Below are positions 1-64,000 of a DNA stretch of 64,000 bases, one piece after another (positions within the stretch are counted from its first letter, which is position 1; the number at the start of each line of letters is the position of its first letter). The notes under the pieces were generated by a model, which was given only the letters and a program-made list of their open reading frames with translations, did not search any database and had not been told where the DNA came from. The stretch is from Promethearchaeota archaeon. Its GTDB lineage: Archaea > Asgardarchaeota > Lokiarchaeia > Sigyniarchaeales > SOKP01. The translations under genes and the position numbers were made by a program. The stretch spans positions 248,001-312,000 of the forward strand of contig JAUWGH010000003.1 in assembly GCA_030606485.1 (NCBI GenBank), given 5' to 3'.

Positions 1-486
1 GATAATAATTCCGCATATAATAGGGAGAATAATTGCAATTATTACTGCGATTTTAGTTAATAAAGAAGTTTTAGATTGTTCATCCCATTCTTCTCGTCTA
101 AAAGTAGTTAAACGCCATGCAAACGATGCAAATGCTAAAACTGAAATAATAGGAGTAACTAATGGATAAATTAAAATTAGTAGAACAAATATTGCATTAA
201 GTCCATAGAAAAATTTCAATCTTAAAGGAACTACTCCAATGGTTTTATCCATCATATCTATTGATGAAGCAGTTCGATTTGCAAAAATTAATAAAAAATA
301 CACCCAAGAAATGCTAAAAACAAGCGGAATCAGTATTTTTAATAAAAAAAATTGTGTTTGTTCGTCAGCCCATGCTAATTGAAATGGTATAAGGAAAAAG
401 ATTATGAAAATTAAAATTGGAACTAAAAAAATAGATAAGAGGACTATTAACCTACTTACAATGATACCTTTTATTTTTCTGGACAT
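1..486 (-). CDS. Multi-pass membrane protein, partial (C-terminus outside window)
   Basis: An open minus-strand frame of 162 codons runs without a stop from the ATG at 486 off the left edge of the window. The protein begins MSRKIKGIIVSR, a basic start followed at once by a long hydrophobic stretch (about residues 10-35), so the N-terminus is probably cytoplasmic. Further hydrophobic segments lie near residues 47-65, 90-120 and 145-162, separated by short loops (one contains WADEQTQ, another FRREEWDEQ). I do not recognise a family and see no catalytic motif. The gene is separated by about 210 bp from the next minus-strand gene and probably has its own promoter; an AT-rich TATA-like stretch lies around 548-560. 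Confidence 0.6.
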   Translation of the reverse strand, partial: MSRKIKGIIVSRLIVLLSIFLVPILIFIIFFLIPFQLAWADEQTQFFLLKILIPLVFSISWVYFLLIFANRTASSIDMMDKTIGVVPLRLKFFYGLNAIFVLLILIYPLVTPIISVLAFASFAWRLTTFRREEWDEQSKTSLLTKIAVIIAIILPIICGIII

Positions 487-699
487 TCTTAATCATCACA
501 TTAAATATTTTATCTAATTGATTTATTTTATGATTAAATATTATTTGATTCTATATAAATTTAAAAGTTAAAAAGATGTTTAAACATTTGAACTCTATTA
601 ATAAAAATGAAATTTTTGTTTGTATAATTAAAAAAAAGAAAGAAAAAATAGAGATTCTTAATAATTTTATTATTAATTAGAGGTTTATTAACTTATTCT

Positions 700-1500
700 T
701 TAAGCTTTAGCTCCACACTTGGTGCAAAATGTGTCTTCTGGCTCTAATTTAGCACCACATTGCATACAAAAGTTTGTGGCTTCAGTGGATGCAATTGCTG
801 CTTTCTTTTCTACTTCTCCTTTTTCAGCGGTGCCAAATTCCGGTTCTGCATAACTCTTAACTTTTCCTCCTTCTTCTCCCGGTTTATATTTCAGTGATCC
901 TATAAATGCCCCAAACACACCACCGATTAAACAACCTTCTAAAATTGCTGTTATAACGGCCAATACAAACGGTCTATCCGTTAACCCTTCAAATATATCA
1001 TTAATTAGTTCAGTAATAAAACTTAAATCGATGGGTAAACCTACACCCCCGAGTAACATATTAAGAATTACAGGCATTAAAAGATAGATTACAATAGTTG
1101 GTATCATATAGCCCAAACCTATAGCTACCGAAGTTGTGAGACCTCCCTTTGGGCTATGAGCGAATATGGCTGCTGTAAGTGTACAGCATAATATCCAAGG
1201 GAGAACTACTGCCAGCATCATCATAGGCTCGTCCGGTCTATAAATAAGAATCCAATCTAGCGGAAAGAGCATTAATAAGATGATCCCAAAGGCAGCACCA
1301 CCTAAAATAGGTATTAATGCCCCTAAAGGTCCTAGCATAGATAGCATTGAACTAAGTGTACCTAGAGCTTCACCCAGATTTGTAATTACTCCGCCAGTAA
1401 TTGCTGACCCAAGGTCTAAAAACGTAAAACTGATCCAAGCCATCGGGATGAGACACAACATCCCCAAGCAGCCCGAACAAATTACTCTTTTTAATCCCAT
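700..1500 (-). CDS. Membrane protein with C-terminal zinc ribbon
   Basis: 266 residues. Four or more hydrophobic segments fill residues 5-215, with an N-terminal one preceded by MGLKRV. After a charged linker (about 208-245), the protein ends with a double-CxxC zinc ribbon, FCMQCGAKLEP then FCTKCGAKA, of the kind found at the ends of many archaeal membrane and regulatory proteins. The membrane part is rich in Gly, Leu, Ile and Pro and matches no family I recognise. Codon choice is somewhat more GC-rich than in neighbours. Three other proteins in the window also combine membrane segments with a terminal zinc ribbon. Function unknown; the ribbon probably faces the cytosol and may mediate protein contacts. 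Confidence 0.75.
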   Translation of the reverse strand: MGLKRVICSGCLGMLCLIPMAWISFTFLDLGSAITGGVITNLGEALGTLSSMLSMLGPLGALIPILGGAAFGIILLMLFPLDWILIYRPDEPMMMLAVVLPWILCCTLTAAIFAHSPKGGLTTSVAIGLGYMIPTIVIYLLMPVILNMLLGGVGLPIDLSFITELINDIFEGLTDRPFVLAVITAILEGCLIGGVFGAFIGSLKYKPGEEGGKVKSYAEPEFGTAEKGEVEKKAAIASTEATNFCMQCGAKLEPEDTFCTKCGAKA

Positions 1501-1609
1501 TATACATCTCTCATAAAATTAGATCTTGTTATTATCTATATTAAAAAAATTATCGTATTTAATTTCACGTATATTTTATATATTAAATAAAAAATAAGAT
1601 AAAAAGATT

Positions 1610-2299
1610 TTATTTTATAGAAATAATTCTTCCTTTATCCATTTTAATTAGTTGATCGCACCATTTAGATAAATCTCGATGAGAAACTATAATCATCGTT
1701 GTATCATAATCTTTATTTAGTTTTTTGAGAAGGTTCATTATCATTGTTTCGGAATCCGGATCTAAATTCCCGGTTGGTTCATCAGCTAGAATCACTCGAG
1801 GGCGATGTACAATTGCCCGGGCGATTGCAACTCTTTGTTTCTCACCACCAGACATTTGGACAGGAAAGTGGTCTTTTCTCTCTAATAAGTCTACATCGCG
1901 TAAAGCTGCGATTGCCCTATTTTCAACTTCTTTATTGCGTAATACCGTTGGCCATAGAGCAGATTCTACATTTTCAATAGCGGTTAAATTATTGATTAAA
2001 TTAAAATCTTGAAAGACAAAGCCAATTTTTCTTCTACGAATTCGGGCAAGACGATCTTCTGTTGAGCGGGAAATATTTTCACCATCTAATATAACTTTCC
2101 CACTATCGGGTAAATCTAGACCTGATAATACGTTTAAAAGTGTGCTTTTTCCGCAAGCAGTGGGTCCTTGTATGATTACGAATTTTCCTTCTTTAATTTC
2201 CAAATTGATATCGATAAGTGCTCTAATAATTGCACCTTCTCTTCTATATTCTTTATTAACTTCTTCGGCCTTAATCATAACATCTATATCTACCATCAT
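1610..2299 (-). CDS. ABC transporter ATP-binding protein (LolD/MacB type)
   Basis: 229 residues, the usual size for a stand-alone LolD/MacB/FtsE-like ATPase. Visible motifs are a Walker A at about residues 45-53 (GPTACGKST), the ABC signature [14 protein letters not shown], Walker [13 protein letters not shown] and an H-loop in IIVSHRD. The Walker A departs from the GPSGSGKST consensus: Ala replaces the second Gly and Cys replaces Ser, while Lys-Ser-Thr is intact. The chosen ATG at 2299 follows an AGAGG Shine-Dalgarno element at about 2304-2310 that overlaps the stop of the upstream permease gene, so the two genes are translationally linked. It should power the FtsX-type permease encoded just upstream; the substrate is unknown. 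Confidence 0.88.
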
Positions 2300-2309
2300 A
2301 TTCGCCTCT

Positions 2310-2864
2310 TTAGGTTCCCACCTTCTTTAAAGCTATTATAGGTCTGACCTTTAAAACTCTCCTTGTGCCTAAAAAGATACCAATTAATTGAACTAAAATG
2401 AATAAGAGAAATGTAACAAACACAGAACCGAGAGAGATTAAAGGTAATCCTGATGCAGCAAAGGTAGGATCATATGCTGAATAGAAATATCCTAAAAATG
2501 CTACTACGTGAAATAAAATTTCAATCACGATAATAAATCCACTTAATGTAGTAAATATAATTTCGCCTATAATGATCGCTTGACAATTTTTATTGGTCCA
2601 ACCAATGCATTTGAGTGTGGCTATTTCACGTCTTCTATAATTCGTGATTATCCAGGCATATAAAAGCGATAAGAATATTGAAATACCCATTGCAATAAAA
2701 AATGAGGTAAGTCCAATGTCTCCTAAGGTCGGAGTTAAATCTAATGAAAATGAAGACCAAAAAATTAGTGCCGTATACATTAAAGTAAAGACTGTAAACC
2801 TTCTTTTGCTTCTTAGGGTAAGGACAACTGCCTTTTTCCACAATCGTAAAGCCATAATAGTCAC
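2310..2864 (-). CDS. Short FtsX/MacB-type ABC permease
   Basis: 184 residues with about four transmembrane segments (near 22-40, 50-72, 95-125 and 142-168). The cytosolic coupling sequence RRREIATLKCIGWT follows the second segment, and the C-terminal RRVLKVRPIIALKK is the classic ending of an FtsX domain. The large extracytoplasmic MacB domain of typical family members is missing; only a minimal FtsX core remains. The stop codon is 10 bp from the start of the partner ATPase, in the same operon. A second permease half is not encoded here, so it may form a homodimer. A start at 2856 (MALRLWKK) is an alternative to 2864. Confidence 0.75.
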   Translation of the reverse strand: MTIMALRLWKKAVVLTLRSKRRFTVFTLMYTALIFWSSFSLDLTPTLGDIGLTSFFIAMGISIFLSLLYAWIITNYRRREIATLKCIGWTNKNCQAIIIGEIIFTTLSGFIIVIEILFHVVAFLGYFYSAYDPTFAASGLPLISLGSVFVTFLLFILVQLIGIFLGTRRVLKVRPIIALKKVGT

Positions 2865-3040
2865 TTAAGAATTTTTTATAAATTTTTTTAGTTAGTTCCA
2901 AAATATTTTTGGATATATTAAATTAAAGAATAATGTATTTTATATATTTAAGCAATGGATAATAAACGAATTTTAAAATAATTTTTAGCTATTAATAATC
3001 ATTAATCGAAAAATCAAAAATTCAAAAGGGTTGAGAAATA

Positions 3041-3427
3041 TTGTCTAGTAAGATTAGTACTATTATAAATGTCTTATTAAATGAAGAACCAAATGTAATA
3101 GGGGTAGCTTTAATTGGTAGTGATAATCAAATAAGTTTTCAAACGGAGAACTGGGATTTATCACAAGATTTATCGGGTATATTGAACTTAATTCAAGCCC
3201 AAAGTGGAGTTGGAAGAATTACATTACAGGGGGTTAATTATATGGTTGTTGAGAATACTCCTGAACGAAAAATCGCAACTAATATTAAAGGAAAGGGGCA
3301 TATTATAATTTGTCCTACAGGTGATAACAACGCTGCATTAATGTGTTATATCAGTCCACAAGCCGGTCCTCGTGATGCGTTATTTAACGTGCAAGAATAT
3401 GCAAAAAAATTAAAAAAGAAATTGTAA
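3041..3427 (+). CDS. Small roadblock/LC7-like domain protein (tentative)
   Basis: 128 residues from a TTG start at 3041; the in-frame upstream region offers no better start. The alternating pattern of a short N-terminal helix, VIGVALIGSDNQISFQTE, a helix (LSGILNLIQAQSG), then beta strands (GRITLQGVNYMVVEN, GHIIICPTG, ALMCYISPQ) and a C-terminal helix (VQEYAKKLKKK) resembles the roadblock/LC7 or longin fold abundant in Asgard archaea. There those domains pair with small GTPases or act as dimeric adaptors. No GTPase is adjacent. The family call rests on layout only, so confidence is moderate. The gene stands alone between minus-strand neighbours and is followed by a poly-T terminator. Confidence 0.6.
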   Translation: MSSKISTIINVLLNEEPNVIGVALIGSDNQISFQTENWDLSQDLSGILNLIQAQSGVGRITLQGVNYMVVENTPERKIATNIKGKGHIIICPTGDNNAALMCYISPQAGPRDALFNVQEYAKKLKKKL

Positions 3428-3456
3428 AGAATAAAAATTCTCTATTTTTTTTTGAA
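3427..3456 (+). terminator. Hairpin plus T-tract terminator
   Basis: Just after the stop of the small roadblock-like gene, AGAATAAAAATTCT can form a short stem and is followed within 5 bases by a run of nine T. This fits an archaeal U-tract terminator. Confidence 0.45.
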
Positions 3457-3510
3457 TTTTTGAATATTTAAATTCTTTAGATCTTAAGTTAGAGGTTTTT
3501 ATAATATTTC

Positions 3511-3885
3511 TTACACCTTCATTTTCTTAAGTTGATTCAATGCATTACCATATCGTTCACTTTTATTAGCCCATTTTTTAAGTTTGATACAAGGAAATTC
3601 TTGACATTCATAGCAATACTCTAGATTTTTATTATTAACACAACATTCTCGAATCCAGCAATCCAGTGTCCAGCATTTTGTAATATCTCCCCTACAACCA
3701 TTACAATGGAAATCTTCAGCCTTTACATCTTCCCATGCACCATCAAACTGCTTTACCAATTGATGAGCTATTTCTGGATTATTTGAGGCGTTATATATAT
3801 TACAATTGCCGCAGTCCAAGCCGCAGACTGCAATCTTCTGCTGTTTTTTCTCATTTATTTTCTGATTATTTTTCAAAAATCTCAT
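3511..3885 (-). CDS. DUF3795 cysteine-rich protein
   Basis: 124 residues. The opening VCGLDCGNCNIY, the middle FHCNGCRGDITKCWTLDCWIRECC and the later YCYECQEFPCIKLKKW are characteristic of the DUF3795 family, whose conserved cysteines are thought to bind a metal or cluster. At least twelve cysteines are visible. Members occur widely in anaerobic archaea and bacteria, but no biochemical role is established. It lies upstream of and on the same strand as nothing obviously related; the HDAC-family gene is transcribed towards it with a 65-bp gap and may share a transcript. Start at 3885 (MRFLKNNQK) chosen as the only upstream ATG. Confidence 0.8.
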   Translation of the reverse strand: MRFLKNNQKINEKKQQKIAVCGLDCGNCNIYNASNNPEIAHQLVKQFDGAWEDVKAEDFHCNGCRGDITKCWTLDCWIRECCVNNKNLEYCYECQEFPCIKLKKWANKSERYGNALNQLKKMKV

Positions 3886-3950
3886 GCTTATATGTAATTT
3901 AAAATATATCGAGAAAATCTATACTCATTTTTTATTAATTAGCGCTAATA

Positions 3951-5045
3951 TTAAATGATATGCCAATAATCTCTTAATAAATCCTTTAATTCATCTTTTA
4001 TTTTAGTAATTACTTTTGAGATATCTAAATCCTCGGGAAATTCTATTTTTTCTTGAGAAGGTAGATTAACCAGTTCACCTAGAAGTGCTTTAATTATAGA
4101 GTAAGAACATATTGGTAATGCACTTAAGCTATATCCTCCTTCGAGTATAAATGCGATTTTCCCATTACACACATTATTGGCGAGTGTTAATAATTTTTGA
4201 GTAAGTTTAATGTATGAATTCGCTGTAAGCAAACAGTTTCCGATGGGATCTGTATAGTGGCAATCAAATCCGCAGGCAACAATTATTATTTCGGGTTTAA
4301 ACTCTGAAAATACTGCCTTTAAAATATCAAAAAACTCTAAATAATACTTATCAGTAGTTTTGGGAGGTATTGGAAAATTAATATTATAGCCTAAACCTTC
4401 ATTTTCTCCAAGCTCATGAATAAAACCCAGTTCTCCTTGATCAAAATCATATTCATGAATTGAAAAATAAAGGACCTCAGGGTCTTCATAAAAAAATTTA
4501 GCGATTCCATCTCCATAATGATTATCAATATCAATGATAGCAAACTTTTTAGCATTTTTTTTTATTTTTCTTAAATATTGAATGCCTACTGCGATATTAT
4601 TAAAAATGCACAGACCTGAAGCTACATCTCTTAATGCATGATGACCCGGAGGTCTTATGAAAGCAAATGATTGATTAATATCTCCCGATACGACGGAATC
4701 AAAAGCAGTGATAGTTCCCTCAACTGCTTTTTTTGCCAATTGAAATGTCTCTTCAGTAATGAATATAGATTCACCAATACTTCCAGAGCCCATATTTGAA
4801 AAATATTTTATTGAATCAACATGGTATCTGGTATGAACTAATTCAAGAATTGTCTCAATCTTTTCAAAACTTCTTATTGGAATCTTTTTTATCCTATTAT
4901 CTTCAAAGAGATTTTCTTTTTCAAAATAGTCCATAATGCATTTAATTCTTAAAGGTGTTTCAAATGCTTCAAAATAAGGTCGGGGGAAAGGTGGTTCATT
5001 TAAAATTTCAAAGTCTTTATCTGAGATTATTCCTATGTTATTCAT
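3951..5045 (-). CDS. Histone deacetylase family hydrolase (AcuC/class II-like)
   Basis: 364 residues, full length for the family. Every key element of a zinc deacetylase is present: the tandem histidines in RPPGHHA (about 135-136), the metal site DIDNHYGDG (Asp174, His176), the third metal ligand in ACGFDCHYTDP (Asp261), and the transition-state tyrosine in LEGGYS (Tyr305). It should therefore be an active Zn-dependent amidohydrolase removing acetyl or other acyl groups from a lysine, polyamine or small molecule. The substrate cannot be read from sequence; archaeal members include acetylpolyamine amidohydrolases and protein deacetylases. No acetyltransferase gene is nearby. Monocistronic or cotranscribed with the downstream DUF3795 gene. 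Confidence 0.88.
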   Translation of the reverse strand: MNNIGIISDKDFEILNEPPFPRPYFEAFETPLRIKCIMDYFEKENLFEDNRIKKIPIRSFEKIETILELVHTRYHVDSIKYFSNMGSGSIGESIFITEETFQLAKKAVEGTITAFDSVVSGDINQSFAFIRPPGHHALRDVASGLCIFNNIAVGIQYLRKIKKNAKKFAIIDIDNHYGDGIAKFFYEDPEVLYFSIHEYDFDQGELGFIHELGENEGLGYNINFPIPPKTTDKYYLEFFDILKAVFSEFKPEIIIVACGFDCHYTDPIGNCLLTANSYIKLTQKLLTLANNVCNGKIAFILEGGYSLSALPICSYSIIKALLGELVNLPSQEKIEFPEDLDISKVITKIKDELKDLLRDYWHII

Positions 5046-5130
5046 CCAATTATCAGCAAATATTTATATAATCACATAAATAATTAACGTATATTATAAA
5101 TAATTTAATATAAAAAATAAGGCGTTATAA

Positions 5131-7386
5131 ATGGAACCGATAGAAATATTTTTCATGTTCTTTCTAAATGCATTGCCAATTATTTTTTTAGCAATTCCAA
5201 TACCTTTTATATATAAAAGATTAATTGGAAAATTATATTTAAGAGTTTTCTTAGGAATTGTTATATTCTTTCTAGTATATTGGGTTTTACCAATTACGTT
5301 TCAAACAAACATCGATCCTAAGGAGCTTCAATTACATCCCCAAGAACAAGAAAATATATTTATGGCACTTTTTTTCATATTTACCCATATGATATCTCTA
5401 ATTGGTTATTTTTTCCAATATCCTTTTGCAACTTTGACATTTATTTTTTTAGTAGGGCCCCTTTTATCGTTTCTCATATTATGGAGAAAATTGCGCAAAG
5501 AACCGGGAAATATGAGGGATAAACTTGCCGATCTAACTTTTGAATTTAAAAAAAGTCCTTCTGATATGATTAAAGAAGGACTAATAAAAAGTGATTGGTC
5601 GGAAGAAAAACAACTCATAAAATTATTAATTGTTCTTTTGCCGATATCTTTATACTTATTATCCGTTATAATCAAACTTTTAGGTTTAGAGAATATTGAT
5701 TTAACCACAGGTACAACAACTATGGGATGGTTTGTGGAAATTTTATTTGTATATATTGCCACACTATTACTTGGGATTCACTTGGTTTATAGTAGTAAAA
5801 TTTCCTTTAAAGGAGTATATATTGGAGAAAAATTGAGAGAAGATACATTTAGAAGTTTGTTTCAAGTAGGAACACCAATATCTCTTTTAAGTATTTTATT
5901 ATTTTTAGCGGATCCTAATACAAATCACGTTTTTATACTTTATTTCTTCGCATATTTTATGATGGGTGCTATAATATTTATTTTATTTCTTAAAATTTTT
6001 CAACCTATTGCCATTTTAATTTTTATAAAGTTAATTGATTTATGGAAAAGAACAAAAACGAAGAAAAAAAAGATAGATTGGACAAATTGGTATATTCCTT
6101 TAATTATTGGCGTAGGAGGCTGTTTAATTTTTATTATTATTTACCATTTTTTAATTAATCCATTACAGGTAGGGATAATTATAAGTCAAGAATATTTTGA
6201 TGAGTTGATATTAAAAGGTGATATTTCTTATGGAAATATTATATTTTTAGAAGATATGTTGAGATTGGACCTATGTAATATCACAAATACATTTATTTTA
6301 ATTTTTTCTGTTATCCTTTTTGCATATCTTTTCGCGAGAAGTATGCAATTTATAAAAAAGATAGCCATAACATCTTTTATCTTTCTAGGGATTGTCATTT
6401 TACTCTCAATAATGATTTTATTAGTAGGGCTCTACCCTCCAATCAATTTTGCTCCGGAAGAATATGAATATTGGATTACTGGTGCACCAGCTTATTTTTC
6501 ATTATTTGATAAAGATATTTACACAATAAGGACAGTTTTGTTTAAAGTCAACCTAGGTGAATTTCCATTATTAGTAATTATAGCGATTCCATTCACTTAT
6601 ACACGATATGTTTTTAATCTCTTAATCTGGGGATTAATTTTATATTATTTAAATAAAATTTTTATTATCAAAAATGTTCCAAAGGAAGGAGATATAATTG
6701 AACGGATATCCTTTTCGCGGATTTCTGAATTCCCAAAATATGAAGCATATGTTACAGATCTCTATCGATATTTAGTAGTAAAAACTCCTGAATCAGAAGT
6801 TAAGGCAGAAAAAATTGAAGAAAGAGAAGAAGTTAAAGAATTATTAGAAAAGATCAAGGATAATAAATTCTTGAAAGAAATTAGACCTATAGAGAAGGAA
6901 GAAATGCGTAGATTTTATTTTACTTTAAAATATCTATTTTATGATGGAAAAATCTCTTTTTGGATTCCAGAATTCACATATACTTCTGGAAAAGTCGAGC
7001 TTCAAGGACTTTATGTTATTTACAGTGATGGCAGAGACCTTTTCAGTTACAACTTTTCAGGTGTAGATTATGCAGACCCAGGATTGATTGCGGGTATGTT
7101 TACGGCTATTACGGCTTTTATTAAAGAGACAACAAAGAGTTCAGAATTACTGAAAACCATTGATCATGGCGATATCAAAATCTTGATAGAGTATGGAAAG
7201 TATATTTTTTCTGCTTTATTTATCAAAGGAAAACAGTCTTTAGAAAATAGGGGTATTTTAAAAGAGTTTGTTGAATGGTTTGAGGAAAAGCATAAACCTC
7301 ATCTTTTAGATTGGTCAGGAGCTCTACATCCTTTCAGAGATTCTAAAGATAAAGTAGAGGAAATATTTAAGGAAGAGGAGGAATAA
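5131..7386 (+). CDS. Polytopic membrane protein with cytosolic longin/roadblock-like C-terminal domain
   Basis: 751 residues. About twelve hydrophobic segments occupy residues 7-509, with no transporter motif I recognise. After a charged linker rich in Glu and Lys (about 540-580), residues 590-751 form a soluble domain whose text (GLYVIYSDGRDLFSYNF, a helix rich in Ala and Ile, DHGDIKILIEYGKYIFSALF, then FVEWFEEKHKPHLLDWSG) resembles the longin/roadblock-like sensor domain found in many Asgard and other archaeal proteins. This suggests a membrane receptor or transporter whose tail binds a small GTPase or a regulator. No signal peptide apart from the first membrane segment. ATG at 5131; convergent with the next gene. 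Confidence 0.75.
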   Translation: MEPIEIFFMFFLNALPIIFLAIPIPFIYKRLIGKLYLRVFLGIVIFFLVYWVLPITFQTNIDPKELQLHPQEQENIFMALFFIFTHMISLIGYFFQYPFATLTFIFLVGPLLSFLILWRKLRKEPGNMRDKLADLTFEFKKSPSDMIKEGLIKSDWSEEKQLIKLLIVLLPISLYLLSVIIKLLGLENIDLTTGTTTMGWFVEILFVYIATLLLGIHLVYSSKISFKGVYIGEKLREDTFRSLFQVGTPISLLSILLFLADPNTNHVFILYFFAYFMMGAIIFILFLKIFQPIAILIFIKLIDLWKRTKTKKKKIDWTNWYIPLIIGVGGCLIFIIIYHFLINPLQVGIIISQEYFDELILKGDISYGNIIFLEDMLRLDLCNITNTFILIFSVILFAYLFARSMQFIKKIAITSFIFLGIVILLSIMILLVGLYPPINFAPEEYEYWITGAPAYFSLFDKDIYTIRTVLFKVNLGEFPLLVIIAIPFTYTRYVFNLLIWGLILYYLNKIFIIKNVPKEGDIIERISFSRISEFPKYEAYVTDLYRYLVVKTPESEVKAEKIEEREEVKELLEKIKDNKFLKEIRPIEKEEMRRFYFTLKYLFYDGKISFWIPEFTYTSGKVELQGLYVIYSDGRDLFSYNFSGVDYADPGLIAGMFTAITAFIKETTKSSELLKTIDHGDIKILIEYGKYIFSALFIKGKQSLENRGILKEFVEWFEEKHKPHLLDWSGALHPFRDSKDKVEEIFKEEEE

Positions 7387-7458
7387 TTACCAACTTTATT
7401 ACTAAATATATTTTTTTTGGTTTATTTTGAAGATTAATTAATTTAATCTCAAAGAAAA

Positions 7459-8166
7459 TTACATTAATAACTTAAATTCAAAAATAGCTTTTAATTGTTC
7501 AGCAATTTTCTCTAATAAATTCTTTTCTTCTTCAAGGAAGGGCTTTTCCTCGAGATAATGTACAGAAATACATAATTCCTTATCCTTTATTAAATTTTTA
7601 ACTGTTAATTTCCAAGGGGTTTTTTTATAGTTGTCTGTTAAATATTCTTTTTTATCAAAAACTATTTTTGAACATATCATATCCGGAAATTTCCAGGCAT
7701 TTTGAATTTGCTTTTGAGTTTCTATTAGAATTTCTTCAATTGATATGTTAGGATTTTTTATGAGTTCAATAATATTAAATAAACAATTAAGTTCCTTAAC
7801 TCGTTCTTTTAATTTATTTTCTGCCTTTAAGATTTGCTTGCTTAAAATGACAACCACAATACCAATAAATAAAATTAAGACAGCTCGAAAAATATTTTCT
7901 ATAAGATTATTTAAAAACATATCCAATCCACTTAAAATGGAAAAGAAAATGAGTAATCCAGAGAGAAAGATTGGTACAACCAAACCTTTGTTTCTCCACC
8001 AAAGACATGCAAAAATAATAGGGATATAAAAGAAATGGGAAAAAATAATGCTTATTTTTAGAATAAATTGAAAATAATATTGTAAAAAAAGTGAAGCAGA
8101 TAACAGAATAAATATGATAAGAAATCTTAATTTTTCTTTAGAAATATTAGTTTTTAATCCACCCAT
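7459..8166 (-). CDS. Membrane sensor-like protein: 4-TM, coiled coil, GAF-like domain
   Basis: 235 residues. Four hydrophobic segments (about 13-32, 38-55, 60-80, 88-110) include FSHFFYIPIIFACLWW, typical of the short membrane modules in front of archaeal sensor kinases. A short coiled coil (ILKAENKLKERVKELN) leads to a GAF-like domain (about 125-235) with a phosphate-loop-free beta pattern ending FLEEEKNLLEKIAEQLKAIFE. There is no histidine kinase, HATPase or output domain, so it is either a truncated sensor or a stand-alone signal receiver. The coding region is intact, with no sign of frameshift at either end. Encoded just downstream of the hydrogenase operon on the same strand (46-bp gap), so it could report on that operon, but this is only suggestive. 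Confidence 0.7.
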   Translation of the reverse strand: MGGLKTNISKEKLRFLIIFILLSASLFLQYYFQFILKISIIFSHFFYIPIIFACLWWRNKGLVVPIFLSGLLIFFSILSGLDMFLNNLIENIFRAVLILFIGIVVVILSKQILKAENKLKERVKELNCLFNIIELIKNPNISIEEILIETQKQIQNAWKFPDMICSKIVFDKKEYLTDNYKKTPWKLTVKNLIKDKELCISVHYLEEKPFLEEEKNLLEKIAEQLKAIFEFKLLM

Positions 8167-8212
8167 AAATCTTCCTCAATCAGTATAATTCTTATATTAA
8201 AAGGTTTTAATC

Positions 8213-9517
8213 TTAATGGGTTGCACAAGAGATACATGGGTCAAACGATCTTATAATCATTTGCGCTTGTTTTTTTATCTGATTAAAATCCCCAGTTCTT
8301 TCATATAATTTTTGGCTTTGTGTTGTTAGGATTTCATCAATAATTGGCAAATTAATTTCAGTTGCAATAAAAAGCTTCACTTTATCAATTAATCTCTTTT
8401 TATTTACATGATAATAGTGTATGAGAGTTCCTCGAGGTGCTTCAACCATGCCGAGTCCTTCATTATTTCTTAAAAAATTAATGGGACGTATATCATTTTT
8501 TTGTGTCAATTCAGTATCGTCTAGAATTGATAACCCTTCGTAAGAAACAAACATCATTTCTATTAGCCTGATAACGTTTGAGAATAAAATACTATTTTGC
8601 CATTCTTTATTAAAAAGTCCAATATAGGATTGCAGTTCATCTATTCCATAATCATTAATTATTTTATATCGTGCGAGTGGGCCAACAAGAATGTTTTGGT
8701 TGTTTTTTAAATAGAAATCAATTCCACGTATATCCTCCTGCTTATCAAAATATTGCGAATGTTTATATACGGGAAAATCTGCGATAATTTTATTATTTTG
8801 TGCTAATCGTAAGAGTCCATTATACCGGTCATATTTCTCATCATTATGCATTCCCATATAAGCAGGATTTGGTAAGGAATAAACATCAGGAGGATCAAAT
8901 TGAGAAAATATCTCTTGGAATCGCTCAATAATCCATTTTAAATTATTTATAGAATTTTGCAGATATTTCCGTGCAATATTTATTTCTTTTTTGGAAGGAG
9001 AAAAAAATACACCACCGATAATGGGCGTTATTAAATGAACAGACCTTCCACCAAATAAATTCCCAATTTCATTGCCAATTTTTATTAATTCATACATATT
9101 TGAAGTTAATTTGGGATCAAAATGGATTAATTCATTCAGTGAGAGTGGTTTTGGTTGTTTATCCAAAATTACAAAAAGGTCGGGAAATGCTTGAAAAAAG
9201 AAATGCATTGAATGTGATCTTATCAACTCACCAATCATTAATAGTCGTCTCAAAAGAACTGATTGATTTGATGGTTCGACTTCATACATACTCTCTATTG
9301 CTTTACAACTAGCTATTGTCTGTGATGCGTGACACAATCCACATATTCTTGATGCAATTCTAGGAGTATCGATTAGCCTTTTGTCAAGTAAAATATTTTC
9401 AAACCCTCGAAATATCTCAAGATCAAAATTCACACTTGAAATTTCATCTTTCTGAAGTAAAATTTTTATATTTCCATGTCCTTCCACCCGAGTGCATACA
9501 TCAACTACTTTCTTCAT
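8213..9517 (-). CDS. mvhA: [NiFe] hydrogenase large subunit, MvhA-like (group 3c type)
   Basis: 434 residues. It opens with the family sequence TRVEGHGNIKI, has the first metal-binding motif RICGLCHASQ (Cys59, Cys62) and the last one, DPCISCATH. The four Ni-Fe cysteines are therefore present. Two oddities: the residue normally His at the end of the first motif is Gln66, and translation stops directly after the final His, so the C-terminal peptide usually removed by a maturation protease is absent. Paired with the MvhG-like small subunit 6 bp upstream and the HdrA-MvhD fusion, it should oxidise or produce H2 with electrons passing through MvhD to HdrA in the cytosol. Confidence 0.88.
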   Translation of the reverse strand: MKKVVDVCTRVEGHGNIKILLQKDEISSVNFDLEIFRGFENILLDKRLIDTPRIASRICGLCHASQTIASCKAIESMYEVEPSNQSVLLRRLLMIGELIRSHSMHFFFQAFPDLFVILDKQPKPLSLNELIHFDPKLTSNMYELIKIGNEIGNLFGGRSVHLITPIIGGVFFSPSKKEINIARKYLQNSINNLKWIIERFQEIFSQFDPPDVYSLPNPAYMGMHNDEKYDRYNGLLRLAQNNKIIADFPVYKHSQYFDKQEDIRGIDFYLKNNQNILVGPLARYKIINDYGIDELQSYIGLFNKEWQNSILFSNVIRLIEMMFVSYEGLSILDDTELTQKNDIRPINFLRNNEGLGMVEAPRGTLIHYYHVNKKRLIDKVKLFIATEINLPIIDEILTTQSQKLYERTGDFNQIKKQAQMIIRSFDPCISCATH

Positions 9518-9523
9518 AATTTT

Positions 9524-10285
9524 TTACCTCTTGGTTTTTGGTTTTGAATAACGATAGAAAATTCCTTTATATTTCCTTAGACCTTTGGCAAGATTTACAG
9601 TGCTCAAAAAATTAATGGCATTAGAGGTAAAATCGTTTTTAATTGGTCCCATGCACCCATCACAAGGAAGGTTCAATTTAATGCACTTAGATTCACAACC
9701 ATCTCTAGTTATTGGTCCCAAGCATAAAATTCCTCTTTCTAAAAAGCAACGTTTATCTTTATTTTCGATATCTAAGTTATATTCTCTAGGCATTAGTTTA
9801 TTAATTCGTTTCATAAATTTGCTTTCAATATTATCAGTTCTAAATTCGCAATCTACACAAACATTTTTTTCAGGCAAAATAATCTCTTTATTTTCTAGCA
9901 GTCTAATAATACAATTGCCTAATAATTTAGAAGGTGGTGGACATCCAGGAATTATTCCATCTATTTCTATATAATTGGATATGGGTTCTGCTTCTTTTAC
10001 AGTGGAAAGTGCAAGCATTCCACCAAAAGCAGCACAAGTTCCTAAAGCAATTACTCTCTTGGATTTACTCCGAATATTTTTAAGAATATCGATTTGTTTT
10101 TCCTCTGAAACACATCCCTCAATTAAAGCGATATCATTTTCAGAGATATTATTTTCATCTCTCATAAATGAACAACGAACGAGATTTACCTTTTCAAGAA
10201 ATTGAGGAAAGATATCTAATGAAATCATTGTTGAGATACAACCACTACAAGAAGTCAATGATTCGATTAAGAAACTAGGTTTCAT
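9524..10285 (-). CDS. mvhG: [NiFe] hydrogenase small subunit, MvhG-like
   Basis: About 253 residues, carrying three iron-sulfur clusters. Visible cluster ligands are SLTSCSGC near the N-terminus, EGCVSEEKQ, GTCAAFGG, PGCPPP, and a C-terminal ferredoxin-like set (CLGPITRDGCESKC, LPCDGCMGP) typical of F420-non-reducing hydrogenases. The start at 10285 (MKPSFLIES) is preferred over the ATG at 10312 because a strong GAGGAG Shine-Dalgarno lies 7 bases upstream (10293-10298) and the alignment to the family begins there. This start overlaps the end of the HdrA fusion gene by 11 bp, indicating translational coupling. Electrons should move from the MvhA active site through this subunit to MvhD. Confidence 0.9.
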   Translation of the reverse strand: MKPSFLIESLTSCSGCISTMISLDIFPQFLEKVNLVRCSFMRDENNISENDIALIEGCVSEEKQIDILKNIRSKSKRVIALGTCAAFGGMLALSTVKEAEPISNYIEIDGIIPGCPPPSKLLGNCIIRLLENKEIILPEKNVCVDCEFRTDNIESKFMKRINKLMPREYNLDIENKDKRCFLERGILCLGPITRDGCESKCIKLNLPCDGCMGPIKNDFTSNAINFLSTVNLAKGLRKYKGIFYRYSKPKTKR

Positions 10286-12806
10286 TTTTAATCTCCTCTG
10301 ATAATCTTTCATAAAAAGAATTTACAATCTCTGCAAATTTATTGCCCTCAACTGCACTTAATGATTTACGAATTATTCGATTTTCAGCAATAGGACCTAA
10401 AACTTCATTTAAAAGTTTAACTTTTTGTCTTACTTGATCCACACTATTTATATATCGGCAGGAATCTTTTCTGCAACCAATAATCATTACTCCATCAAAT
10501 CCTAATTTGAAAGATTTAAAAATTAAACTCGTATCTACCCGCCCTGTGCATGGAACTTTAATAATAAAGATGTTGGGATTATAGGAAAGTTTCTTTAAGC
10601 CAGCTTCATCGGCTGCACCATATCCGCAAGAACGACAGCAGAATGCGATTATTTTTGGTCGTAAATTGAATTTAGAAAATACCTCAATTGATTTCAGTAT
10701 CTTTTCAGTAGTATCAATGTTTAAGTCAAGTGCATTTGTGGGACAAACACTTACACACGTTCCGCATCCTTTACATTTGAATTTATCAATCGCAATTTTG
10801 TCTGCCTCAATTGTGATTGCATTGTAAGGACAAGATAAAATGCATAAACCACACAATCCGCAATTCTCTTCTTTGATTTCGATACCGCTAAATTCTGTAA
10901 TTAAATAATCATTTGATAACAATGAAATAATTTTAATAGCTACATCATTGGAAGATGAGATCACTGAATTATAATCTAATGGACCTTTAATTGAACCGAC
11001 ACCAAAAATACCTGATGCCAGCGTTTCCTCACTCATAAAACCATGATCGTCTAATGTAAAATCTAAAGTCTTTCGAAGTTCTTTTAAATCTTTATTTGGA
11101 ACAAAATTGACATTTAACACGATCATATCGGAGGGATACTGCTCTGAATCAGAAATAATTATTTTCTTATTTCCTTTCTCTATGATTTCAATATTTTCAT
11201 AATAATGAAATCTTTCATCAGATGGATCTAACATAAATCCAGTAGATTTCTTAATTTTATTTAAATCAAAAAATATGTTAATTTTACAATCAGGAAGTTG
11301 TGAATAAATAGATTCTAAATACTTTATGGCGAGAGTACCACAATATTCCGCTAAATAATCAAATGGGCCTAAACATTGAATTATTGAGATTGATTTCGGT
11401 GGTTTTCCATCAGATAATTTCAAAATTTTACCTTCCGTTGGACCATCCGCTGATAAGATACGTTCAAATTCCGGTGATATAATTACATCATTTTGTGGAT
11501 TATAGTTATAAGGTTTTAATTCAGAATAAAAATCCGCACCAATTGCAATTACTTTTGTTCCAACTCTAATCCTTATTTTTTCAAATTTCTGATCCAAATC
11601 AATCGCATTATTATTGCAAGCTCGCTCGCAAATTCTACATTGTCGGCAAGTTTCAATATCTTCTTGGTCAATCACTGGAGCATATGGATAAGATTGAACA
11701 TAAGGAATATAAATTAACTTCCTTGGTGTTAATCCAAATTCATATTGATTACTTTTTTCTATACTGCAAATTTCAATACATCTTTTACATCCAGTACATT
11801 TCTTTTCATCAACATATCGGGGTTTTTTAACCAAATCAATTGAAAAATTTCCTACTTCACCTGATACTTTTTCTATTTCAGTATTAGTTAAAATTTCGAT
11901 ATTTTTTTCTTTAACAACCTCACCTATCATTTCTGACATAAGACAAATTGAACAATCACCCATTCCATAAATTTTACTCCACCTGGCAATTTTACCTCCT
12001 AATGTTGGGGATTTTTCAATTAAATAAACCTTAATCCCAGCCCTTGCTAGACTTAATGCAAGTGTCATCCCTGCAATTCCGCCACCCAAAATAGCACAAC
12101 TTTTTTCAATCTTAACTGTTTTTACTTGAACATCTTTTTGTAATGCAACACGCTCAACTGCTGCTTCAACTAAAATTTGTGCTTTTTTTAACGCCAGAGT
12201 AGGTTCTTTTAGATGCACCCAGCAACATTGCTCTCTAATATTGGCAATTTCAATATTAACTTTATCAATAACTCCATCAAAAATTCTTTCAAATATATGC
12301 AAATGAGTTTTTGGAGAACACGCAGCAATAACAATCTTATTTAAATAATTATCTTTAGACCATTTAGTAATCTTTTCTAAATTTTTCTCTTGACAAAGAT
12401 TATCAAAAATCTTCACAGCAACTACATTGGGAATTCTTTTAATATAATTTTCAAGTGCATTAATACTTATAAGATTAGAAATTTCAGTATTGCATTTACA
12501 AATAATAACCCCCACTCGATTAATCTCACTACCAACCTTATCCAAATATTCAATATCCTCCCCTGCCAAAATTTTTTTATCAATATTCATTAAATTTATA
12601 ACTCGTTTTCCGTCCTCCGTGAGAAAATAGGATTTTTTATCTTTATTTATTAAAGTCCCAAGTTTTTTAAGGTGAAAGTTTAATTGCCCTGTAGTCTCTA
12701 AACCTAACCTATCCATCAAATCCGTGTAAGGAATATAACCTTCTTTATCAAGAAGTAATAAAACCCTCCTCCTAAATGGATGAGATAAAATTGAATATAT
12801 ATCCAT
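10275..12806 (-). CDS. hdrA: Winged-helix-HdrA-MvhD fusion: heterodisulfide reductase A-like flavoprotein
   Basis: 843 residues. Residues 1-72 form a winged helix-turn-helix (SHPFRRRVLLLL, then TTGQLNFHLKKLG and a FLTEDGKRVI wing) like those of ArsR-type archaeal regulators. From about 97 the protein is HdrA: ICKCN, AACSPKTH, IREQCCWVH, FAD loop GGGIAGM (241-247), GMGDCSIC (281-288), a split cluster pair (CTGCKRCIEIC at 337-347, CRQCRICERAC at 387-397) and two C-terminal 4Fe-4S motifs (649-694). From about 717 it is MvhD (AFCCRSCGYG, PCTGRVDTSL, GCRKDSCRY). HdrA normally bifurcates electrons between ferredoxin and HdrBC, but hdrBC are not in this window. The DNA-binding domain is in frame without an internal Shine-Dalgarno, so the fusion looks real. 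Confidence 0.9.
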   Translation of the reverse strand: MDIYSILSHPFRRRVLLLLDKEGYIPYTDLMDRLGLETTGQLNFHLKKLGTLINKDKKSYFLTEDGKRVINLMNIDKKILAGEDIEYLDKVGSEINRVGVIICKCNTEISNLISINALENYIKRIPNVVAVKIFDNLCQEKNLEKITKWSKDNYLNKIVIAACSPKTHLHIFERIFDGVIDKVNIEIANIREQCCWVHLKEPTLALKKAQILVEAAVERVALQKDVQVKTVKIEKSCAILGGGIAGMTLALSLARAGIKVYLIEKSPTLGGKIARWSKIYGMGDCSICLMSEMIGEVVKEKNIEILTNTEIEKVSGEVGNFSIDLVKKPRYVDEKKCTGCKRCIEICSIEKSNQYEFGLTPRKLIYIPYVQSYPYAPVIDQEDIETCRQCRICERACNNNAIDLDQKFEKIRIRVGTKVIAIGADFYSELKPYNYNPQNDVIISPEFERILSADGPTEGKILKLSDGKPPKSISIIQCLGPFDYLAEYCGTLAIKYLESIYSQLPDCKINIFFDLNKIKKSTGFMLDPSDERFHYYENIEIIEKGNKKIIISDSEQYPSDMIVLNVNFVPNKDLKELRKTLDFTLDDHGFMSEETLASGIFGVGSIKGPLDYNSVISSSNDVAIKIISLLSNDYLITEFSGIEIKEENCGLCGLCILSCPYNAITIEADKIAIDKFKCKGCGTCVSVCPTNALDLNIDTTEKILKSIEVFSKFNLRPKIIAFCCRSCGYGAADEAGLKKLSYNPNIFIIKVPCTGRVDTSLIFKSFKLGFDGVMIIGCRKDSCRYINSVDQVRQKVKLLNEVLGPIAENRIIRKSLSAVEGNKFAEIVNSFYERLSEEIKNET

Positions 12807-12814
12807 ATTTCTAA

Positions 12815-12821
12815 TCTCCCT
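12815..12821 (-). promoter_or_regulatory. Shine-Dalgarno of the HdrA fusion gene
   Basis: GGGAGAT on the minus strand lies 8 bases before the ATG at 12806. It supports translation from this start, which includes the winged-helix domain, and not from the internal ATG near 12590, which lacks such an element. Confidence 0.6.
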
Positions 12822-12849
12822 TTAATTATTTTTACCAATCATTATTTGG

Positions 12850-12862
12850 AAATTTATAATTC
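12850..12862 (-). promoter_or_regulatory. TATA box of the hydrogenase/HdrA operon
   Basis: The minus-strand sequence GAATTATAAATTTC is a good archaeal TATA element. Transcription about 25 bases downstream would give a short leader of roughly 25 bases containing the Shine-Dalgarno at 12815-12821. Confidence 0.5.
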
Positions 12863-13162
12863 TTTGTTGAAAACCGAAAATAAATATTTTTAAAAAAAAT
12901 AATTATTATTTTCACTATGACAAATAAAGTTATCAAAAATAAAAATCTTACTGATCAAAAATCTTCAAAGTGTAATTATTCTCATTTTTAAACTGAAAAT
13001 AAAATTAGTTAAAAAAAAAAAAAGAAAATTAAAGTTATTAAAAAGACAATTTTTTTCTTTAAAACCACATAAAAATGAAAGAAAAAAAGATGTATTTCAA
13101 TTCTTTTTAGAAATAACTTGTCAAAATAAAGATAAGTTGATAAATCACTTATGATAATGAAA

Positions 13163-13187
13163 ATTGTCAATTTTATATTTTGACAAT
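13163..13187. repeat. 8-bp inverted repeat, operator-like
   Basis: ATTGTCAA and its exact reverse complement TTGACAAT are separated by 9 AT-only bases, about 125 bp before the first gene of the MtdB-fusion cluster. Related TTGACA/TGTCAA half-sites recur in the gap at 15669-16100 in front of the second half of the cluster. Confidence 0.4.
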
Positions 13188-13312
13188 ATTAGTTGTTAAA
13201 ATGGAGATAATTCTTTTTATCAAATTATTTTTATTATATTGTTAAGGTTAATTACTCGGTAAAAGAAAAAATAAAAAATAATTAAATAATTAAACAAAAG
13301 GTCCTTGATTAA

Positions 13313-13972
13313 ATGGAAGTTTTAGAAATCGAGCCGATAAAAAATAAAAAAATTTTTCTTTATATAATAGAGAAAGAAGATTATAAAATATCGCACGTAA
13401 AAGCAAAAATTTTCGAGGACTTTTTAAAAAATTATAAATTTGATTTTGCTACTATTGACTTATTGGGTAAAAATTTAAAACCATTAAATAATTCACCCAT
13501 AGCGAAATTTTTAGAAGATTTTTCAATCGAATTTATCGGTATTGACATTCCTGAATACGCAAAAGGTTATTTATTGGTAGAAATATCCGATAAAAAAGAA
13601 CAAATTAAGGAATTAGAATCAGAATATGAAAGTTTATCCAATGATCCCTCTGGAAAAGAATCATTTAAGGGGCAAAATCTAAAATCTTGGATTGATTTAT
13701 TAAAAGAGGAAGTTAATGATAAAGAACAATATATAAAATTAAAAGTTAAGCCTCAATGGATCGTTAAAAAAATATTGGACAGGGCAAGAACTTATAAGAA
13801 AAATTCCTTAATTATTTTACATTTAAGTCCAGAAGAATTAGTTCCTGAATTACAAAAATTGTTTCAGGAACTCAAAATAAATGTTATTATAAATGATTTT
13901 AGCACTGGAGTTTCAGATCGAACTTTTGATGCTAAGAATAAAGTAATAATTTCAAATCAAATCATAAAATAG
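13313..13972 (+). CDS. Accessory-domain protein A1 (short paralogue, no MtdB)
   Basis: 219 residues. The N-terminal MEVLEIEPIKNKKIFLYIIEK, the central KKEQIKELESEYESL and the LKSWIDLLKEEV segment align with the protein encoded at 16101-16733, and more distantly with the first 240 residues of the MtdB fusions at 13986 and 17475. Predicted layout is beta strand, helix, strand (KFDFATIDLLGKN), strand (FIGIDIPEYAKGYLL), long helices, a C-terminal strand (NSLIILHLS) and a last strand-helix unit. The FICDK.HFDGI motif of the longer paralogues is lost here. No enzyme motif recognised. First gene of a plus-strand cluster; its stop overlaps the Shine-Dalgarno of the next gene. Confidence 0.8.
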   Translation: MEVLEIEPIKNKKIFLYIIEKEDYKISHVKAKIFEDFLKNYKFDFATIDLLGKNLKPLNNSPIAKFLEDFSIEFIGIDIPEYAKGYLLVEISDKKEQIKELESEYESLSNDPSGKESFKGQNLKSWIDLLKEEVNDKEQYIKLKVKPQWIVKKILDRARTYKKNSLIILHLSPEELVPELQKLFQELKINVIINDFSTGVSDRTFDAKNKVIISNQIIK

Positions 13973-13976
13973 GAGG
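13971..13976 (+). promoter_or_regulatory. Shine-Dalgarno deciding a TTG start
   Basis: AGGAGG overlaps the stop of the preceding gene and sits 9 bases before the TTG at 13986. This supports TTG as the real start and shows tight coupling of the two genes. Confidence 0.7.
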
Positions 13977-13985
13977 TAAAAAAAA

Positions 13986-15668
13986 TTGCAAGTATTAGAA
14001 TTAAAACCTTTAAAAAATAAAAAATTAGAAATAATATTAATGGAAAGTGAGTTTCCAATTAGTTGGTGGTTGGAACCAACAAAAGAACAGCTGGAAGAAT
14101 CTTTAAATTTCAGTTTTATGTCAAAGGATTATCTCAAGCTTATTGAAGACATGTTGCGGAAATATCAACCTAATTTTGTAGCTGAAGAACGAGGGTTGCG
14201 TGAAAGTGATAAACTTCATTATGATGATGCTTTTATTGATTTATTTAGAGATTTTAAAATACTATATAAAATGGTAGATATTAATGAAAATGCTTTGGGG
14301 TATCTCGCTTCAACAATAGATAAAAATGCAGATCTTCTAAATGGAATAAAAGCAGAAATTAAAAAAATCAAAAAAAAGGGAGGTTTTCATCCTAATGATC
14401 ACTATTTCCAGCAATTAATTGTTTGGGAGGACTATTTACAGAGTGAATACAAAAATCAAGAGGAAGAAATAAGGTATAAGATCCGAGAAGCTTGGATGAT
14501 GATGGGGGTTCTTGACATAGCAAAAGAACAGAAAGAGAAAAACTTAAAATGTCTATTTATTTGTGATAAAAGGCATTTTGATGGTATTACAAGCCTTGCA
14601 GATGATCTGGGAATAGAAGTTCAAAAATTTGAAGTTAAGAAAAGTATTTTAAATATTGGGGATTTAGCGAAGCCAAATACGATAAAAGAGTTTATAAAGG
14701 TATCACTTATGGAAGTCGCCCCCATTAAAATAAAGAAAACAAGTTCCTTAGAGAAAATTGTGTATTTTCTTGATACAGACGAGCATGCCTCTCCCTTTGA
14801 TATTAATATGGCCTATGATGCAGGATTTGATGTAGTTATTCCTATTAACAATGTAAAAGCTGAACAAGTGCCACAACTCGTGCAAGATGCGATATTCTCG
14901 CGAAAGCCAAAAGCTCCGACCAGTTTTTTCATTGGTGGAGCGAATGTAAGGGAAGGCGAAAAAATTGCAAAAGAAGTTGTAAAGTCGTTGGTACCACCCT
15001 TCGAAGTCCCTGTGGTCATAGACCCGCGAGGGTCTCATACTACGGCTTCGGCAGTTGTTGCAAAAACTTTGGAAGCAGCAATGAAAAATGGGATAAATAA
15101 TATTTCTGGAAAAAAAGCGGTCATATTAGGAACTGGTCCTGTCGGGCGAATTGCAGCAATAATTGCGGCAAAACAAAATTGTGAAACAGTTTTAGTTGAG
15201 ACATGGGATAAGGGAAGTGAAAAAGCTGTAAAGCAGCTTGCAAAAGAATTAACTAAAGGGGCAGGAGAAGGTGCTTCTGAAATACTTGGAGAATTCGCAA
15301 TAACGGATGAGAAAAAATTTGAAATAATAAAAGATGCTGATATAATCTGGTCTTTAGCAGCTGCAGGAGTTCAAATCTTATCAGAAGAATTGATGAGTAA
15401 ATTACCAAAAAATAAAATCGTAATAGACATTAATTTAGTTCCGCCATACGGAATTGAAGGAATAAAACCAAAACACGATAATAAAGAAATATATCCAGGA
15501 ATTTTTGGAATTGGAGCATTAGGAATAGGTCATTTAAAATCTAATACGGAAAGTTCTATTCTTAAAGAAGCTACCAAAACCAAAGGAAAGAAAATATTCG
15601 ATTATAACATTGCTTTTGAAATTGCAAAAGAATTATTATTTGGTAAAGAGATTACAATATCTCGTTAA
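13986..15668 (+). CDS. Fusion protein: accessory (TraB-like?) domain plus MtdB-type methylene-H4MPT dehydrogenase
   Basis: 560 residues from TTG. Residues 1-240 are the long form of the accessory domain, with QPNFVAEERGLR (61-72), KMVDINENALGYL, IREAWMMMGVLD (166-177) and LFICDKRHFDGI (190-201). Residues about 255-560 match NAD(P)-dependent methylenetetrahydromethanopterin dehydrogenase: YFLDTDEHASPFDINMAYDA, LVPPFEVPVVIDPRGSHTTA, the Rossmann loop GTGPVG (382-387) and VDINLVPPYGIEG-like IDINLVPPYGIEG. MtdB alone is about 300 residues, so the extra N-terminal half is a fusion. Expected reaction: oxidation of methylene-H4MPT to methenyl-H4MPT or the reverse, in the cytosol. The N-terminal function is unknown; its layout recalls TraB/Tiki proteins (inference). 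Confidence 0.85.
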   Translation: MQVLELKPLKNKKLEIILMESEFPISWWLEPTKEQLEESLNFSFMSKDYLKLIEDMLRKYQPNFVAEERGLRESDKLHYDDAFIDLFRDFKILYKMVDINENALGYLASTIDKNADLLNGIKAEIKKIKKKGGFHPNDHYFQQLIVWEDYLQSEYKNQEEEIRYKIREAWMMMGVLDIAKEQKEKNLKCLFICDKRHFDGITSLADDLGIEVQKFEVKKSILNIGDLAKPNTIKEFIKVSLMEVAPIKIKKTSSLEKIVYFLDTDEHASPFDINMAYDAGFDVVIPINNVKAEQVPQLVQDAIFSRKPKAPTSFFIGGANVREGEKIAKEVVKSLVPPFEVPVVIDPRGSHTTASAVVAKTLEAAMKNGINNISGKKAVILGTGPVGRIAAIIAAKQNCETVLVETWDKGSEKAVKQLAKELTKGAGEGASEILGEFAITDEKKFEIIKDADIIWSLAAAGVQILSEELMSKLPKNKIVIDINLVPPYGIEGIKPKHDNKEIYPGIFGIGALGIGHLKSNTESSILKEATKTKGKKIFDYNIAFEIAKELLFGKEITISR

Positions 15669-15673
15669 ATTCA

Positions 15674-15712
15674 AAACTCACTTCTTTTTTTTTATTTTTT
15701 TTTATTTTATGT
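15674..15712 (+). terminator. Poly-T terminator after first MtdB fusion
   Basis: After the stop at 15668 come runs of nine and ten T interrupted by single A residues. No clear stem precedes them, which fits U-tract-driven archaeal termination. Confidence 0.5.
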
Positions 15713-15807
15713 TTAATTAATATAGAGCATATTTTAATTAATGATAAAAAAAGAATTGTATAGTTGATTATTTTAATTATCAATTTTATCAAACTTCTTT
15801 TGTTATA

Positions 15808-15955
15808 TTTTTTTCATAGTAAGTTCTAAAAAAGAAAACTTTTTAATTTTTGACAATAAGTTTTGTTATTTTGATTAGTGCAGTTGTCTATTTTTTCAAA
15901 ATTTTTTTATCAAAATTTTTTCATAACTAATTCTAAAATAGAAATCTTTTAATTG
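15808..15955. repeat. Imperfect direct repeat, about 40 bp, period 107 bp
   Basis: Copy 1 at about 15808-15850 and copy 2 at about 15915-15955 share a T-run, CATA, TTCTAAAA, AGAAA, CTTTT and AATT in the same order, with a handful of mismatches and one gap. In AT-rich DNA the significance must be tested. Confidence 0.45.
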
Positions 15956-16100
15956 ATGATAAAAAAAATGGTCAAAATGATAAATTAATTAGTCAAATTT
16001 CTTAAAATCTTTCTTATCAAATACATTAAATGATTGGATTTAAATTAATTAAATAGAAAAAAAAAATTTCAGAATATAATAAAATTTGGAATGGGTAAAA

Positions 16101-16733
16101 ATGGAAGTATTAGATTTTAAAAAATTGGAAAATAATAAGAAGGTTTCTCTATATCTAATAGAAAAGGATAAAAAAGAATTATCTGACGCAGAACATGAAA
16201 ATTTATTGGCTCTCTTAAGAAAACAAAAATTCAATTTTGCTACGATTGATTTAAGCGATGATGATTTAAAAAAGATTTACCTGACTCCTTTAGCACAATT
16301 TTTTGATAATTTTGGGATACCATATTATTATGTTAATATCCCTGACTACGCTAAAATTTATTTATTAAATGAAATCTCAGAAAAAAAAGAACAAATTGAG
16401 GAATTACAAGGAGAATATGAGAAACTCTGTTCAGATCCTGCCGAGAAAGAGTCATTAAAGGCTCAAAATCTGAACTCATGGATACACCTCTTAAAAAGTG
16501 AAGTAAAAGACAAAGAAAATCATTTAGATTTAAAGCTAACACCTTTATGGATCACAAAAAAGGTATTAGATATAATTAAGATGATTAATGACGATGAGAT
16601 TAGTATTATTCATTTTACCCGTAAAGAATTGTTTTCTGAATTGAAAAAGTTATTTGAATCTCAAAATATCAAGGTTATTAATCTTGAGACAAGCAAAATT
16701 ATGAAAAAAAAATCAATTTTAATTTTAACTTAA
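16101..16733 (+). CDS. Accessory-domain protein A2 (short paralogue, no MtdB)
   Basis: 210 residues from the ATG at 16101, chosen over the TTG at 16086 because MEVLDFKKLENNKK then aligns exactly with the start of the paralogue at 13313. Strong similarity runs through FNFATIDLSDDDLKK, YVNIPDYAKIYLLNEIS, KKEQIEELQGEYEKL and LNSWIHLLKSEVKDKE, so the two short genes are a clear duplicate pair. Like A1 it lacks the CDK.HFDGI motif of the long form. Last residues (ILT) are shorter than in A1. It is followed after 18 bp by the stand-alone long-form paralogue, with a Shine-Dalgarno at 16736-16741, so the A-then-B gene order of the first unit is repeated. Function unknown. Confidence 0.8.
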   Translation: MEVLDFKKLENNKKVSLYLIEKDKKELSDAEHENLLALLRKQKFNFATIDLSDDDLKKIYLTPLAQFFDNFGIPYYYVNIPDYAKIYLLNEISEKKEQIEELQGEYEKLCSDPAEKESLKAQNLNSWIHLLKSEVKDKENHLDLKLTPLWITKKVLDIIKMINDDEISIIHFTRKELFSELKKLFESQNIKVINLETSKIMKKKSILILT

Positions 16734-16735
16734 AT

Positions 16736-16741
16736 AGGAGG
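16736..16741 (+). promoter_or_regulatory. Shine-Dalgarno of accessory-domain gene B2
   Basis: AGGAGG lies 10 bases before the ATG at 16752, matching the arrangement before the gene at 13986. Confidence 0.65.
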
Positions 16742-16751
16742 TAAGTAAAAA

Positions 16752-17450
16752 ATGCAAGTATTAGAATTAGAAAGATTAAAAAATAAAACTCTTAAATTGT
16801 TATTAGTAGAGAGTGAATTTCCAATAGATTGGTCATTGGAAGCATCTTCAGAGGAAGAAGCTATTGCTGCAAAATTATTTATTATGTCTAAGAAATATTT
16901 GCAGTTTATTGAAGATATAGTAAAAAATCACAAGCCAGATTTTATAGTGGAAGAAAAAGGAATGCGCTCAAGTGATGATTTACAATATGATGATGCTTTA
17001 GTAGATTTATTCAGAGAATATAACATTCGATATAAAATGGTTGATATTTCCGAGAATGCTTTAGGTTATCTTGCTTCGACAATTGACAGAAATGTAGGTC
17101 TTTTAAAAGACTTTAGAGTAGAAATTGAAAATTTAAAAGAGAAGGGTGGTTTTCATCCTAATGATTTTAAACTTGAGCAATTAGTTGCCTGGAGGGATTA
17201 TTTACAGGGCGAATATTCTAATCAAGAAGATGAGATAAGATATGAAGTCCGTGAATCTTGGATGATGATGGGGATTCTTGATTTAGCAAGGAAGATTGAG
17301 AAAAAGCATTTAAAAGCAATATTTATCTGTGATAAAGAACATTTTGATGGAATAAAATCTCTAGCAGATGATTTAGGAATAAATATTGAAGTAATAAATG
17401 TAAATAAAATTTTAAAAAAAATAGAACAGCATTCGACACAAATTAATTAA
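16752..17450 (+). CDS. Stand-alone accessory domain B2 (long form without MtdB)
   Basis: 232 residues that correspond to residues 1-230 of the two MtdB fusions: LKNKTLKLLLVESEFPIDWSLE, HKPDFIVEEKGMRSSDDL, YKMVDISENALGYLAS, GGFHPND, VRESWMMMGILDLARK and AIFICDKEHFDGIKSLADDLGI are all kept. It ends where the dehydrogenase half would begin, showing that the accessory domain is a self-standing unit. Whether the MtdB half was lost here or never present cannot be told; no MtdB remnant is visible in the 24 bp before the next gene. Probably forms hetero-oligomers with the fused copies. Function unknown; TraB/Tiki-like topology is an inference from the PDFIVEE-like strand and the C-terminal FICDK.HFDGI strand. 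Confidence 0.82.
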   Translation: MQVLELERLKNKTLKLLLVESEFPIDWSLEASSEEEAIAAKLFIMSKKYLQFIEDIVKNHKPDFIVEEKGMRSSDDLQYDDALVDLFREYNIRYKMVDISENALGYLASTIDRNVGLLKDFRVEIENLKEKGGFHPNDFKLEQLVAWRDYLQGEYSNQEDEIRYEVRESWMMMGILDLARKIEKKHLKAIFICDKEHFDGIKSLADDLGINIEVINVNKILKKIEQHSTQIN

Positions 17451-17474
17451 AAAATAAGAGGTAATTTTTATAAA

Positions 17475-19148
17475 ATGCAATCTTTAGAATTAAAACCTTT
17501 AAAAAATAAGACTCTTAAGTTAGTATTAGTTGAGAGTGAATTTCCAATAGATTGGTCGTTGGAAGAGCCGACAGGGGAAGAAGCCATTGCTGCAAATATA
17601 TTTTTTGTTTCTAAGGAATATATGGAATTTACTGAAAATTTGGTGAAGAAATACAATCCTGATTTTGCAGTAGAGGATAAAGGGATGAGGTCAAATGATA
17701 GGCTGCTTTATGAGGATGAATTTGTAGATTTATTCAGAAAAAATGAGATCCCCTACAAAATGATAGGCATCCCTGAGAATGCTCTAAATTATATCTCCTC
17801 GGGATTGAATGGTAGTAAAGAACTTATAGAGAAATTTACTTCGGAGATTAGGGAATTAAAAGAAAAAGGCGGAGTTCATCCAAATGATCCACATTATCAA
17901 CAATTAATGATGTGGAGAGAACATTTACGGGATGAGTATAATAAGCAGGAAGATGAGATAAGATATAAAATCCGCGAATCTTGGATGATGATGGGAATTC
18001 TTGAATTAGGAAAAAAAATGGAGAAAAAACACTTGAAGGCATTATTTATTTGTGATAAAAGGCATTTTGATGGCATTTCGACTTTAGCAGATGATCTTGG
18101 AATTGACATTGAACAAATAAATATCAAAAAAGTTGCTAAAGATTTTCATGATGATATTTCTTCGGTAAAAGAATTAGTAAATACATCTGTTCTCGAAATA
18201 ATCCCGATAAAGATAAAGAAAAAAGTGAAGGCGGAAAGTATTTTGTATTTTTTTGATACTGATGAATATGCATCACCTTTTGATATTAATATGGCCTATG
18301 ATGCAGGGTTTAATGTTGTTATTCCTTTTTGCAACATTACGGCTGATAGAGTCGCTAGATTGGTCCAAGATGCTATGTTTTCACGAAAACCAAATGCTCC
18401 AACCGTTTATTTTGTTGGTGGATCAGATGTTGAAGAAGGTGAGAAAGTTGCAGAAGAGGTACAAAATGCACTTGTTCCTCCTTTTGAGGCCCCTGTAATT
18501 ATAGATCCTCGTGGAGCTCATACTACGGCTTCAGCTGTTGTTGCTAAAACCATAGAAATTGCAAGAAAACACGGAATAACAGATTTTACAGGAAAGAAAA
18601 TAGTTATTTTAGGGGGTACGGGACCAGTAGGACAAATTGGAGCGATACTTGCAGCTAAATTTCACGCTACACCCGTAATAATCTCCCGTCGGGAAAAGGC
18701 TGTAAAAGAACTTGCAAAGAAATTAATGGAAAAAGCAGGAGAAGGCGCTTCTGAAATAATTGGAATAGCGGCAACCACCGATGAAGAAAGATTTGAAATA
18801 GTAAAAGATGCCGATATAATTTGGTCAGTTGCAAAAGCCGGAATTCAAATGATATCAAAAGAATTAATGAAAAAACTCCCGCCAAACAAGATTGTTCTTG
18901 ATATTAATTTAGTTCCACCTTACGGAATTGAAGGACTAAAACCAAATTCTAACGACGATGAGATTTATCCAGGGATTTATGGAATCGGTGCTTTAGATAT
19001 AGGACGTCTTAAATATAAAATTGAAAGCCAGATTTTTAAGGATGCAACCAATACCAAGGGAAAGAAGGTGTTCGACTATAACTATGCTTTTGAAACAGCA
19101 AAAAAGATACTATTCGGAACTGAAATTACAGTTACACACACAAAATAA
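17475..19148 (+). CDS. Second accessory domain-MtdB fusion protein
   Basis: 557 residues, paralogue of the protein at 13986. The accessory domain (1-240) keeps YNPDFAVEDKGMR, IRESWMMMGILELGKK and LFICDKRHFDGISTLADDLGI. The MtdB half keeps YFFDTDEYASPFDINMAYDA, LVPPFEAPVIIDPRGAHTTA, the dinucleotide loop GGTGPVG and DINLVPPYGIEGLKP. Compared with the first fusion its loop has the canonical extra Gly (GGTGPVG rather than LGTGPVG), so cofactor preference may differ. A GAGG Shine-Dalgarno at 17458-17461 precedes the ATG at 17475. Two divergent copies in one cluster suggest two dehydrogenases with different electron acceptors, or subunits of one complex (inference). Confidence 0.86.
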   Translation: MQSLELKPLKNKTLKLVLVESEFPIDWSLEEPTGEEAIAANIFFVSKEYMEFTENLVKKYNPDFAVEDKGMRSNDRLLYEDEFVDLFRKNEIPYKMIGIPENALNYISSGLNGSKELIEKFTSEIRELKEKGGVHPNDPHYQQLMMWREHLRDEYNKQEDEIRYKIRESWMMMGILELGKKMEKKHLKALFICDKRHFDGISTLADDLGIDIEQINIKKVAKDFHDDISSVKELVNTSVLEIIPIKIKKKVKAESILYFFDTDEYASPFDINMAYDAGFNVVIPFCNITADRVARLVQDAMFSRKPNAPTVYFVGGSDVEEGEKVAEEVQNALVPPFEAPVIIDPRGAHTTASAVVAKTIEIARKHGITDFTGKKIVILGGTGPVGQIGAILAAKFHATPVIISRREKAVKELAKKLMEKAGEGASEIIGIAATTDEERFEIVKDADIIWSVAKAGIQMISKELMKKLPPNKIVLDINLVPPYGIEGLKPNSNDDEIYPGIYGIGALDIGRLKYKIESQIFKDATNTKGKKVFDYNYAFETAKKILFGTEITVTHTK

Positions 19149-19152
19149 TAAC

Positions 19153-19193
19153 TGTTTTTTTTTATTCTTTATTTTTTTGTTTTATTTTTCTTA
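19153..19193 (+). terminator. Poly-T terminator at end of MtdB-fusion cluster
   Basis: Runs of nine, seven and more T within 40 bases after the stop at 19148. The neighbouring gene is convergent, so this tract separates the transcripts. Confidence 0.5.
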
Positions 19194-19264
19194 TTAGGCG
19201 TTCAATATGATTGTGCCGTAAAAGTAAGAAATAATTAAAAAATAAAAATTAAATTATTTAGATT

Positions 19265-20116
19265 TTATTCTTTCCCTAATTTTTTTCTAACTTTTTTTAA
19301 GTCCCTATCAGTAATCCAGTGAATCAATTTAGGAAAGTGTCTAAACATTCTCCATGCCAATTTTGACACACCAGGAGGAATTGTATATTTCTTTTTCAAA
19401 ATTCCCTCGACAAATGCGTCTGCAATTTCCTCGGGACTATAGATTTTACTTCGTTCCGACATTATAAGGGTTTCTTTAGGTTTGGTCTTATTTTCCCTTT
19501 CGAATGAAGGTGTGTCAGTATCTGGGGGGAAAAGTATAGATACATTTATATTATAAGGTTTTAATTCATTTCGTAGAATTTCGGTTAGTCCTAAAATTGC
19601 ATATTTAGCTGGTGCATATGCAGCGTAGCCTATTAATGGATAATAACAAACTGCTGAAGAAACAAATGCAATGTACCCTTTCTTATCTTTCATAAAATAT
19701 GGTAGCATAATTAAAGTTGGAATTAATTGTCCGTAATAATTTCCATCTATTTGTTTTTGAAAATCTTCGAGTTTATAGTTTTCGATATAATCTGGAAGTG
19801 CATATCCTACAAAATTAAATAAATAATCGGGAACACGATGTTTTTCTATAAATTCCGCTAAAAGGGGTTTTAATTGCTCTATTTTTGTTGTATCACAAGA
19901 AATCATCTCAACAAATTGTTTATCATTAGTTTTTAAACTTTCTATTTCTTTAACAGCTTTTTTTAAATTTTCCACATTTCTCGCAATGATACAAACACTT
20001 CCCCCTAATTGAACAATATTCTTAGCTGTAGCTTTCCCCATACCAGTAGAACCTCCACTTACAATAACAATTTTTCCATCAAACGGCTGTTTTTTAATCA
20101 ATTTTTCTTTTAACAT
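19265..20116 (-). CDS. Short-chain dehydrogenase, 3-ketosphinganine reductase-like
   Basis: 283 residues, classical SDR. Cofactor loop GGSTGMGKA (about 21-29), Arg in IARN suggesting NADPH, catalytic Ser in FVSSAV and YAPAK as the YxxxK site. The C-terminal half (ILFPPDTDTPSFERENK, then YSPEEIADAFVEGILKKKY and a basic amphipathic tail WRMFRHFPKLIHW) resembles 3-ketodihydrosphingosine reductases rather than FabG. That would place it in reduction of a long-chain ketone or lipid intermediate at the membrane face; sphingolipid synthesis in this organism is not shown by any other gene here. Single gene, convergent with the MtdB cluster. Start at 20116; an alternative is not needed. Confidence 0.8.
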   Translation of the reverse strand: MLKEKLIKKQPFDGKIVIVSGGSTGMGKATAKNIVQLGGSVCIIARNVENLKKAVKEIESLKTNDKQFVEMISCDTTKIEQLKPLLAEFIEKHRVPDYLFNFVGYALPDYIENYKLEDFQKQIDGNYYGQLIPTLIMLPYFMKDKKGYIAFVSSAVCYYPLIGYAAYAPAKYAILGLTEILRNELKPYNINVSILFPPDTDTPSFERENKTKPKETLIMSERSKIYSPEEIADAFVEGILKKKYTIPPGVSKLAWRMFRHFPKLIHWITDRDLKKVRKKLGKE

Positions 20117-20255
20117 AAAATCATCACTCTAAAATTATTATTTTTCAATTAAAATATAATTAAATTTTGATAATAAAAATATTAAACTTAATTCTTAAAA
20201 TTCTCTAAAAAAATTATTTTTAATAAATGATTCTTTATTCGATTTTCTAAATTTA

Positions 20256-20268
20256 AAAAATATAAATT
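20256..20268 (+). promoter_or_regulatory. TATA box of leaderless DUF39 gene
   Basis: AAAAAATATAAATTT is centred about 28 bp before the ATG at 20291 with no Shine-Dalgarno in between, so the transcript probably starts at or next to the initiation codon. Confidence 0.6.
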
Positions 20269-20290
20269 TCATATTTCAATATTTAATTTA

Positions 20291-21571
20291 ATGGCTAAAA
20301 CAAGAACTATTGAAGAAATTACACAAAAAATCGAAAAAAACACCGCCGTCGTAATGACGGCGCAAGAATTCTTGGATAACATTGCAGAGGGTGAAAAAAT
20401 TGAATTCGAAGATGTTGATGTAATTACAACTGCGACAAAAGGATTAATGAGTGGAATTGCTGGAATATTTTCTTTTCGATTAGCTGAACCAAAAAAATAT
20501 AGAAAATTTAAAGAAATAACCTTAAATGGAATTCCCGGTTATGTTGGTCCATGTCCTAATGAATTTTTAGGCGTAATTGATGTAATTGTATATAGCACAG
20601 CTCATAGTAAAACGAGAACCAATTATACAGGTGGTTTTTTATTTAGAGATCTCGTTGAAAATAAACCAATTGAAATGAAAGCAGAAACTGAAGAAGGAGT
20701 CGTAATAGAGAAAATGTTGAGCTTAAAAGATATGCAATTTGCAAGACTAATGGGGACTCGTCAAGCAATTAAAAATTATAGTGCAATGATGAATCCAACA
20801 AAAGAATATGTAGAGACTATTTTTTCAGCTCTAAAATTTGAACCAAATAATTCTCAACTAACATTTTCTGGGTGTGGAGCATTAAATCCACTTCAAAATG
20901 ATCCTGATTTTGAGACTATTGGAGTGGGTACTCCTGTATTAGTTAATGGAAGTATAGGATATGTTATGGGACCAGGAACTAGAAATTATATTTTAAAACC
21001 AAATTTAATGACTATCGCAGATTTTGAGGGAATGAAACCCGAATATATGGGTGCATTTATGACATCATATGGACCAGAACCAATATGTTCTATTGCAGTA
21101 CCATTTCCTATTTTGAATGAGAAGATTCTAAACAATATGGTTAAATCAGATAAAGATGTTCCTCTTCAAATTTTAAACTTAGTTGGAAGAGAAAAAATGG
21201 GTGAAATTACTTATGGGGATGTCTGGGATAATAATTACCTAATAACATTTGATCCTAAAAAATGTATAAAATGTGAAACTTGTCCAGTTGAAACTGATTG
21301 CCCAACCCATGCATTTACTGTGGAAAAGGGTATTGATAAAACAAGATGTTATAATTGTGGAACTTGTATTCAAATGTGTCCTGAACCCGCTTTTATTGGT
21401 GATTTAAAAAGCATTAAATTTGAAGGTAAGGAAGTTCCAGTCGTATTACGTCAATCAGATAGATTCGGAGCAATAAAATTAGCGGAAGAATTAAAATCAC
21501 TAATTTTAAAAGGAGAATTTCCTTTAAAGGAGTCTATTGCAAAAATAAAATTTTATAAATATAAGATATAA
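20291..21571 (+). CDS. DUF39 homocysteine biosynthesis protein fused to 2x[4Fe-4S] ferredoxin
   Basis: 426 residues. Residues 1-320 match the DUF39 family (TTATKGLMSGIAGIFSF, GIPGYVGPCPNEFLGVIDV, SGCGALNPLQNDP, GTPVLVNGSIGYVMGPGTR), whose methanogen members make homocysteine from aspartate semialdehyde and sulfide. Residues about 324-375 hold two ferredoxin motifs: CIKCETCPVETDC, then CYNCGTCIQMCPEP. In methanogens the DUF39 protein carries CBS domains and the ferredoxin is a separate protein; here CBS is absent and the ferredoxin is joined on. Likely role: cytosolic sulfur incorporation with reducing power supplied internally. A GC-rich hairpin (20344-20362) lies close to the start of this apparently leaderless gene. 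Confidence 0.85.
   Translation: MAKTRTIEEITQKIEKNTAVVMTAQEFLDNIAEGEKIEFEDVDVITTATKGLMSGIAGIFSFRLAEPKKYRKFKEITLNGIPGYVGPCPNEFLGVIDVIVYSTAHSKTRTNYTGGFLFRDLVENKPIEMKAETEEGVVIEKMLSLKDMQFARLMGTRQAIKNYSAMMNPTKEYVETIFSALKFEPNNSQLTFSGCGALNPLQNDPDFETIGVGTPVLVNGSIGYVMGPGTRNYILKPNLMTIADFEGMKPEYMGAFMTSYGPEPICSIAVPFPILNEKILNNMVKSDKDVPLQILNLVGREKMGEITYGDVWDNNYLITFDPKKCIKCETCPVETDCPTHAFTVEKGIDKTRCYNCGTCIQMCPEPAFIGDLKSIKFEGKEVPVVLRQSDRFGAIKLAEELKSLILKGEFPLKESIAKIKFYKYKI
20344..20362 (+). other. GC-rich hairpin near the 5' end of DUF39 mRNA
   Basis: CGCCGTC and GACGGCG form a perfect 7-bp stem around a GTAAT loop, inside codons 18-24. It is the most GC-rich patch in the surrounding kilobase and starts 53 bases after the ATG of an apparently leaderless message. 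Confidence 0.45.
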
Positions 21572-21581
21572 AAATTAAAGT

Positions 21582-22034
21582 ATGAAAAATATGTCTGAAA
21601 TAAAAATTCCTAAATTTGACCAAGTAGGTATTGTTGTAAAAGATATCGAAAAAGCTGCGGAGATCTTTGGAAAGCTTCTTAACTTTCGAGCTAAACTAAA
21701 TATCGTTGAACAAAGTAGCGATGTAAATTATAAAGGTCAGGAAGGAACTGTGAAAATGAAAAAAATTATGCAGCATTGGGGGGATAAACAGTTAGAAATT
21801 GTGGAAGTCGTAGAAGCCACAGGGCCTAATGTTTATTCCGATGCGATCGAAGCAGGACGATTTGGATTACATCACCTAGGAACATATACCAAAAACGCAG
21901 ACGAAATGTTAAAATTTTTCAAAGAAAAGTATAATATCGATGTTATCCAAAGCGGAAAAGCCGGGAAAGTTAATTTTTATTACCTCGATACCGAAAAAAT
22001 ATTAGGATTTATTCTAGAACTTATTAATATTTAA
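21582..22034 (+). CDS. VOC (glyoxalase/bleomycin resistance) superfamily protein
   Basis: 150 residues. FDQVGIVVKDIEKAAEIFGKLLNF is the typical first beta-alpha-beta unit of a vicinal-oxygen-chelate protein, and GLHHLGTYTKNADEMLKFFKEKY the second. His and Glu positions (QHWGDKQLEIVE, LHHLG, ILGFILELI) could supply the metal ligands. Methylmalonyl-CoA epimerase and lyase-like members have this length, but the exact substrate is unclear. It lies 10 bp after the DUF39 gene and 17 bp before a ThDP enzyme, so it is part of one operon. The start is either 21582 or the ATG at 21591 (MSEIKIPK). Confidence 0.78.
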   Translation: MKNMSEIKIPKFDQVGIVVKDIEKAAEIFGKLLNFRAKLNIVEQSSDVNYKGQEGTVKMKKIMQHWGDKQLEIVEVVEATGPNVYSDAIEAGRFGLHHLGTYTKNADEMLKFFKEKYNIDVIQSGKAGKVNFYYLDTEKILGFILELINI

Positions 22035-22051
22035 TATTATTAATCAAATCA

Positions 22052-23812
22052 ATGAGAAAAATTATGAGTAAAGAAAAAAAAGAAGAAAGTTATAATGGTG
22101 GGGATTTATTTGTCCAATGCTTACTTAATGAAGGCGTGGAGTATATATTTGGCATTGTAGGAGGGCAATTATTAGCGATTTATGATGCGATAAATCGATG
22201 GGGTAAGGATAAAGGCATCGATACCATAATGACAAGACACGAACAAGCAGCAGGACACATGGCTGATGGCTACGCAAGAGTTACCGGGAAAATCGGTGTA
22301 TGTATGGGTACCGTAGGACCCGGAGTGACTCATTTAATACCAGCTGTCGCCGCCGCATACATGGATTCGATACCTCTCCTCGTTATAGGTGCCCAAATTT
22401 TAAGGGTACAAGACCGTAAAGGTTTTTATCAAGGCGATGTTCAACAAATAGAAATGTTGAGACCAATTACTAAGTTTCAAATTAGAGTAGAGGAACCTAA
22501 TAAAATCCCCGGTGCAGTTCGGGCTTGCTTTATTGAAGCTTTATCTGGAAGACAGCGCCCAGTTTTTCTAGAGATAAGGGAATCTGCTCTAACGGGCAGA
22601 GTTAGTAAAGAAGTTATGGAACAGATATGGAGTCCAGAATTGTACAGACCTCAAACAAAGCTTTTTGGGGATCCAAAACAAATTGAGAAAGCATTAGAAC
22701 TCCTTAAAAATGCGAAGAAACCGTTTTTAATAGTTGGGGGCGGCGTAATGAGGTCAGGAGCTTGGGAGGAGTTGAGGAAATTTTCAATTAAATACAAAAT
22801 CCCGATTGGAACAACACCCAATGGGGTGGGAGCATTAGGAAAGGATGACGAAACCTTTGTTGGTACGACCGTGGGACCAACTTATATGCAAAACACTGCT
22901 AAAACCGCGGATGTCGTGATGGCTGTGGGTTGTAAGTGGGATTTCACTTTATTTTTCGGAGGTGCGCCCTTATGGGGGTCCAATCAAAAGACTATACATG
23001 TGGACATTGATCCTCAAGTTATAGGATTAAACCGTAAGACGGATATCGGAATAGTAGCCGATGCAAAGGCGGCTTTAACCCAAATTTTAGAGAAAAGTGA
23101 TGAGTACCTAAAAGAAAATCAATTTTCTGAGTGGAACATTCAAGTTCAAGAATATAAGGAAAAACGAGAGCAATTAGAATTAAAACCAAAAATTTCGGAA
23201 AAAGTTCCTATTCAGACGCAAAGATTATTAAATGAAATCTTCGATTTCTTTCCAAAAGAAACGATTTTTGCAATAGATGGCGGTGATCTTGCTACATTTT
23301 GTTGGATGCAAGTTAATACAAAGCATAGACCTCCACGAAGTACTTTAGCTTCTATTTCAATGGGTCATTTAGGAGTTGGGATTCCGTATGTAATCGGCGC
23401 AAAATTTGCATTTCCGGATAAACCATGTGTAAATATAGTAGGTGACGGCTCATTCCTATTTAATGTACAAGAACTCGATACATCTATAAGATACAAATTG
23501 CCAATCATAAATATAATTGCAAATAATAGTGCGTGGGGCATGATTAAAAGTGGGCAACGATATGGCTGGAATAAACGATATTATAATGTAGATCTTATAG
23601 GAACTGACTATGCTCGGATTGGAAAGGGTTTTGGATGTTATGCTGAAACAGTTGAAAAACCAGAAGATCTCAAACCTGCCTTTCAGCGGGCGATAGATTC
23701 GAGATTACCTGCAGTAATAAATGTAATATTGGAGTTTAAAACACCAGTTGCTACAAAAATACTCCAAACAATGAAAAAAGCAACAATAAAAAAGGCGCAA
23801 AAAGCAAAGTGA
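22052..23812 (+). CDS. ThDP-dependent enzyme of the acetolactate synthase family
   Basis: 586 residues with the three-domain plan of acetohydroxyacid synthase and relatives. The N-terminal pyrimidine-binding domain has GGQLLAIYDAI and RHEQAAGHMADGYARVTG with the catalytic Glu. The central domain includes KPFLIVGGGVMRSGAWEEL. The C-terminal ThDP/Mg motif is VGDGSFLFNVQELDTSIRYKLPIINIIANN. No regulatory subunit gene follows, and the neighbours are not branched-chain amino-acid genes, so a decarboxylase or carboligase other than AHAS is quite possible (inference). Start at 22052 or the ATG at 22064 (MSKEKKEE). GC content is slightly above its neighbours. Last gene of the DUF39-VOC-ThDP run. Confidence 0.85.
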   Translation: MRKIMSKEKKEESYNGGDLFVQCLLNEGVEYIFGIVGGQLLAIYDAINRWGKDKGIDTIMTRHEQAAGHMADGYARVTGKIGVCMGTVGPGVTHLIPAVAAAYMDSIPLLVIGAQILRVQDRKGFYQGDVQQIEMLRPITKFQIRVEEPNKIPGAVRACFIEALSGRQRPVFLEIRESALTGRVSKEVMEQIWSPELYRPQTKLFGDPKQIEKALELLKNAKKPFLIVGGGVMRSGAWEELRKFSIKYKIPIGTTPNGVGALGKDDETFVGTTVGPTYMQNTAKTADVVMAVGCKWDFTLFFGGAPLWGSNQKTIHVDIDPQVIGLNRKTDIGIVADAKAALTQILEKSDEYLKENQFSEWNIQVQEYKEKREQLELKPKISEKVPIQTQRLLNEIFDFFPKETIFAIDGGDLATFCWMQVNTKHRPPRSTLASISMGHLGVGIPYVIGAKFAFPDKPCVNIVGDGSFLFNVQELDTSIRYKLPIINIIANNSAWGMIKSGQRYGWNKRYYNVDLIGTDYARIGKGFGCYAETVEKPEDLKPAFQRAIDSRLPAVINVILEFKTPVATKILQTMKKATIKKAQKAK

Positions 23813-23874
23813 TAAAAATTTTTTTATATTCTTTTTTATTAAATGGATACTTAAATTAGAAAAAAATCAATTTA

Positions 23875-24855
23875 TTAGATTTCAACAAGGATTTTAATAA
23901 AATCTCTTTCTCCGGGTTTAAGAAATCTTTCAAAACCTGTTTGAATCTTGTCTAAAGGTATCACATCTGTAATGAAATGAGAGGGATTAACTTTATTATC
24001 TTCAAATAATTTTATCGCTCCTAATATATCATCTTGATCGTGCCCCATACATCCTTTAAAACAAATTTCTTTAGAATTAATTGTAAATATTGGAAAATCG
24101 ATACTTCCCTTATGAATCCCTTCAAGTAGAATCGTTCCACCTTTTTTAATAAGATCCATAGCCATTTTTATCGTATTTTCATTTCCAGCACAATCGAAAA
24201 TAAAAGTAGATCTCCCGTGGGATTTCATAAATTTTTTAACTTTCACTATTTTAGGAGGAAACACATCAGTGGCTCCAATCTCTTTCGCTCTTTCCCTTAA
24301 AAATTCATGAGGTTCAATTACAATAATATATTCAGGATTCTTCTCTGTTATTAAAGTATTTAAAAAGGATAGACCAATAGAACCAGCTCCAATAATTATG
24401 ATTTTTTCATTATTTCCGATATTGGATAATGTCATACCTCTAATTGCATTTGCAAAAGTTTCAATCAAAACAGCATCTCTACTGGAAAGTGATTCTGGGG
24501 GAGGAAATACATTATTTTGATTGACTTTTACATATTCGGCGAATCCTCCATCTTGAAAGATACCCATTCCAGCTACTTGCCCTATTTCAATTGCAACGTT
24601 CAGTGCAACAACTTTATCTCCTTTTTTCCAGTTTGATACATTTTCTCCAAGTTCTGCAATTTCTCCAGAGATTTCATGTCCCATAATTAAAGGTGTTTGA
24701 TACATTTTATGGATAAAATTAGAAATATCACTTCCACAGATTCCACAGTAATGAACTCTAACAATTACCTCATCAGGTCCCGGAACTGGTTTAGGATAAT
24801 CATCTCTATATACAATTTTTTTTACATCTTCAAATACAGCAGCCCTAATTTTCAA
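23875..24855 (-). CDS. Zinc-dependent medium-chain alcohol dehydrogenase
   Basis: 326 residues. Catalytic zinc ligands are visible in VHYCGICGSDISNF (Cys) and LIMGHEISGEIAELG (His-Glu), and the dinucleotide site in IIIGAGSIGLSFL. The structural zinc loop with four cysteines is absent, so only one metal is likely bound. The C-terminal IKILVEI and the substitution pattern resemble sorbitol/threonine dehydrogenase-like members with wide specificity. It is a single minus-strand gene convergent with the ThDP enzyme. Probably interconverts a secondary alcohol or polyol and its ketone with NAD(P); the substrate is not readable. Confidence 0.85.
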   Translation of the reverse strand: MKIRAAVFEDVKKIVYRDDYPKPVPGPDEVIVRVHYCGICGSDISNFIHKMYQTPLIMGHEISGEIAELGENVSNWKKGDKVVALNVAIEIGQVAGMGIFQDGGFAEYVKVNQNNVFPPPESLSSRDAVLIETFANAIRGMTLSNIGNNEKIIIIGAGSIGLSFLNTLITEKNPEYIIVIEPHEFLRERAKEIGATDVFPPKIVKVKKFMKSHGRSTFIFDCAGNENTIKMAMDLIKKGGTILLEGIHKGSIDFPIFTINSKEICFKGCMGHDQDDILGAIKLFEDNKVNPSHFITDVIPLDKIQTGFERFLKPGERDFIKILVEI

Positions 24856-25038
24856 TCATCTTAATGTGATAATTTAAAAATTTATATTATTTATTGAACA
24901 GTCAAACAATCTTTGTTATTTAAAGTTTTAAATATTTATTATAAATAAATTTACAATCGATTAAAGTTTTAAATTAATAATTAAATTATTCTAAGAGAAT
25001 CTAAAAATTAAATATCAATATTTCGGATATATTAAATT

Positions 25039-26199
25039 ATGAATAGTAAAGAAAGAGTTTGGGTAGCTCTTAACCTAAAGATTCCAGATAGAGTGCCAAT
25101 TCACGCTATTTTCGTTGATGGAAATATTGTTAACGAGGTTTTAGGAAGACCTCCACGAACAGCGTTTGATATTATGGACGAGATGGAACAGCAACATCCT
25201 GATGATTGGGTCGAAAGAATCAATGGAATTATTACCGAAATTGAGATCAGTGTTTTCTCAAGAGCGATGGAAACAGCAGCCGCTATAGGCTATGATACAT
25301 GTGGAGTAGGATATATTCCTTTTAAATTTGAAAGTAAGGAAGAAATGACAGACATTTTTGGGCGTAAATATAAAATAATTAACCTCGACGGAAATATATT
25401 TCCAGATTACTGTGGTGGCTTAATTAAAAACCAAGAAGATTGGGAAAATTGGCCAAAGCCTGATTTAAAAGAAATCTTTAGACGGGCTAAAAAATTTTAT
25501 AAAACAATTCAGCGTCGAAGCAAGAAGTTTAAAAATGATATTTGTATCATGGTAACAGACGATTTTACATCAATATTTCCCCCTATTTGGCAAGGTATGG
25601 GAATGGGACCTTTCGTTAGAGCACTAAAAGGTAATCCTAAATTAATTGAAGAACGATTCGAAATGACTACAGAAATCGTTCTTGGGTTGTTTAAAACTTA
25701 CGCTGAATGTGGTGCAAAGGTGTTTTTTGAAGGAGGCGATATTGCTTTCAGAAATGGGCCCCTCATTAATCCCAAATACATTGATAAATATGTGTTGCCT
25801 TGCATGAAGAAAGTTACCGAAGCGATTCATGAGTGGGGTGGTAAAATAATATTTCATTCTGATGGCGATATCACATCTCTTCTCGATTTCGTAGTCAAAG
25901 CTGGATTTGATGCGCTCCATTGCCTCGAACCCCCCTATGTAGATTTAAAGTTAGTCAAGAAGAAAGTAGGAGATAAGCTCTGTCTTTTAGGGAATATTGA
26001 TACCACACATGTGTTGGTTAACGATACTAAAAAAGAAGTTGAGGATGCAGTAAAACACGCGATAAAAATCTTAGGTCCTGGGGGTGGATACATTCTTTCT
26101 CCTTCTAATTCTCATCCTGCTATGTCATATCAGCGCATTAAATGGATGATTGAAGCTACTAAAAAATTTGGAACTTATCCACTTCAAATTAAAAATTAA
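25039..26199 (+). CDS. Uroporphyrinogen decarboxylase-family protein (MtaA/MtbA-like methyltransferase)
   Basis: 386 residues, UroD fold. MNSKERVWVALNLKIPDRVPI is the usual opening of family members that move methyl groups between corrinoid proteins and coenzyme M or other thiols. Putative zinc ligands lie in IIFHSDGD and DALHCLEPP. Other family marks are LCLLGNIDTTHVL and GGGYILSPSNSHP near the end. The catalytic arginines of true UroD are not evident, and no haem synthesis genes are nearby. Likely role is C1 transfer from a methylated substrate, fitting the H4MPT chemistry suggested by the MtdB fusions, but no corrinoid protein is in the window. Single gene. Confidence 0.82.
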   Translation: MNSKERVWVALNLKIPDRVPIHAIFVDGNIVNEVLGRPPRTAFDIMDEMEQQHPDDWVERINGIITEIEISVFSRAMETAAAIGYDTCGVGYIPFKFESKEEMTDIFGRKYKIINLDGNIFPDYCGGLIKNQEDWENWPKPDLKEIFRRAKKFYKTIQRRSKKFKNDICIMVTDDFTSIFPPIWQGMGMGPFVRALKGNPKLIEERFEMTTEIVLGLFKTYAECGAKVFFEGGDIAFRNGPLINPKYIDKYVLPCMKKVTEAIHEWGGKIIFHSDGDITSLLDFVVKAGFDALHCLEPPYVDLKLVKKKVGDKLCLLGNIDTTHVLVNDTKKEVEDAVKHAIKILGPGGGYILSPSNSHPAMSYQRIKWMIEATKKFGTYPLQIKN

Positions 26200-26367
26200 C
26201 TAGTTTTTTGTTTTCTTCGTTTTTTATTCATCCAAATTTTTATTCATCCAAAGATCAATATTTCTTCTCAATAAGCGATATCTCCCCACTTTTATATGAG
26301 AAATTTTTATGTTTTCTTTTAAATTTTTGCGAATTGCAAAATTATAAATATTCTATAAGACTATTTT

Positions 26368-26383
26368 AACTATAGAACTATAG
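26368..26383. promoter_or_regulatory. Tandem palindromic repeat upstream of toxin-antitoxin genes
   Basis: AACTATAG occurs twice back to back; each contains the self-complementary CTATAG. It lies between a TATA-like ATTATAAATA (26341-26350) and the antitoxin ATG at 26408, over the expected transcription start, as for an autoregulatory operator. Confidence 0.5.
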
Positions 26384-26407
26384 TAAAAAATTAAAAAAAG
26401 ATCAAAA

Positions 26408-26692
26408 ATGACCACTACAATACAAATAGATAATGAAACTAAAAGAAAGCTCTTTAATCTTAAGTTGAAATTAGAGAAAGAGAAAGGTAATGCGGTAACT
26501 TATAATGAGCTGATTATTTATTTATTAGAAAATCAAAATAATTATTTAACTAACAGAGTTAATATGAAAGAATTTAGAGAATTTGAAGGAATACTACCTG
26601 AAAGTGCTGTAGAAGAATACTGGAGAGAAAAAAAAAGAGATTTAGAAAGAGAAGAGAGAAAAGCACCGCTTAAGAAAGAAAAAGAGGCATAA
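26408..26692 (+). CDS. VapB-type antitoxin (ribbon-helix-helix-like)
   Basis: 94 residues. The opening TTTIQIDNETKRKLFNLKLKLEKEK, then TYNELIIYLLENQ, is typical of archaeal VapB antitoxins with a DNA-binding N-terminal strand and helices. The C-terminal half is highly charged (REKKRDLEREERKAPLKKEKE) and would be the disordered toxin-binding tail. The gene is followed after 4 bp by a PIN-domain toxin gene. The tandem CTATAG palindromes at 26368-26383 are a plausible self-regulatory operator. No mobile-element features are seen around the pair. Confidence 0.78.
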   Translation: MTTTIQIDNETKRKLFNLKLKLEKEKGNAVTYNELIIYLLENQNNYLTNRVNMKEFREFEGILPESAVEEYWREKKRDLEREERKAPLKKEKEA

Positions 26693-26696
26693 TATA

Positions 26697-27146
26697 TTGA
26701 TAAATGAAATAGATTTAAAAGATATTAAAAATATAGTTCTCGATTCAGGAGTAATAATAGAATATTTTAAAAAAGGTAGCACCAATATTAAAAAATTTTT
26801 AAGAAAACATTTTTTTAATGAAAATCGTTCGATTCAACTTCACGGGCATTATTTACTTAAATCCGAAATTTTTTATATCACATGTAGATCAATTGGTATT
26901 GCTAAAGCGAAAGATATAATATATAAACTTGAGAAATTTATTAATTATATCAGCGGAAAGCTATTATTTGAAAGAGCAGGTCTAATCAAATGTAAATATC
27001 CTATAGCTCTTCCTGATTGTTATTCAATTGCTTCAGGAATTCATTGTAATTGTCCAGTTTTATTTTTAGAGGAAAATGAATTAACAGAAGAAATTTTAGA
27101 TAAATTAAATGAGGAATTTAATTCTAAGATATATATAATTACCTAA
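26697..27146 (+). CDS. PIN-domain toxin, VapC-like
   Basis: 149 residues from a TTG start 4 bp after the antitoxin. The PIN acidic residues can be placed: Asp in IVLDSGVIIEYF, Glu in LKSEIFYITC, Asp in ALPDCYSIAS and an acidic residue in LFLEENEL. This pattern indicates an Mg-dependent ribonuclease that cuts RNA when not bound by its antitoxin. The insert HFFNENRSIQLHGHYL is a little longer than in the average VapC. All four positions look intact, so the toxin is probably functional. The target RNA cannot be inferred. Confidence 0.8.
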   Translation: MINEIDLKDIKNIVLDSGVIIEYFKKGSTNIKKFLRKHFFNENRSIQLHGHYLLKSEIFYITCRSIGIAKAKDIIYKLEKFINYISGKLLFERAGLIKCKYPIALPDCYSIASGIHCNCPVLFLEENELTEEILDKLNEEFNSKIYIIT

Positions 27147-27183
27147 CCAACCGAATTAATTTAAAATAAAAAAAATTTAAATT

Positions 27184-27726
27184 TTATTTATAATTTTCAT
27201 AAGACTTTGCTATAGGTGGATTAATGATTTGTTGTTCAATGATAAAATTTTGGCCACAATTTACACAATAAGTTTTACCATTTAAATTTAAACGATCATT
27301 CATTCTCTCAGTGAATCTAATTCCACATTCTGGGCAATAACTATATTCTAATCCTTGCTCATGTTCTGATGAATTATCTGTTTTTTTATGTAATATTATT
27401 ATAGATTTCTTAACGTAGCGGCTCTCTTCAATTTTTTCATTGTATATTGGTCCAAAACTTTTCTCCGAACTTGATTTACCTGCGATTATTTCATATAATT
27501 TCTTAAAAATTATGTGTAGACCCTTAAAAAGTTTCTCCAGTATATAGAAAAGTCCCATAAAAATATATTTTAACAGATAAGCAAGACCTATACAAATTAA
27601 CACTATTATAGCCACTGCAAGTGCAAATCCTACACTTGATATGATAATTTGCTGGATCGAACTTAAGCTACTAAACCAATTTATAAAATTTTGCATACCA
27701 TTCCAACCATAAAATGCTTCTAACAA
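27184..27726 (-). CDS. Membrane-anchored zinc-ribbon protein
   Basis: 180 residues. One or two hydrophobic stretches lie at about 27-50 and 52-68 (ISSVGFALAVAIIVLICIG, then LLKYIFMGLFYILEKLF), followed by a charged linker and a C-terminal zinc ribbon (YCPECGIRFTER ... YCVNCGQNFII). This repeats the plan of the proteins at 700-1500, 44875-45288 and 48237-48791. No enzymatic motif. It is a single gene, convergent with the toxin-antitoxin pair. Function unknown. Confidence 0.65.
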   Translation of the reverse strand: MLEAFYGWNGMQNFINWFSSLSSIQQIIISSVGFALAVAIIVLICIGLAYLLKYIFMGLFYILEKLFKGLHIIFKKLYEIIAGKSSSEKSFGPIYNEKIEESRYVKKSIIILHKKTDNSSEHEQGLEYSYCPECGIRFTERMNDRLNLNGKTYCVNCGQNFIIEQQIINPPIAKSYENYK

Positions 27727-27892
27727 CTTTCTACTCGCTTTTTTTCATTTTTTTATTTAATATTTAAATTATACGTGAAGTCATTATTATTTGATTTTTA
27801 GACCAATTATTATCGAATAGTCCAATTTTTAGCGGAAGGAACTTAAATTTTAATTAACCTCGAATATATAAGAAAAATATTAAAAAAATAAT

Positions 27893-27899
27893 TAGAGGT
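27893..27899 (+). promoter_or_regulatory. Shine-Dalgarno of SDR gene
   Basis: TAGAGGT lies 10 bases before the ATG at 27910 and supports that start. Confidence 0.5.
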
Positions 27900-27909
27900 A
27901 TGATTATTT

Positions 27910-28695
27910 ATGGATAAAATTTTAGAAGGAAAAGTGGGTCTAATCACTGGAGCGGGGTCTGGATTTGGACGTGAAATCGCAATCACATTTGCAAGAGAGG
28001 GTGCAAACTTAGTGTTAAACGACATCGATTTGGAATCACTCGAAGAAACAAGGGATATAATTTTAAAATCGTATGATTGTGAAATACTTCTTTACCAAAT
28101 GGATATCTCTGATGCAGATAAAGTGAAAGAAATGAGTAAGGAAGTATTCAAGAAGTTTGATAATGTATTTGTTTTAGTAAATAATGCAGGAATAAATGGA
28201 GGTCTTTATAAATCATTAGTGTGCCCAATTGAGAATTATGATAGGGTTATGAATGTAAATCTTAAAGGTCCTTGGTTATTAGTTAAAAATCTTTTTCGGA
28301 AAATGAGGTTACAAAAATTTGCACCTGTTACAGGTAAAATAATTAATATTGCTTCATGTGCGGGTATAGAACCAAATCCAGCTATTGGGATGTATAGTGT
28401 AAGCAAAGCAGCATTGATTTATTTTACTAAATTGTGGGCTCTTGAATTAGCACCGAGAATCACAGTTAATTCTATTTCTCCTGGGGTTCATATTACGAAA
28501 ATATATGGTAATGATCCTGAATTGGCTCAAAGATTTTTAGATATGAGGGGTGTTAAAATTCCATTGAATAGATTTGGAACAAAAGCTGATGTTGCAAATG
28601 CTTGTTTATTTTTGGCTTCACCAGCATCTGATTATATCACGGGAGAAAACATAGTTATCGATGGTGGAATGACGACATCAATCAATAAATTATAA
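27910..28695 (+). CDS. Short-chain dehydrogenase/reductase (FabG-like)
   Basis: 261 residues with the full classical SDR set: GLITGAGSGFGREIA at the N-terminus, LNDIDLE after strand 2 (Asp favouring NAD), NNAGINGG, the catalytic Ser in IINIASCAG, YSVSK as the YxxxK site, and the family ending ASPASDYITGENIVIDGGM. It sits 26 bp before an ene-reductase gene on the same strand, so the two may act in sequence on an unsaturated or oxo substrate. The exact substrate is unknown. The shorter loop EPNPAIGMYS is not unusual. Confidence 0.87.
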   Translation: MDKILEGKVGLITGAGSGFGREIAITFAREGANLVLNDIDLESLEETRDIILKSYDCEILLYQMDISDADKVKEMSKEVFKKFDNVFVLVNNAGINGGLYKSLVCPIENYDRVMNVNLKGPWLLVKNLFRKMRLQKFAPVTGKIINIASCAGIEPNPAIGMYSVSKAALIYFTKLWALELAPRITVNSISPGVHITKIYGNDPELAQRFLDMRGVKIPLNRFGTKADVANACLFLASPASDYITGENIVIDGGMTTSINKL

Positions 28696-28721
28696 ATTTT
28701 TTGAGATTAAAGTAGATCATT

Positions 28722-29879
28722 ATGAAATTAAAAAATCTTTTTAGTCCAGCAAAAATTGGAAATGTTCAAATTAAAAATAGAATTATTCGATCAGCCACAA
28801 CCGAAAGGTTAGCTAATAAAGAAGGCACTATAAACGATAAATATATTAAAAACTATACAGATTTGGCTGAAGGAGGAATTGGATTGATAATTTCTGGATT
28901 TATCAATGTAGAATTAGGATATTCGGTTATGCCTAACAGCCCAGCTTTATACAATGATTCCTTCATCTCAGGACAAAAAAAGTTAGTTGATGCCGTTCAT
29001 GACTATTCTGATGTAAAATTTGCGGCTCAACTTGCGCATACGGGTCGTCAATCGACACATCCAAAATTTGAAGCGGTTGGACCTTCATCAATTCCAGATA
29101 AGTCAGTCAATCGAGTACCTCGTGAATTAACAGACGATGAAATTAAAGAAATTATAAAAAAATTTGTAAATGCAGGTCGGAGGGCTTTTAATATTGGTTA
29201 TGATATGGTACAACTACACGCTGCACACGGATATTTACTCAGTAATTTCATTTCTCCCTATTCAAATAAACGTACTGGGGAATATGGAGGAGATACTAAA
29301 GGGAGAACTAAAATCTTGGTTGATATTTATAAGCAACTAAGGGATGAGATTGGAAAGAATTTTCCTATCACAATTAAATTACAGACTGAAGATGGTGTTC
29401 CTGAAGGTATGACCTTAGAAGAGGGAAAGAAAATTGCCAAAATTGTTATAGACACGGGTTATGATGCAATTGAAGTGTCAGGAGGGATGGGAGAATCTTT
29501 AATTGGGACTAAAAATGCACTCCCTAGTAAACAAAATATTGGTCCAGAAGAAGAAAACTACTTTCTGCAAAATATTAAAGAAATTAGACCATATATGAAA
29601 GATTGTGCCGCTATCCTTGTGGGTGGAGTTAAAAATCCTATAACTGTTGAAAAATTTCTTCAAGATAAAATAATTGATTTTATTTCAATGTGTAGACCAT
29701 TGATTCGCGAACCAGATCTTCCAAATCGTTGGAAGAATGGTGATATTTCACCAGCACATTGTATTAGTTGCAATTCTTGTTATATGTCTGGATTAACAGG
29801 TCCTATTTATTGTACTGTCAAAGAGAAATTAGAAAAGAAGAGATTAAGAAAAGAACAAAGATTAAAAAATAATAAATAA
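28722..29879 (+). CDS. NADH:flavin oxidoreductase / Old Yellow Enzyme-type ene-reductase, FMN domain
   Basis: 385 residues. LFSPAKIGNVQIKNRIIRSATTE, KFAAQLAHTGRQ, HAAHGYLLSNFISPYSNKRT and GEYGGDTKGRTK mark the FMN-binding barrel. The tail CISCNSCYMSGLTGPIYC keeps cysteines as found in 2,4-dienoyl-CoA reductase/trimethylamine dehydrogenase relatives with a 4Fe-4S cluster. The second, FAD-binding half of those enzymes is absent, so electrons must come from a partner protein or directly from NAD(P)H. It is downstream of an SDR gene in the same orientation, which suggests a joint role in reducing unsaturated acyl or cyclic compounds. Confidence 0.85.
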   Translation: MKLKNLFSPAKIGNVQIKNRIIRSATTERLANKEGTINDKYIKNYTDLAEGGIGLIISGFINVELGYSVMPNSPALYNDSFISGQKKLVDAVHDYSDVKFAAQLAHTGRQSTHPKFEAVGPSSIPDKSVNRVPRELTDDEIKEIIKKFVNAGRRAFNIGYDMVQLHAAHGYLLSNFISPYSNKRTGEYGGDTKGRTKILVDIYKQLRDEIGKNFPITIKLQTEDGVPEGMTLEEGKKIAKIVIDTGYDAIEVSGGMGESLIGTKNALPSKQNIGPEEENYFLQNIKEIRPYMKDCAAILVGGVKNPITVEKFLQDKIIDFISMCRPLIREPDLPNRWKNGDISPAHCISCNSCYMSGLTGPIYCTVKEKLEKKRLRKEQRLKNNK

Positions 29880-29907
29880 CATAATATTGAAGCCAAAATA
29901 AAGGAAA

Positions 29908-31284
29908 TTATTTAATTAATTGTAAAATTTTCATTCGGTCAATTAATAAAAAACATGCATACGCCGCCTCATGTGGTGTGAAGTATATAGTTGTTTTTTC
30001 TTTTTTTGCTAAATCTTTAAGATTTTGAAATCCTTCACTAAACATAATTAATGGAATTACTGGTTTCCCTCTTCCTGTATTGTTCCACGCCCGAATTATT
30101 CCTCGATAATGCTCATCAGATTTCATTTCTAGAAAGGGAGGTATTACAATGCATGTAACAACTATATCTATTCCCGGGTCTTCGAGCATTGCTTTTGTGA
30201 TATTGTAATATTGTTCTTCTTCCGCTACTCCAATCATATCAAGTGGATTAACCATTTTTACTAATGATATTAAATGAGGAGCCATTTTTTTTTTAAGTTC
30301 TTCAGAGAATTCAGCAAGTTTCAAGCCAAATTCTTCAGCCTTATCGCTAAATAAAACAGAACTACCTCCACTATTAGTCAAGACCCCGATTTTTTCTCCT
30401 TTTGGAAGTGGTAAAAATGAGAATGTTCTAATTGCCGTAATATAATCAGAAACATTTTCACACATAACTGCTCCAGCTTGTTTTATTGCAGTTTTAAGCA
30501 TTTTATAATCTGTAGCCATGGAACCCGTATGACTGCTAGCTGCTTTCATTCCTGAAGTAGTTCTACCACCTTTTAGGGCAATTATTGGTTTTAATGGGAT
30601 GATATCTTTTATTATTTCATAAAAAGCTTTACCATCAGTAATGGTTTCCAGATATATACAAATTATTTGAGTATTTTCATCTTCCTTGAAGAACTCGAGG
30701 ATCTCACCAAAAGATACATCAATATTATTTCCAATATTGGCAAACTTGGAGCATCCCAAATCATGTCGTTCCATCTCGTAAAAACATGCACATCCAAATG
30801 AACCAGATTGACTTATCATGCCAATATTGCCTTTAGGAGCTGATTTAATAAAAGAGGCATTAAGACCAATATCTATATTTTGTATTCCTACGCAATTGGG
30901 TCCCATAACTCTAATTCCAGCTTCTTTACACTTTTTAGCTATTTCTGCTTCAATTTTTTTCCCTTTCTCATCTATTTCTCCAAATCCGGCAGACACAATG
31001 ATTATGCGTTTAACCTTCTTTTCTATGCATTGATCCACGACCGATTCTACAATACCAGCAGGAACTAAAATAATAGCTAGATCTATGTCCTTTGGAACAT
31101 TAAAAACGGAATTATGAGTTTTTAATCCATAAATTTCTTGATTTCGAGGTGATATAAGAAATAATTCACTTTGGAGGTTTTTATTTTTAAGAATATTAAT
31201 TGTCACAGCATTTCCAAATTTTTTTGGATTGGCTGTAGCACCAATTACTGCAATTGTTTTTGGAAAAAAAAAAAGATTTGTCAT
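29908..31284 (-). CDS. Acyl-CoA synthetase (ADP-forming), alpha subunit
   Basis: 458 residues, the size of a separate alpha chain. CoA-binding Rossmann start FPKTIAVIGATANPKKFG, RVMGPNCVGIQN, ligase-CoA part ISQSGSFGC, and the catalytic phosphohistidine in KAASSHTGSMAT are visible. NPLDMIGVA follows. The ATP-grasp beta subunit is not adjacent, so it must be encoded elsewhere. The gene begins 4 bp after iorA on the same strand. This is a standard association: indolepyruvate oxidoreductase makes aryl-acetyl-CoA, which this enzyme converts to free acid and ATP. It is the only energy-conserving step seen in the pathway. Confidence 0.88.
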   Translation of the reverse strand: MTNLFFFPKTIAVIGATANPKKFGNAVTINILKNKNLQSELFLISPRNQEIYGLKTHNSVFNVPKDIDLAIILVPAGIVESVVDQCIEKKVKRIIIVSAGFGEIDEKGKKIEAEIAKKCKEAGIRVMGPNCVGIQNIDIGLNASFIKSAPKGNIGMISQSGSFGCACFYEMERHDLGCSKFANIGNNIDVSFGEILEFFKEDENTQIICIYLETITDGKAFYEIIKDIIPLKPIIALKGGRTTSGMKAASSHTGSMATDYKMLKTAIKQAGAVMCENVSDYITAIRTFSFLPLPKGEKIGVLTNSGGSSVLFSDKAEEFGLKLAEFSEELKKKMAPHLISLVKMVNPLDMIGVAEEEQYYNITKAMLEDPGIDIVVTCIVIPPFLEMKSDEHYRGIIRAWNNTGRGKPVIPLIMFSEGFQNLKDLAKKEKTTIYFTPHEAAYACFLLIDRMKILQLIK

Positions 31285-31288
31285 GTTC

Positions 31289-33193
31289 TTAATTTATCTC
31301 CTCATATATAGCGTCGTATTGGCATACACTAATGCATACTTTACATCCACGGCAGATTTCTTGATCAATATTTGCTTTTTTCTCTTCACTATCGAAAGAA
31401 AGAGCTGGACAACCAAATTGATTAACACAGATAAGACATCCTTTGCATTTAGAGGGATCTATTTTTACAACCGGTATTTGAATCTGCTTTGATCGAAACT
31501 CTCTTTCTTCTAACAAGGAACAAAGATGTCTTGAGATGAAAACTCTTACACCTTGAGCTTTCACAGCTTCTCGTAATTTTTCAACCATTTTATTCAAATT
31601 ATTTGAATCTTCTACCCATATATTTTCGGATGGAACTCCACATCCGCGAACAAGTTCTTCTATTACAACACGAGTCCCAGGTTCTTTTGTAATTTTTATT
31701 CCCGTCCCGGGATTATCTTGAAATCCGGTCATACTTGTCGATCTATTATCTAATATAACAACTAGTATATTATTTTGGTTATAGACAGCATTTATTAAGG
31801 CTGGAACTCCAGAATGGAAAAAAGTAGAATCACCTAGTATCGCTAATATTGGATTTTCAGTGGAGTGAATCTTAGCAAATCCATTTGCCAGTCCAATGGA
31901 GCCACCCATGCATATTTCAGTATCTATACATTCAAGAGGTTTATATACTGCCAGTGTATAACACCCAATGTCACTAGAATTTATAAATTTTATTTTTAAT
32001 TCTTTCTCTAGCAATGTGATCGCATAAAAAGTAGAACGGTGACTACAGCCTGGGCACAACACAGGAAGTCGTGGAGGAAGCGATATCTTGATATCAGGAA
32101 TATTGTTTTTTTCATATTTTATCCCAATGAAATTTGCCACTTTCTCCAAATATATTTCTCCTGAGAATTCTCCTTGTTGAGGGAAATAGTCTTTACCATG
32201 TATTTCAACTTCATTTACCAGTTTATTTTCATATGCAAGTTGTTTCAAAATGTTTTCTAGAATTGGTTCTAGTTCTTCAACCACTAATATTTTATCTACA
32301 GAAGAAAGTAATTTTCTAATGAGTTTTTTAGGTGGAGGAATGACCATACCCAGTTTAAGGATAGAAACTTTATTTTCCAAGCCGAAATCGATGAGTGTGT
32401 CAATTAATTGGGCATAAGGAATACCTGCAGCAATAAAACCATAACGAATTCCATTGATTTTTTCGGAAGATAATTTAAGAGAATTGAAGGGAAATTCATC
32501 GGCAAGATTGGAGATCTTCTCAAATCGCTCGAGTAGTTTGGTACGAAGGACACGCGAATGTGAAGGCAAACAAACCCAACGTGCGCGATCCCAATCAAAT
32601 CCATAAGGTCGGTCAATATTTTGAATCTCTCCAAGCATAACATCACCTCGACCGTGATTCAAGCGAGTCGTAGTCCTGAATAGTACAATTGTATGATGCT
32701 CCTCGGAGAACTCAAATGCATATTTGATTAAATCCTTAGCCTCTTGAGCAGTGGAGGGTTCAAACACGGGAATTAAAGCATGGAGGCCGAAATAACGATT
32801 ATCTTGCTCATTTTGGGATGAAAAACAGTTTGGATCATCGGCAGAAACCACAACCATTCCTCCACGAGCACCTGCGTAACAAGCAGTCATAAACGCATCT
32901 GATGCAACATTTAATCCTACATGTTTCATTACAGCTACGGATCTTGCATTAGACATAGACCCACCATACGCAACCTCAAACCCAACTTTTTCATTGATAC
33001 TCCACTCAATGTTTAAATGTGGGTAATAAGGTTTCATCTTTGCAAGAGTGTCTAAGATTTCTGATGATGGAGTACCTGGGTAACCCGCTCCAATTACAAC
33101 ACCAGCTTCAAGTATCCCTCGAGCAATAGCTTCATTACCGAGCATTATTACACGCTTACCAGGAATTTCTTCAGCAAAATAAGGCATACTCAT
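31289..33193 (-). CDS. iorA: Indolepyruvate ferredoxin oxidoreductase, alpha subunit
   Basis: 634 residues, full length. Features in order: the pyruvate-ferredoxin-oxidoreductase-type transketolase domain (GAGYPGTPSSEIL at about 32-44), a central domain, the ThDP-binding sequence (GDSTFFHSGVPALINAVYNQNN), and two C-terminal 4Fe-4S motifs (CKGCLICVNQFGCPAL, CRGCKVCISVCQYDAI). The second cysteine group is CVNQFGC rather than the usual CxxxCP, as typical of this subunit. Reaction: oxidative decarboxylation of aryl 2-oxoacids such as indolepyruvate and phenylpyruvate to acyl-CoA with reduction of ferredoxin. Start overlaps the end of iorB by 4 bp. Confidence 0.93.
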   Translation of the reverse strand: MSMPYFAEEIPGKRVIMLGNEAIARGILEAGVVIGAGYPGTPSSEILDTLAKMKPYYPHLNIEWSINEKVGFEVAYGGSMSNARSVAVMKHVGLNVASDAFMTACYAGARGGMVVVSADDPNCFSSQNEQDNRYFGLHALIPVFEPSTAQEAKDLIKYAFEFSEEHHTIVLFRTTTRLNHGRGDVMLGEIQNIDRPYGFDWDRARWVCLPSHSRVLRTKLLERFEKISNLADEFPFNSLKLSSEKINGIRYGFIAAGIPYAQLIDTLIDFGLENKVSILKLGMVIPPPKKLIRKLLSSVDKILVVEELEPILENILKQLAYENKLVNEVEIHGKDYFPQQGEFSGEIYLEKVANFIGIKYEKNNIPDIKISLPPRLPVLCPGCSHRSTFYAITLLEKELKIKFINSSDIGCYTLAVYKPLECIDTEICMGGSIGLANGFAKIHSTENPILAILGDSTFFHSGVPALINAVYNQNNILVVILDNRSTSMTGFQDNPGTGIKITKEPGTRVVIEELVRGCGVPSENIWVEDSNNLNKMVEKLREAVKAQGVRVFISRHLCSLLEEREFRSKQIQIPVVKIDPSKCKGCLICVNQFGCPALSFDSEEKKANIDQEICRGCKVCISVCQYDAIYEEIN

Positions 33194-33846
33194 AATAATT
33201 CCCTCCTAATAGATTTTCCTTTATCAATACCCAATTGAAATGCAATTCGATTTACTTCTTGAGACTTTTTGGGAATAAAACGTAAAATTGAATGTTGAAG
33301 TGAATCCTCCTTAATTGGTAATTTATCCGAACCCAAAAGAATACCTAACATAACAACATTTAATGCTTTAGATGTCCCAGCTTTTAATGCCAATTTGTCT
33401 GCATCAAAGAAATATATATTATTATGTAAATTTTTTAATTGTTGACACAGATTTTCGTTAGAAGGATATTTAAAACCCATCTGGCTAACCATAGGAGGTA
33501 TAATGATTTTATTATTTATGAAGAAATATGTATTTGGTCCAGAAAAGTTAAAGACTCGAAGTGCTTCGCTAATTTCGAGTGCTAAAATAATATCAACATG
33601 TCCCCTTGGAATCAACGGACTGGCAACCTCAGGTCCAAACCTAAGATAAGCGCTTACAGAACCACCACGTTGAGCCATTCCATGTGTTTCAGCCGTTCGA
33701 ACTTGGTAGCCATCCATTAAGGCTGCCCAAGCAAGAATTTGTGTGGTTCTAATGATACCTTGACCACCTACTCCAACATTAAGCACACTAAATCTTTTTT
33801 TTTCCACAGTCCAATTCTGTGGGACTTTATTTAATTGAATAACCAA
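33190..33846 (-). CDS. iorB: Indolepyruvate ferredoxin oxidoreductase, beta subunit
   Basis: 218 residues from a TTG start at 33846. SVLNVGVGGQGIIRTTQILAWAAL is the classic gamma-type domain of 2-oxoacid:ferredoxin oxidoreductases, followed by TAETHGMAQRGGSVSAYLRFG, both diagnostic of IorB. Its stop overlaps the start of iorA (ATGA-type), so they are translated together and form the oxidoreductase. The first 15 or so residues are not conserved in the family, so the true start could lie slightly downstream. An 11-bp GC-rich palindrome about 65-75 bp upstream (33911-33921) may be an operator. Confidence 0.9.
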   Translation of the reverse strand: MVIQLNKVPQNWTVEKKRFSVLNVGVGGQGIIRTTQILAWAALMDGYQVRTAETHGMAQRGGSVSAYLRFGPEVASPLIPRGHVDIILALEISEALRVFNFSGPNTYFFINNKIIIPPMVSQMGFKYPSNENLCQQLKNLHNNIYFFDADKLALKAGTSKALNVVMLGILLGSDKLPIKEDSLQHSILRFIPKKSQEVNRIAFQLGIDKGKSIRRELL

Positions 33847-34189
33847 TTCAATTCACTTTTTTTTCTAATTTTTCAATAAGTAAATTTTTTTTTATTCTAA
33901 ACTCAAAAAATGAGGACCTCAAAATAATTTCCACTTAAAATATATTCATATATTCTTTATTTATAATATTACTAAAAGATATGTGGGATTAAAGTGGGCA
34001 TTTTTTAGATTTTAACATGTCATGAGAAATAGAATCCTTTATCTTCTCATTGAAATCCACGCTAATTTAACAATGGAACATAAAAAAAGTATTTTAAGAT
34101 TTATTAGTAAAGAAAAAAGATAATATTTGATAACAAAGTTTTGCCCTATGACAACAGTATTAATGTAACTCAAAAAATCATAAAGCATT
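33847..34189 (-). promoter_or_regulatory. 343-bp non-coding region upstream of iorBA
   Basis: No gene or tRNA seen. Besides the palindrome at 33911-33921 it holds only AT-rich stretches such as TATTTATAAT near 33957-33966 that could act as a minus-strand TATA element, and no recognisable riboswitch. Confidence 0.35.
33911..33921. promoter_or_regulatory. GC-rich palindrome upstream of the iorBA operon
   Basis: TGAGGACCTCA is a perfect palindrome with one central base in otherwise very AT-rich non-coding DNA, about 65-75 bp before the iorB start. Candidate regulator site. Confidence 0.35.
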
Positions 34190-35677
34190 TCATATTATTT
34201 CTTTAGAACGTCCGGTTTTTTTATCAATTTTAAAATAGCGATATTTAATATTATTTTTAGGTAATGTTCCAATTCTTGCTATTTTATTAGTAATATAATC
34301 CGGGAATAAATATTTTGATAATTGTACTAGAGTTTCTTTAGTCTCAATACAATTCAGCAACTTCAAACTCTCACAAGAATAGAAAATCTCAGAAACCAAG
34401 TCAAAATTGACATCTTCTGTGAATTTTAAAAACATTAGATTTGTGTATATCTTTTGGATTATACTCTCTAAATAATTAGTATTTTCTAATACTTTTAAGG
34501 AATCTCTCATGTAATGTATAAAAAGTGTGTAGTAAGTTGCTTCGGAAGATAAAGGACCATTTGGAAATTGTTTTACACCGTTTTTGTTTATTCTTTCGTG
34601 AATAACTGATAAGATTCTTTCGATATTTTTAATCTCCAATTTTTCTGGTAGATTTAAAAGAGCATAAATTTTTATAATAACGGCAAGTTTGCTGGTCTCC
34701 ATTAGTTTTAGATTATCAATAGCATAAAACTCCTCTTCTTCTTCTTTAATTAATTCCTCAACGAAACTTGGCTCTATATAATCATATACAATTTCACAGG
34801 CTTTTAAAAAATAATATATTTGATCAGTTTCTTCAATAAGTGGAGTATAAGTTTCTTCAATAATGGAATCATAAATTTCATCTAAAAAATTTTGAATTTT
34901 CTCTTGATCTAAGTTAATATTCAATTCATTTGCCATAAAAATTCCACAATAATAAATCTCTGGACTAGTTAAGGTTACAATTGGGGTTCTAATTAACCAT
35001 TTATTCAAATTATTTTTAATAAATGTTCGAATATGAGTGAAATTAAAATTGTTTTGAAGGTTAAAGAAATCAATAATACGATACAATAAATACATTAATT
35101 GTAATTTTATTTCTATTTTTTCAATATCTTCCAAACGCTCAATATTTATCTTATTTTCACAGAACTTTCCACATACACTATCTATTAAGCCGATATATTT
35201 CTGAAAATGTTCAATTTTTTCTGAGGCACTTAAATCTTCCTTTAATTTATTTAAATTTAAAAATAAATCTAATGGAATTAATTTTAAATTTTTTAATTTC
35301 AAAATAGTTTTAGACCCATTAATTCCGCCAATATAAAAAATAAGTATTTCTAAAAAAATTTCATTTAAAAGAGGGATAATTTTTAAGTTAAATAAATCCA
35401 AGGATGTCTGGACATTTTCTCTATATTGGGATTCAAAATATAATTCTTGAAATTTATTGCTAAGATATTCAGGATCAATTCCAAAATTAATTAATTCATG
35501 AGTTAAAACATTTATAATATCAGCTAATATATGCAGAATTTCAATTTCTTTTAAATTATCATCAGATAATAAAGATATGACAGATTTTCGTAAATATCTA
35601 TCTATTTTGTCGTAATAAGAAAGTAATTCTTCTTCAAAATATAGATCTAAAATCCGAAATATGCCTTGAAAAAGCAT
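34190..35677 (-). CDS. Uncharacterised alpha-helical protein, possible alpha/alpha-toroid
   Basis: 495 residues, almost all helical, Leu/Ile/Glu/Lys-rich, without membrane segments or signal peptide. The C-terminal half has recurring helix pairs with Tyr-rich turns (SPEIYYCGIFMANEL, TDQIYYFLKACEIVYDYI, SSEATYYTLFIHYMRDSL, INKNGVKQFPNGPLSS) that recall the repeats of prenyltransferase/terpenoid-cyclase-like toroids, but the Zn ligands or DxDD acid motifs needed for catalysis are not evident. It is divergently transcribed from the ATP synthase operon (141 bp between starts). Function unknown; an association with ATP synthase is suggested only by position. Confidence 0.6.
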   Translation of the reverse strand: MLFQGIFRILDLYFEEELLSYYDKIDRYLRKSVISLLSDDNLKEIEILHILADIINVLTHELINFGIDPEYLSNKFQELYFESQYRENVQTSLDLFNLKIIPLLNEIFLEILIFYIGGINGSKTILKLKNLKLIPLDLFLNLNKLKEDLSASEKIEHFQKYIGLIDSVCGKFCENKINIERLEDIEKIEIKLQLMYLLYRIIDFFNLQNNFNFTHIRTFIKNNLNKWLIRTPIVTLTSPEIYYCGIFMANELNINLDQEKIQNFLDEIYDSIIEETYTPLIEETDQIYYFLKACEIVYDYIEPSFVEELIKEEEEEFYAIDNLKLMETSKLAVIIKIYALLNLPEKLEIKNIERILSVIHERINKNGVKQFPNGPLSSEATYYTLFIHYMRDSLKVLENTNYLESIIQKIYTNLMFLKFTEDVNFDLVSEIFYSCESLKLLNCIETKETLVQLSKYLFPDYITNKIARIGTLPKNNIKYRYFKIDKKTGRSKEII

Positions 35678-35818
35678 CTTGAAATATTTTATTAAACTCT
35701 TTTTAATTTATGTAATAGTGAGAAAATTATATATTTTTTTATTAAATAAAATAAAAAAAGTTAAATTTCAAAAGTTATTCCTTTTTTCTTAACTAAATTA
35801 ATATAATTTTATAGAACA

Positions 35819-36202
35819 ATGTTAAAACTTAGTGGAAAACACAAATTTTTTTTATTAATTGGAGTATTTCAAATAGTTTTATTTTTTATAGTATTTTTTT
35901 CTGTAAATGGAATTCTAACCGTTTTCGGTCAAGAAAGTTCAGATACTACTTTGTCTTATTATAATTCACCAACTGCACAGATTTTAGCAATTTCAGCGAT
36001 GTTATCTGTAGTATTTTCTGTATTTGCAGCTGCTTTCACGATAAAAACAGTTGGAACTGCGGCTATTTCTGTCTTAACTGAAAGAGAGGCTGGTTTTTTT
36101 AAAGCATTTCTAGTTACGGCCTTGGGAGAAGCTCTAGCTGTGTACGGCTTAATTTTAGCATTACTATTATGGACAAAGATACCTTATCCACCGACTGCAT
36201 GA
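35819..36202 (+). CDS. atpK: A-type ATP synthase subunit K (c-ring proteolipid)
   Basis: 127 residues. A first hydrophobic segment (about 8-40, FFLLIGVFQIVLFFIVFF) is followed by a spacer and then the classic two-helix hairpin: AISAMLSVVFSVFAAAFTIKTVGTAA and, near residue 105, GEALAVYGLILALLL with the ion-binding Glu. The first segment could be a cleaved signal peptide or a real extra helix; family members with a single hairpin often lack it. The residue after Glu is Ala rather than Ser or Thr, which leans towards H+ rather than Na+ use, but only weakly. First gene of the ATP synthase operon; membrane rotor. Confidence 0.85.
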   Translation: MLKLSGKHKFFLLIGVFQIVLFFIVFFSVNGILTVFGQESSDTTLSYYNSPTAQILAISAMLSVVFSVFAAAFTIKTVGTAAISVLTEREAGFFKAFLVTALGEALAVYGLILALLLWTKIPYPPTA

Positions 36203-36250
36203 CATAATTAATTTTATTTTTTATCAAATTTTAACGGTCTTGAGATTTGA

Positions 36251-37282
36251 ATGAGTATTATCATCAATGAGTATTCATATATATATATTAAATTATCTGG
36301 GCTTAGGAATTTCGTAATTGAAGATTTTTTGTATGAAGATTTTGAAAAAATTAAGGATATTCAAGAATTAATTAATTTCATATCTCCTTATTTTCCGAAC
36401 GTTAATTTTATTAGTTTTACGATTGAAGAAATTGAGAACCAACTTTATAACTCATTTTTTAAAATAATTGCAAAAATTTTTTTATCCTCTCCACAAAATA
36501 TGCGAGAATTTTTGAAATCTTATATTTTAAAATTTGAGATTGATAATATCAAACAGATTATACTTGGAATTATTTTACAAATGTCTAAGGAGGAAATTAA
36601 GCAAAACATAAATTTCGTAGTTGAAGATTATTTAGAACACAGAGAATTTATTGAAAAATTAGTTGAAATAACAAATTTGGATGAAATACAATTTTTAATG
36701 AGAGAAACCCATTATAATCAGATTATTAGAGAAGGTCTAAATTATTTTAAAAAAACTAATGAAATTTTTGTATTAGAATCCTTTTTGGATAAATTTTATT
36801 TTGAAAACTTGAAAATTCAGAAAAAAAAATTGAAGAAGGCAGAAGAAAGAATTATTGGGGCTTTTATTGACTTCAATATTGAATTGTATAACATAAATTT
36901 ACTTTATAGAGGTAATAAAAACAAGATTAATAAAGATTTGTTGGAACAATTTATTGTCCCGCATAAATTTTTTTTTAATGAGGGGCATTTAAACCATCTA
37001 TTAAATATAGAAGATCCCAATCAATTTTTGAAATATATAAATAATCAATTATCTAAAAATCAAGATTTAAAAAAAGATTTTCAAGAGATTAGTCCAAATA
37101 ATAGCAATCCAATATTAACAATAAAAAATCTATACCGAAATCATTTTTTTAATAAATTTAAACATTTGATAGATATAAAAGATTCCAGTATTTATCAGAT
37201 ATTAGAATTGTTAATTAAAAAAGAAATGGAGATTGAGAAAATTATAAAAAAAACGGTTCAGATTCTCCATCAATTAGGATAA
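36251..37282 (+). CDS. atpC: A-type ATP synthase subunit C (rotor-stalk connector)
   Basis: 343 residues, the usual size of the V/A-ATPase C (d) subunit. It is helical throughout, with IDNIKQIILGIIL, YFEKL-like FLDKFYFENLKIQ and FIDFNIELYNINLLYRG resembling the triple-repeat family. The first helices (LSGLRNFVIEDFL) contain the conserved start after a short N-terminal tail. It links the central shaft to the c-ring. Sequence divergence is high, so assignment rests on length, pattern and position between subunits K and F. SD is weak (GAGAT at 36241). Confidence 0.75.
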   Translation: MSIIINEYSYIYIKLSGLRNFVIEDFLYEDFEKIKDIQELINFISPYFPNVNFISFTIEEIENQLYNSFFKIIAKIFLSSPQNMREFLKSYILKFEIDNIKQIILGIILQMSKEEIKQNINFVVEDYLEHREFIEKLVEITNLDEIQFLMRETHYNQIIREGLNYFKKTNEIFVLESFLDKFYFENLKIQKKKLKKAEERIIGAFIDFNIELYNINLLYRGNKNKINKDLLEQFIVPHKFFFNEGHLNHLLNIEDPNQFLKYINNQLSKNQDLKKDFQEISPNNSNPILTIKNLYRNHFFNKFKHLIDIKDSSIYQILELLIKKEMEIEKIIKKTVQILHQLG

Positions 37283-37320
37283 ATCAGTAATTAAAAAAAA
37301 ATAGAAAATGGAAGAACAAA

Positions 37321-37632
37321 ATGGAAATTTTCGTGTGGGTTAAAGAACTGGAAGAAAAATACCAGGATATAATACACAATGCAAAGAAAAAAATTGAAAA
37401 TGAAATTGAGACTATAAGACAAAAAAACTTGGCATCTCTTAAAAAAACCACTGTTAAATTGGAAAAAATAAGGCGTAAAACCATTAATGCGGTAAGAGAA
37501 AATCTAAATAAAGAAGTATCAAAATGTTTTGAAAGAGAAGAAATATTATTTAAAGATTTAGAGAAGCTATTCGAAGAGAATAAGGAACGAATTACAGAAG
37601 AAGTAAAAAAAAGGATTGGAATTAATTTTTAG
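37321..37632 (+). CDS. atpH: A-type ATP synthase subunit H-like peripheral stalk coiled coil
   Basis: 103 residues, nearly all charged coiled coil (IIHNAKKKIENEIETIRQ, KTTVKLEKIRRKTI, LEKLFEENKERITEEVKKRIG). This is the pattern of the H (G) subunit that pairs with subunit E to form the peripheral stalk. Individual motifs are not conserved enough for certainty; position in the operon supports the call. It normally lies at the operon start but here follows atpC. Confidence 0.68.
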   Translation: MEIFVWVKELEEKYQDIIHNAKKKIENEIETIRQKNLASLKKTTVKLEKIRRKTINAVRENLNKEVSKCFEREEILFKDLEKLFEENKERITEEVKKRIGINF

Positions 37633-37652
37633 AGTAAATGAGTTAAGAGAAT

Positions 37653-37961
37653 TTGGGTAGAATTTTTGTGTTAGCTGAAGAGGAAATTGTAATCCTTTTC
37701 GGATTACTTGGAATTGAGGGAATTATTTTGGAAAATCCTTTAGAATTTTATATTGAATTTGAAAAAGTGATTCAAGATCCCCAAGTTGAATTAATTATTA
37801 TCTCAGAAAACATTTTTGAGCAAAATTTACAACTTTTATTAGATTTTAAAGTTTCCAGAAATAAGCCAATAATTATTGAAGTTCCAAATTTTATTAAAAA
37901 AGAGAAGGGAGAAGATCTAATAAGAAAATTAGTTACAAAATATTTAGGAGGGCGCTTTTAA
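37653..37961 (+). CDS. atpF: A-type ATP synthase subunit F
   Basis: 102 residues, TTG start. The CheY-like pattern of subunit F is visible: GRIFVLAEEEIVILFGLLGIEG, a helix, VELIIISENIF, then RNKPIIIEVPNFIKKEKGEDLIRKLVTKYLG. Family members have about 100 residues. It sits on the central shaft with D and C, modulating ATP hydrolysis. Stop overlaps the Shine-Dalgarno AGGAG of atpE at 37961-37965. Confidence 0.8.
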   Translation: MGRIFVLAEEEIVILFGLLGIEGIILENPLEFYIEFEKVIQDPQVELIIISENIFEQNLQLLLDFKVSRNKPIIIEVPNFIKKEKGEDLIRKLVTKYLGGRF

Positions 37962-37965
37962 GGAG
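37961..37965 (+). promoter_or_regulatory. Shine-Dalgarno deciding the atpE start
   Basis: AGGAG lies 9 bases before the ATG at 37975 but only 3 before the in-frame TTG at 37969, so ATG is preferred. Confidence 0.55.
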
Positions 37966-37974
37966 ATATTGGAT

Positions 37975-38697
37975 ATGAATGAAAAAGATTTAGATTTGAA
38001 TAAGTCATTCGGAAAAATTGGAATATTTTTAATGGAAAAGGCTCAAAAAGAGGTAAATAAATTTTTAGAAAATTCAGAAAAATTAAAAACTGAACTAGAA
38101 ATTAAATTACTGAAGAATATAGATAAAAGAAAGGTTAGGATGAGACAGGAATTTATTAATCAATATAACGAAATAATAAATAAATTTAAATCTGATTCAA
38201 TTCTGAAATTGAGAGAGAGCTTTCTTGAAAGAAAAAATGAAATTATTGATATTTTTAAAACTTTTTTATTAGATTCAATTAGAAAAGATATAGAAGCAAA
38301 TATCAAAAAATATCATGAGTTTTTAGGCATAAAGTATAAAGAAATGATGCCAATGATTAAAGAAGAGGCAACTTTTCTTAGCTTTAACAAGAGAGACTAT
38401 GATTTTTTTAAGAAAAATCCCGAATCTTTAAAAAAAATATTTTTAAAGAACTGTCAGATAAATAATAAAGTAATCCAAAGTATAGGAGGATTCGTAGCAA
38501 ATTCAAAGGAAGGTTTAATTTCTTTTGATTATACATTAGAAAATCTTATTAATAAGCAGATGGATTTTATTAATTTTGAATTCGAAAAATTATTTGAAAA
38601 GTTAGAGATTGATAAAATAGAATTTGAATGTGAGAATAAGATTGAAGAATTAAAAAAAAAAATTTTGAGGTTTTTGGAAGAATTTGACAAAATTTAA
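37975..38697 (+). CDS. atpE: A-type ATP synthase subunit E (peripheral stalk)
   Basis: About 240 residues. The N-terminal half is a coiled coil (MEKAQKEVNKFLENSEKLKTELEIKLL), and the C-terminal half is a globular domain with ISFDYTLENLINKQ near the end, as in V/A-ATPase E subunits. The ATG at 37975 is preferred over TTG 37969 because of Shine-Dalgarno spacing. It overlaps the TTG start of atpA by 14 bp, indicating coupling. Partner of subunit H in the stator; holds the A3B3 headpiece still. Confidence 0.8.
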   Translation: MNEKDLDLNKSFGKIGIFLMEKAQKEVNKFLENSEKLKTELEIKLLKNIDKRKVRMRQEFINQYNEIINKFKSDSILKLRESFLERKNEIIDIFKTFLLDSIRKDIEANIKKYHEFLGIKYKEMMPMIKEEATFLSFNKRDYDFFKKNPESLKKIFLKNCQINNKVIQSIGGFVANSKEGLISFDYTLENLINKQMDFINFEFEKLFEKLEIDKIEFECENKIEELKKKILRFLEEFDKI

Positions 38698-40489
38698 AGA
38701 TATTGGGCATATTTCGGCAATATATGGAACACTTTTAAACGTTAAGGGTTTTCAAAATATTAAAATAAAAGATCTTGTTAAAATAAAAAATAGTAATATT
38801 TTAGGAGAAATTATTAGAATTTTTCCTGATTATGCTGTAGTTCAATGTTTTGAAGATACGGAGAATATTAGTTTATATGAGGAAGTTATCAATTTAGAAG
38901 AACCATTATCAATGGAACTGGGCCCGGGTCTTTTATCAAATATATATGATGGACTTCAAAGACCATTAAATTTAATATATAAATCAGTAGGGAGTTTTCT
39001 ACAAAGAGGTGTAGAAGTTCCTCCACTCTCCCGGGAAAAAAAGTGGGAATTTTTTCCTTTAAAAAAGTTAGGGGATAAAGTAGTAGGGGGGGATGTACTT
39101 GGTGTTGTTCAAGAAACACATTTAATTAAACATAAAATTTTAGTACCTCCGAAAATATCAGGTAAAATTTCATTCATAGTATCTCAAGGAAATTTCACAA
39201 TTTTGGATAATATTTGCAAAATAAATTCTAATGGAAAAGATATTGATATCCAAATGCTACAAAAATGGCCTGTTTATATTAATAGGCCATATAAGAGTAA
39301 GTATGTATCTAAAAAACCATTAATATCTGGAATAAGAGTAATTGATTTTTTATTTCCAATAGCAATGGGAGGTGTTGTAGCTGTTCCAGGAGGGTTTGGG
39401 ACAGGTAAAACTATTATTCAGCATTCTTTAGCCAAATGGTGTAATGCAGATATAATTATCTTTGTTGGTTGTGGTGAAAGAGGAAATGAAATGGCAGACA
39501 TATTAAAAGAATTTCCCAAATTAATTGATCCAACTTCTAAAAGACCATTAATGGAACGGACTATTTTCATTGCTAACACATCTAATATGCCAATTTCAGC
39601 AAGGGAAGCAAGTATATTTTCCGGAGTAACTATGGCAGAATATTATCGCGATATGGGATATAATGTTGCAGTATTAGCAGATAGTACATCACGATGGGCA
39701 GAAGCTTTAAGAGAGATTTCTGGATTATTAGAAGAAATGCCCGCAGAAGGAGGTTTTCCTGCATATCTACCTAAAAGATTATCAGAATTTTATGAGCGTG
39801 CTGGAGTTGTGCAAACATTAGGAAATGAGAGAAGTGAAGGTTCTATTACTTTGGTGGGATCAATTTCTCCACCTGGTGGAGATTTCTCAGAACCCATAAC
39901 AAATACTACAAAAAGATTTGTACAAGCGTTTTGGGCATTAGATGCAACTTTAGCCTATTCTCGTCATTATCCAGCAATTAATTGGTTAGATTCATATTCA
40001 AATTATACAGAAAATTTAATTAGGTGGTGGAAAATAAAAGATATCGATTGGGAAGAAATTTCAATTGATTGGGAAGAATGTAGAAGTATAACCAATTTAA
40101 TTTTATCGAGAGAGAATGAATTAAAAAATATTGTACAACTAATTGGAATGGAAAATTTGCCGTTGGATCAACAATTGACATTATTTATTGCGAATTTAAT
40201 TAAAAATGCTTTTCTTATACAAAATGCATTTGATGAGATAGATAAGTTCTGCTCACCCCGTAAATTAATGAGCATGATTAAGTTAATCTTTATTCTTTAC
40301 AATAAAAGTAAAAATCTCATAAAAAGTGGGGGAATTATTGATGACATAAAAGAATTAGAAAGCATAGAAGTTCTTAATAGAATGAGATATTCAATTAAAA
40401 ATGAAAATATTGAAGAATTTTCTAATATAAAAAAGAAAATGATTAAAGAATTGGAAGAACTTGGTCGAAAATATGAGGAGAGATTTTAA
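38684..40489 (+). CDS. atpA: A-type ATP synthase catalytic subunit A
   Basis: 601 residues, full length. Includes the N-terminal beta barrel, the A-type non-homologous region (EKKWEFFPLKKLGDKVVGGDVLG), P-loop PGGFGTGKT near residue 236, the Glu switch region ERGNEMADIL, and SYSNYTENLIRWW. The P-loop differs from the usual GPFGSGKT (Gly in place of Pro, Thr in place of Ser), but Lys-Thr is intact. Catalyses ATP synthesis or hydrolysis at the A-B interfaces. TTG start at 38684 overlaps atpE; a later start is not supported by the family alignment. Confidence 0.92.
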   Translation: MTKFKDIGHISAIYGTLLNVKGFQNIKIKDLVKIKNSNILGEIIRIFPDYAVVQCFEDTENISLYEEVINLEEPLSMELGPGLLSNIYDGLQRPLNLIYKSVGSFLQRGVEVPPLSREKKWEFFPLKKLGDKVVGGDVLGVVQETHLIKHKILVPPKISGKISFIVSQGNFTILDNICKINSNGKDIDIQMLQKWPVYINRPYKSKYVSKKPLISGIRVIDFLFPIAMGGVVAVPGGFGTGKTIIQHSLAKWCNADIIIFVGCGERGNEMADILKEFPKLIDPTSKRPLMERTIFIANTSNMPISAREASIFSGVTMAEYYRDMGYNVAVLADSTSRWAEALREISGLLEEMPAEGGFPAYLPKRLSEFYERAGVVQTLGNERSEGSITLVGSISPPGGDFSEPITNTTKRFVQAFWALDATLAYSRHYPAINWLDSYSNYTENLIRWWKIKDIDWEEISIDWEECRSITNLILSRENELKNIVQLIGMENLPLDQQLTLFIANLIKNAFLIQNAFDEIDKFCSPRKLMSMIKLIFILYNKSKNLIKSGGIIDDIKELESIEVLNRMRYSIKNENIEEFSNIKKKMIKELEELGRKYEERF

Positions 40490-40492
40490 AAA

Positions 40493-41878
40493 TTGAGTAT
40501 TGTCTATAAAAGTATTAATCAAATTGAAGGACCTTTAATATTTTTGAAAAATAATCACAAGGTAGTTAATGGTGAATTCATAAGAATAAAATTAGAATCA
40601 GGAGAAGAGCGTAATGGAAAAGTCATAAAAATTACTGAAGAATTTATAATAATTCAGGTTTTTCAAGGGACAGATGGGCTTGCTTTAAATAATTCAGAGA
40701 TCGAATTTTTTGGAGAATCATTTTCAATTCCAATTTCAAAAGATATGCTTGGAAAAACATTTAATAGTTTAGGAAAACCTATAAAAATTGGCACCAAAGA
40801 AACAATTAAGACTGAAATAATTCCTATAACTAAAAAAAATATTAATTCAGGACAAATTAATCCATTTGCAAGAGATTTTCCAACGGAGGTTATCCAAACA
40901 GGAATCTCAGCAATAGATGGATTAAACACATTAATTAGGGGGCAAAAATTACCAATTTTCACAGGACAGGGAATCCCACATAATAGATTAATTGCGCAGA
41001 TAGTTTCTCAAGCAAAAGTTTTGACAGGAGAACCTTTTTTAATAATTTTTTGTGGAATTGGCATAATTTTGGATGATGCTATGTTTTTTATGAAGAAATT
41101 TTTAGAAAGTGGGAATATTCATAATATCATTAATTTTATCAATTTAGCGGATGATCCGACAATGGAAAGACTGATTATTCCGAGGGTTGCTTTAACTACA
41201 GCAGAATATTTTGCCTATGAGGAGGACATGCATGTTTTGGTTATAATGAGCGATATAACAAGTTATTGTGAAGCTTTAAGAGAAATAAGTTTAGCAAAAG
41301 GTGAAATACCGAGTAGAAAAGGGTATCCCGGGTATTTATATAGTGATCTCGCATCTATTTATGAAAGAACTGGAAAAATAAAAGATAAGAAGGGAACAAT
41401 AACCCAAGTTCCGATCATATCAATGCCAAATGATGATATTACGCATCCAATTCCTGATACAACCGGCTATATCACAGAAGGACAAATTGTTTTATCAAGA
41501 GTAATGAATAAGAAAGGAATTTATCCCCCTATTGATGTTTTATCTTCTCTTTCAAGATTAATGAAAGATACTATTGGAAAAGAACAAACAAGAGAAGATC
41601 ATTCAGACGTAGCTAATCAATTATATGCTTCTTATTCTGAGTATATAGACGTGAAATCATTACAATCAATAATTGGTGAAGAAAGTTTGACCGAAGATCA
41701 AAAGGCTATACTTAAATTCGGAGATTCTTTTGAAACTAAATTCATTAACCAGAACTTTAATGAAAATCGCACGTTTTATGATACATTAAATACTGCTTGG
41801 GAAATAATAAGTATTTTACCAAGAAGAAGTTTGATAAGAATTAATCCAAAATTTATTGAGAAATTTTATATAGGATAA
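40493..41878 (+). CDS. atpB: A-type ATP synthase regulatory subunit B
   Basis: 461 residues, family-typical length, TTG start at 40493 just 3 bp after the atpA stop. Diagnostic text: [13 protein letters not shown]-like [25 protein letters not shown]-like residues, and [29 protein letters not shown], unique to subunit B. The Walker P-loop is replaced (GQGIPHN), as expected for the non-catalytic subunit. It forms the A3B3 hexamer with AtpA. Confidence 0.93.
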
Positions 41879-41885
41879 AAAACAA

Positions 41886-42560
41886 TTGGGAGGGATGATA
41901 ATTTCAATAATGATGCATGGATTTCAAAGACTTAAGCCCACAAAATCAAATTTAATTATACTAAAAAAAAGAGTAAAATTTGCGGAGAAAGGAAGAGAAC
42001 TACTTGAGATAAAAAGAGAGCAGTTAATCTATCAAATTAAAGATATTTGGGTTAAATACAAAATCTTAAGAGAACAATTTACAGATATGATGAGAGATGC
42101 ATATAGCACTTTAAATGATACATATATGGATATGGGGAAAAAGAAAGTCCGCACAATTCAAAATTTCAGTCAAATACATTTTCAACCAAAAATTACCACC
42201 AGTTTTTTTAACATAATGGGAATCATTACTCCTAAAATTAGTTCTGGTTTAGGAGAATTAGAAAAGCTTCCTAGCTATTCATTCAGTGATACTTCTCATC
42301 ATCTAGATACTCTTTTAGATAAATTAAGAGATATATTTGAAAAATTAATTTCACTTGCAGAACTTGAAAGTGTATTACTAAATTACTCAAAAAATTTTCA
42401 GAAATTACATAGAAGAATAAATAGTTTGGATAAAATTATTATCCTTGATATTCTAAATAATATAAAAAAGATTTCAGATATATTAGAAGAAAATGAAAGA
42501 GAAAATATGATTCGATTAAAAAAAATAAAGGAAATAATCGAGAGAGAAAGAGTCTTATAA
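41886..42560 (+). CDS. atpD: A-type ATP synthase subunit D (central shaft)
   Basis: 224 residues with the conserved RLKPTKSNLIILKKRVKFA and KGRELLEIKREQLI sequence at the N-terminus and a long C-terminal coiled coil. It forms the rotating shaft within A3B3. The TTG at 41886 is at the start of the open stretch, but several Met codons (41895, 41910 and 41913) are in frame and GGGAGG at 41888-41893 would favour a start near 41910 with MMHGFQRLKPTK. The exact start is therefore unresolved. Confidence 0.85.
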   Translation: MGGMIISIMMHGFQRLKPTKSNLIILKKRVKFAEKGRELLEIKREQLIYQIKDIWVKYKILREQFTDMMRDAYSTLNDTYMDMGKKKVRTIQNFSQIHFQPKITTSFFNIMGIITPKISSGLGELEKLPSYSFSDTSHHLDTLLDKLRDIFEKLISLAELESVLLNYSKNFQKLHRRINSLDKIIILDILNNIKKISDILEENERENMIRLKKIKEIIERERVL

Positions 42561-42614
42561 TTCAATTAAATCATCGATTAATGGAAGTGAATAAAAATTT
42601 TAAAATTAGAACAA

Positions 42615-44858
42615 ATGAGTTTAATAAGAATTAATTTTGATACAAGCATTACATCTGAATTAATTGGATATCTACCTGATTTGAAATATATCCAAATAGA
42701 AGAAATTAAGAAAAAAGAAGAAGAAAAATTAGAGAAAGAAAGACTTAAAAAATTAAGTGAAGTGGCAGTTAAAATTGAATCTAATCTAAAAACTATTTTT
42801 AAAATCTTAGAAATACAGGGAAATCCTATTAATATAGAACAAAAGAAAGAATTCATTGTAACAAATTTGGAAGATTTATTACACCTAGTTTTAACTCAAA
42901 CGAATCAATATCTAAACAGATTAACGGAAATTGAAAAAACGATTACAATGAATGAAATTCATTTGGAAAGACTTAAGTTAATCGAATCCGGCTTCAAGTT
43001 CCTTAAAAAATATAATTTTTCTAGAGAGAAACTAGAAATTTTTAATCAATTACAATTTAGATGTTATACTACGTTTTCAAAAAATGTGTTAATGTTAGAG
43101 AATATTATTAAATTTTCGGAATTTCCTGTGCTTATGCAACATGAAGAAATATCCGATGACCGGACTGCATTTTTTTTAATTTATCCAAAAGAATTCGATA
43201 AAGAAATCAATCAGAAATTAACAAATATCCACGCTGAGGAAGTAATATTATATAAAAGATATCTAATGAAAACAAGCATAAATTTAACTCAATTTAATCG
43301 AGAAATAAACCAAATTGAGAATAATCTTTCTAAATTGGTACATGAACTCAATTTAATTAAAAAAGAAGATATTGTAATTCTATATGCGTTTAAAGAGATT
43401 TTAGAAAATTTCCAGAAATATCTATTTATTGAAAATAATTTAGCTAGAATTTCTGAAAATTTTTCTCTATTAAAAGTATTTACTCCCACAAAATATAAAC
43501 AAGAAATAATAAATAAGTTAAAAGAACAATTTGAGAATAAAATTAAATTAGAAGCTATTGATATAAAGAAAAATAAATATGTAGATGAGAATAAGGAATT
43601 TTATGAGTCAAAAGTTAAACCTGATAAAATTACAAAAAAAAGAAAGAAAGAAAAAAAAGAAATAATTTCCGATATATCACCAAAAGAAGAGGAAACTGAG
43701 GATCTTCGAGAAAACACGCCAATCGTATTTCAACATAATAGATTTATTCGTCCATTTGAGTCTTTAGTAAAATTATATGGAGCTCCTAATTATTCAGAAA
43801 TTGATCCGACATTCTTTCTTGCCTTTACTTTTCCATTAATATTTGGATTTATGTTTGGAGATGTCGGACATGGTTTGGTTTTAATCATTTCAGGGATTAT
43901 TGGTCGTATTTTATTAAGGAAAAAAGACCAAGACACAAAGAATTTTTGTATAATTATTTTATATTGCGGATTTGGAGCATTATTTGCAGGATTTTTCTAT
44001 GGTGAGTTTTTTGGACAAGAGATAATAATAAATGGAGAAGTTTGGAGATTATTTTATAATCCAATGGAAAATGTAATGCAAATTTTATACTTGGCAATAA
44101 TAATAGGTATTATTCAAATTAATTTAGGTTGGTTTATTCAAGCAATAAATTATTGGAAATCAAAAAAAAAGTTTCTCGCCATTTCTGATTCATTTTTTAA
44201 AATATTATTATTAATTGGCGGTGCAATTCTAATTTTTAATTGGGGTTTTAGAATAACAGAATGGTTCGCACTTCCTTATCCAATATTATTACCGTTAATT
44301 CCTGGTTTACTTCTAATTGTATTAAAACCAATAGGAAAATCTTTACATATTGCTTCTTATCTAAAGGAGGAGTCTTATGGGGGATTAATTGGAGAAGGAT
44401 CTATGGAAGCTTTCGAAACTCTCCTTTCTATTTTAAGTAATGTCTTTTCTTACGCAAGAATTTTAGCATTAGCAATGGCGCATATAGGATTGATGTTTGC
44501 AATCGATGCAATGGCTAATTTAATTCAACCAGACAATATGTTAATGGAAATAGTTAGAATTATTGGTTTAATCTTTGGAAATATGATAGTAATTGTATTA
44601 GAAACAGTAATCGTCTTTATTCATGATTTAAGACTTCATTTTTATGAATTCTTTTCTAAATTTTATGGCGGAGCAGGCAAATTATTCATTCCATTTGAGA
44701 TTACAAACAATTATTACACCATAAATTTTACACAGAAAATAAAAGAAGATAAATTATTAAAAGAAATAGATAAAACAAAAAGAAAAATTGATTTTTCTGA
44801 AATAGAATTAGAGAAAAAAAGGATAATCGACAAATTTTTGGATGGAAAATTAGAATAG
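42615..44858 (+). CDS. atpI: A-type ATP synthase subunit I (stator membrane subunit a)
   Basis: 747 residues. The N-terminal cytosolic half (1-380) is coiled coil and globular with a charged insert near 340-370 rich in Lys and Glu. The C-terminal half has about eight membrane helices, including FGFMFGDVGHGLVLII and the proton-channel helix SYARILALAMAHIGLMF, which carries the conserved Arg. It forms the ion path with the K ring. Placing I last in the operon is unusual: many archaea have it near the start. A small zinc-ribbon membrane gene follows after 16 bp. Confidence 0.9.
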   Translation: MSLIRINFDTSITSELIGYLPDLKYIQIEEIKKKEEEKLEKERLKKLSEVAVKIESNLKTIFKILEIQGNPINIEQKKEFIVTNLEDLLHLVLTQTNQYLNRLTEIEKTITMNEIHLERLKLIESGFKFLKKYNFSREKLEIFNQLQFRCYTTFSKNVLMLENIIKFSEFPVLMQHEEISDDRTAFFLIYPKEFDKEINQKLTNIHAEEVILYKRYLMKTSINLTQFNREINQIENNLSKLVHELNLIKKEDIVILYAFKEILENFQKYLFIENNLARISENFSLLKVFTPTKYKQEIINKLKEQFENKIKLEAIDIKKNKYVDENKEFYESKVKPDKITKKRKKEKKEIISDISPKEEETEDLRENTPIVFQHNRFIRPFESLVKLYGAPNYSEIDPTFFLAFTFPLIFGFMFGDVGHGLVLIISGIIGRILLRKKDQDTKNFCIIILYCGFGALFAGFFYGEFFGQEIIINGEVWRLFYNPMENVMQILYLAIIIGIIQINLGWFIQAINYWKSKKKFLAISDSFFKILLLIGGAILIFNWGFRITEWFALPYPILLPLIPGLLLIVLKPIGKSLHIASYLKEESYGGLIGEGSMEAFETLLSILSNVFSYARILALAMAHIGLMFAIDAMANLIQPDNMLMEIVRIIGLIFGNMIVIVLETVIVFIHDLRLHFYEFFSKFYGGAGKLFIPFEITNNYYTINFTQKIKEDKLLKEIDKTKRKIDFSEIELEKKRIIDKFLDGKLE

Positions 44859-44874
44859 AGAATTTTAGGATTTT

Positions 44875-45288
44875 TTGATGAGTGATGAAAAAAACACAGC
44901 TAAAAAAGTAAATAGCAATAAACTCATTTTAATAATTATTTCAACAATCTTCTTTATTATTATTTTTTTATCAATTTATAATATTTTAATCAATTCCGGT
45001 TTAAATCCTCCAATCTTCTTAACAATTGCGATTTTTATTTTTTTATATTTATTATGTTTAGGGCCTATTTTTAAAGGTAATTTATATTCTACTCTATATC
45101 AAAAATTTGGAAAAAAAACGAAAGAAAAGAAAGAGTATGAATTAATAAAAAAACATGATAAAACAGTAAATCTAAATGTGAAATATATTAAACCTTTAAT
45201 CTTCAAGTGTCCTAATTGTAAATTCTTGTGTGCTCAGTTTATGAAAAAATGTCCAAAATGCGGACAACAATTTCAACGAACTATTTAA
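44875..45288 (+). CDS. Small membrane protein with C-terminal zinc ribbon
   Basis: 137 residues with two membrane segments (about 19-40 and 47-65), a charged cytosolic middle, and a C-terminal zinc ribbon FKCPNCKFLCAQFMKKCPKCGQQF. It lies 16 bp after atpI in the same direction and is probably part of the ATP synthase transcript. It might be an assembly or regulatory factor, but this is inference from position. No known ATP synthase subunit looks like this. Fits a recurrent membrane-plus-ribbon plan in this window. Confidence 0.6.
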   Translation: MMSDEKNTAKKVNSNKLILIIISTIFFIIIFLSIYNILINSGLNPPIFLTIAIFIFLYLLCLGPIFKGNLYSTLYQKFGKKTKEKKEYELIKKHDKTVNLNVKYIKPLIFKCPNCKFLCAQFMKKCPKCGQQFQRTI

Positions 45289-45371
45289 AACAATTTCCTT
45301 TTGAAATTTCAATAACTTTCTATTTAAATTAAAAATTTATTTTATGGATTTTTTTATTTATTACCTTTAAA

Positions 45372-47294
45372 ATGTTGAATTTAAAGGAAAATAAACATTC
45401 TATGAATTGTATGAGTAATAAAAGTAATTTGGAATATTTTGGATTTATTGGTAAAATTCTTAAGATAGATTTAACAGAGAAAAAAGTGTCTGTGGAAAAA
45501 ATAAATCAAAATTACTCTCATAATTTTTTAGGTGGTGCTGGATATGCTTGTCGGTATTTATTTGAGTTAATTGATAAAGAGATAGATCCTTTATCTCCTC
45601 GAAATAAAATAATGATTATGAATGGACCGTTATGTGGAACAGCAGCTCCCTCTTCCGGAAGGTTTGTAATCTGTTCAAAATCACCTTATACTAATTTATG
45701 GAGTGAATCTAATTGTGGTGGATTTTTTGGACCGGAATTAAAAAAAGCTGGTTATGATGGAATAATTATCTCCGGAAAATCAGAACGTCCGGTTTATATA
45801 AAAATATTTAAAGATAATGCCGAAATATGTGATGCTTCACATATTTGGAGTAAAGGTATAATTGAATCTAATAAAATTCTAAAAAAAGTATTTAATGATT
45901 CAAATGCAAGAGTTTTATGTATTGGGCAGGCAGGAAAAAATTTAGTAAAATATGCTATAGTAGCCGCTGAAGGTAGAGCAGCGGGACGAACAGGGTTGGG
46001 GGCGGTTTTTGGTTCTAAAAAATTAAAAGGGATATCTGTTATGGGAAATAATTTGAAACCAAAAATAGCAAGACCTTCTGAATTTAAAGAAGTTGTAAAA
46101 AAAATAGTAAAATATATCGCAAATTCTAATTTTACTAAAGCTTTTAGAGAATATGGCACAAGCATAGGAATAATGTCTGCTCATTCATCAGGCGATTTAC
46201 CAATAAAATATTTCTCTCAAGGTGAATGGAGTGAAATAGATAAGATTTCAGGACAAACCCTTAGACATGAATATTTAGTAAAAAATAGATCATGTTGGAA
46301 TTGCGTAGTAGGATGTGGAAGAATAGTAGCTATCAATAATAAAGAACATTCTCTGCCGGAACATGAAGGACCTGAATATGAAACTATAGCAGGATTTGGT
46401 TCAATGATTTTAAATAGCAATCTATCGTCAATAATAAGAGCAAATTATATGTGTAATGATTATGGAATTGATACGATAAGTTCTAGTGGATCTATTGCAT
46501 TACTTTATTACTTATATAATCAAAAAAAGATTAAAAAAGAAGATACTGATAATTTAGATTTGCAATGGGGTAATTCGGATTCACTATTAAGATTAATTAA
46601 AAAAATAGCATTTAGAGAGGGAATTGGAGATCTTCTTGCTGATGGTTCTAACGCTGTAGGAGAAAGATTTAATATATCTAGAGATGAAATAGCGACTGTA
46701 AATAATTTAGAAGTTCCATACCATGATATGCGGAATTGTTATGGAATGTCATTAACCTATGGATTTAGCACAAGGGGTCCCTGTCATATGTCTGGAGATA
46801 TCTATAAAATCGGAAGAAAAGGAAATGAAATAGATTTTTCATCGGTTGGAGTTAATAAAATTGATATGCACCAAAACAATAAAAAAATGGCTGAAGCATG
46901 TGCTAAATTACAGGATTATCGTGCTTTCTATTCCAGTTTAATAATATGTAATTTTATAAATCCACCACCTTCATATTTTGTAGAATTATTAAATAGTTTG
47001 TTTGGAATTGACTTTGATTTAGAAAATATTCAACTACTTGGAGAAAGAATCTTTACAATTAAAAGGCTTTTCAATATTAAAATGGGTTTAAATTCAAGAA
47101 ATGATTATATTCCTAAAATTTTACTCACACCAGTTAAGGAAGGAGCGTCAATGGGTAAAGCACCAGATTTTGATAAATTGAAAAATTATTATTATGAGGT
47201 TCGCAATTGGGATCCTCAAACAGGAATACCAAATAAAGAAAAAATAAGAAAATTAGGGTTAAGATATCTCCTTGCTGGTTTTAATTCTCTTTAA
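45372..47294 (+). CDS. aor: Aldehyde ferredoxin oxidoreductase (tungsten enzyme)
   Basis: 640 residues, family length about 600-620. FIGKILKIDLTEKKVSVEKI, FLGGAGYACRYLFELI, SGRFVICSKSPYT, WSESNCGGFFGPELKKAGYDGIIISGKSE, GRAAGRTGLGAVFGSKKLK and the 4Fe-4S ligands CWNCVVGCG plus a later Cys in IICNF are all AOR features. It oxidises aldehydes to acids with ferredoxin as acceptor and needs a tungstopterin cofactor. The first 20 residues extend before the usual start; ATG at 45413 (MSNKSNLEYFGF) is an alternative. Separate transcript from the ATP synthase operon. Confidence 0.9.
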   Translation: MLNLKENKHSMNCMSNKSNLEYFGFIGKILKIDLTEKKVSVEKINQNYSHNFLGGAGYACRYLFELIDKEIDPLSPRNKIMIMNGPLCGTAAPSSGRFVICSKSPYTNLWSESNCGGFFGPELKKAGYDGIIISGKSERPVYIKIFKDNAEICDASHIWSKGIIESNKILKKVFNDSNARVLCIGQAGKNLVKYAIVAAEGRAAGRTGLGAVFGSKKLKGISVMGNNLKPKIARPSEFKEVVKKIVKYIANSNFTKAFREYGTSIGIMSAHSSGDLPIKYFSQGEWSEIDKISGQTLRHEYLVKNRSCWNCVVGCGRIVAINNKEHSLPEHEGPEYETIAGFGSMILNSNLSSIIRANYMCNDYGIDTISSSGSIALLYYLYNQKKIKKEDTDNLDLQWGNSDSLLRLIKKIAFREGIGDLLADGSNAVGERFNISRDEIATVNNLEVPYHDMRNCYGMSLTYGFSTRGPCHMSGDIYKIGRKGNEIDFSSVGVNKIDMHQNNKKMAEACAKLQDYRAFYSSLIICNFINPPPSYFVELLNSLFGIDFDLENIQLLGERIFTIKRLFNIKMGLNSRNDYIPKILLTPVKEGASMGKAPDFDKLKNYYYEVRNWDPQTGIPNKEKIRKLGLRYLLAGFNSL

Positions 47295-47414
47295 TTTAAA
47301 TTTTGATGCTTATACCAATTCTGAAACTGACAAATAAATATAGAAATACAAATTATAAATTTACAAATAAATAAAAATTTATTTGAGAAATTCTTTTATA
47401 TTAATGGTATTATC

Positions 47415-48200
47415 ATGTCAGAAATAATTTTAAGTATCCTTATTGGAATGATAATGTTTTCTATTATAATAATTCTTTCGTTGATTTTTTCATCAATTAA
47501 AATCATAAGAGAGTATGAGAGGGTGGTCGTTTTCCGTCTTGGTCGATATGTTGGTATTAAGGGTCCAGGATTATTTTGGATCATACCAAAAATTGATAAA
47601 ATTCATAAGGTGGACCTAAGAACAGTCACATATGATGCTCGTATGATAAAAGTAATTACAAAGGATAATATTAGATGCGATGTAGACTCATTTGTATATT
47701 ATAGAGTAATTGATCCTAAAAAAGCGATTCTAGAAGTTGAAGATTACACTTATGCCACTCAAAATCTCGCAAAAACAGTATTAAGAGATATTCTAGGACA
47801 TGCTGAACTTGATGATTTATTGACAAAAACGCGTGAATTTACCTTGCAAATTCAAGAAGAAATAGACGAAAAGACTGATCCGTGGGGGATAAAGGTGAGT
47901 GAAGTTGCTATTAGCGATGTTATTCTCCCGACAGAAATGCAGAGAGTGATTGCAAAACAGGCAGAAGCCGAGAGAGAACGAAGAGCGAGGATTATTATAG
48001 CTGAAGGAGAATATTTGGCTGCGGAGAAAATGTATCAAGCGGCAGAAATTTATGCTAAAAGTCCAATCACGTTGAAATTACGGGAGCTAAAAACGCTAAC
48101 AGATATTGCTCGAGAAAAAAATTTGGTGGTAGTCACTTCAACTACCGATATTAGTGAATTGGGAAAAATTATTGCCTTAACTCGAAAAAAAGAAAAATAA
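47415..48200 (+). CDS. Stomatin/SPFH-domain membrane protein
   Basis: 261 residues. One N-terminal membrane segment (about 5-30), then SPFH text: REYERVVVFRLGRYVGIKGPGLFWIIPKIDKIHKVDLR, VYYRVIDPKKAILEVEDY, TVLRDILGHAELDDLL, WGIKVSEVAISDVILP, and the coiled-coil AEAERERRARIIIAEGE. It is typical of archaeal stomatin-like proteins that form membrane rings. It is followed within 36 bp by an NfeD-type gene, a frequent operon partner. Confidence 0.9.
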   Translation: MSEIILSILIGMIMFSIIIILSLIFSSIKIIREYERVVVFRLGRYVGIKGPGLFWIIPKIDKIHKVDLRTVTYDARMIKVITKDNIRCDVDSFVYYRVIDPKKAILEVEDYTYATQNLAKTVLRDILGHAELDDLLTKTREFTLQIQEEIDEKTDPWGIKVSEVAISDVILPTEMQRVIAKQAEAERERRARIIIAEGEYLAAEKMYQAAEIYAKSPITLKLRELKTLTDIAREKNLVVVTSTTDISELGKIIALTRKKEK

Positions 48201-48236
48201 TATATAAATAAAATAAGTATTGAAAATCTAAAAAAA

Positions 48237-48791
48237 ATGGAACAATTTGGTTTAACTATAATAACTATCATTCTGATAGCTTTAGGAATAGCTTTTGTAT
48301 TTGCAGAGTTAGAATCGGACGAAGCTGAATTTTTTGGTCCAGCTGCAATATTTTGTCTTATAATGGGGATAGCACTTTGGTTTATCTCTAATCCTGCTAG
48401 CTGGTTGATTTCTCCAGAATGGTTTGGGATTATTTCAATCATGTTAATAACTGTAGTATTGATTTTAATTAGTTTCTCCATTCTGCTTACATATAAAATG
48501 ATTATATTAAAAAAGAATCCCACAAATATATTTGAATTTGTAGGAGGAATTGGCAAAACAATCGATGAAATTGGGGAGGAAAAAAAAGGTTATATCCAAT
48601 TTCATGGTGAATACTGGAAAGCATATTCAGAAATGATTGTAAAACCCGGTCAGAGAGTAAGAATTTTAAAAAAAGAGGGACTCACTCTCTTTGTTGAGCC
48701 TGAAGAAAATTTGTTCTGCTCTAATTGTGGAGCTAAATTATCCTTTGATTCAGATTTTTGCAGTAATTGTGGAACTCATGTAAAAAATTAA
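48237..48791 (+). CDS. NfeD-like protein with zinc ribbon
   Basis: 184 residues. Three or so membrane segments (about 8-25, 34-52, 62-85) precede an OB-like cytosolic domain, GGIGKTIDEIGEEKKGYIQF, YWKAYSEMIVKPGQRVRILKKEGLTLFVEP, diagnostic of NfeD. The short NfeD form lacks the ClpP protease domain. Unusually it ends with a zinc ribbon, FCSNCGAKLSFDSDFCSNCG. Works with the stomatin encoded just upstream, presumably organising membrane proteins. Confidence 0.82.
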   Translation: MEQFGLTIITIILIALGIAFVFAELESDEAEFFGPAAIFCLIMGIALWFISNPASWLISPEWFGIISIMLITVVLILISFSILLTYKMIILKKNPTNIFEFVGGIGKTIDEIGEEKKGYIQFHGEYWKAYSEMIVKPGQRVRILKKEGLTLFVEPEENLFCSNCGAKLSFDSDFCSNCGTHVKN

Positions 48792-48999
48792 GCATCAATA
48801 TTTTTTATATTCGGGGTCATTAAACGAAAAATGACACGAACTTCAATAATTTGATGAGAATTTATCGGTAGAAATAGTGGTTAAATTAGGTACCTTAGCT
48901 TTATTTAGTGAAAAAAAATAAAAAAAAAGAGATCTTATGATCAGAATAAACATCATCTGTTTTAAGAGAAGTCACCATTTCATTTTATTAAGATTACCT

Positions 49000-50460
49000 T
49001 TATTCTTTTTTTATACTATTTAAGGAAGTTTTTAAGACACTCTCGAATTTTTCATATGCAAAATCGGCGTCTTCTTCAGTAATATTCAATGGAGGTTTAA
49101 TTTTTATAACATTTCGCATCAACATTTGTCCAGTACCAGAAAAGATTGGCATACTTGGTCCTAAAAAGATTTTTTGTTTGGGTCCTTCTAAAACCATTTC
49201 TTCTAATAATTCCGTATAAGGTTCTCTTGATTTTTGATTCTTAACTAATTCAATTCCAATGAATAAGCCGGGACCGCGAATATCACCTATAACTTCATAT
49301 TTTTCTTGAAGTTCAAATAACCTTTTTGTAATTTGCTTTCCTCTGGCTTCACAATTCTCTCCAAATTTTTCCTTTTCAATCACTTTAATGGAAGCGAGAC
49401 CTGCAGTTAAGCTAATCGGGGTAGAACTGAAAGTAGTGTGTTCCTCAGTTGGAGTGTATCGCTTTTTAATTTTTGGTGATACAATCAATGCTCCTAAGGG
49501 AAAACCCCCTCCAATTGCTTTTGTAAACATCATCATATCAGGAGAAACATCAATTCCTAGTTCTTTTTCATATTTTTCAGTTAATGTAAAATATTTCCCT
49601 GTTCTCCAAACAGCAGTTTGACATTCATCATATATTGTAAAAATTTTTTCACGCTCACAGATATCTTTTAATTTTTTAAGAAATTCTGGAGGAAAAGGAA
49701 TGTGACCTCCTGCTGCTTGAAATGGCTCAAGTATAACTCCTATAAGCTTTTTAGGGGTCATTCCCATTAGATATTTCTCGACTAAGTCAAAACATTCTAA
49801 ATTACATTGTGGATCTCTTTTGCCATATATCCCATTTTTATATTTCCATAAGCATCGATAACAATAAGGTTGGGGAACTCTAGTGAAATGTTCAGTGCCA
49901 AACGGAGAGAATCTTGATACTGCATGAAACGGTTGGGAAGCACCTGTCGTTACTAGACTAGTGCCATGATAACCATGAAAAAATGTTAAGAAATGATCTG
50001 CACCTCTCCCTGCAATTATTGCCAGTTTTATTGCAGATTCAAGAGCCAGTCCTCCACCTTGATTATTTATTACTACTCTCCCACCTTTTAACTTCCCTGG
50101 TGCTAGTTCAGCTAGTTTATTGCAAAATTTTGCACGAGCTGGCGTTAAACAACCTGATCTTACGTGAGTTAATCTTTTCATCTGTTCATATACAGCATAA
50201 TTAACATCCGGATGTGCAAATCCTAAGGCAAGAGTCCAATTCATTGATGTACAATCAAAAATCTCTTCTCTTTCACCGGTTTTATTATCTTTTACAATAA
50301 CCCAGGGTGAGCCAGGCTCTTTCGCTTCGATTATTGTTTTAAGCTCAACAAAATTATTTAACGAATGTTTATCAAAATTCTCTATTTCTTCTAAGGAAAT
50401 ATCAGATGAGATTCCTTCTAATTCTTCCTTATCAATATATTTTGGATTAATATCTACCAT
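49000..50460 (-). CDS. Class III (4-aminobutyrate-type) aminotransferase
   Basis: 486 residues, PLP-dependent. FTKAIGGGFPLGALIVSP contains the PLP lysine. Other marks are NQGGGLALESAIKLA, FFHGYHGTSLVTTGASQ and IYDECQTAVWRTGKYF with the cofactor Asp. An insert with four cysteines (YCYRCLWKYKNGIYGKRDPQCNLEC) may bind a metal and is found in some archaeal subfamilies. Probable activity is transfer of an amino group from an omega-amino or diamino acid to 2-oxoglutarate or pyruvate. Single gene, divergent from the FGGY kinase. Confidence 0.87.
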   Translation of the reverse strand: MVDINPKYIDKEELEGISSDISLEEIENFDKHSLNNFVELKTIIEAKEPGSPWVIVKDNKTGEREEIFDCTSMNWTLALGFAHPDVNYAVYEQMKRLTHVRSGCLTPARAKFCNKLAELAPGKLKGGRVVINNQGGGLALESAIKLAIIAGRGADHFLTFFHGYHGTSLVTTGASQPFHAVSRFSPFGTEHFTRVPQPYCYRCLWKYKNGIYGKRDPQCNLECFDLVEKYLMGMTPKKLIGVILEPFQAAGGHIPFPPEFLKKLKDICEREKIFTIYDECQTAVWRTGKYFTLTEKYEKELGIDVSPDMMMFTKAIGGGFPLGALIVSPKIKKRYTPTEEHTTFSSTPISLTAGLASIKVIEKEKFGENCEARGKQITKRLFELQEKYEVIGDIRGPGLFIGIELVKNQKSREPYTELLEEMVLEGPKQKIFLGPSMPIFSGTGQMLMRNVIKIKPPLNITEEDADFAYEKFESVLKTSLNSIKKE

Positions 50461-50583
50461 TTTTATACATTCTCAATCTAATTTTAATAAAATTTGTTTC
50501 CTATATTTTATCTAAAATGATATCATTTAAGAATTATAATATCGAGATACTTTAAAGGAGTAAATTAAATATTAAAATTTGAG

Positions 50584-52227
50584 ATGTCAATAAAAGAATA
50601 CTTCTTAGGATTGGATTGTTCAACTCAAAGTCTCACTGGGATCATTATAGATTTTGAAAGTAAAAAACCGGTTATTTCAAGATCACTCCCTTTTAGTGAA
50701 TATTTTCCTCATTATGATACAGACCATGGGATCATAAAATTTGAGGATGGAAAGGTTGTTCATTCATATCCACTTATGTGGGTCGAAGCTTTAGACTTGA
50801 TTTTTTCTAAATTTAAAGACGCAGCAATTGATTTGAGTTTGATAAAAGCAATTTCAGGAAGTGGACAACAACATGGCACAATATATTTAAATGAAAAATT
50901 TTGCAAAGCGCTTAAAAATCTTAATTCCACCAAGAATCTAAAGGAACAACTTGAAAATGTATTTTCTAGGGAAACTGCACCTATTTGGATGGATTCCAGT
51001 ACTACAAGACAATGCGAAGAGATTAGGAAATCACTTGGAGGTAAAAAAAATACTATTGAATTAACTGGTTCAGATACATTTGAACGTTTCTCTGGACCCC
51101 AAATAAAAAAATTTTATCAAGAAAATCCAGAAGATTATGAAAAAACAAAAATAATTCACCTTGTAAGTTCCTTTATGGCTTCAATTTTATTAGGTGATAA
51201 TGCTCCGATTGACCATGCTGATGGAGCTGGGATGAATTTAATGGATATAAGAAAAAAGATTTGGAGTGACAAAGTATTAGATGCAACAGCCCCCAATTTA
51301 AAAAATAAACTTCCAAATCTAATTAAATCTTATCATATTATTGGGACAATTTCTTCTTATTTTGTTAAAAAATATGGCTTTAATCCTGAAACCATTCTTT
51401 TGCCATGGTCTGGCGATAATCCAAATAGCCTTATTGGTGTTGGATTAATTGAAAAAGGAAAGGCAGCAATTAGTTTAGGCACAAGTGATACATATTTTGG
51501 TTTCATGGAAAAATTACATACTGACCCTCATGGAGAAAGCCATGTGTTTGTTTCTCCTACAGGTGATTATATGAGTTTAATTTGTTTTAAAAATGGCGCC
51601 ATTGCAAGGGAAAAAATTAAAAATAAATTTAATTTGAGTTGGGATGAATTTTCTAAAATATTAGAAAAAATACCTCCAGGAAATAATGGAAATATAATGT
51701 TACCATATTTTCTTCCTGAAATTGTCCCACACATATTAAATCCCAAGGTATATAGGTTTGGTTTTGATGAGAATAATAAGGATGCAAATGTTCGGGCTAT
51801 TATCGAATCACAGATATTATCAATGAGACATCATTCTGAATGGATTGGAGAAAAGCCAAACATTATTTATGCTACTGGAGGAGCTTCAAAAGATACTGCA
51901 ATACTTCAAATTATCGCGGATGTTAATGATGTTGATGTCGTTCAATTTGAAATCAGTAATTCCGCTGCATTAGGAGCAGCATTAAGGAGTGTTAAAACTT
52001 ATTACGATAAAAATGGAGTTAAAAAATCGTGGGCAGAGATTGTAAAAGATTTTACTTCAATGAGAGGAACTGTTATATCTCCTCGAAAAAAATATCGAAA
52101 ATTATATGATGATATGGTTTTTTTATATAAAGAATATGAAGATTTTGTGCTGCGTGGTGGAATAAACCCGGAAAAATATCGCCAGAAATTTATGGAATTA
52201 TATTTTAAAAAGAATAAAAAAATTTAA
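50584..52227 (+). CDS. FGGY-family carbohydrate kinase, xylulokinase-like
   Basis: 547 residues. FLGLDCSTQSLTGIIIDFES is the phosphate-1 motif, SGSGQQHGTIYLN a xylulokinase-like substrate segment, AAISLGTSDTYFGF the phosphate-2 region, and NIIYATGGASKDTAILQIIADV the adenosine motif with DVDVVQFEISNSAALGAALRS after it. The length and insertions match the larger, eukaryote-like xylulokinases. It phosphorylates a ketopentose or related sugar. The next, convergent gene encodes a GH106-like rhamnosidase, which suggests sugar catabolism, though not in one operon. Confidence 0.86.
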   Translation: MSIKEYFLGLDCSTQSLTGIIIDFESKKPVISRSLPFSEYFPHYDTDHGIIKFEDGKVVHSYPLMWVEALDLIFSKFKDAAIDLSLIKAISGSGQQHGTIYLNEKFCKALKNLNSTKNLKEQLENVFSRETAPIWMDSSTTRQCEEIRKSLGGKKNTIELTGSDTFERFSGPQIKKFYQENPEDYEKTKIIHLVSSFMASILLGDNAPIDHADGAGMNLMDIRKKIWSDKVLDATAPNLKNKLPNLIKSYHIIGTISSYFVKKYGFNPETILLPWSGDNPNSLIGVGLIEKGKAAISLGTSDTYFGFMEKLHTDPHGESHVFVSPTGDYMSLICFKNGAIAREKIKNKFNLSWDEFSKILEKIPPGNNGNIMLPYFLPEIVPHILNPKVYRFGFDENNKDANVRAIIESQILSMRHHSEWIGEKPNIIYATGGASKDTAILQIIADVNDVDVVQFEISNSAALGAALRSVKTYYDKNGVKKSWAEIVKDFTSMRGTVISPRKKYRKLYDDMVFLYKEYEDFVLRGGINPEKYRQKFMELYFKKNKKI

Positions 52228-52266
52228 AATTAAAGGCTTAGTTCAGGTATTTTTCATCCCAAAATT

Positions 52267-55200
52267 TCACCTAATTTCAACCAATTTAACTGGTTTTATC
52301 ATAACTGGTCCAATTAAGCCCGAAGGCATAAACTCCTTTTTCTTTTTATGATTTTTCCAATTTTTTCCTCCTTTTTTACCATAACCAATCAACCGATTAC
52401 GCAATGTTGGAGTTATTATAATTTCAATTTTATTTTCTCCACTTTTAACAATATCGCTAACATCTATTTCAAATGGATAAACCAATAACGGTTGAGTTTC
52501 AATGTTGTTAATTTTTACGACTGCAACGTCATGGACCAGCCCAAGATTTAAAATTAATTTTAAATCTTCTTGGATGTATTTTTCCTCCAATATGAATTTT
52601 AATGTATAAACACCTTTACTTGAGCAATATTTTAATTCTGGTATATTGCACCAATCTTTTAACTCCTCTAAATTGATATGAATAGGAGTGAAATTACCTA
52701 GATGATCCCATAATTGAGTTTTAAAAACCCATTTCTCAAGTGAAATAGAAGAAGGTATTTCATTTTCGATTTTTATAACTTTCTCAGAACCATCGCTTAA
52801 TTTTACTAAAAAATGGCCAGTAGTTTCAAGTAATCCGTAAATTTTATTATTAATTCTTTTAGTTTTGATTGGACTTTCAATAACGTGAATTTCTTCTTCA
52901 CTTTTTTTAAATTCCAAGATATAAGAATCGTAAGCGTCAAAATATATATCTATCCTAATATAATCGTTCTCTCGTTTATACTGAACTGCTTGATTAATTT
53001 CTCCTGTCCATGGATTTAAAATAAATGGAATTTTGTCAATATGAGAAAATTTCATTGAGATATTTATCGGTTGATTGGTTGAATGACGAAGGAAATAACA
53101 GTCAGAATTTTCTGTAGCCTTATGAATATAATAAATTGACGGCTGTTCTCCCTCATATAAAATTTCGGGTTTAATTTTTAAATGTTCAATAATATATTGA
53201 GCGAGATTTATGGAATTCTCAACGTAATAAGATTTCTTATTTTCAATTAAATTCTTAATAATGCCTTCTATCTCTTTATCATTTACTTCAAAATTTAAAT
53301 ATCCGGGTTGTTTTTTAGGTAAAATATTGATGAATATAATTGGGATTCCAGATGTAGCAATATAATTTAATTTCCTTGCTAAGTCAAGTGAAATAGCATC
53401 AACATTCGGTAGTATTAATACCTCAAATTTAGCTCCCCCTATTAAAACTTTATTTTCCTTAACTTTACTATTTAATATGCTTTCTTCGTTGACATGTGTA
53501 TAATAGAAACCATTTGCAGTCAAGTTATCTGTTAAATTTAATAGAGATAAAGTCCATTTATCATTACCGTCTAAATTTTCCTTATTTTTTAAATGGGCAT
53601 TAATCTGACCTTTTGCTAAGGGAGCATCATTTTCATCCAAATACCCACCGACTAATTCCTCTTTTTTTAATATGGAATCACAATAATTAAATATTGGATA
53701 AAAAATTGCAACATTAGATACAGTTTTCCCGTGTTGTAATATATATTGGCATCTAGTTATATATTTATTCATAATTGGGAAATACTCCCAAAATGGGTTC
53801 ATTCTACTGAAATTTGATGAAAAATTCATTGAATTTGGTAAATAAGGTGTAGAAAACCCACAATAACCGGGGTATGGAAATAATGGATTTTGATAAGGGA
53901 AACCATGATATATCATCTGATTTATTCCTGAAATAAATAATCTATCTGCAGCAACTTTCCACTTAAGTGGTGTTGTCATATAATCTCTCTGATTCCATAC
54001 AATAGATTCAGCCGTAACAATGGGTTTCTCATATATTAAACCTGCAGAACCAGCTAATTTCAAAAAATCAATAATTCCTCCAGCATAAAGTTGTTCGGTT
54101 TCGGGTATATGAGCAATTCCAAAACACTTTAAAGTATCTGCTCTAATACCATAAGCTTGAATTCGGCTTTCTAATTTATACTTATTGGCCCAATCTGTCA
54201 TTGTTTGAACAAACTCTTCAGAAAATAAGTCTGAAATAGTTTTTTCAAAATCATATCTAAGTCTTTCCCCACTTTCATCTTTAAAGTCAAAACAGGGAAT
54301 TTCACCGCCAAGAAATGCTTGGAGATATTTATTATCCCTATTTGGAACAAAACATACCGGAAGAAAGGGAGTTAAATCATATCCTCGTCGCTTTTTAAAT
54401 TGTTCTAAGAAATCATCTGTCCATAACCAGTCAGAACTTAATTCCAAACTGTCAGTAAAGAAAGCCCTTAAAGTATTTCCAAAATAATTTCCAAAATATT
54501 TCTTTCCTTCCCCTAGATGTAAATCTAAATGCTTTTTAATAGATTTAGATGAGAGATGATCTAAAACCAAACTAACTTTATCAGGAGAAGATCTGCAATC
54601 AAATAATGGTATTGATCCTGAAGGACCCTTATAGAAAGCAAATATTTGCCAATCTCCCTCAGGTACTTTCCAATCTAAAATATTATTAGTTTTTACTTTA
54701 TTAGTTAATATTATAATTGATTTTTTGTCAATATAAGCGGTCTCAATTTCTCTGTATTTGATTTCACCTGGTTTTCCTATAGGTTTAGCTGCTACAACAG
54801 CTTCTAATCTCATATCTTCCTTGATAAATTTTCGTTGGCCTAAGCCTACATTTGGTGGATCCTGAAATTGTAGTTCACCTACGTAGTGTATTGGACCTTT
54901 TATATTTTTTTGACCGATTAATAAAACCTTCATAGAATCATCTTTAGTAATATGAGTACCTCCAGCAGGCCAAGCAGAACCAATAGTGAGATCTATTATC
55001 ATATCTCGCTTTGATGCTTCTTCTAAAACAGTCTTAATCATTTCATAGTAATATGGCTGCATAAACCTATGAGAACGAGCAGCTCTTTTCGTATCTCTTT
55101 CTTCTAATCCCATTGGAGAACCTATCATAAAGACTTGAATTTCAGCCCCCAAAAATCCAGATTCATCTAAATCTTGAATTTCCTTTATTAATTCTTCCTT

Positions 55201-55311
55201 TTCCACATCACATCCTGTCCACCACCATCTTACTAAGGATCGAGCGGATTTTGGTGGGTCTTTAAATTCTTTCCAATAAATATCTTTTAAATTAATTATA
55301 TTTTTTTTCAC
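52267..55311 (-). CDS. GH106-like alpha-L-rhamnosidase
   Basis: 1014 residues. The N-terminus (PPKSARSLVRWWWTGCDVEKEEL, GFLGAEIQVF) and IGSAWPAGGTHI are recognised features of the GH106 family. The middle holds GYCGFSTPYLPNSMNFSSN and a Rossmann-like region with ILPNVDAISLDLARKL; the C-terminal third is beta-rich, probably a jelly-roll carbohydrate-binding domain. No signal peptide is visible, so it acts inside the cell, or on imported oligosaccharides. Probably releases L-rhamnose or a related sugar. A truncated second copy lies at 56766-56957. Confidence 0.72.
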   Translation of the reverse strand: MKKNIINLKDIYWKEFKDPPKSARSLVRWWWTGCDVEKEELIKEIQDLDESGFLGAEIQVFMIGSPMGLEERDTKRAARSHRFMQPYYYEMIKTVLEEASKRDMIIDLTIGSAWPAGGTHITKDDSMKVLLIGQKNIKGPIHYVGELQFQDPPNVGLGQRKFIKEDMRLEAVVAAKPIGKPGEIKYREIETAYIDKKSIIILTNKVKTNNILDWKVPEGDWQIFAFYKGPSGSIPLFDCRSSPDKVSLVLDHLSSKSIKKHLDLHLGEGKKYFGNYFGNTLRAFFTDSLELSSDWLWTDDFLEQFKKRRGYDLTPFLPVCFVPNRDNKYLQAFLGGEIPCFDFKDESGERLRYDFEKTISDLFSEEFVQTMTDWANKYKLESRIQAYGIRADTLKCFGIAHIPETEQLYAGGIIDFLKLAGSAGLIYEKPIVTAESIVWNQRDYMTTPLKWKVAADRLFISGINQMIYHGFPYQNPLFPYPGYCGFSTPYLPNSMNFSSNFSRMNPFWEYFPIMNKYITRCQYILQHGKTVSNVAIFYPIFNYCDSILKKEELVGGYLDENDAPLAKGQINAHLKNKENLDGNDKWTLSLLNLTDNLTANGFYYTHVNEESILNSKVKENKVLIGGAKFEVLILPNVDAISLDLARKLNYIATSGIPIIFINILPKKQPGYLNFEVNDKEIEGIIKNLIENKKSYYVENSINLAQYIIEHLKIKPEILYEGEQPSIYYIHKATENSDCYFLRHSTNQPINISMKFSHIDKIPFILNPWTGEINQAVQYKRENDYIRIDIYFDAYDSYILEFKKSEEEIHVIESPIKTKRINNKIYGLLETTGHFLVKLSDGSEKVIKIENEIPSSISLEKWVFKTQLWDHLGNFTPIHINLEELKDWCNIPELKYCSSKGVYTLKFILEEKYIQEDLKLILNLGLVHDVAVVKINNIETQPLLVYPFEIDVSDIVKSGENKIEIIITPTLRNRLIGYGKKGGKNWKNHKKKKEFMPSGLIGPVMIKPVKLVEIR

Positions 55312-55429
55312 CTTTACAATATTATTTTGGAATTTAACTTTATGAAATTTTATGAATTTTTTTTTTAATCATTTTAATAAAATAGCATAGTGAGATAATA
55401 TAAAGGAAAAAAAATTCTAGAAATCACCG

Positions 55430-56509
55430 TTGAAAAAAAGTAAAAGTTATGCCATTTGGCGCGAAAGTAATGGTCAAAAATATTTAGAAATTTGTGCTCT
55501 GGATTATTATACATTAGGTCTTTTTGAAGGAGAATATCTTTCTAAAAAAATTAAAGAAATGAAAATACTCATAAAAATACTTTCGTTAAAATATCTCCCT
55601 AAAAAATTTTCTTACAAAAAATTCAAAAAAATTGCAGAAAATTATGAAAAGTTTATTCCGAAATATCTACAATCGGAAATGTTAGGAATGGCGGATGCAA
55701 TAAAAAATGTTTCATATGAAGATATACTTTTACAAAATTGTTTCTTAGATTTACTTTACGGTCAATTGATCCCAAAGGACATACACAACTCAATTCTACA
55801 TTCTTATGATCTTGGTTGCACATCTTTCGGGGCAATCAATCAAGATTCAACTTTGATTGGGCAAAATTTTGATTTCTCAATAATTTTCAAACCTGCTCTC
55901 TCTTTTACTTTACTTAAAATGCCAAAAAAACCTGAAATATTTTCATTAAGATTAGGATCAATGTTAAGTCTCCCAGCTGGAAGAAATAGTTATGGTGTTT
56001 CTATAGCGGTTAATGTCGTTAAAAGTCGTGTCGAGGGATTTTTTTCGATTCCAGTTACAATAAAATCTCGTATAGCGCTTGAATCGAGTAAAAACGCTGA
56101 ATCTTTGTATAATTTTCTAATTAGCAGACCGAATTCCACCAGCGGCAATTTACTCATTTCAGATAATTCAAAAATCATTGCTATGGAAATTTTACCTTTT
56201 GATCATATAAGGGAAGATATTGTCCGTATAGTTGTCAGATCAAATACCTATATTTCTGATTCTTTTCAAAAATATCTTATTAAACCAAATTATTCAAAAA
56301 AAAGGCAGAAGTATGCAGAAACTCATTTGAATGAAATTTATAATAATAAATCATTAACTGATGATAAATTAATAAATTTACTGGCTGATGAACCAATTAT
56401 TTGTCGCCTTAAGCGTCGTAAATCTATGACGATTGCTTTCCTTACGAAGAAATATTTCGGAATAGGAAATACAAAATATGATGAACCTGGTATTGTTCCG
56501 ATAAAATAA
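55430..56509 (+). CDS. Acyl-coenzyme A:6-aminopenicillanic-acid acyltransferase-like Ntn hydrolase (C45 family)
   Basis: 359 residues, TTG start. GCTSFGAINQDSTLIGQNFDF carries the candidate catalytic Cys, at about residue 127. The text before it (about 126 residues) corresponds to a propeptide-like alpha chain removed by autocleavage in fungal acyltransferase. Other conserved text is SLRLGSMLSLPAGRNSYGVSI and GNLLISDNSKIIAMEIL. The protein would hydrolyse or transfer an amide-linked acyl group. No signal peptide. It lies between the intact GH106 gene and the GH106 remnant, divergent from the former. Substrate unknown. Confidence 0.75.
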   Translation: MKKSKSYAIWRESNGQKYLEICALDYYTLGLFEGEYLSKKIKEMKILIKILSLKYLPKKFSYKKFKKIAENYEKFIPKYLQSEMLGMADAIKNVSYEDILLQNCFLDLLYGQLIPKDIHNSILHSYDLGCTSFGAINQDSTLIGQNFDFSIIFKPALSFTLLKMPKKPEIFSLRLGSMLSLPAGRNSYGVSIAVNVVKSRVEGFFSIPVTIKSRIALESSKNAESLYNFLISRPNSTSGNLLISDNSKIIAMEILPFDHIREDIVRIVVRSNTYISDSFQKYLIKPNYSKKRQKYAETHLNEIYNNKSLTDDKLINLLADEPIICRLKRRKSMTIAFLTKKYFGIGNTKYDEPGIVPIK

Positions 56510-56765
56510 TTCTTGATTTTCTATATTGTTTAAAAGTTTTTACATATTCTAATTATGGAATAATATGGATATGAATTAAATTAAGAAGATCTACTAAATT
56601 AATTGCTTTCAAATATAAAAAGACATCATAAAATTGAATAATTTCCATTTTAGTAATTTTTTCATGTAGAATTTGCAAAAACTATTATTTCAACATATTT
56701 TTTTTATTTTTTAAGGATTCAAATAGATTGAATTAAATGTAGTTCGACATAAATGAATATGAAGT
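56510..56765. other. Non-coding AT-rich stretch beside the GH106 remnant
   Basis: No gene, hairpin or repeat seen here other than the break point of the remnant next to it at 56766. A T-rich tract near 56699-56712 could end transcription of the acyltransferase-like gene. Confidence 0.4.
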
Positions 56766-56957
56766 TTAAATTTCGGCTCCTAAAAAACCCGCCTTATCCA
56801 ATTCTTGGATTTCCTTTAATAATTCATCTTTCTCCACATCTAAGCCCGTCCACCAAAATCTTACCATTGGACGAGCAGATTTTGAAGGATTTTTGAATTC
56901 TTCCCAATCAATATCGTTTAGATTAAACATCAATCTTTCATTTTTTGAATTTTTCAA
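56766..56957 (-). pseudogene. Truncated GH106-like gene remnant
   Basis: 63 residues that align colinearly with residues 1-58 of the intact GH106 protein at 52267-55311 (SARPMVRFWWTGLDVEKDELLKE against SARSLVRWWWTGCDVEKEELIKE) and end at GAEI, where a stop follows. The remaining 950 residues are missing, and no GH106-like coding is visible in the following 250 bp. It is the 5' end of a lost paralogue, probably non-functional. Confidence 0.75.
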
Positions 56958-57034
56958 TTATTTCTAATTACATTTTTATAATAGAAAAGAGTAATTCTTT
57001 AGATATTGAAATGAAAATCATTGAAAAATTATAA

Positions 57035-58723
57035 ATGATATATATGAGTGAAGAAAATTGGGAACCTATTTTTGATTATAAGAACGTATCAAAATATGTA
57101 GATCTTAACAGACCTTGGTTAAAATTTTGGCCCGAAGATATACCTAAATCTATAAAATTTGAGCCCATTTGCATTCATGATTACATTCGCAATATTGCTA
57201 AAAAATATCCAAATAATGTTGCTATTGAATATTTGACGAAAGATAAAAAATACACATACCGTGAGATATTTTGGTATGCTGATAAGATTGCAAATGCTTT
57301 ATCTGAATCTTTAAGAGTTAAAAAGGGAGAGTCCGTTGCAATAATGACGGGAAATGTACCTGAATTCGTATTTTCAGTTTTTGGTATTACCCAATGTGGT
57401 GCATCTGTATCTCCTATAAATCCCTTATTAAAAGCACCAGATATAGTTCATATTATAAAAGAAGCTGGAAATATAAATACGGTATTTGTTCATAAGGCAA
57501 ATTATAGAACAGTAAAGAAAGCAAGCAGAGAAGTTAAAATTGAAAACATAATTTTATTGCAAGCAGAGGAGGGTAAGGATGATGCCATCACTTTTGAAGA
57601 GTTTATCGCAGATGCTATTCCTAAACCTCCTAAAGTCGATATTGATCCAATGAATGATATCGCAGCGCTTTTATTTACTGGAGGGACTACCGGCCTTCCT
57701 AAAGGCGTAATGCTAACTCACAACAATCTTGTAGCAGATGCATTGAGCACAATAAATATAGATAAACCTACTATAGATGAAACGATAGGAACTGGTGTAA
57801 CTATTCAAGTTATACCTATTTGCCACAGTTTTGGATTTGAAATGTCAATTATATATATGGCTTCAGCAGCAATGATGATATTTCCCGGTCAATTTGATCC
57901 AAAAGTAATTTTGAAATTGATTGAGAAATATGAAGTTGAATTGGTTGTATTAGTTCCAGTCATGTACCAAATGCTGGTTAATCACCCAGATTTTAGAGAA
58001 CGAGATCTTTCTTCTTTAACAACTGCCACATCTGGTTCTGCGGGTTTGCCACCAAAAGTAGCAAGAAAATGGGAAGAAGGAACACATGGAATAAAAGTAG
58101 GGCAAGGTTTTGGATTAACTGAAACATCTCCTATTACGCATATGCAACCATCATGGCTTCCTGAAATAAGACCAGAGAGTATTGGTATTCCAATCACAGA
58201 CACAGATGCAATAATTGTGAATCCTAAAACATTAGAAGAACTTAAAATTGGAGAAGTCGGTGAATTGCTGATTAAAGGACCACAAGTTATGAAAGGTTAT
58301 TGGAAAAGGCCTGATGCCACAAAAGAAGTATTAATTAAAGGTGGTTGGCTGAGAACTGGCGATCTAGCCAGGATGGATAAAGAGGGATATTTTTACATTG
58401 AGGGAAGGCAAAAAGATATAATAAAATATAAAGGCTACAAGGTAATGCCTAAAGAAGTTGAAGAAAAACTAATAGAACACCCAGCTATTTTAGAAGCTGG
58501 TGTAGTAGGAGTTCCAGACCCAAATATTGGTGAAACTATTAAGGCTTTTGTAGTTCTAAGAGCGGATTTTAAAGAAAAAATTACTGAACGTGAAATTCTT
58601 GAATGGTCAAAGCAGCATTTAGCCGGATATAAGTATCCCCGTCAATTGGAAATTGTCACAACGCTCCCCAGAACATCTGTTGGGAAGATATTTCGAAGAA
58701 AATTAAGAGAAAGAGAGGTATAA
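57035..58723 (+). CDS. Long-chain fatty acyl-CoA ligase (AMP-forming)
   Basis: 562 residues. All adenylate-forming motifs are there: LLFTGGTTGLPKGVMLTH (A3), GQGFGLTETSP (A5), GWLRTGDLARMDKEGYFYIEGR (A7-A8), KDIIKYKGYKVMPKEVE and PRTSVGKIFRRKLRE with the catalytic Lys. Text DLNRPWLKFWPEDIPKSI at the N-terminus is typical of long-chain members. Makes acyl-CoA from fatty or aromatic acid, ATP and CoA. Start may be 57035 or the ATG at 57044. Followed by two genes for aldehyde/alcohol conversion, which could act on the same carboxylic acids. Confidence 0.9.
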   Translation: MIYMSEENWEPIFDYKNVSKYVDLNRPWLKFWPEDIPKSIKFEPICIHDYIRNIAKKYPNNVAIEYLTKDKKYTYREIFWYADKIANALSESLRVKKGESVAIMTGNVPEFVFSVFGITQCGASVSPINPLLKAPDIVHIIKEAGNINTVFVHKANYRTVKKASREVKIENIILLQAEEGKDDAITFEEFIADAIPKPPKVDIDPMNDIAALLFTGGTTGLPKGVMLTHNNLVADALSTINIDKPTIDETIGTGVTIQVIPICHSFGFEMSIIYMASAAMMIFPGQFDPKVILKLIEKYEVELVVLVPVMYQMLVNHPDFRERDLSSLTTATSGSAGLPPKVARKWEEGTHGIKVGQGFGLTETSPITHMQPSWLPEIRPESIGIPITDTDAIIVNPKTLEELKIGEVGELLIKGPQVMKGYWKRPDATKEVLIKGGWLRTGDLARMDKEGYFYIEGRQKDIIKYKGYKVMPKEVEEKLIEHPAILEAGVVGVPDPNIGETIKAFVVLRADFKEKITEREILEWSKQHLAGYKYPRQLEIVTTLPRTSVGKIFRRKLREREV

Positions 58724-58883
58724 ACTTTTTAACAAGAATAATCTCAAATATTTTACAAAATAATCCTTTTTTTATTTATCATATCTGAATTTATCAAATC
58801 TTATTAAATTTCATTAATAAAAACATGGTTAATACCTTAGACATAAATGATGAAAACGATTAATTCAATTGATCAGATAAATA

Positions 58884-58895
58884 AAAACTTATAAA
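58884..58895 (+). promoter_or_regulatory. TATA box of leaderless Fe-ADH gene
   Basis: AAAACTTATAAA is centred about 29 bp before the ATG at 58919 with no Shine-Dalgarno in between; this supports ATG 58919 as a leaderless start instead of the TTG at 58910. Confidence 0.55.
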
Positions 58896-58918
58896 CTTCA
58901 AAGTTTAAATTGATAATT

Positions 58919-60229
58919 ATGTCGAGACGAGATATTGCTTGGTATGAAAATCCTGAAATAAAAGGTTTATTTATCAAAGCAGCGAGCAATGCAATGCGTG
59001 GATACCACGCTCCCATAACAAGTCCCAAAACTACTTTTACTGGAACAAACAGTTTAACTGATTTTATAAATCATTTAGGAGCATTTTTAAAGGATGGAGA
59101 AAAAAGGGTTTTGATTGTTGTTGATAAAGATTTGAGAAAGTTTGGAGAGAAGGTAGCTGAGCGATTGGCAACTCTAAGAGGCATTGATTCAAGGCTATTC
59201 GATAATGTTTTACCAGATGTTCCCAAATATACTGTTTCAGAAGGAGTAGAAATCTGTAAAGAATATGATCCAAAGGTAATTATATCTGTAGGAGGAGGTT
59301 CTGCTATTGATACCAGCAAAATGATTTTATTATATTATGAGAGACCGGAGATTAATCTAAATAATTTAATGGCTCCAAGTTATTTAGGTCTTAGAAAAAA
59401 AGTACATTGGTTAGTTGCTATACCAACCACAAGTGGAACCGGAGCCGAAACTACTTTTATTGCGGTTGTATCCGATACAGATCGAGACCCGCCAAAAAAG
59501 ACTGAAGTTGTATTATATGAACTTTGCCCGGATTTCGCCGTATTAGTTCCTGAATTTGTAAAAACTATGCCTCCATACTTAACTATGGGGACAGGAATCG
59601 ATGCTTTAGCACACGCTATGGGGAGTTATGTCTTAACAATGAGTACGGATTTTTCGGACATGTGTAATTTAAAGGCTATTGAATTAATATTAAAATATCT
59701 TCCACGTTCTGTGAAAAGAGGAAATGATATGGAGGCACGAGAGAAAATGCAGTTAGCCGCTTATATCGCAGGATTGGGGTTTGGAAATGTTTCTGGTGGA
59801 ATTGAACATTCAATGGGTCATTCATTTGGGGCTTTGTTTCACGTGCACCATGGGGTATGTGTTGGACTATTTCTATGTGCTTCAATTGCATATCAATCGA
59901 AGGTAACAAATCGCTTTTTGGACTTAGCGAGGTTATTTAGCGTTAATACAGAAGGAAGAAAGCGTAATGAGATATTAAAAGAATTATTAGAAAAATTAAG
60001 AGAGTTCATGAGGTCGGCAAAGTGTCCTATTTCTATAAGAGAACTTGAACAACCAAAAATTTCCAAGGAAGATTATTTAGCCAATATTGATCAAATGGTT
60101 GAATTTGCATTCAATGATTATTGCACCTTATCTTCCTCACGCAAGATTGATCCTCCTCAATATCGAAAGATTTTTCTAATGTCCTATGACAACAAAATAG
60201 AAGATTTAATGGAATTATATTATAAATAA
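58919..60229 (+). CDS. Iron-containing alcohol dehydrogenase
   Basis: About 436 residues. ISVGGGSAIDTSK is the cofactor motif, IPTTSGTGAETT a substrate-side segment, and GIDALAHAMGSY with GGIEHSMGHSFGALFHVHHG supply the Fe ligands (Asp and three His). The length exceeds that of the commonest 380-residue Fe-ADHs because of an N-terminal segment of about 40 residues (DIAWYENPEIKGLFIKA). Oxidises or makes an alcohol with NAD(P). The downstream AOR starts 19 bp later, an arrangement suited to converting acids or aldehydes to alcohols. Confidence 0.88.
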   Translation: MSRRDIAWYENPEIKGLFIKAASNAMRGYHAPITSPKTTFTGTNSLTDFINHLGAFLKDGEKRVLIVVDKDLRKFGEKVAERLATLRGIDSRLFDNVLPDVPKYTVSEGVEICKEYDPKVIISVGGGSAIDTSKMILLYYERPEINLNNLMAPSYLGLRKKVHWLVAIPTTSGTGAETTFIAVVSDTDRDPPKKTEVVLYELCPDFAVLVPEFVKTMPPYLTMGTGIDALAHAMGSYVLTMSTDFSDMCNLKAIELILKYLPRSVKRGNDMEAREKMQLAAYIAGLGFGNVSGGIEHSMGHSFGALFHVHHGVCVGLFLCASIAYQSKVTNRFLDLARLFSVNTEGRKRNEILKELLEKLREFMRSAKCPISIRELEQPKISKEDYLANIDQMVEFAFNDYCTLSSSRKIDPPQYRKIFLMSYDNKIEDLMELYYK

Positions 60230-60230
60230 A

Positions 60231-60236
60231 GGAGAG
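60231..60236 (+). promoter_or_regulatory. Shine-Dalgarno deciding the second AOR start
   Basis: GGAGAG abuts the ATG at 60237, too close to use, but has suitable spacing (12 bases) to the ATG at 60249. Confidence 0.5.
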
Positions 60237-60248
60237 ATGATAAGAAAA

Positions 60249-62105
60249 ATGACTCAATTGTTTGGATATAATGGAAAAATTGCATATATTGATCTAAGCA
60301 ATCAGAAGATTGATGTTAAAGATCTTGATCCTCATATTGCAGAGAAGTATATTGGTGGAGTAGGTTTATCAGCAAAACTAACTTACGATCTCCTTACGGA
60401 TAATGATTATGAAATATTAAAATCAGATCCGTTTGCTGGGATTAACCCACTGATTTTTGCAACTGGTCCTTTAACCGGAACAGCTACACCCTCTAGTAGC
60501 AGATATTCTGTTGCTGGAATATCTCCTTTAACAAGGATTTGGGGTGAATCAACATCGGGTGGATTTTTTCCAGTAATACTAAGAAGATGTGGATATGATG
60601 CATTAGTTATAACTGGAAAGGCTAAGGAACCTTTATTTTTATCTGTTAATGATGGAGATATCTCTTTTAAGGATGCAGAGAATATCTGGGGCAAAAATAC
60701 AAGGGAGACAACAGAATTAATTAAAAAAAAACTTGGTGACGATAAAATACATCTCGCTTGTATCGGACAGGCTGGTGAGAATTTGGTTAAATATGCTGCG
60801 ATTATAAATGATGAAGGAAGAGCAGCCGGAAGATGTGGTCTTGGAGCTTTAATGGGAAAAAAGAAATTAAAAGCGATCGTTGTTAAAGGGAAGAAAAAAA
60901 TAGAATATGCAAATAGAAATGAATTAATAGAAAAAGGTAAAGACTCATTAAGAAATATACATAATGCTTTTGCAACTAATTTCTATAGTCATTATGGTAC
61001 ATTAATATATTCTGATATGGGAATGGTTCTTGGGGATATACCGGCAAATTATTTCACAAATACGGAATTTGTTGCTGAAAACTTAACAGGACGGGCACTA
61101 AAAGAACAATACCCCGTTTTGAAATATGCATGTGCGGGATGTACAATAGGTTGTGGTAGAACTACTATTATTGAAATAAACGGTGAGGAAGTTAAAGTTG
61201 ATGGGCCAGAATATGAAACAACGGCATCTTTTGGTCCAATGTGTGGCATTTTTGATTTTAAACCTATAATTCAGGCAAATCATATTTGCAATCTTGAGGG
61301 TGTTGATACAATTTCTAGTGGAGTTTCAATATCATTTTTAATTTACCTCGTTGAAAATAAAATCGCAATTGACAAAATTCAAAAATATTTATCAGATATT
61401 ACTTTGGAGGAAATAAAATGGGGAAGTAGTGAAATAATGCTTAAACTATTAAATAAAATCATTAGAAAGGAGGGAATTGGAGAATTACTTGCAGAAGGAG
61501 TACGAATTATGGCTAATAAATTAGGTGTAGATCCGGGATTAGCCGCTCATGTAAAAGGTCTGGAAATCCCAATGCATGACCCAAGGGCATATGCAGGTCA
61601 GGCTCTTACATATATGACTTGTTGCATAGGTGCTAGCCATGAAAAAGGCGATTTCTTTAATATTGATGGTGATGCTGCATCATTTTCAAAAATAAGAAAA
61701 AGTGACCGGTTTAAGATTAACGAGAGAGAGGAATCTGTTATGGCTTTACAAGATTTAACATGTATATATGATTCTTGCGTAATTTGTAACTTTCCACATA
61801 TCAATATTCCAGTTATGGGACGTTTATTAAAAGCCGCTACTGGTTTTGAATCTCTTGGGAAAAAGAAATTATTTATGAGAGCAGGAGAAAGGGCATCAAA
61901 TGTTAAGAGACTTATTTCCTGCAAATTAGGAACAACAAGAAAAGATGATACCTTACCAGAAATTGTCACCAGAGTTTTAGAGAGTGGCGGTACCGCAGGA
62001 TTTAAATTAGATTTATCAGAAAATTTGAAAACATACTATGAAAAGCGAGGATGGAATGATAACGGCGTCCCAACGAATGAAAAATTAGATGAATTGGAAA
62101 TCTAA
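60249..62105 (+). CDS. aor: Aldehyde ferredoxin oxidoreductase (second copy)
   Basis: About 618 residues from the preferred ATG at 60249 (MTQLFGYNGKIAYIDLSNQK). Family marks are YIGGVGLSAKLTYDLL, ATPSSSRYSVAGISPLT, WGESTSGGFFPVILRRCGYDALVITGK, DEGRAAGRCGLGALMGKKKLK and the cluster ligands CAGCTIGCGRTT, with a later Cys near CVICNF. This copy is quite divergent from the AOR at 45372-47294, so it probably acts on other aldehydes. It follows the Fe-ADH gene in one operon and may interconvert acid, aldehyde and alcohol. Confidence 0.9.
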   Translation: MTQLFGYNGKIAYIDLSNQKIDVKDLDPHIAEKYIGGVGLSAKLTYDLLTDNDYEILKSDPFAGINPLIFATGPLTGTATPSSSRYSVAGISPLTRIWGESTSGGFFPVILRRCGYDALVITGKAKEPLFLSVNDGDISFKDAENIWGKNTRETTELIKKKLGDDKIHLACIGQAGENLVKYAAIINDEGRAAGRCGLGALMGKKKLKAIVVKGKKKIEYANRNELIEKGKDSLRNIHNAFATNFYSHYGTLIYSDMGMVLGDIPANYFTNTEFVAENLTGRALKEQYPVLKYACAGCTIGCGRTTIIEINGEEVKVDGPEYETTASFGPMCGIFDFKPIIQANHICNLEGVDTISSGVSISFLIYLVENKIAIDKIQKYLSDITLEEIKWGSSEIMLKLLNKIIRKEGIGELLAEGVRIMANKLGVDPGLAAHVKGLEIPMHDPRAYAGQALTYMTCCIGASHEKGDFFNIDGDAASFSKIRKSDRFKINEREESVMALQDLTCIYDSCVICNFPHINIPVMGRLLKAATGFESLGKKKLFMRAGERASNVKRLISCKLGTTRKDDTLPEIVTRVLESGGTAGFKLDLSENLKTYYEKRGWNDNGVPTNEKLDELEI

Positions 62106-62180
62106 ATTAACCTTAAATATTTTTTTTCTATATTTTTCTGTAAAAAAGAATCTCTATTTATAATTCAATTTTTATTTCTA

Positions 62181-62405
62181 TTATAAAACTTTAAAAAATT
62201 GGTCCAATCGTTCCTTACCTTGATATTTCAAAAGTTTTTTTAACGATTTTTTATCTATACTATCAGTTGCCAATAGAAAAGTCTTGAATTCTCCATCTTG
62301 CTCAATTTTAGCAATAATTTCTATGGTTTTATCTTCTTCTATTTTTACACTCTTTATTGTATTAAAATCATATATTTGTCCAGATCTTAATTTTATTTCC
62401 ACCAT
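62181..62405 (-). CDS. Small protein of unknown function
   Basis: 74 residues, MVEIKLRSGQIYDFNTIKSVKI, alternating strands then a lysine-rich helix KKSLKKLLKYQGKERL. I recognise no family. The strand-rich first 50 residues resemble small antiparallel barrels. The gene lies on the same strand as and 139 bp downstream of the thermosome gene and is probably transcribed separately. Coding status is plausible because of regular amino-acid composition, not because of homology. Confidence 0.5.
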   Translation of the reverse strand: MVEIKLRSGQIYDFNTIKSVKIEEDKTIEIIAKIEQDGEFKTFLLATDSIDKKSLKKLLKYQGKERLDQFFKVL

Positions 62406-62544
62406 TTTTTAAAACCAATTCACTTAGAAGTGATACCTTGTGGGTAATTATTACTTACTATAAAGAAAAAATCAATTTATTTTAAGGTATAATTGATTTT
62501 AAAATTTTGTTAAAAAAAATAAAATAAAAAAAAAATCTATAGAT

Positions 62545-64000
62545 TTACATCATTCCAGGAGGCATTCCTCCCATTCCACCCATTCCACCCATTCCACCAC
62601 CTGGAGGCATTGGGGGCATAGCAGATTTTGAGCCGGCGATTATATCGTCAATACGCAGGATAAGGCTTGCCGATTCGTAAGCAGATTTTATGGCTTGTTT
62701 TTTTACAATGGTTGGTTCGATAACATTTAAATTCATCATATCTTTCTCGATTTCTCCCTTTTCCAGATCAATTCCCGCATATTTATTACCAGCTTGATGA
62801 GCAGCTCTTAATTTAACCAAAATATCAATTTGATCAAGGCCACCATTTTCAGCAAGTGTAGTCGGAACAATATCTAAACTATCGGCAAATACATCAACAG
62901 CTAATTGTTCTCTTCCTCCAAGAGTGGTTGCAAATTTTCTTAATTGAATAGCAGTCTCTACTTCTGGAGCGCCTCCACCGCCCACAATATTTTCATCTTC
63001 GATAACATCTTTAACTACGGACAAGGCATCATGTATCGCACGTTCTGCTTCATCTACAATTAATTCTGTTCCACCACGGATTAAAATCACTACTGCTTTT
63101 GGATCCTTACATTTTTCAACAAAAATCCAAGAATCTTTCATAATTTTTCTTTCTTCTACTAATCCCGCGTAACCAAGTTTGTCTTTATTTAAATCACCAA
63201 AACCTGTAAAAATCATACCACCTGTTGCTTTGGAAAGCTTTTCCAAATCCGATTTTTTGACTCTTCTTACAACTAATACTCCAGCTTTAGCCAGAAAATG
63301 TTGAGCCATATCGTCAATACCTTTCTGACAAATTATTACATTTGCACCAGTATTGATAATCTTATCCACCATATCTCGAAGCATTTTTTCCTCCTGATCA
63401 AGATATGCTTGTATCTGCTCCGGACTAGTGATTTGCAACTTACTATCAAATTCTGTTTTTTCAATCTCTATTGCCGATTGAAGCAATAAAATTTTAGCGT
63501 CTTTAATAATCTTTGGCATGCCAGGATTAACAACTTCTTTATCTAAGATAATACCTTTAATTAATTTTGTGTCATCTATACTTTCTCCTTCTTTTTTCTG
63601 AATTTGAACCTTATCTAAATCGGCTCTCCATTCTCCATTTACTTGCTCGGCAACAGAAATTATAGCCTCTACGCAAATATCTGAGAGTAAATCTCTTGAT
63701 TCTGAGACCAATTTAGAAGACATCGAAGTCATTGCTACTTTCTTGAGTATATCCTTATTATCTATAGTTGCTTTTTCTGAGATATTATCCAAAATTTCTA
63801 AACTTTTATCAGCGGCTTTTCTAAAACCTTCAGCTATTATAGTTGGATGAATTTTTTGTTCTAATAATTTTTGAGAACGTTTTAATAATTCTCCAGCAAG
63901 TATTACTGCAGTAGTTGTTCCATCTCCAACCTCTGAATCTTGAGTTTTAGCGACTTCCACCATCATCTTGGCTGCTGGGTGTTGTACGTCAATTTCTTTT
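62545..64000 (-). CDS. Thermosome subunit (group II chaperonin), partial: N-terminus outside window
   Basis: The open frame extends beyond the right edge: AAKMMVEVAKTQDSEVGDGTTTAV is near the usual residue 80. Visible marks are the ATP-binding GDGTTTAVILAGELL, the Asp switch region, IKGIILDKEVVNPGMP, VGGGGAPEVETAIQLR and the C-terminal Gly-Met repeats MGGMGGMGGMPPGMM. About 485 of 540 residues are present; the first 60-70 are lost. It folds proteins in a double-ring cage with ATP. GC content is higher than average, as for a highly expressed gene. Confidence 0.95.
   Translation of the reverse strand, partial: KEIDVQHPAAKMMVEVAKTQDSEVGDGTTTAVILAGELLKRSQKLLEQKIHPTIIAEGFRKAADKSLEILDNISEKATIDNKDILKKVAMTSMSSKLVSESRDLLSDICVEAIISVAEQVNGEWRADLDKVQIQKKEGESIDDTKLIKGIILDKEVVNPGMPKIIKDAKILLLQSAIEIEKTEFDSKLQITSPEQIQAYLDQEEKMLRDMVDKIINTGANVIICQKGIDDMAQHFLAKAGVLVVRRVKKSDLEKLSKATGGMIFTGFGDLNKDKLGYAGLVEERKIMKDSWIFVEKCKDPKAVVILIRGGTELIVDEAERAIHDALSVVKDVIEDENIVGGGGAPEVETAIQLRKFATTLGGREQLAVDVFADSLDIVPTTLAENGGLDQIDILVKLRAAHQAGNKYAGIDLEKGEIEKDMMNLNVIEPTIVKKQAIKSAYESASLILRIDDIIAGSKSAMPPMPPGGGMGGMGGMGGMPPGMM

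Follow-up and report, generated by a model that had tools for sequence, protein, structure and literature searches.

The closest described relatives of the dehydrogenases considered here are MtdA and MtdB of methylotrophs (PDB entries 1lu9, 6tge, and 6tlk), which are single-domain enzymes. A complex that joins a C1 enzyme to electron-transfer subunits, MetFV-HdrABC-MvhD, has been purified from Moorella thermoacetica, and its C1 enzyme is a methylene-H4F reductase (PMC5861303). In the open full-text literature, a coverage outside which most subscription papers and preprints lie, we found no account of MtdB in Asgard archaea. Models of syntrophy and of the origin of eukaryotes depend centrally on how these archaea balance electrons in their one-carbon metabolism.

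In the window, the whole 64,000-nucleotide stretch of DNA that was analyzed, five plus-strand genes at 13313-19148 contain one common domain (Table 1): two short accessory proteins (S), one stand-alone long accessory protein (L), and two fusions of L to MtdB. MtdA/MtdB itself is known; what is new is the undescribed S/L family, its conserved gene arrangement, and the old pair of fusion paralogues with Glu-type and Arg-type cofactor fingerprints.

Results

Five genes with one accessory domain

Table 1. Accessory-domain genes and neighboring electron-transfer genes in the window
Feature	Coordinates	Strand	Length (aa)	Evidence and remarks
MvhA/VhuA-type [NiFe] hydrogenase large subunit	8213..9517	-		NCBIfam VhuA 5.4e-50; Ni-binding motifs RICGLC and DPCISC both in translation
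MvhG/VhuG-type hydrogenase small subunit	9524..10312	-		NCBIfam VhuG 1.2e-37; Oxidored_q6
HdrA-type flavo-iron-sulfur protein	10275..12806	-		Divergent from S1; NCBIfam HdrA2 1.7e-179, Pfam FlpD 1.8e-34, DUF7347 1.5e-10
S1, short accessory protein	13313..13972	+	219	Homologous to L, hhalign E 1.3e-25; one gene upstream of L throughout Lokiarchaeia
LM-A	13986..15668	+	560	L domain (residues 1-224) and Glu-type (NAD-like) MtdB (residues 244-551); Mpt_N 6e-27; PDB 6tlk 2.8e-35; GTGPVG...VETW
S2, short accessory protein	16101..16733	+	210	45% identity with S1
L-C, stand-alone long accessory protein	16752..17450	+	232	57-62% identity with L domains of both fusions
LM-B	17475..19148	+	557	L domain (residues 1-225) and Arg-type (NADP-like) MtdB (residues 242-546); Mpt_N 8.5e-26; PDB 6tlk 1.1e-34; GGTGPVG...ISRR

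A first-pass annotation of this DNA had described one paralogous accessory domain without a database family in five neighboring genes, two copies being fused to an MtdB-type dehydrogenase and one being an extra stand-alone copy, and this description was borne out. The open frames lie in place, L-C being the extra copy, and S and L were homologous in profile comparison (hhalign E of 1.3e-25 with 23 and 17 rows, and of 1.5e-41 with 66 and 50 rows). Searches of Pfam, NCBIfam, and PDB sequences gave zero matches for S and L. By sequence, they constitute an Asgard protein family without a database name and a predicted partner of MtdB.

The L domains are 56-62% identical in pairwise comparison, and the S pair 45%. 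The open frame of S2 starts at a TTG at 16086. S1 and LM-A are separated by 13 bases, a gap of 432 bases follows, and S2, L-C, and LM-B are separated by 18 and 24 bases; these gap sizes suggest two operons, S-LM and S-L-LM. No further copies of the accessory domain were found in the same genome beyond the five genes. Purifying selection acts on all five, with dN/dS values of 0.13-0.39 against a congener, and since the stand-alone L alone has a value of 0.29, it is not a decaying fragment.

MtdB halves and their fingerprints

In both fusions, the C-terminal 300 residues matched MtdA/MtdB over their full length, including the Mpt_N and Rossmann domains (Pfam Mpt_N at about 1e-26; PDB 6tlk, 6tge, and 1lu9 at about 1e-34 over about 290 residues). 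The F420-dependent Mtd family (PF01993) had no match in the fusions; the Pfam scan gave Mpt_N and not MTD.

Both LM-A and LM-B carry an NAD(P) fingerprint after Rossmann strand 2. At the end of this strand, the MtdB halves have either [IT]SRR after GGTGPVG, which resembles the 'CGRK' of MtdA, or VETW after GxGPV[GA], and the Glu fingerprint occurs in most of the remaining MtdB halves. An acidic residue at this position is the usual mark of NAD use, and an arginine that of NADP use. Consequently, LM-A is probably NAD-like and LM-B probably NADP-like, as predicted from the fingerprint.

In the MtdB tree, the Arg-type sequences of Lokiarchaeia group together in a single clade of 17 rows (SH-aLRT 97), which lies within the Glu types. 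The 47 sampled assemblies comprised 28 with the Glu type only, six with the Arg type only, 12 with both, and one with the Glu type and a truncated copy; the 12 with both types are a lower bound, as each locus was found separately. Because the MtdB halves of the two fusions fall into the Glu and Arg clades, and at least 12 of the 47 assemblies have both, the two units of the window are old, diverged paralogues, which probably differ in nucleotide use. Three successive stand-alone MtdB genes of both types were observed in one further locus (L055, G015:C4, 7699-11196), in a genome where neither L nor F420-dependent Mtd was detectable.

Distribution in Asgard archaea

The fusion or its parts were found in 38 of the 58 relatives, and L in 70 of the 228 genomes searched of the phylum. 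Among named records, L was confined to Lokiarchaeota/Lokiarchaeia, Helarchaeota, and Sigynarchaeum in a scan of genome collections whose patterns catch just close relatives. The unit in Lokiarchaeia consists of S followed by L-MtdB, encoded either by two genes, S and the fusion, or by three separate ones, S, L, and MtdB. Several other classes have a fused L-MtdB with no S seen nearby; one other family (f22) does have S. Since the split forms sit inside the fused forms in the MtdB tree, the L-MtdB fusion is probably ancestral within Asgard archaea and splitting derived.

The stand-alone L-C is present in three congeners (G001-G003) and not in a fourth (G004), and it groups with the L of LM-A and not with that of LM-B, with moderate support (SH-aLRT 91). 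Judged by these genomes, only the extra L copy is genus-specific. The first-pass annotation had derived the duplicated fusion set from duplication of a unit with one extra copy, and it had called for a survey of the gene order in Asgard genomes. That survey found the S-L-MtdB order, fused or split, repeatedly in Lokiarchaeia and L-MtdB in further Asgard classes, so the set is not a one-off. The extra copy stands; a simple recent duplication does not, the MtdB halves belonging to different clades, Glu and Arg, that lie side by side in many genomes.

Four split operons (L088, L091, L093, and L101) contain an Arg-type MtdB with a stand-alone L. The L of those placed in the tree (L088, L093, and L101) belongs to the Glu-type split clade, and Nfn genes adjoin L088, L091, and L093 and are not found at L101. 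Because Arg-type MtdB is thus combined with an L of the Glu clade, S-L looks modular and not bound to one cofactor. Some S paralogues have neither L nor MtdB with them: they adjoin a lipoamide-dehydrogenase-like FAD/NAD oxidoreductase of about 515 aa in five loci (L151, L152, L153, L156, and L157, the copy in L156 being cut by the contig end) and HdrA-like genes in another (L155).

Electron-transfer neighbors and C1 pathway context

The unit of a divergent HdrA gene followed by S, L, and MtdB, fused or split, is kept in dozens of genomes and in another class. HdrA, mostly divergent and with MvhG and MvhA, adjoins 35 of the 38 Glu-type units versus four of the 19 Arg-type units, whereas an NfnA-like gene with an FrhB-NfnB fusion adjoins 11 of the 19 Arg-type units and none of the 38 Glu-type units; these counts were compiled by hand, and related genomes in the sample inflate their p-values. 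In the genus of the window, the Arg-type unit lacks the Nfn module as a neighbor; the module is located elsewhere on the same contig (L176), a few kb from Mtd. The FrhB-NfnB and NfnA-like genes make up a possible F420-linked Nfn.

The HdrA-type protein of the window joins an N-terminal HTH (DUF7347) to a C-terminal MvhD/FlpD, an unusual combination of a DNA-binding-type and an electron-transfer domain. In L036 (10882-13668) and L176 (2831-5566), FrhB is joined to an NfnB/GltA-like chain with an N-terminus that is HTH-like by eye, beside the NfnA-like gene.

F420-dependent Mtd is a separate gene of the same genome (G000:C8:113690-114499), located near the Nfn module on the same contig, and Mtd and Ftr lie near or downstream of the unit in eight loci (L070-L073, L076, L095, L098, and L105). 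Canonical Mch is encoded in this genome and in nearly all L-bearing genomes. As Mch and Mtd are present, and Ftr in relatives, H4MPT is the likely carrier. Because F420-dependent Mtd and Mch are also encoded, MtdB is, as judged from gene content, an added branch beside F420-dependent Mtd. Replacement of the F420-dependent Mtd by MtdB as a general rule was ruled out, since Mtd coexists with it in this genome. For the same reason, F420, which the first-pass annotation had listed along with NAD and NADP, is not the natural first assay for the fusion.

No gene of this genome scored above the NpdG (Fno) cut-off. Likewise, no Mer was found above the curated cut-off, only weaker luciferase-like matches, and the next C1 step may therefore use a reductase other than Mer. 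Further along the window, a methanogenesis marker 16/homocysteine biosynthesis (HcyBio) protein (20291-21571) lies beside a glyoxalase/epimerase-like gene (21582) and an acetolactate-synthase-like TPP enzyme (22052).

Fold of the accessory domain

The AlphaFold model of L-C was confident (pLDDT 83.6, pTM 0.80) and shows strands and helices in alternation, together with a long helical hairpin; the S model reached a pLDDT of 84.0 and a pTM of 0.79. The likeness of S and L to the TraB/PrgY/GumN (Tiki) family (PF01963) lies in a fold match of L and in profile matches of both above controls. The top PDB match of L in Foldseek was 8b6h_DQ (probability 0.96, E 0.01); a search with a TraB profile identifies the TraB family protein of entry 8b6h. 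An Asgard TraB profile gave weak matches to L (E 0.002-0.003) and S (E 0.001), while the best of 22 control families reached an E of 0.03; the L and S matches fall in the same region, the R..W/M helix and the next strand.

The first GxxH of TraB is replaced by ExE or KxA in L, and the second keeps its His in most L without the Gly; the Glu after strand 2 is mostly retained. PF01963 did not match S or L even at E values up to 1 and had no matches in the genome. No TraB protein appeared in the Foldseek top 50 of the S model, which weakens this reading for S. L is probably a degenerate TraB-like fold, on weak to moderate evidence. A viral structure library gave no reliable match to L.

R167-x-x-W170 is invariant in L, and W149 is present in most S; on the alignments, the invariant features look structural, not catalytic. 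A metal site formed by E20 and E22 of L was ruled out, as other classes are without both residues.

Discussion

Our preferred reading, to which we assign a probability of about 0.5 jointly with the cofactor split, is that the S/L family docks the pyridine-nucleotide-dependent methylene-H4MPT dehydrogenase (MtdB) onto electron-transfer complexes. We infer docking, dimerization, and cofactor use from the gene order, homology, fusion, fingerprints, neighbors, and co-occurrence with Mtd and Mch described above. An adaptor is the economical reading because S-L stays while MtdB is exchanged, S alone lies beside other flavoproteins, and the units lie beside HdrA-Mvh or Nfn. S and L would most likely act as a heterodimer, with L alone where S is missing, and hydride transfer between methylene-H4MPT and NAD(P) would be the task of the MtdB half. 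In the Glu-type unit (13986), the cofactor would be NAD(H), beside the HdrA-MvhGA hydrogenase, and in the Arg-type unit (17475) it would be NADP(H), in association with the NfnA/FrhB-NfnB transhydrogenase-like module. With the F420-dependent Mtd, three dehydrogenases would then serve one C1 step, linking F420H2, NADH, NADPH, ferredoxin, and H2.

Several points count against docking. The reading rests on gene neighborhood, and the divergent order could reflect shared regulation. Since MtdB has no flavin or Fe-S, coupling to HdrA would need an NADH-oxidizing site. Several other classes lack S near L-MtdB, and in the genus of the window the Nfn module lies away from the Arg-type unit.

A rival explanation is that S and L are only a folding, stability, or oligomerization module of MtdB, with the HdrA-Mvh/Nfn neighborhood reflecting shared metabolism and co-regulation. 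Such a module would be consistent with L being dispensable (two genomes, G015 and G007, keep MtdB without detectable L), with the faster change of L and S than of the MtdB half in the dN/dS comparison with the congener, and with the L-MtdB fusions that have no S. We consider it possible, if rather unlikely, given that S is likewise found next to other flavoproteins where L and MtdB are missing and that S-L is retained when the MtdB gene is exchanged.

A sensor of ligand or redox state that regulates MtdB, allosterically or via the HTH-bearing HdrA, is improbable: the HdrA neighbor and, by eye, the FrhB-NfnB protein start with HTH or HTH-like stretches, whereas Pfam and NCBIfam searches found no HTH or known ligand-binding family in S or L themselves. 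Of the 'undescribed C1 dehydrogenase complex or regulator' initially proposed, the complex remains the best reading, and the regulator is unsupported.

FolD is bifunctional for folate, and a protein fused to a C1 enzyme is typically its neighbor in the pathway. A second enzyme domain, such as a methenyl-H4MPT cyclohydrolase, would fit these precedents and the near-invariant polar residues E5, R167, and W170 of L, but is very improbable, as the presence of Mch rules out L as a missing cyclohydrolase, other classes have K/R and A in place of E20 and E22 so that no conserved catalytic set is visible, and the TraB-type GxxH motif is absent.

In an extension of the docking reading, which we regard as doubtful and offer tentatively, S/L would connect the parts of a flavin-based electron-coupling C1 complex of an undescribed class, in which L-MtdB of the NAD type sits on HdrA-MvhGA (H2, ferredoxin) and L-MtdB of the NADP type on an F420-linked Nfn. 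If this were true, one adaptor family would let Asgard archaea link a single H4MPT step with H2, ferredoxin, NAD(P), and F420. The two versions of the dehydrogenase unit, which look built for NAD and NADP and are kept in many genomes, this one included, point to a possible route for one-carbon electrons in these relatives of eukaryotes. They also yield a sharp prediction, two MtdB paralogues of opposite nucleotide preference docked by S/L, which is testable with recombinant proteins without culturing.

Compared with MtdA/MtdB of methylotrophs, the Asgard enzymes share the whole-length match, the GxGPVG motif, and the conserved Lys near the C-terminus (ALGIGxLK), and LM-B also has the Arg of MtdA at the NADP position. 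Unlike these single-domain enzymes, the Asgard form is preceded by an undescribed 225-residue domain with a homologous S partner, and it comes as Glu-type and Arg-type paralogues. The module beside Arg-type units matches NfnAB transhydrogenase and the FrhB/FpoF F420 subunits in its NfnA-like protein and FrhB-NfnB fusion, and differs in that a single chain, HTH-like at its N-terminus, contains both FrhB and NfnB. MetFV-HdrABC-MvhD of Moorella (PMC5861303) likewise combines a C1 enzyme of the methylene branch with HdrA/MvhD-type subunits and is an analogue in kind, not a homologue; the Asgard unit, known from its genes and with HdrB and HdrC not seen in the neighborhood, instead has a dehydrogenase with an S/L partner.
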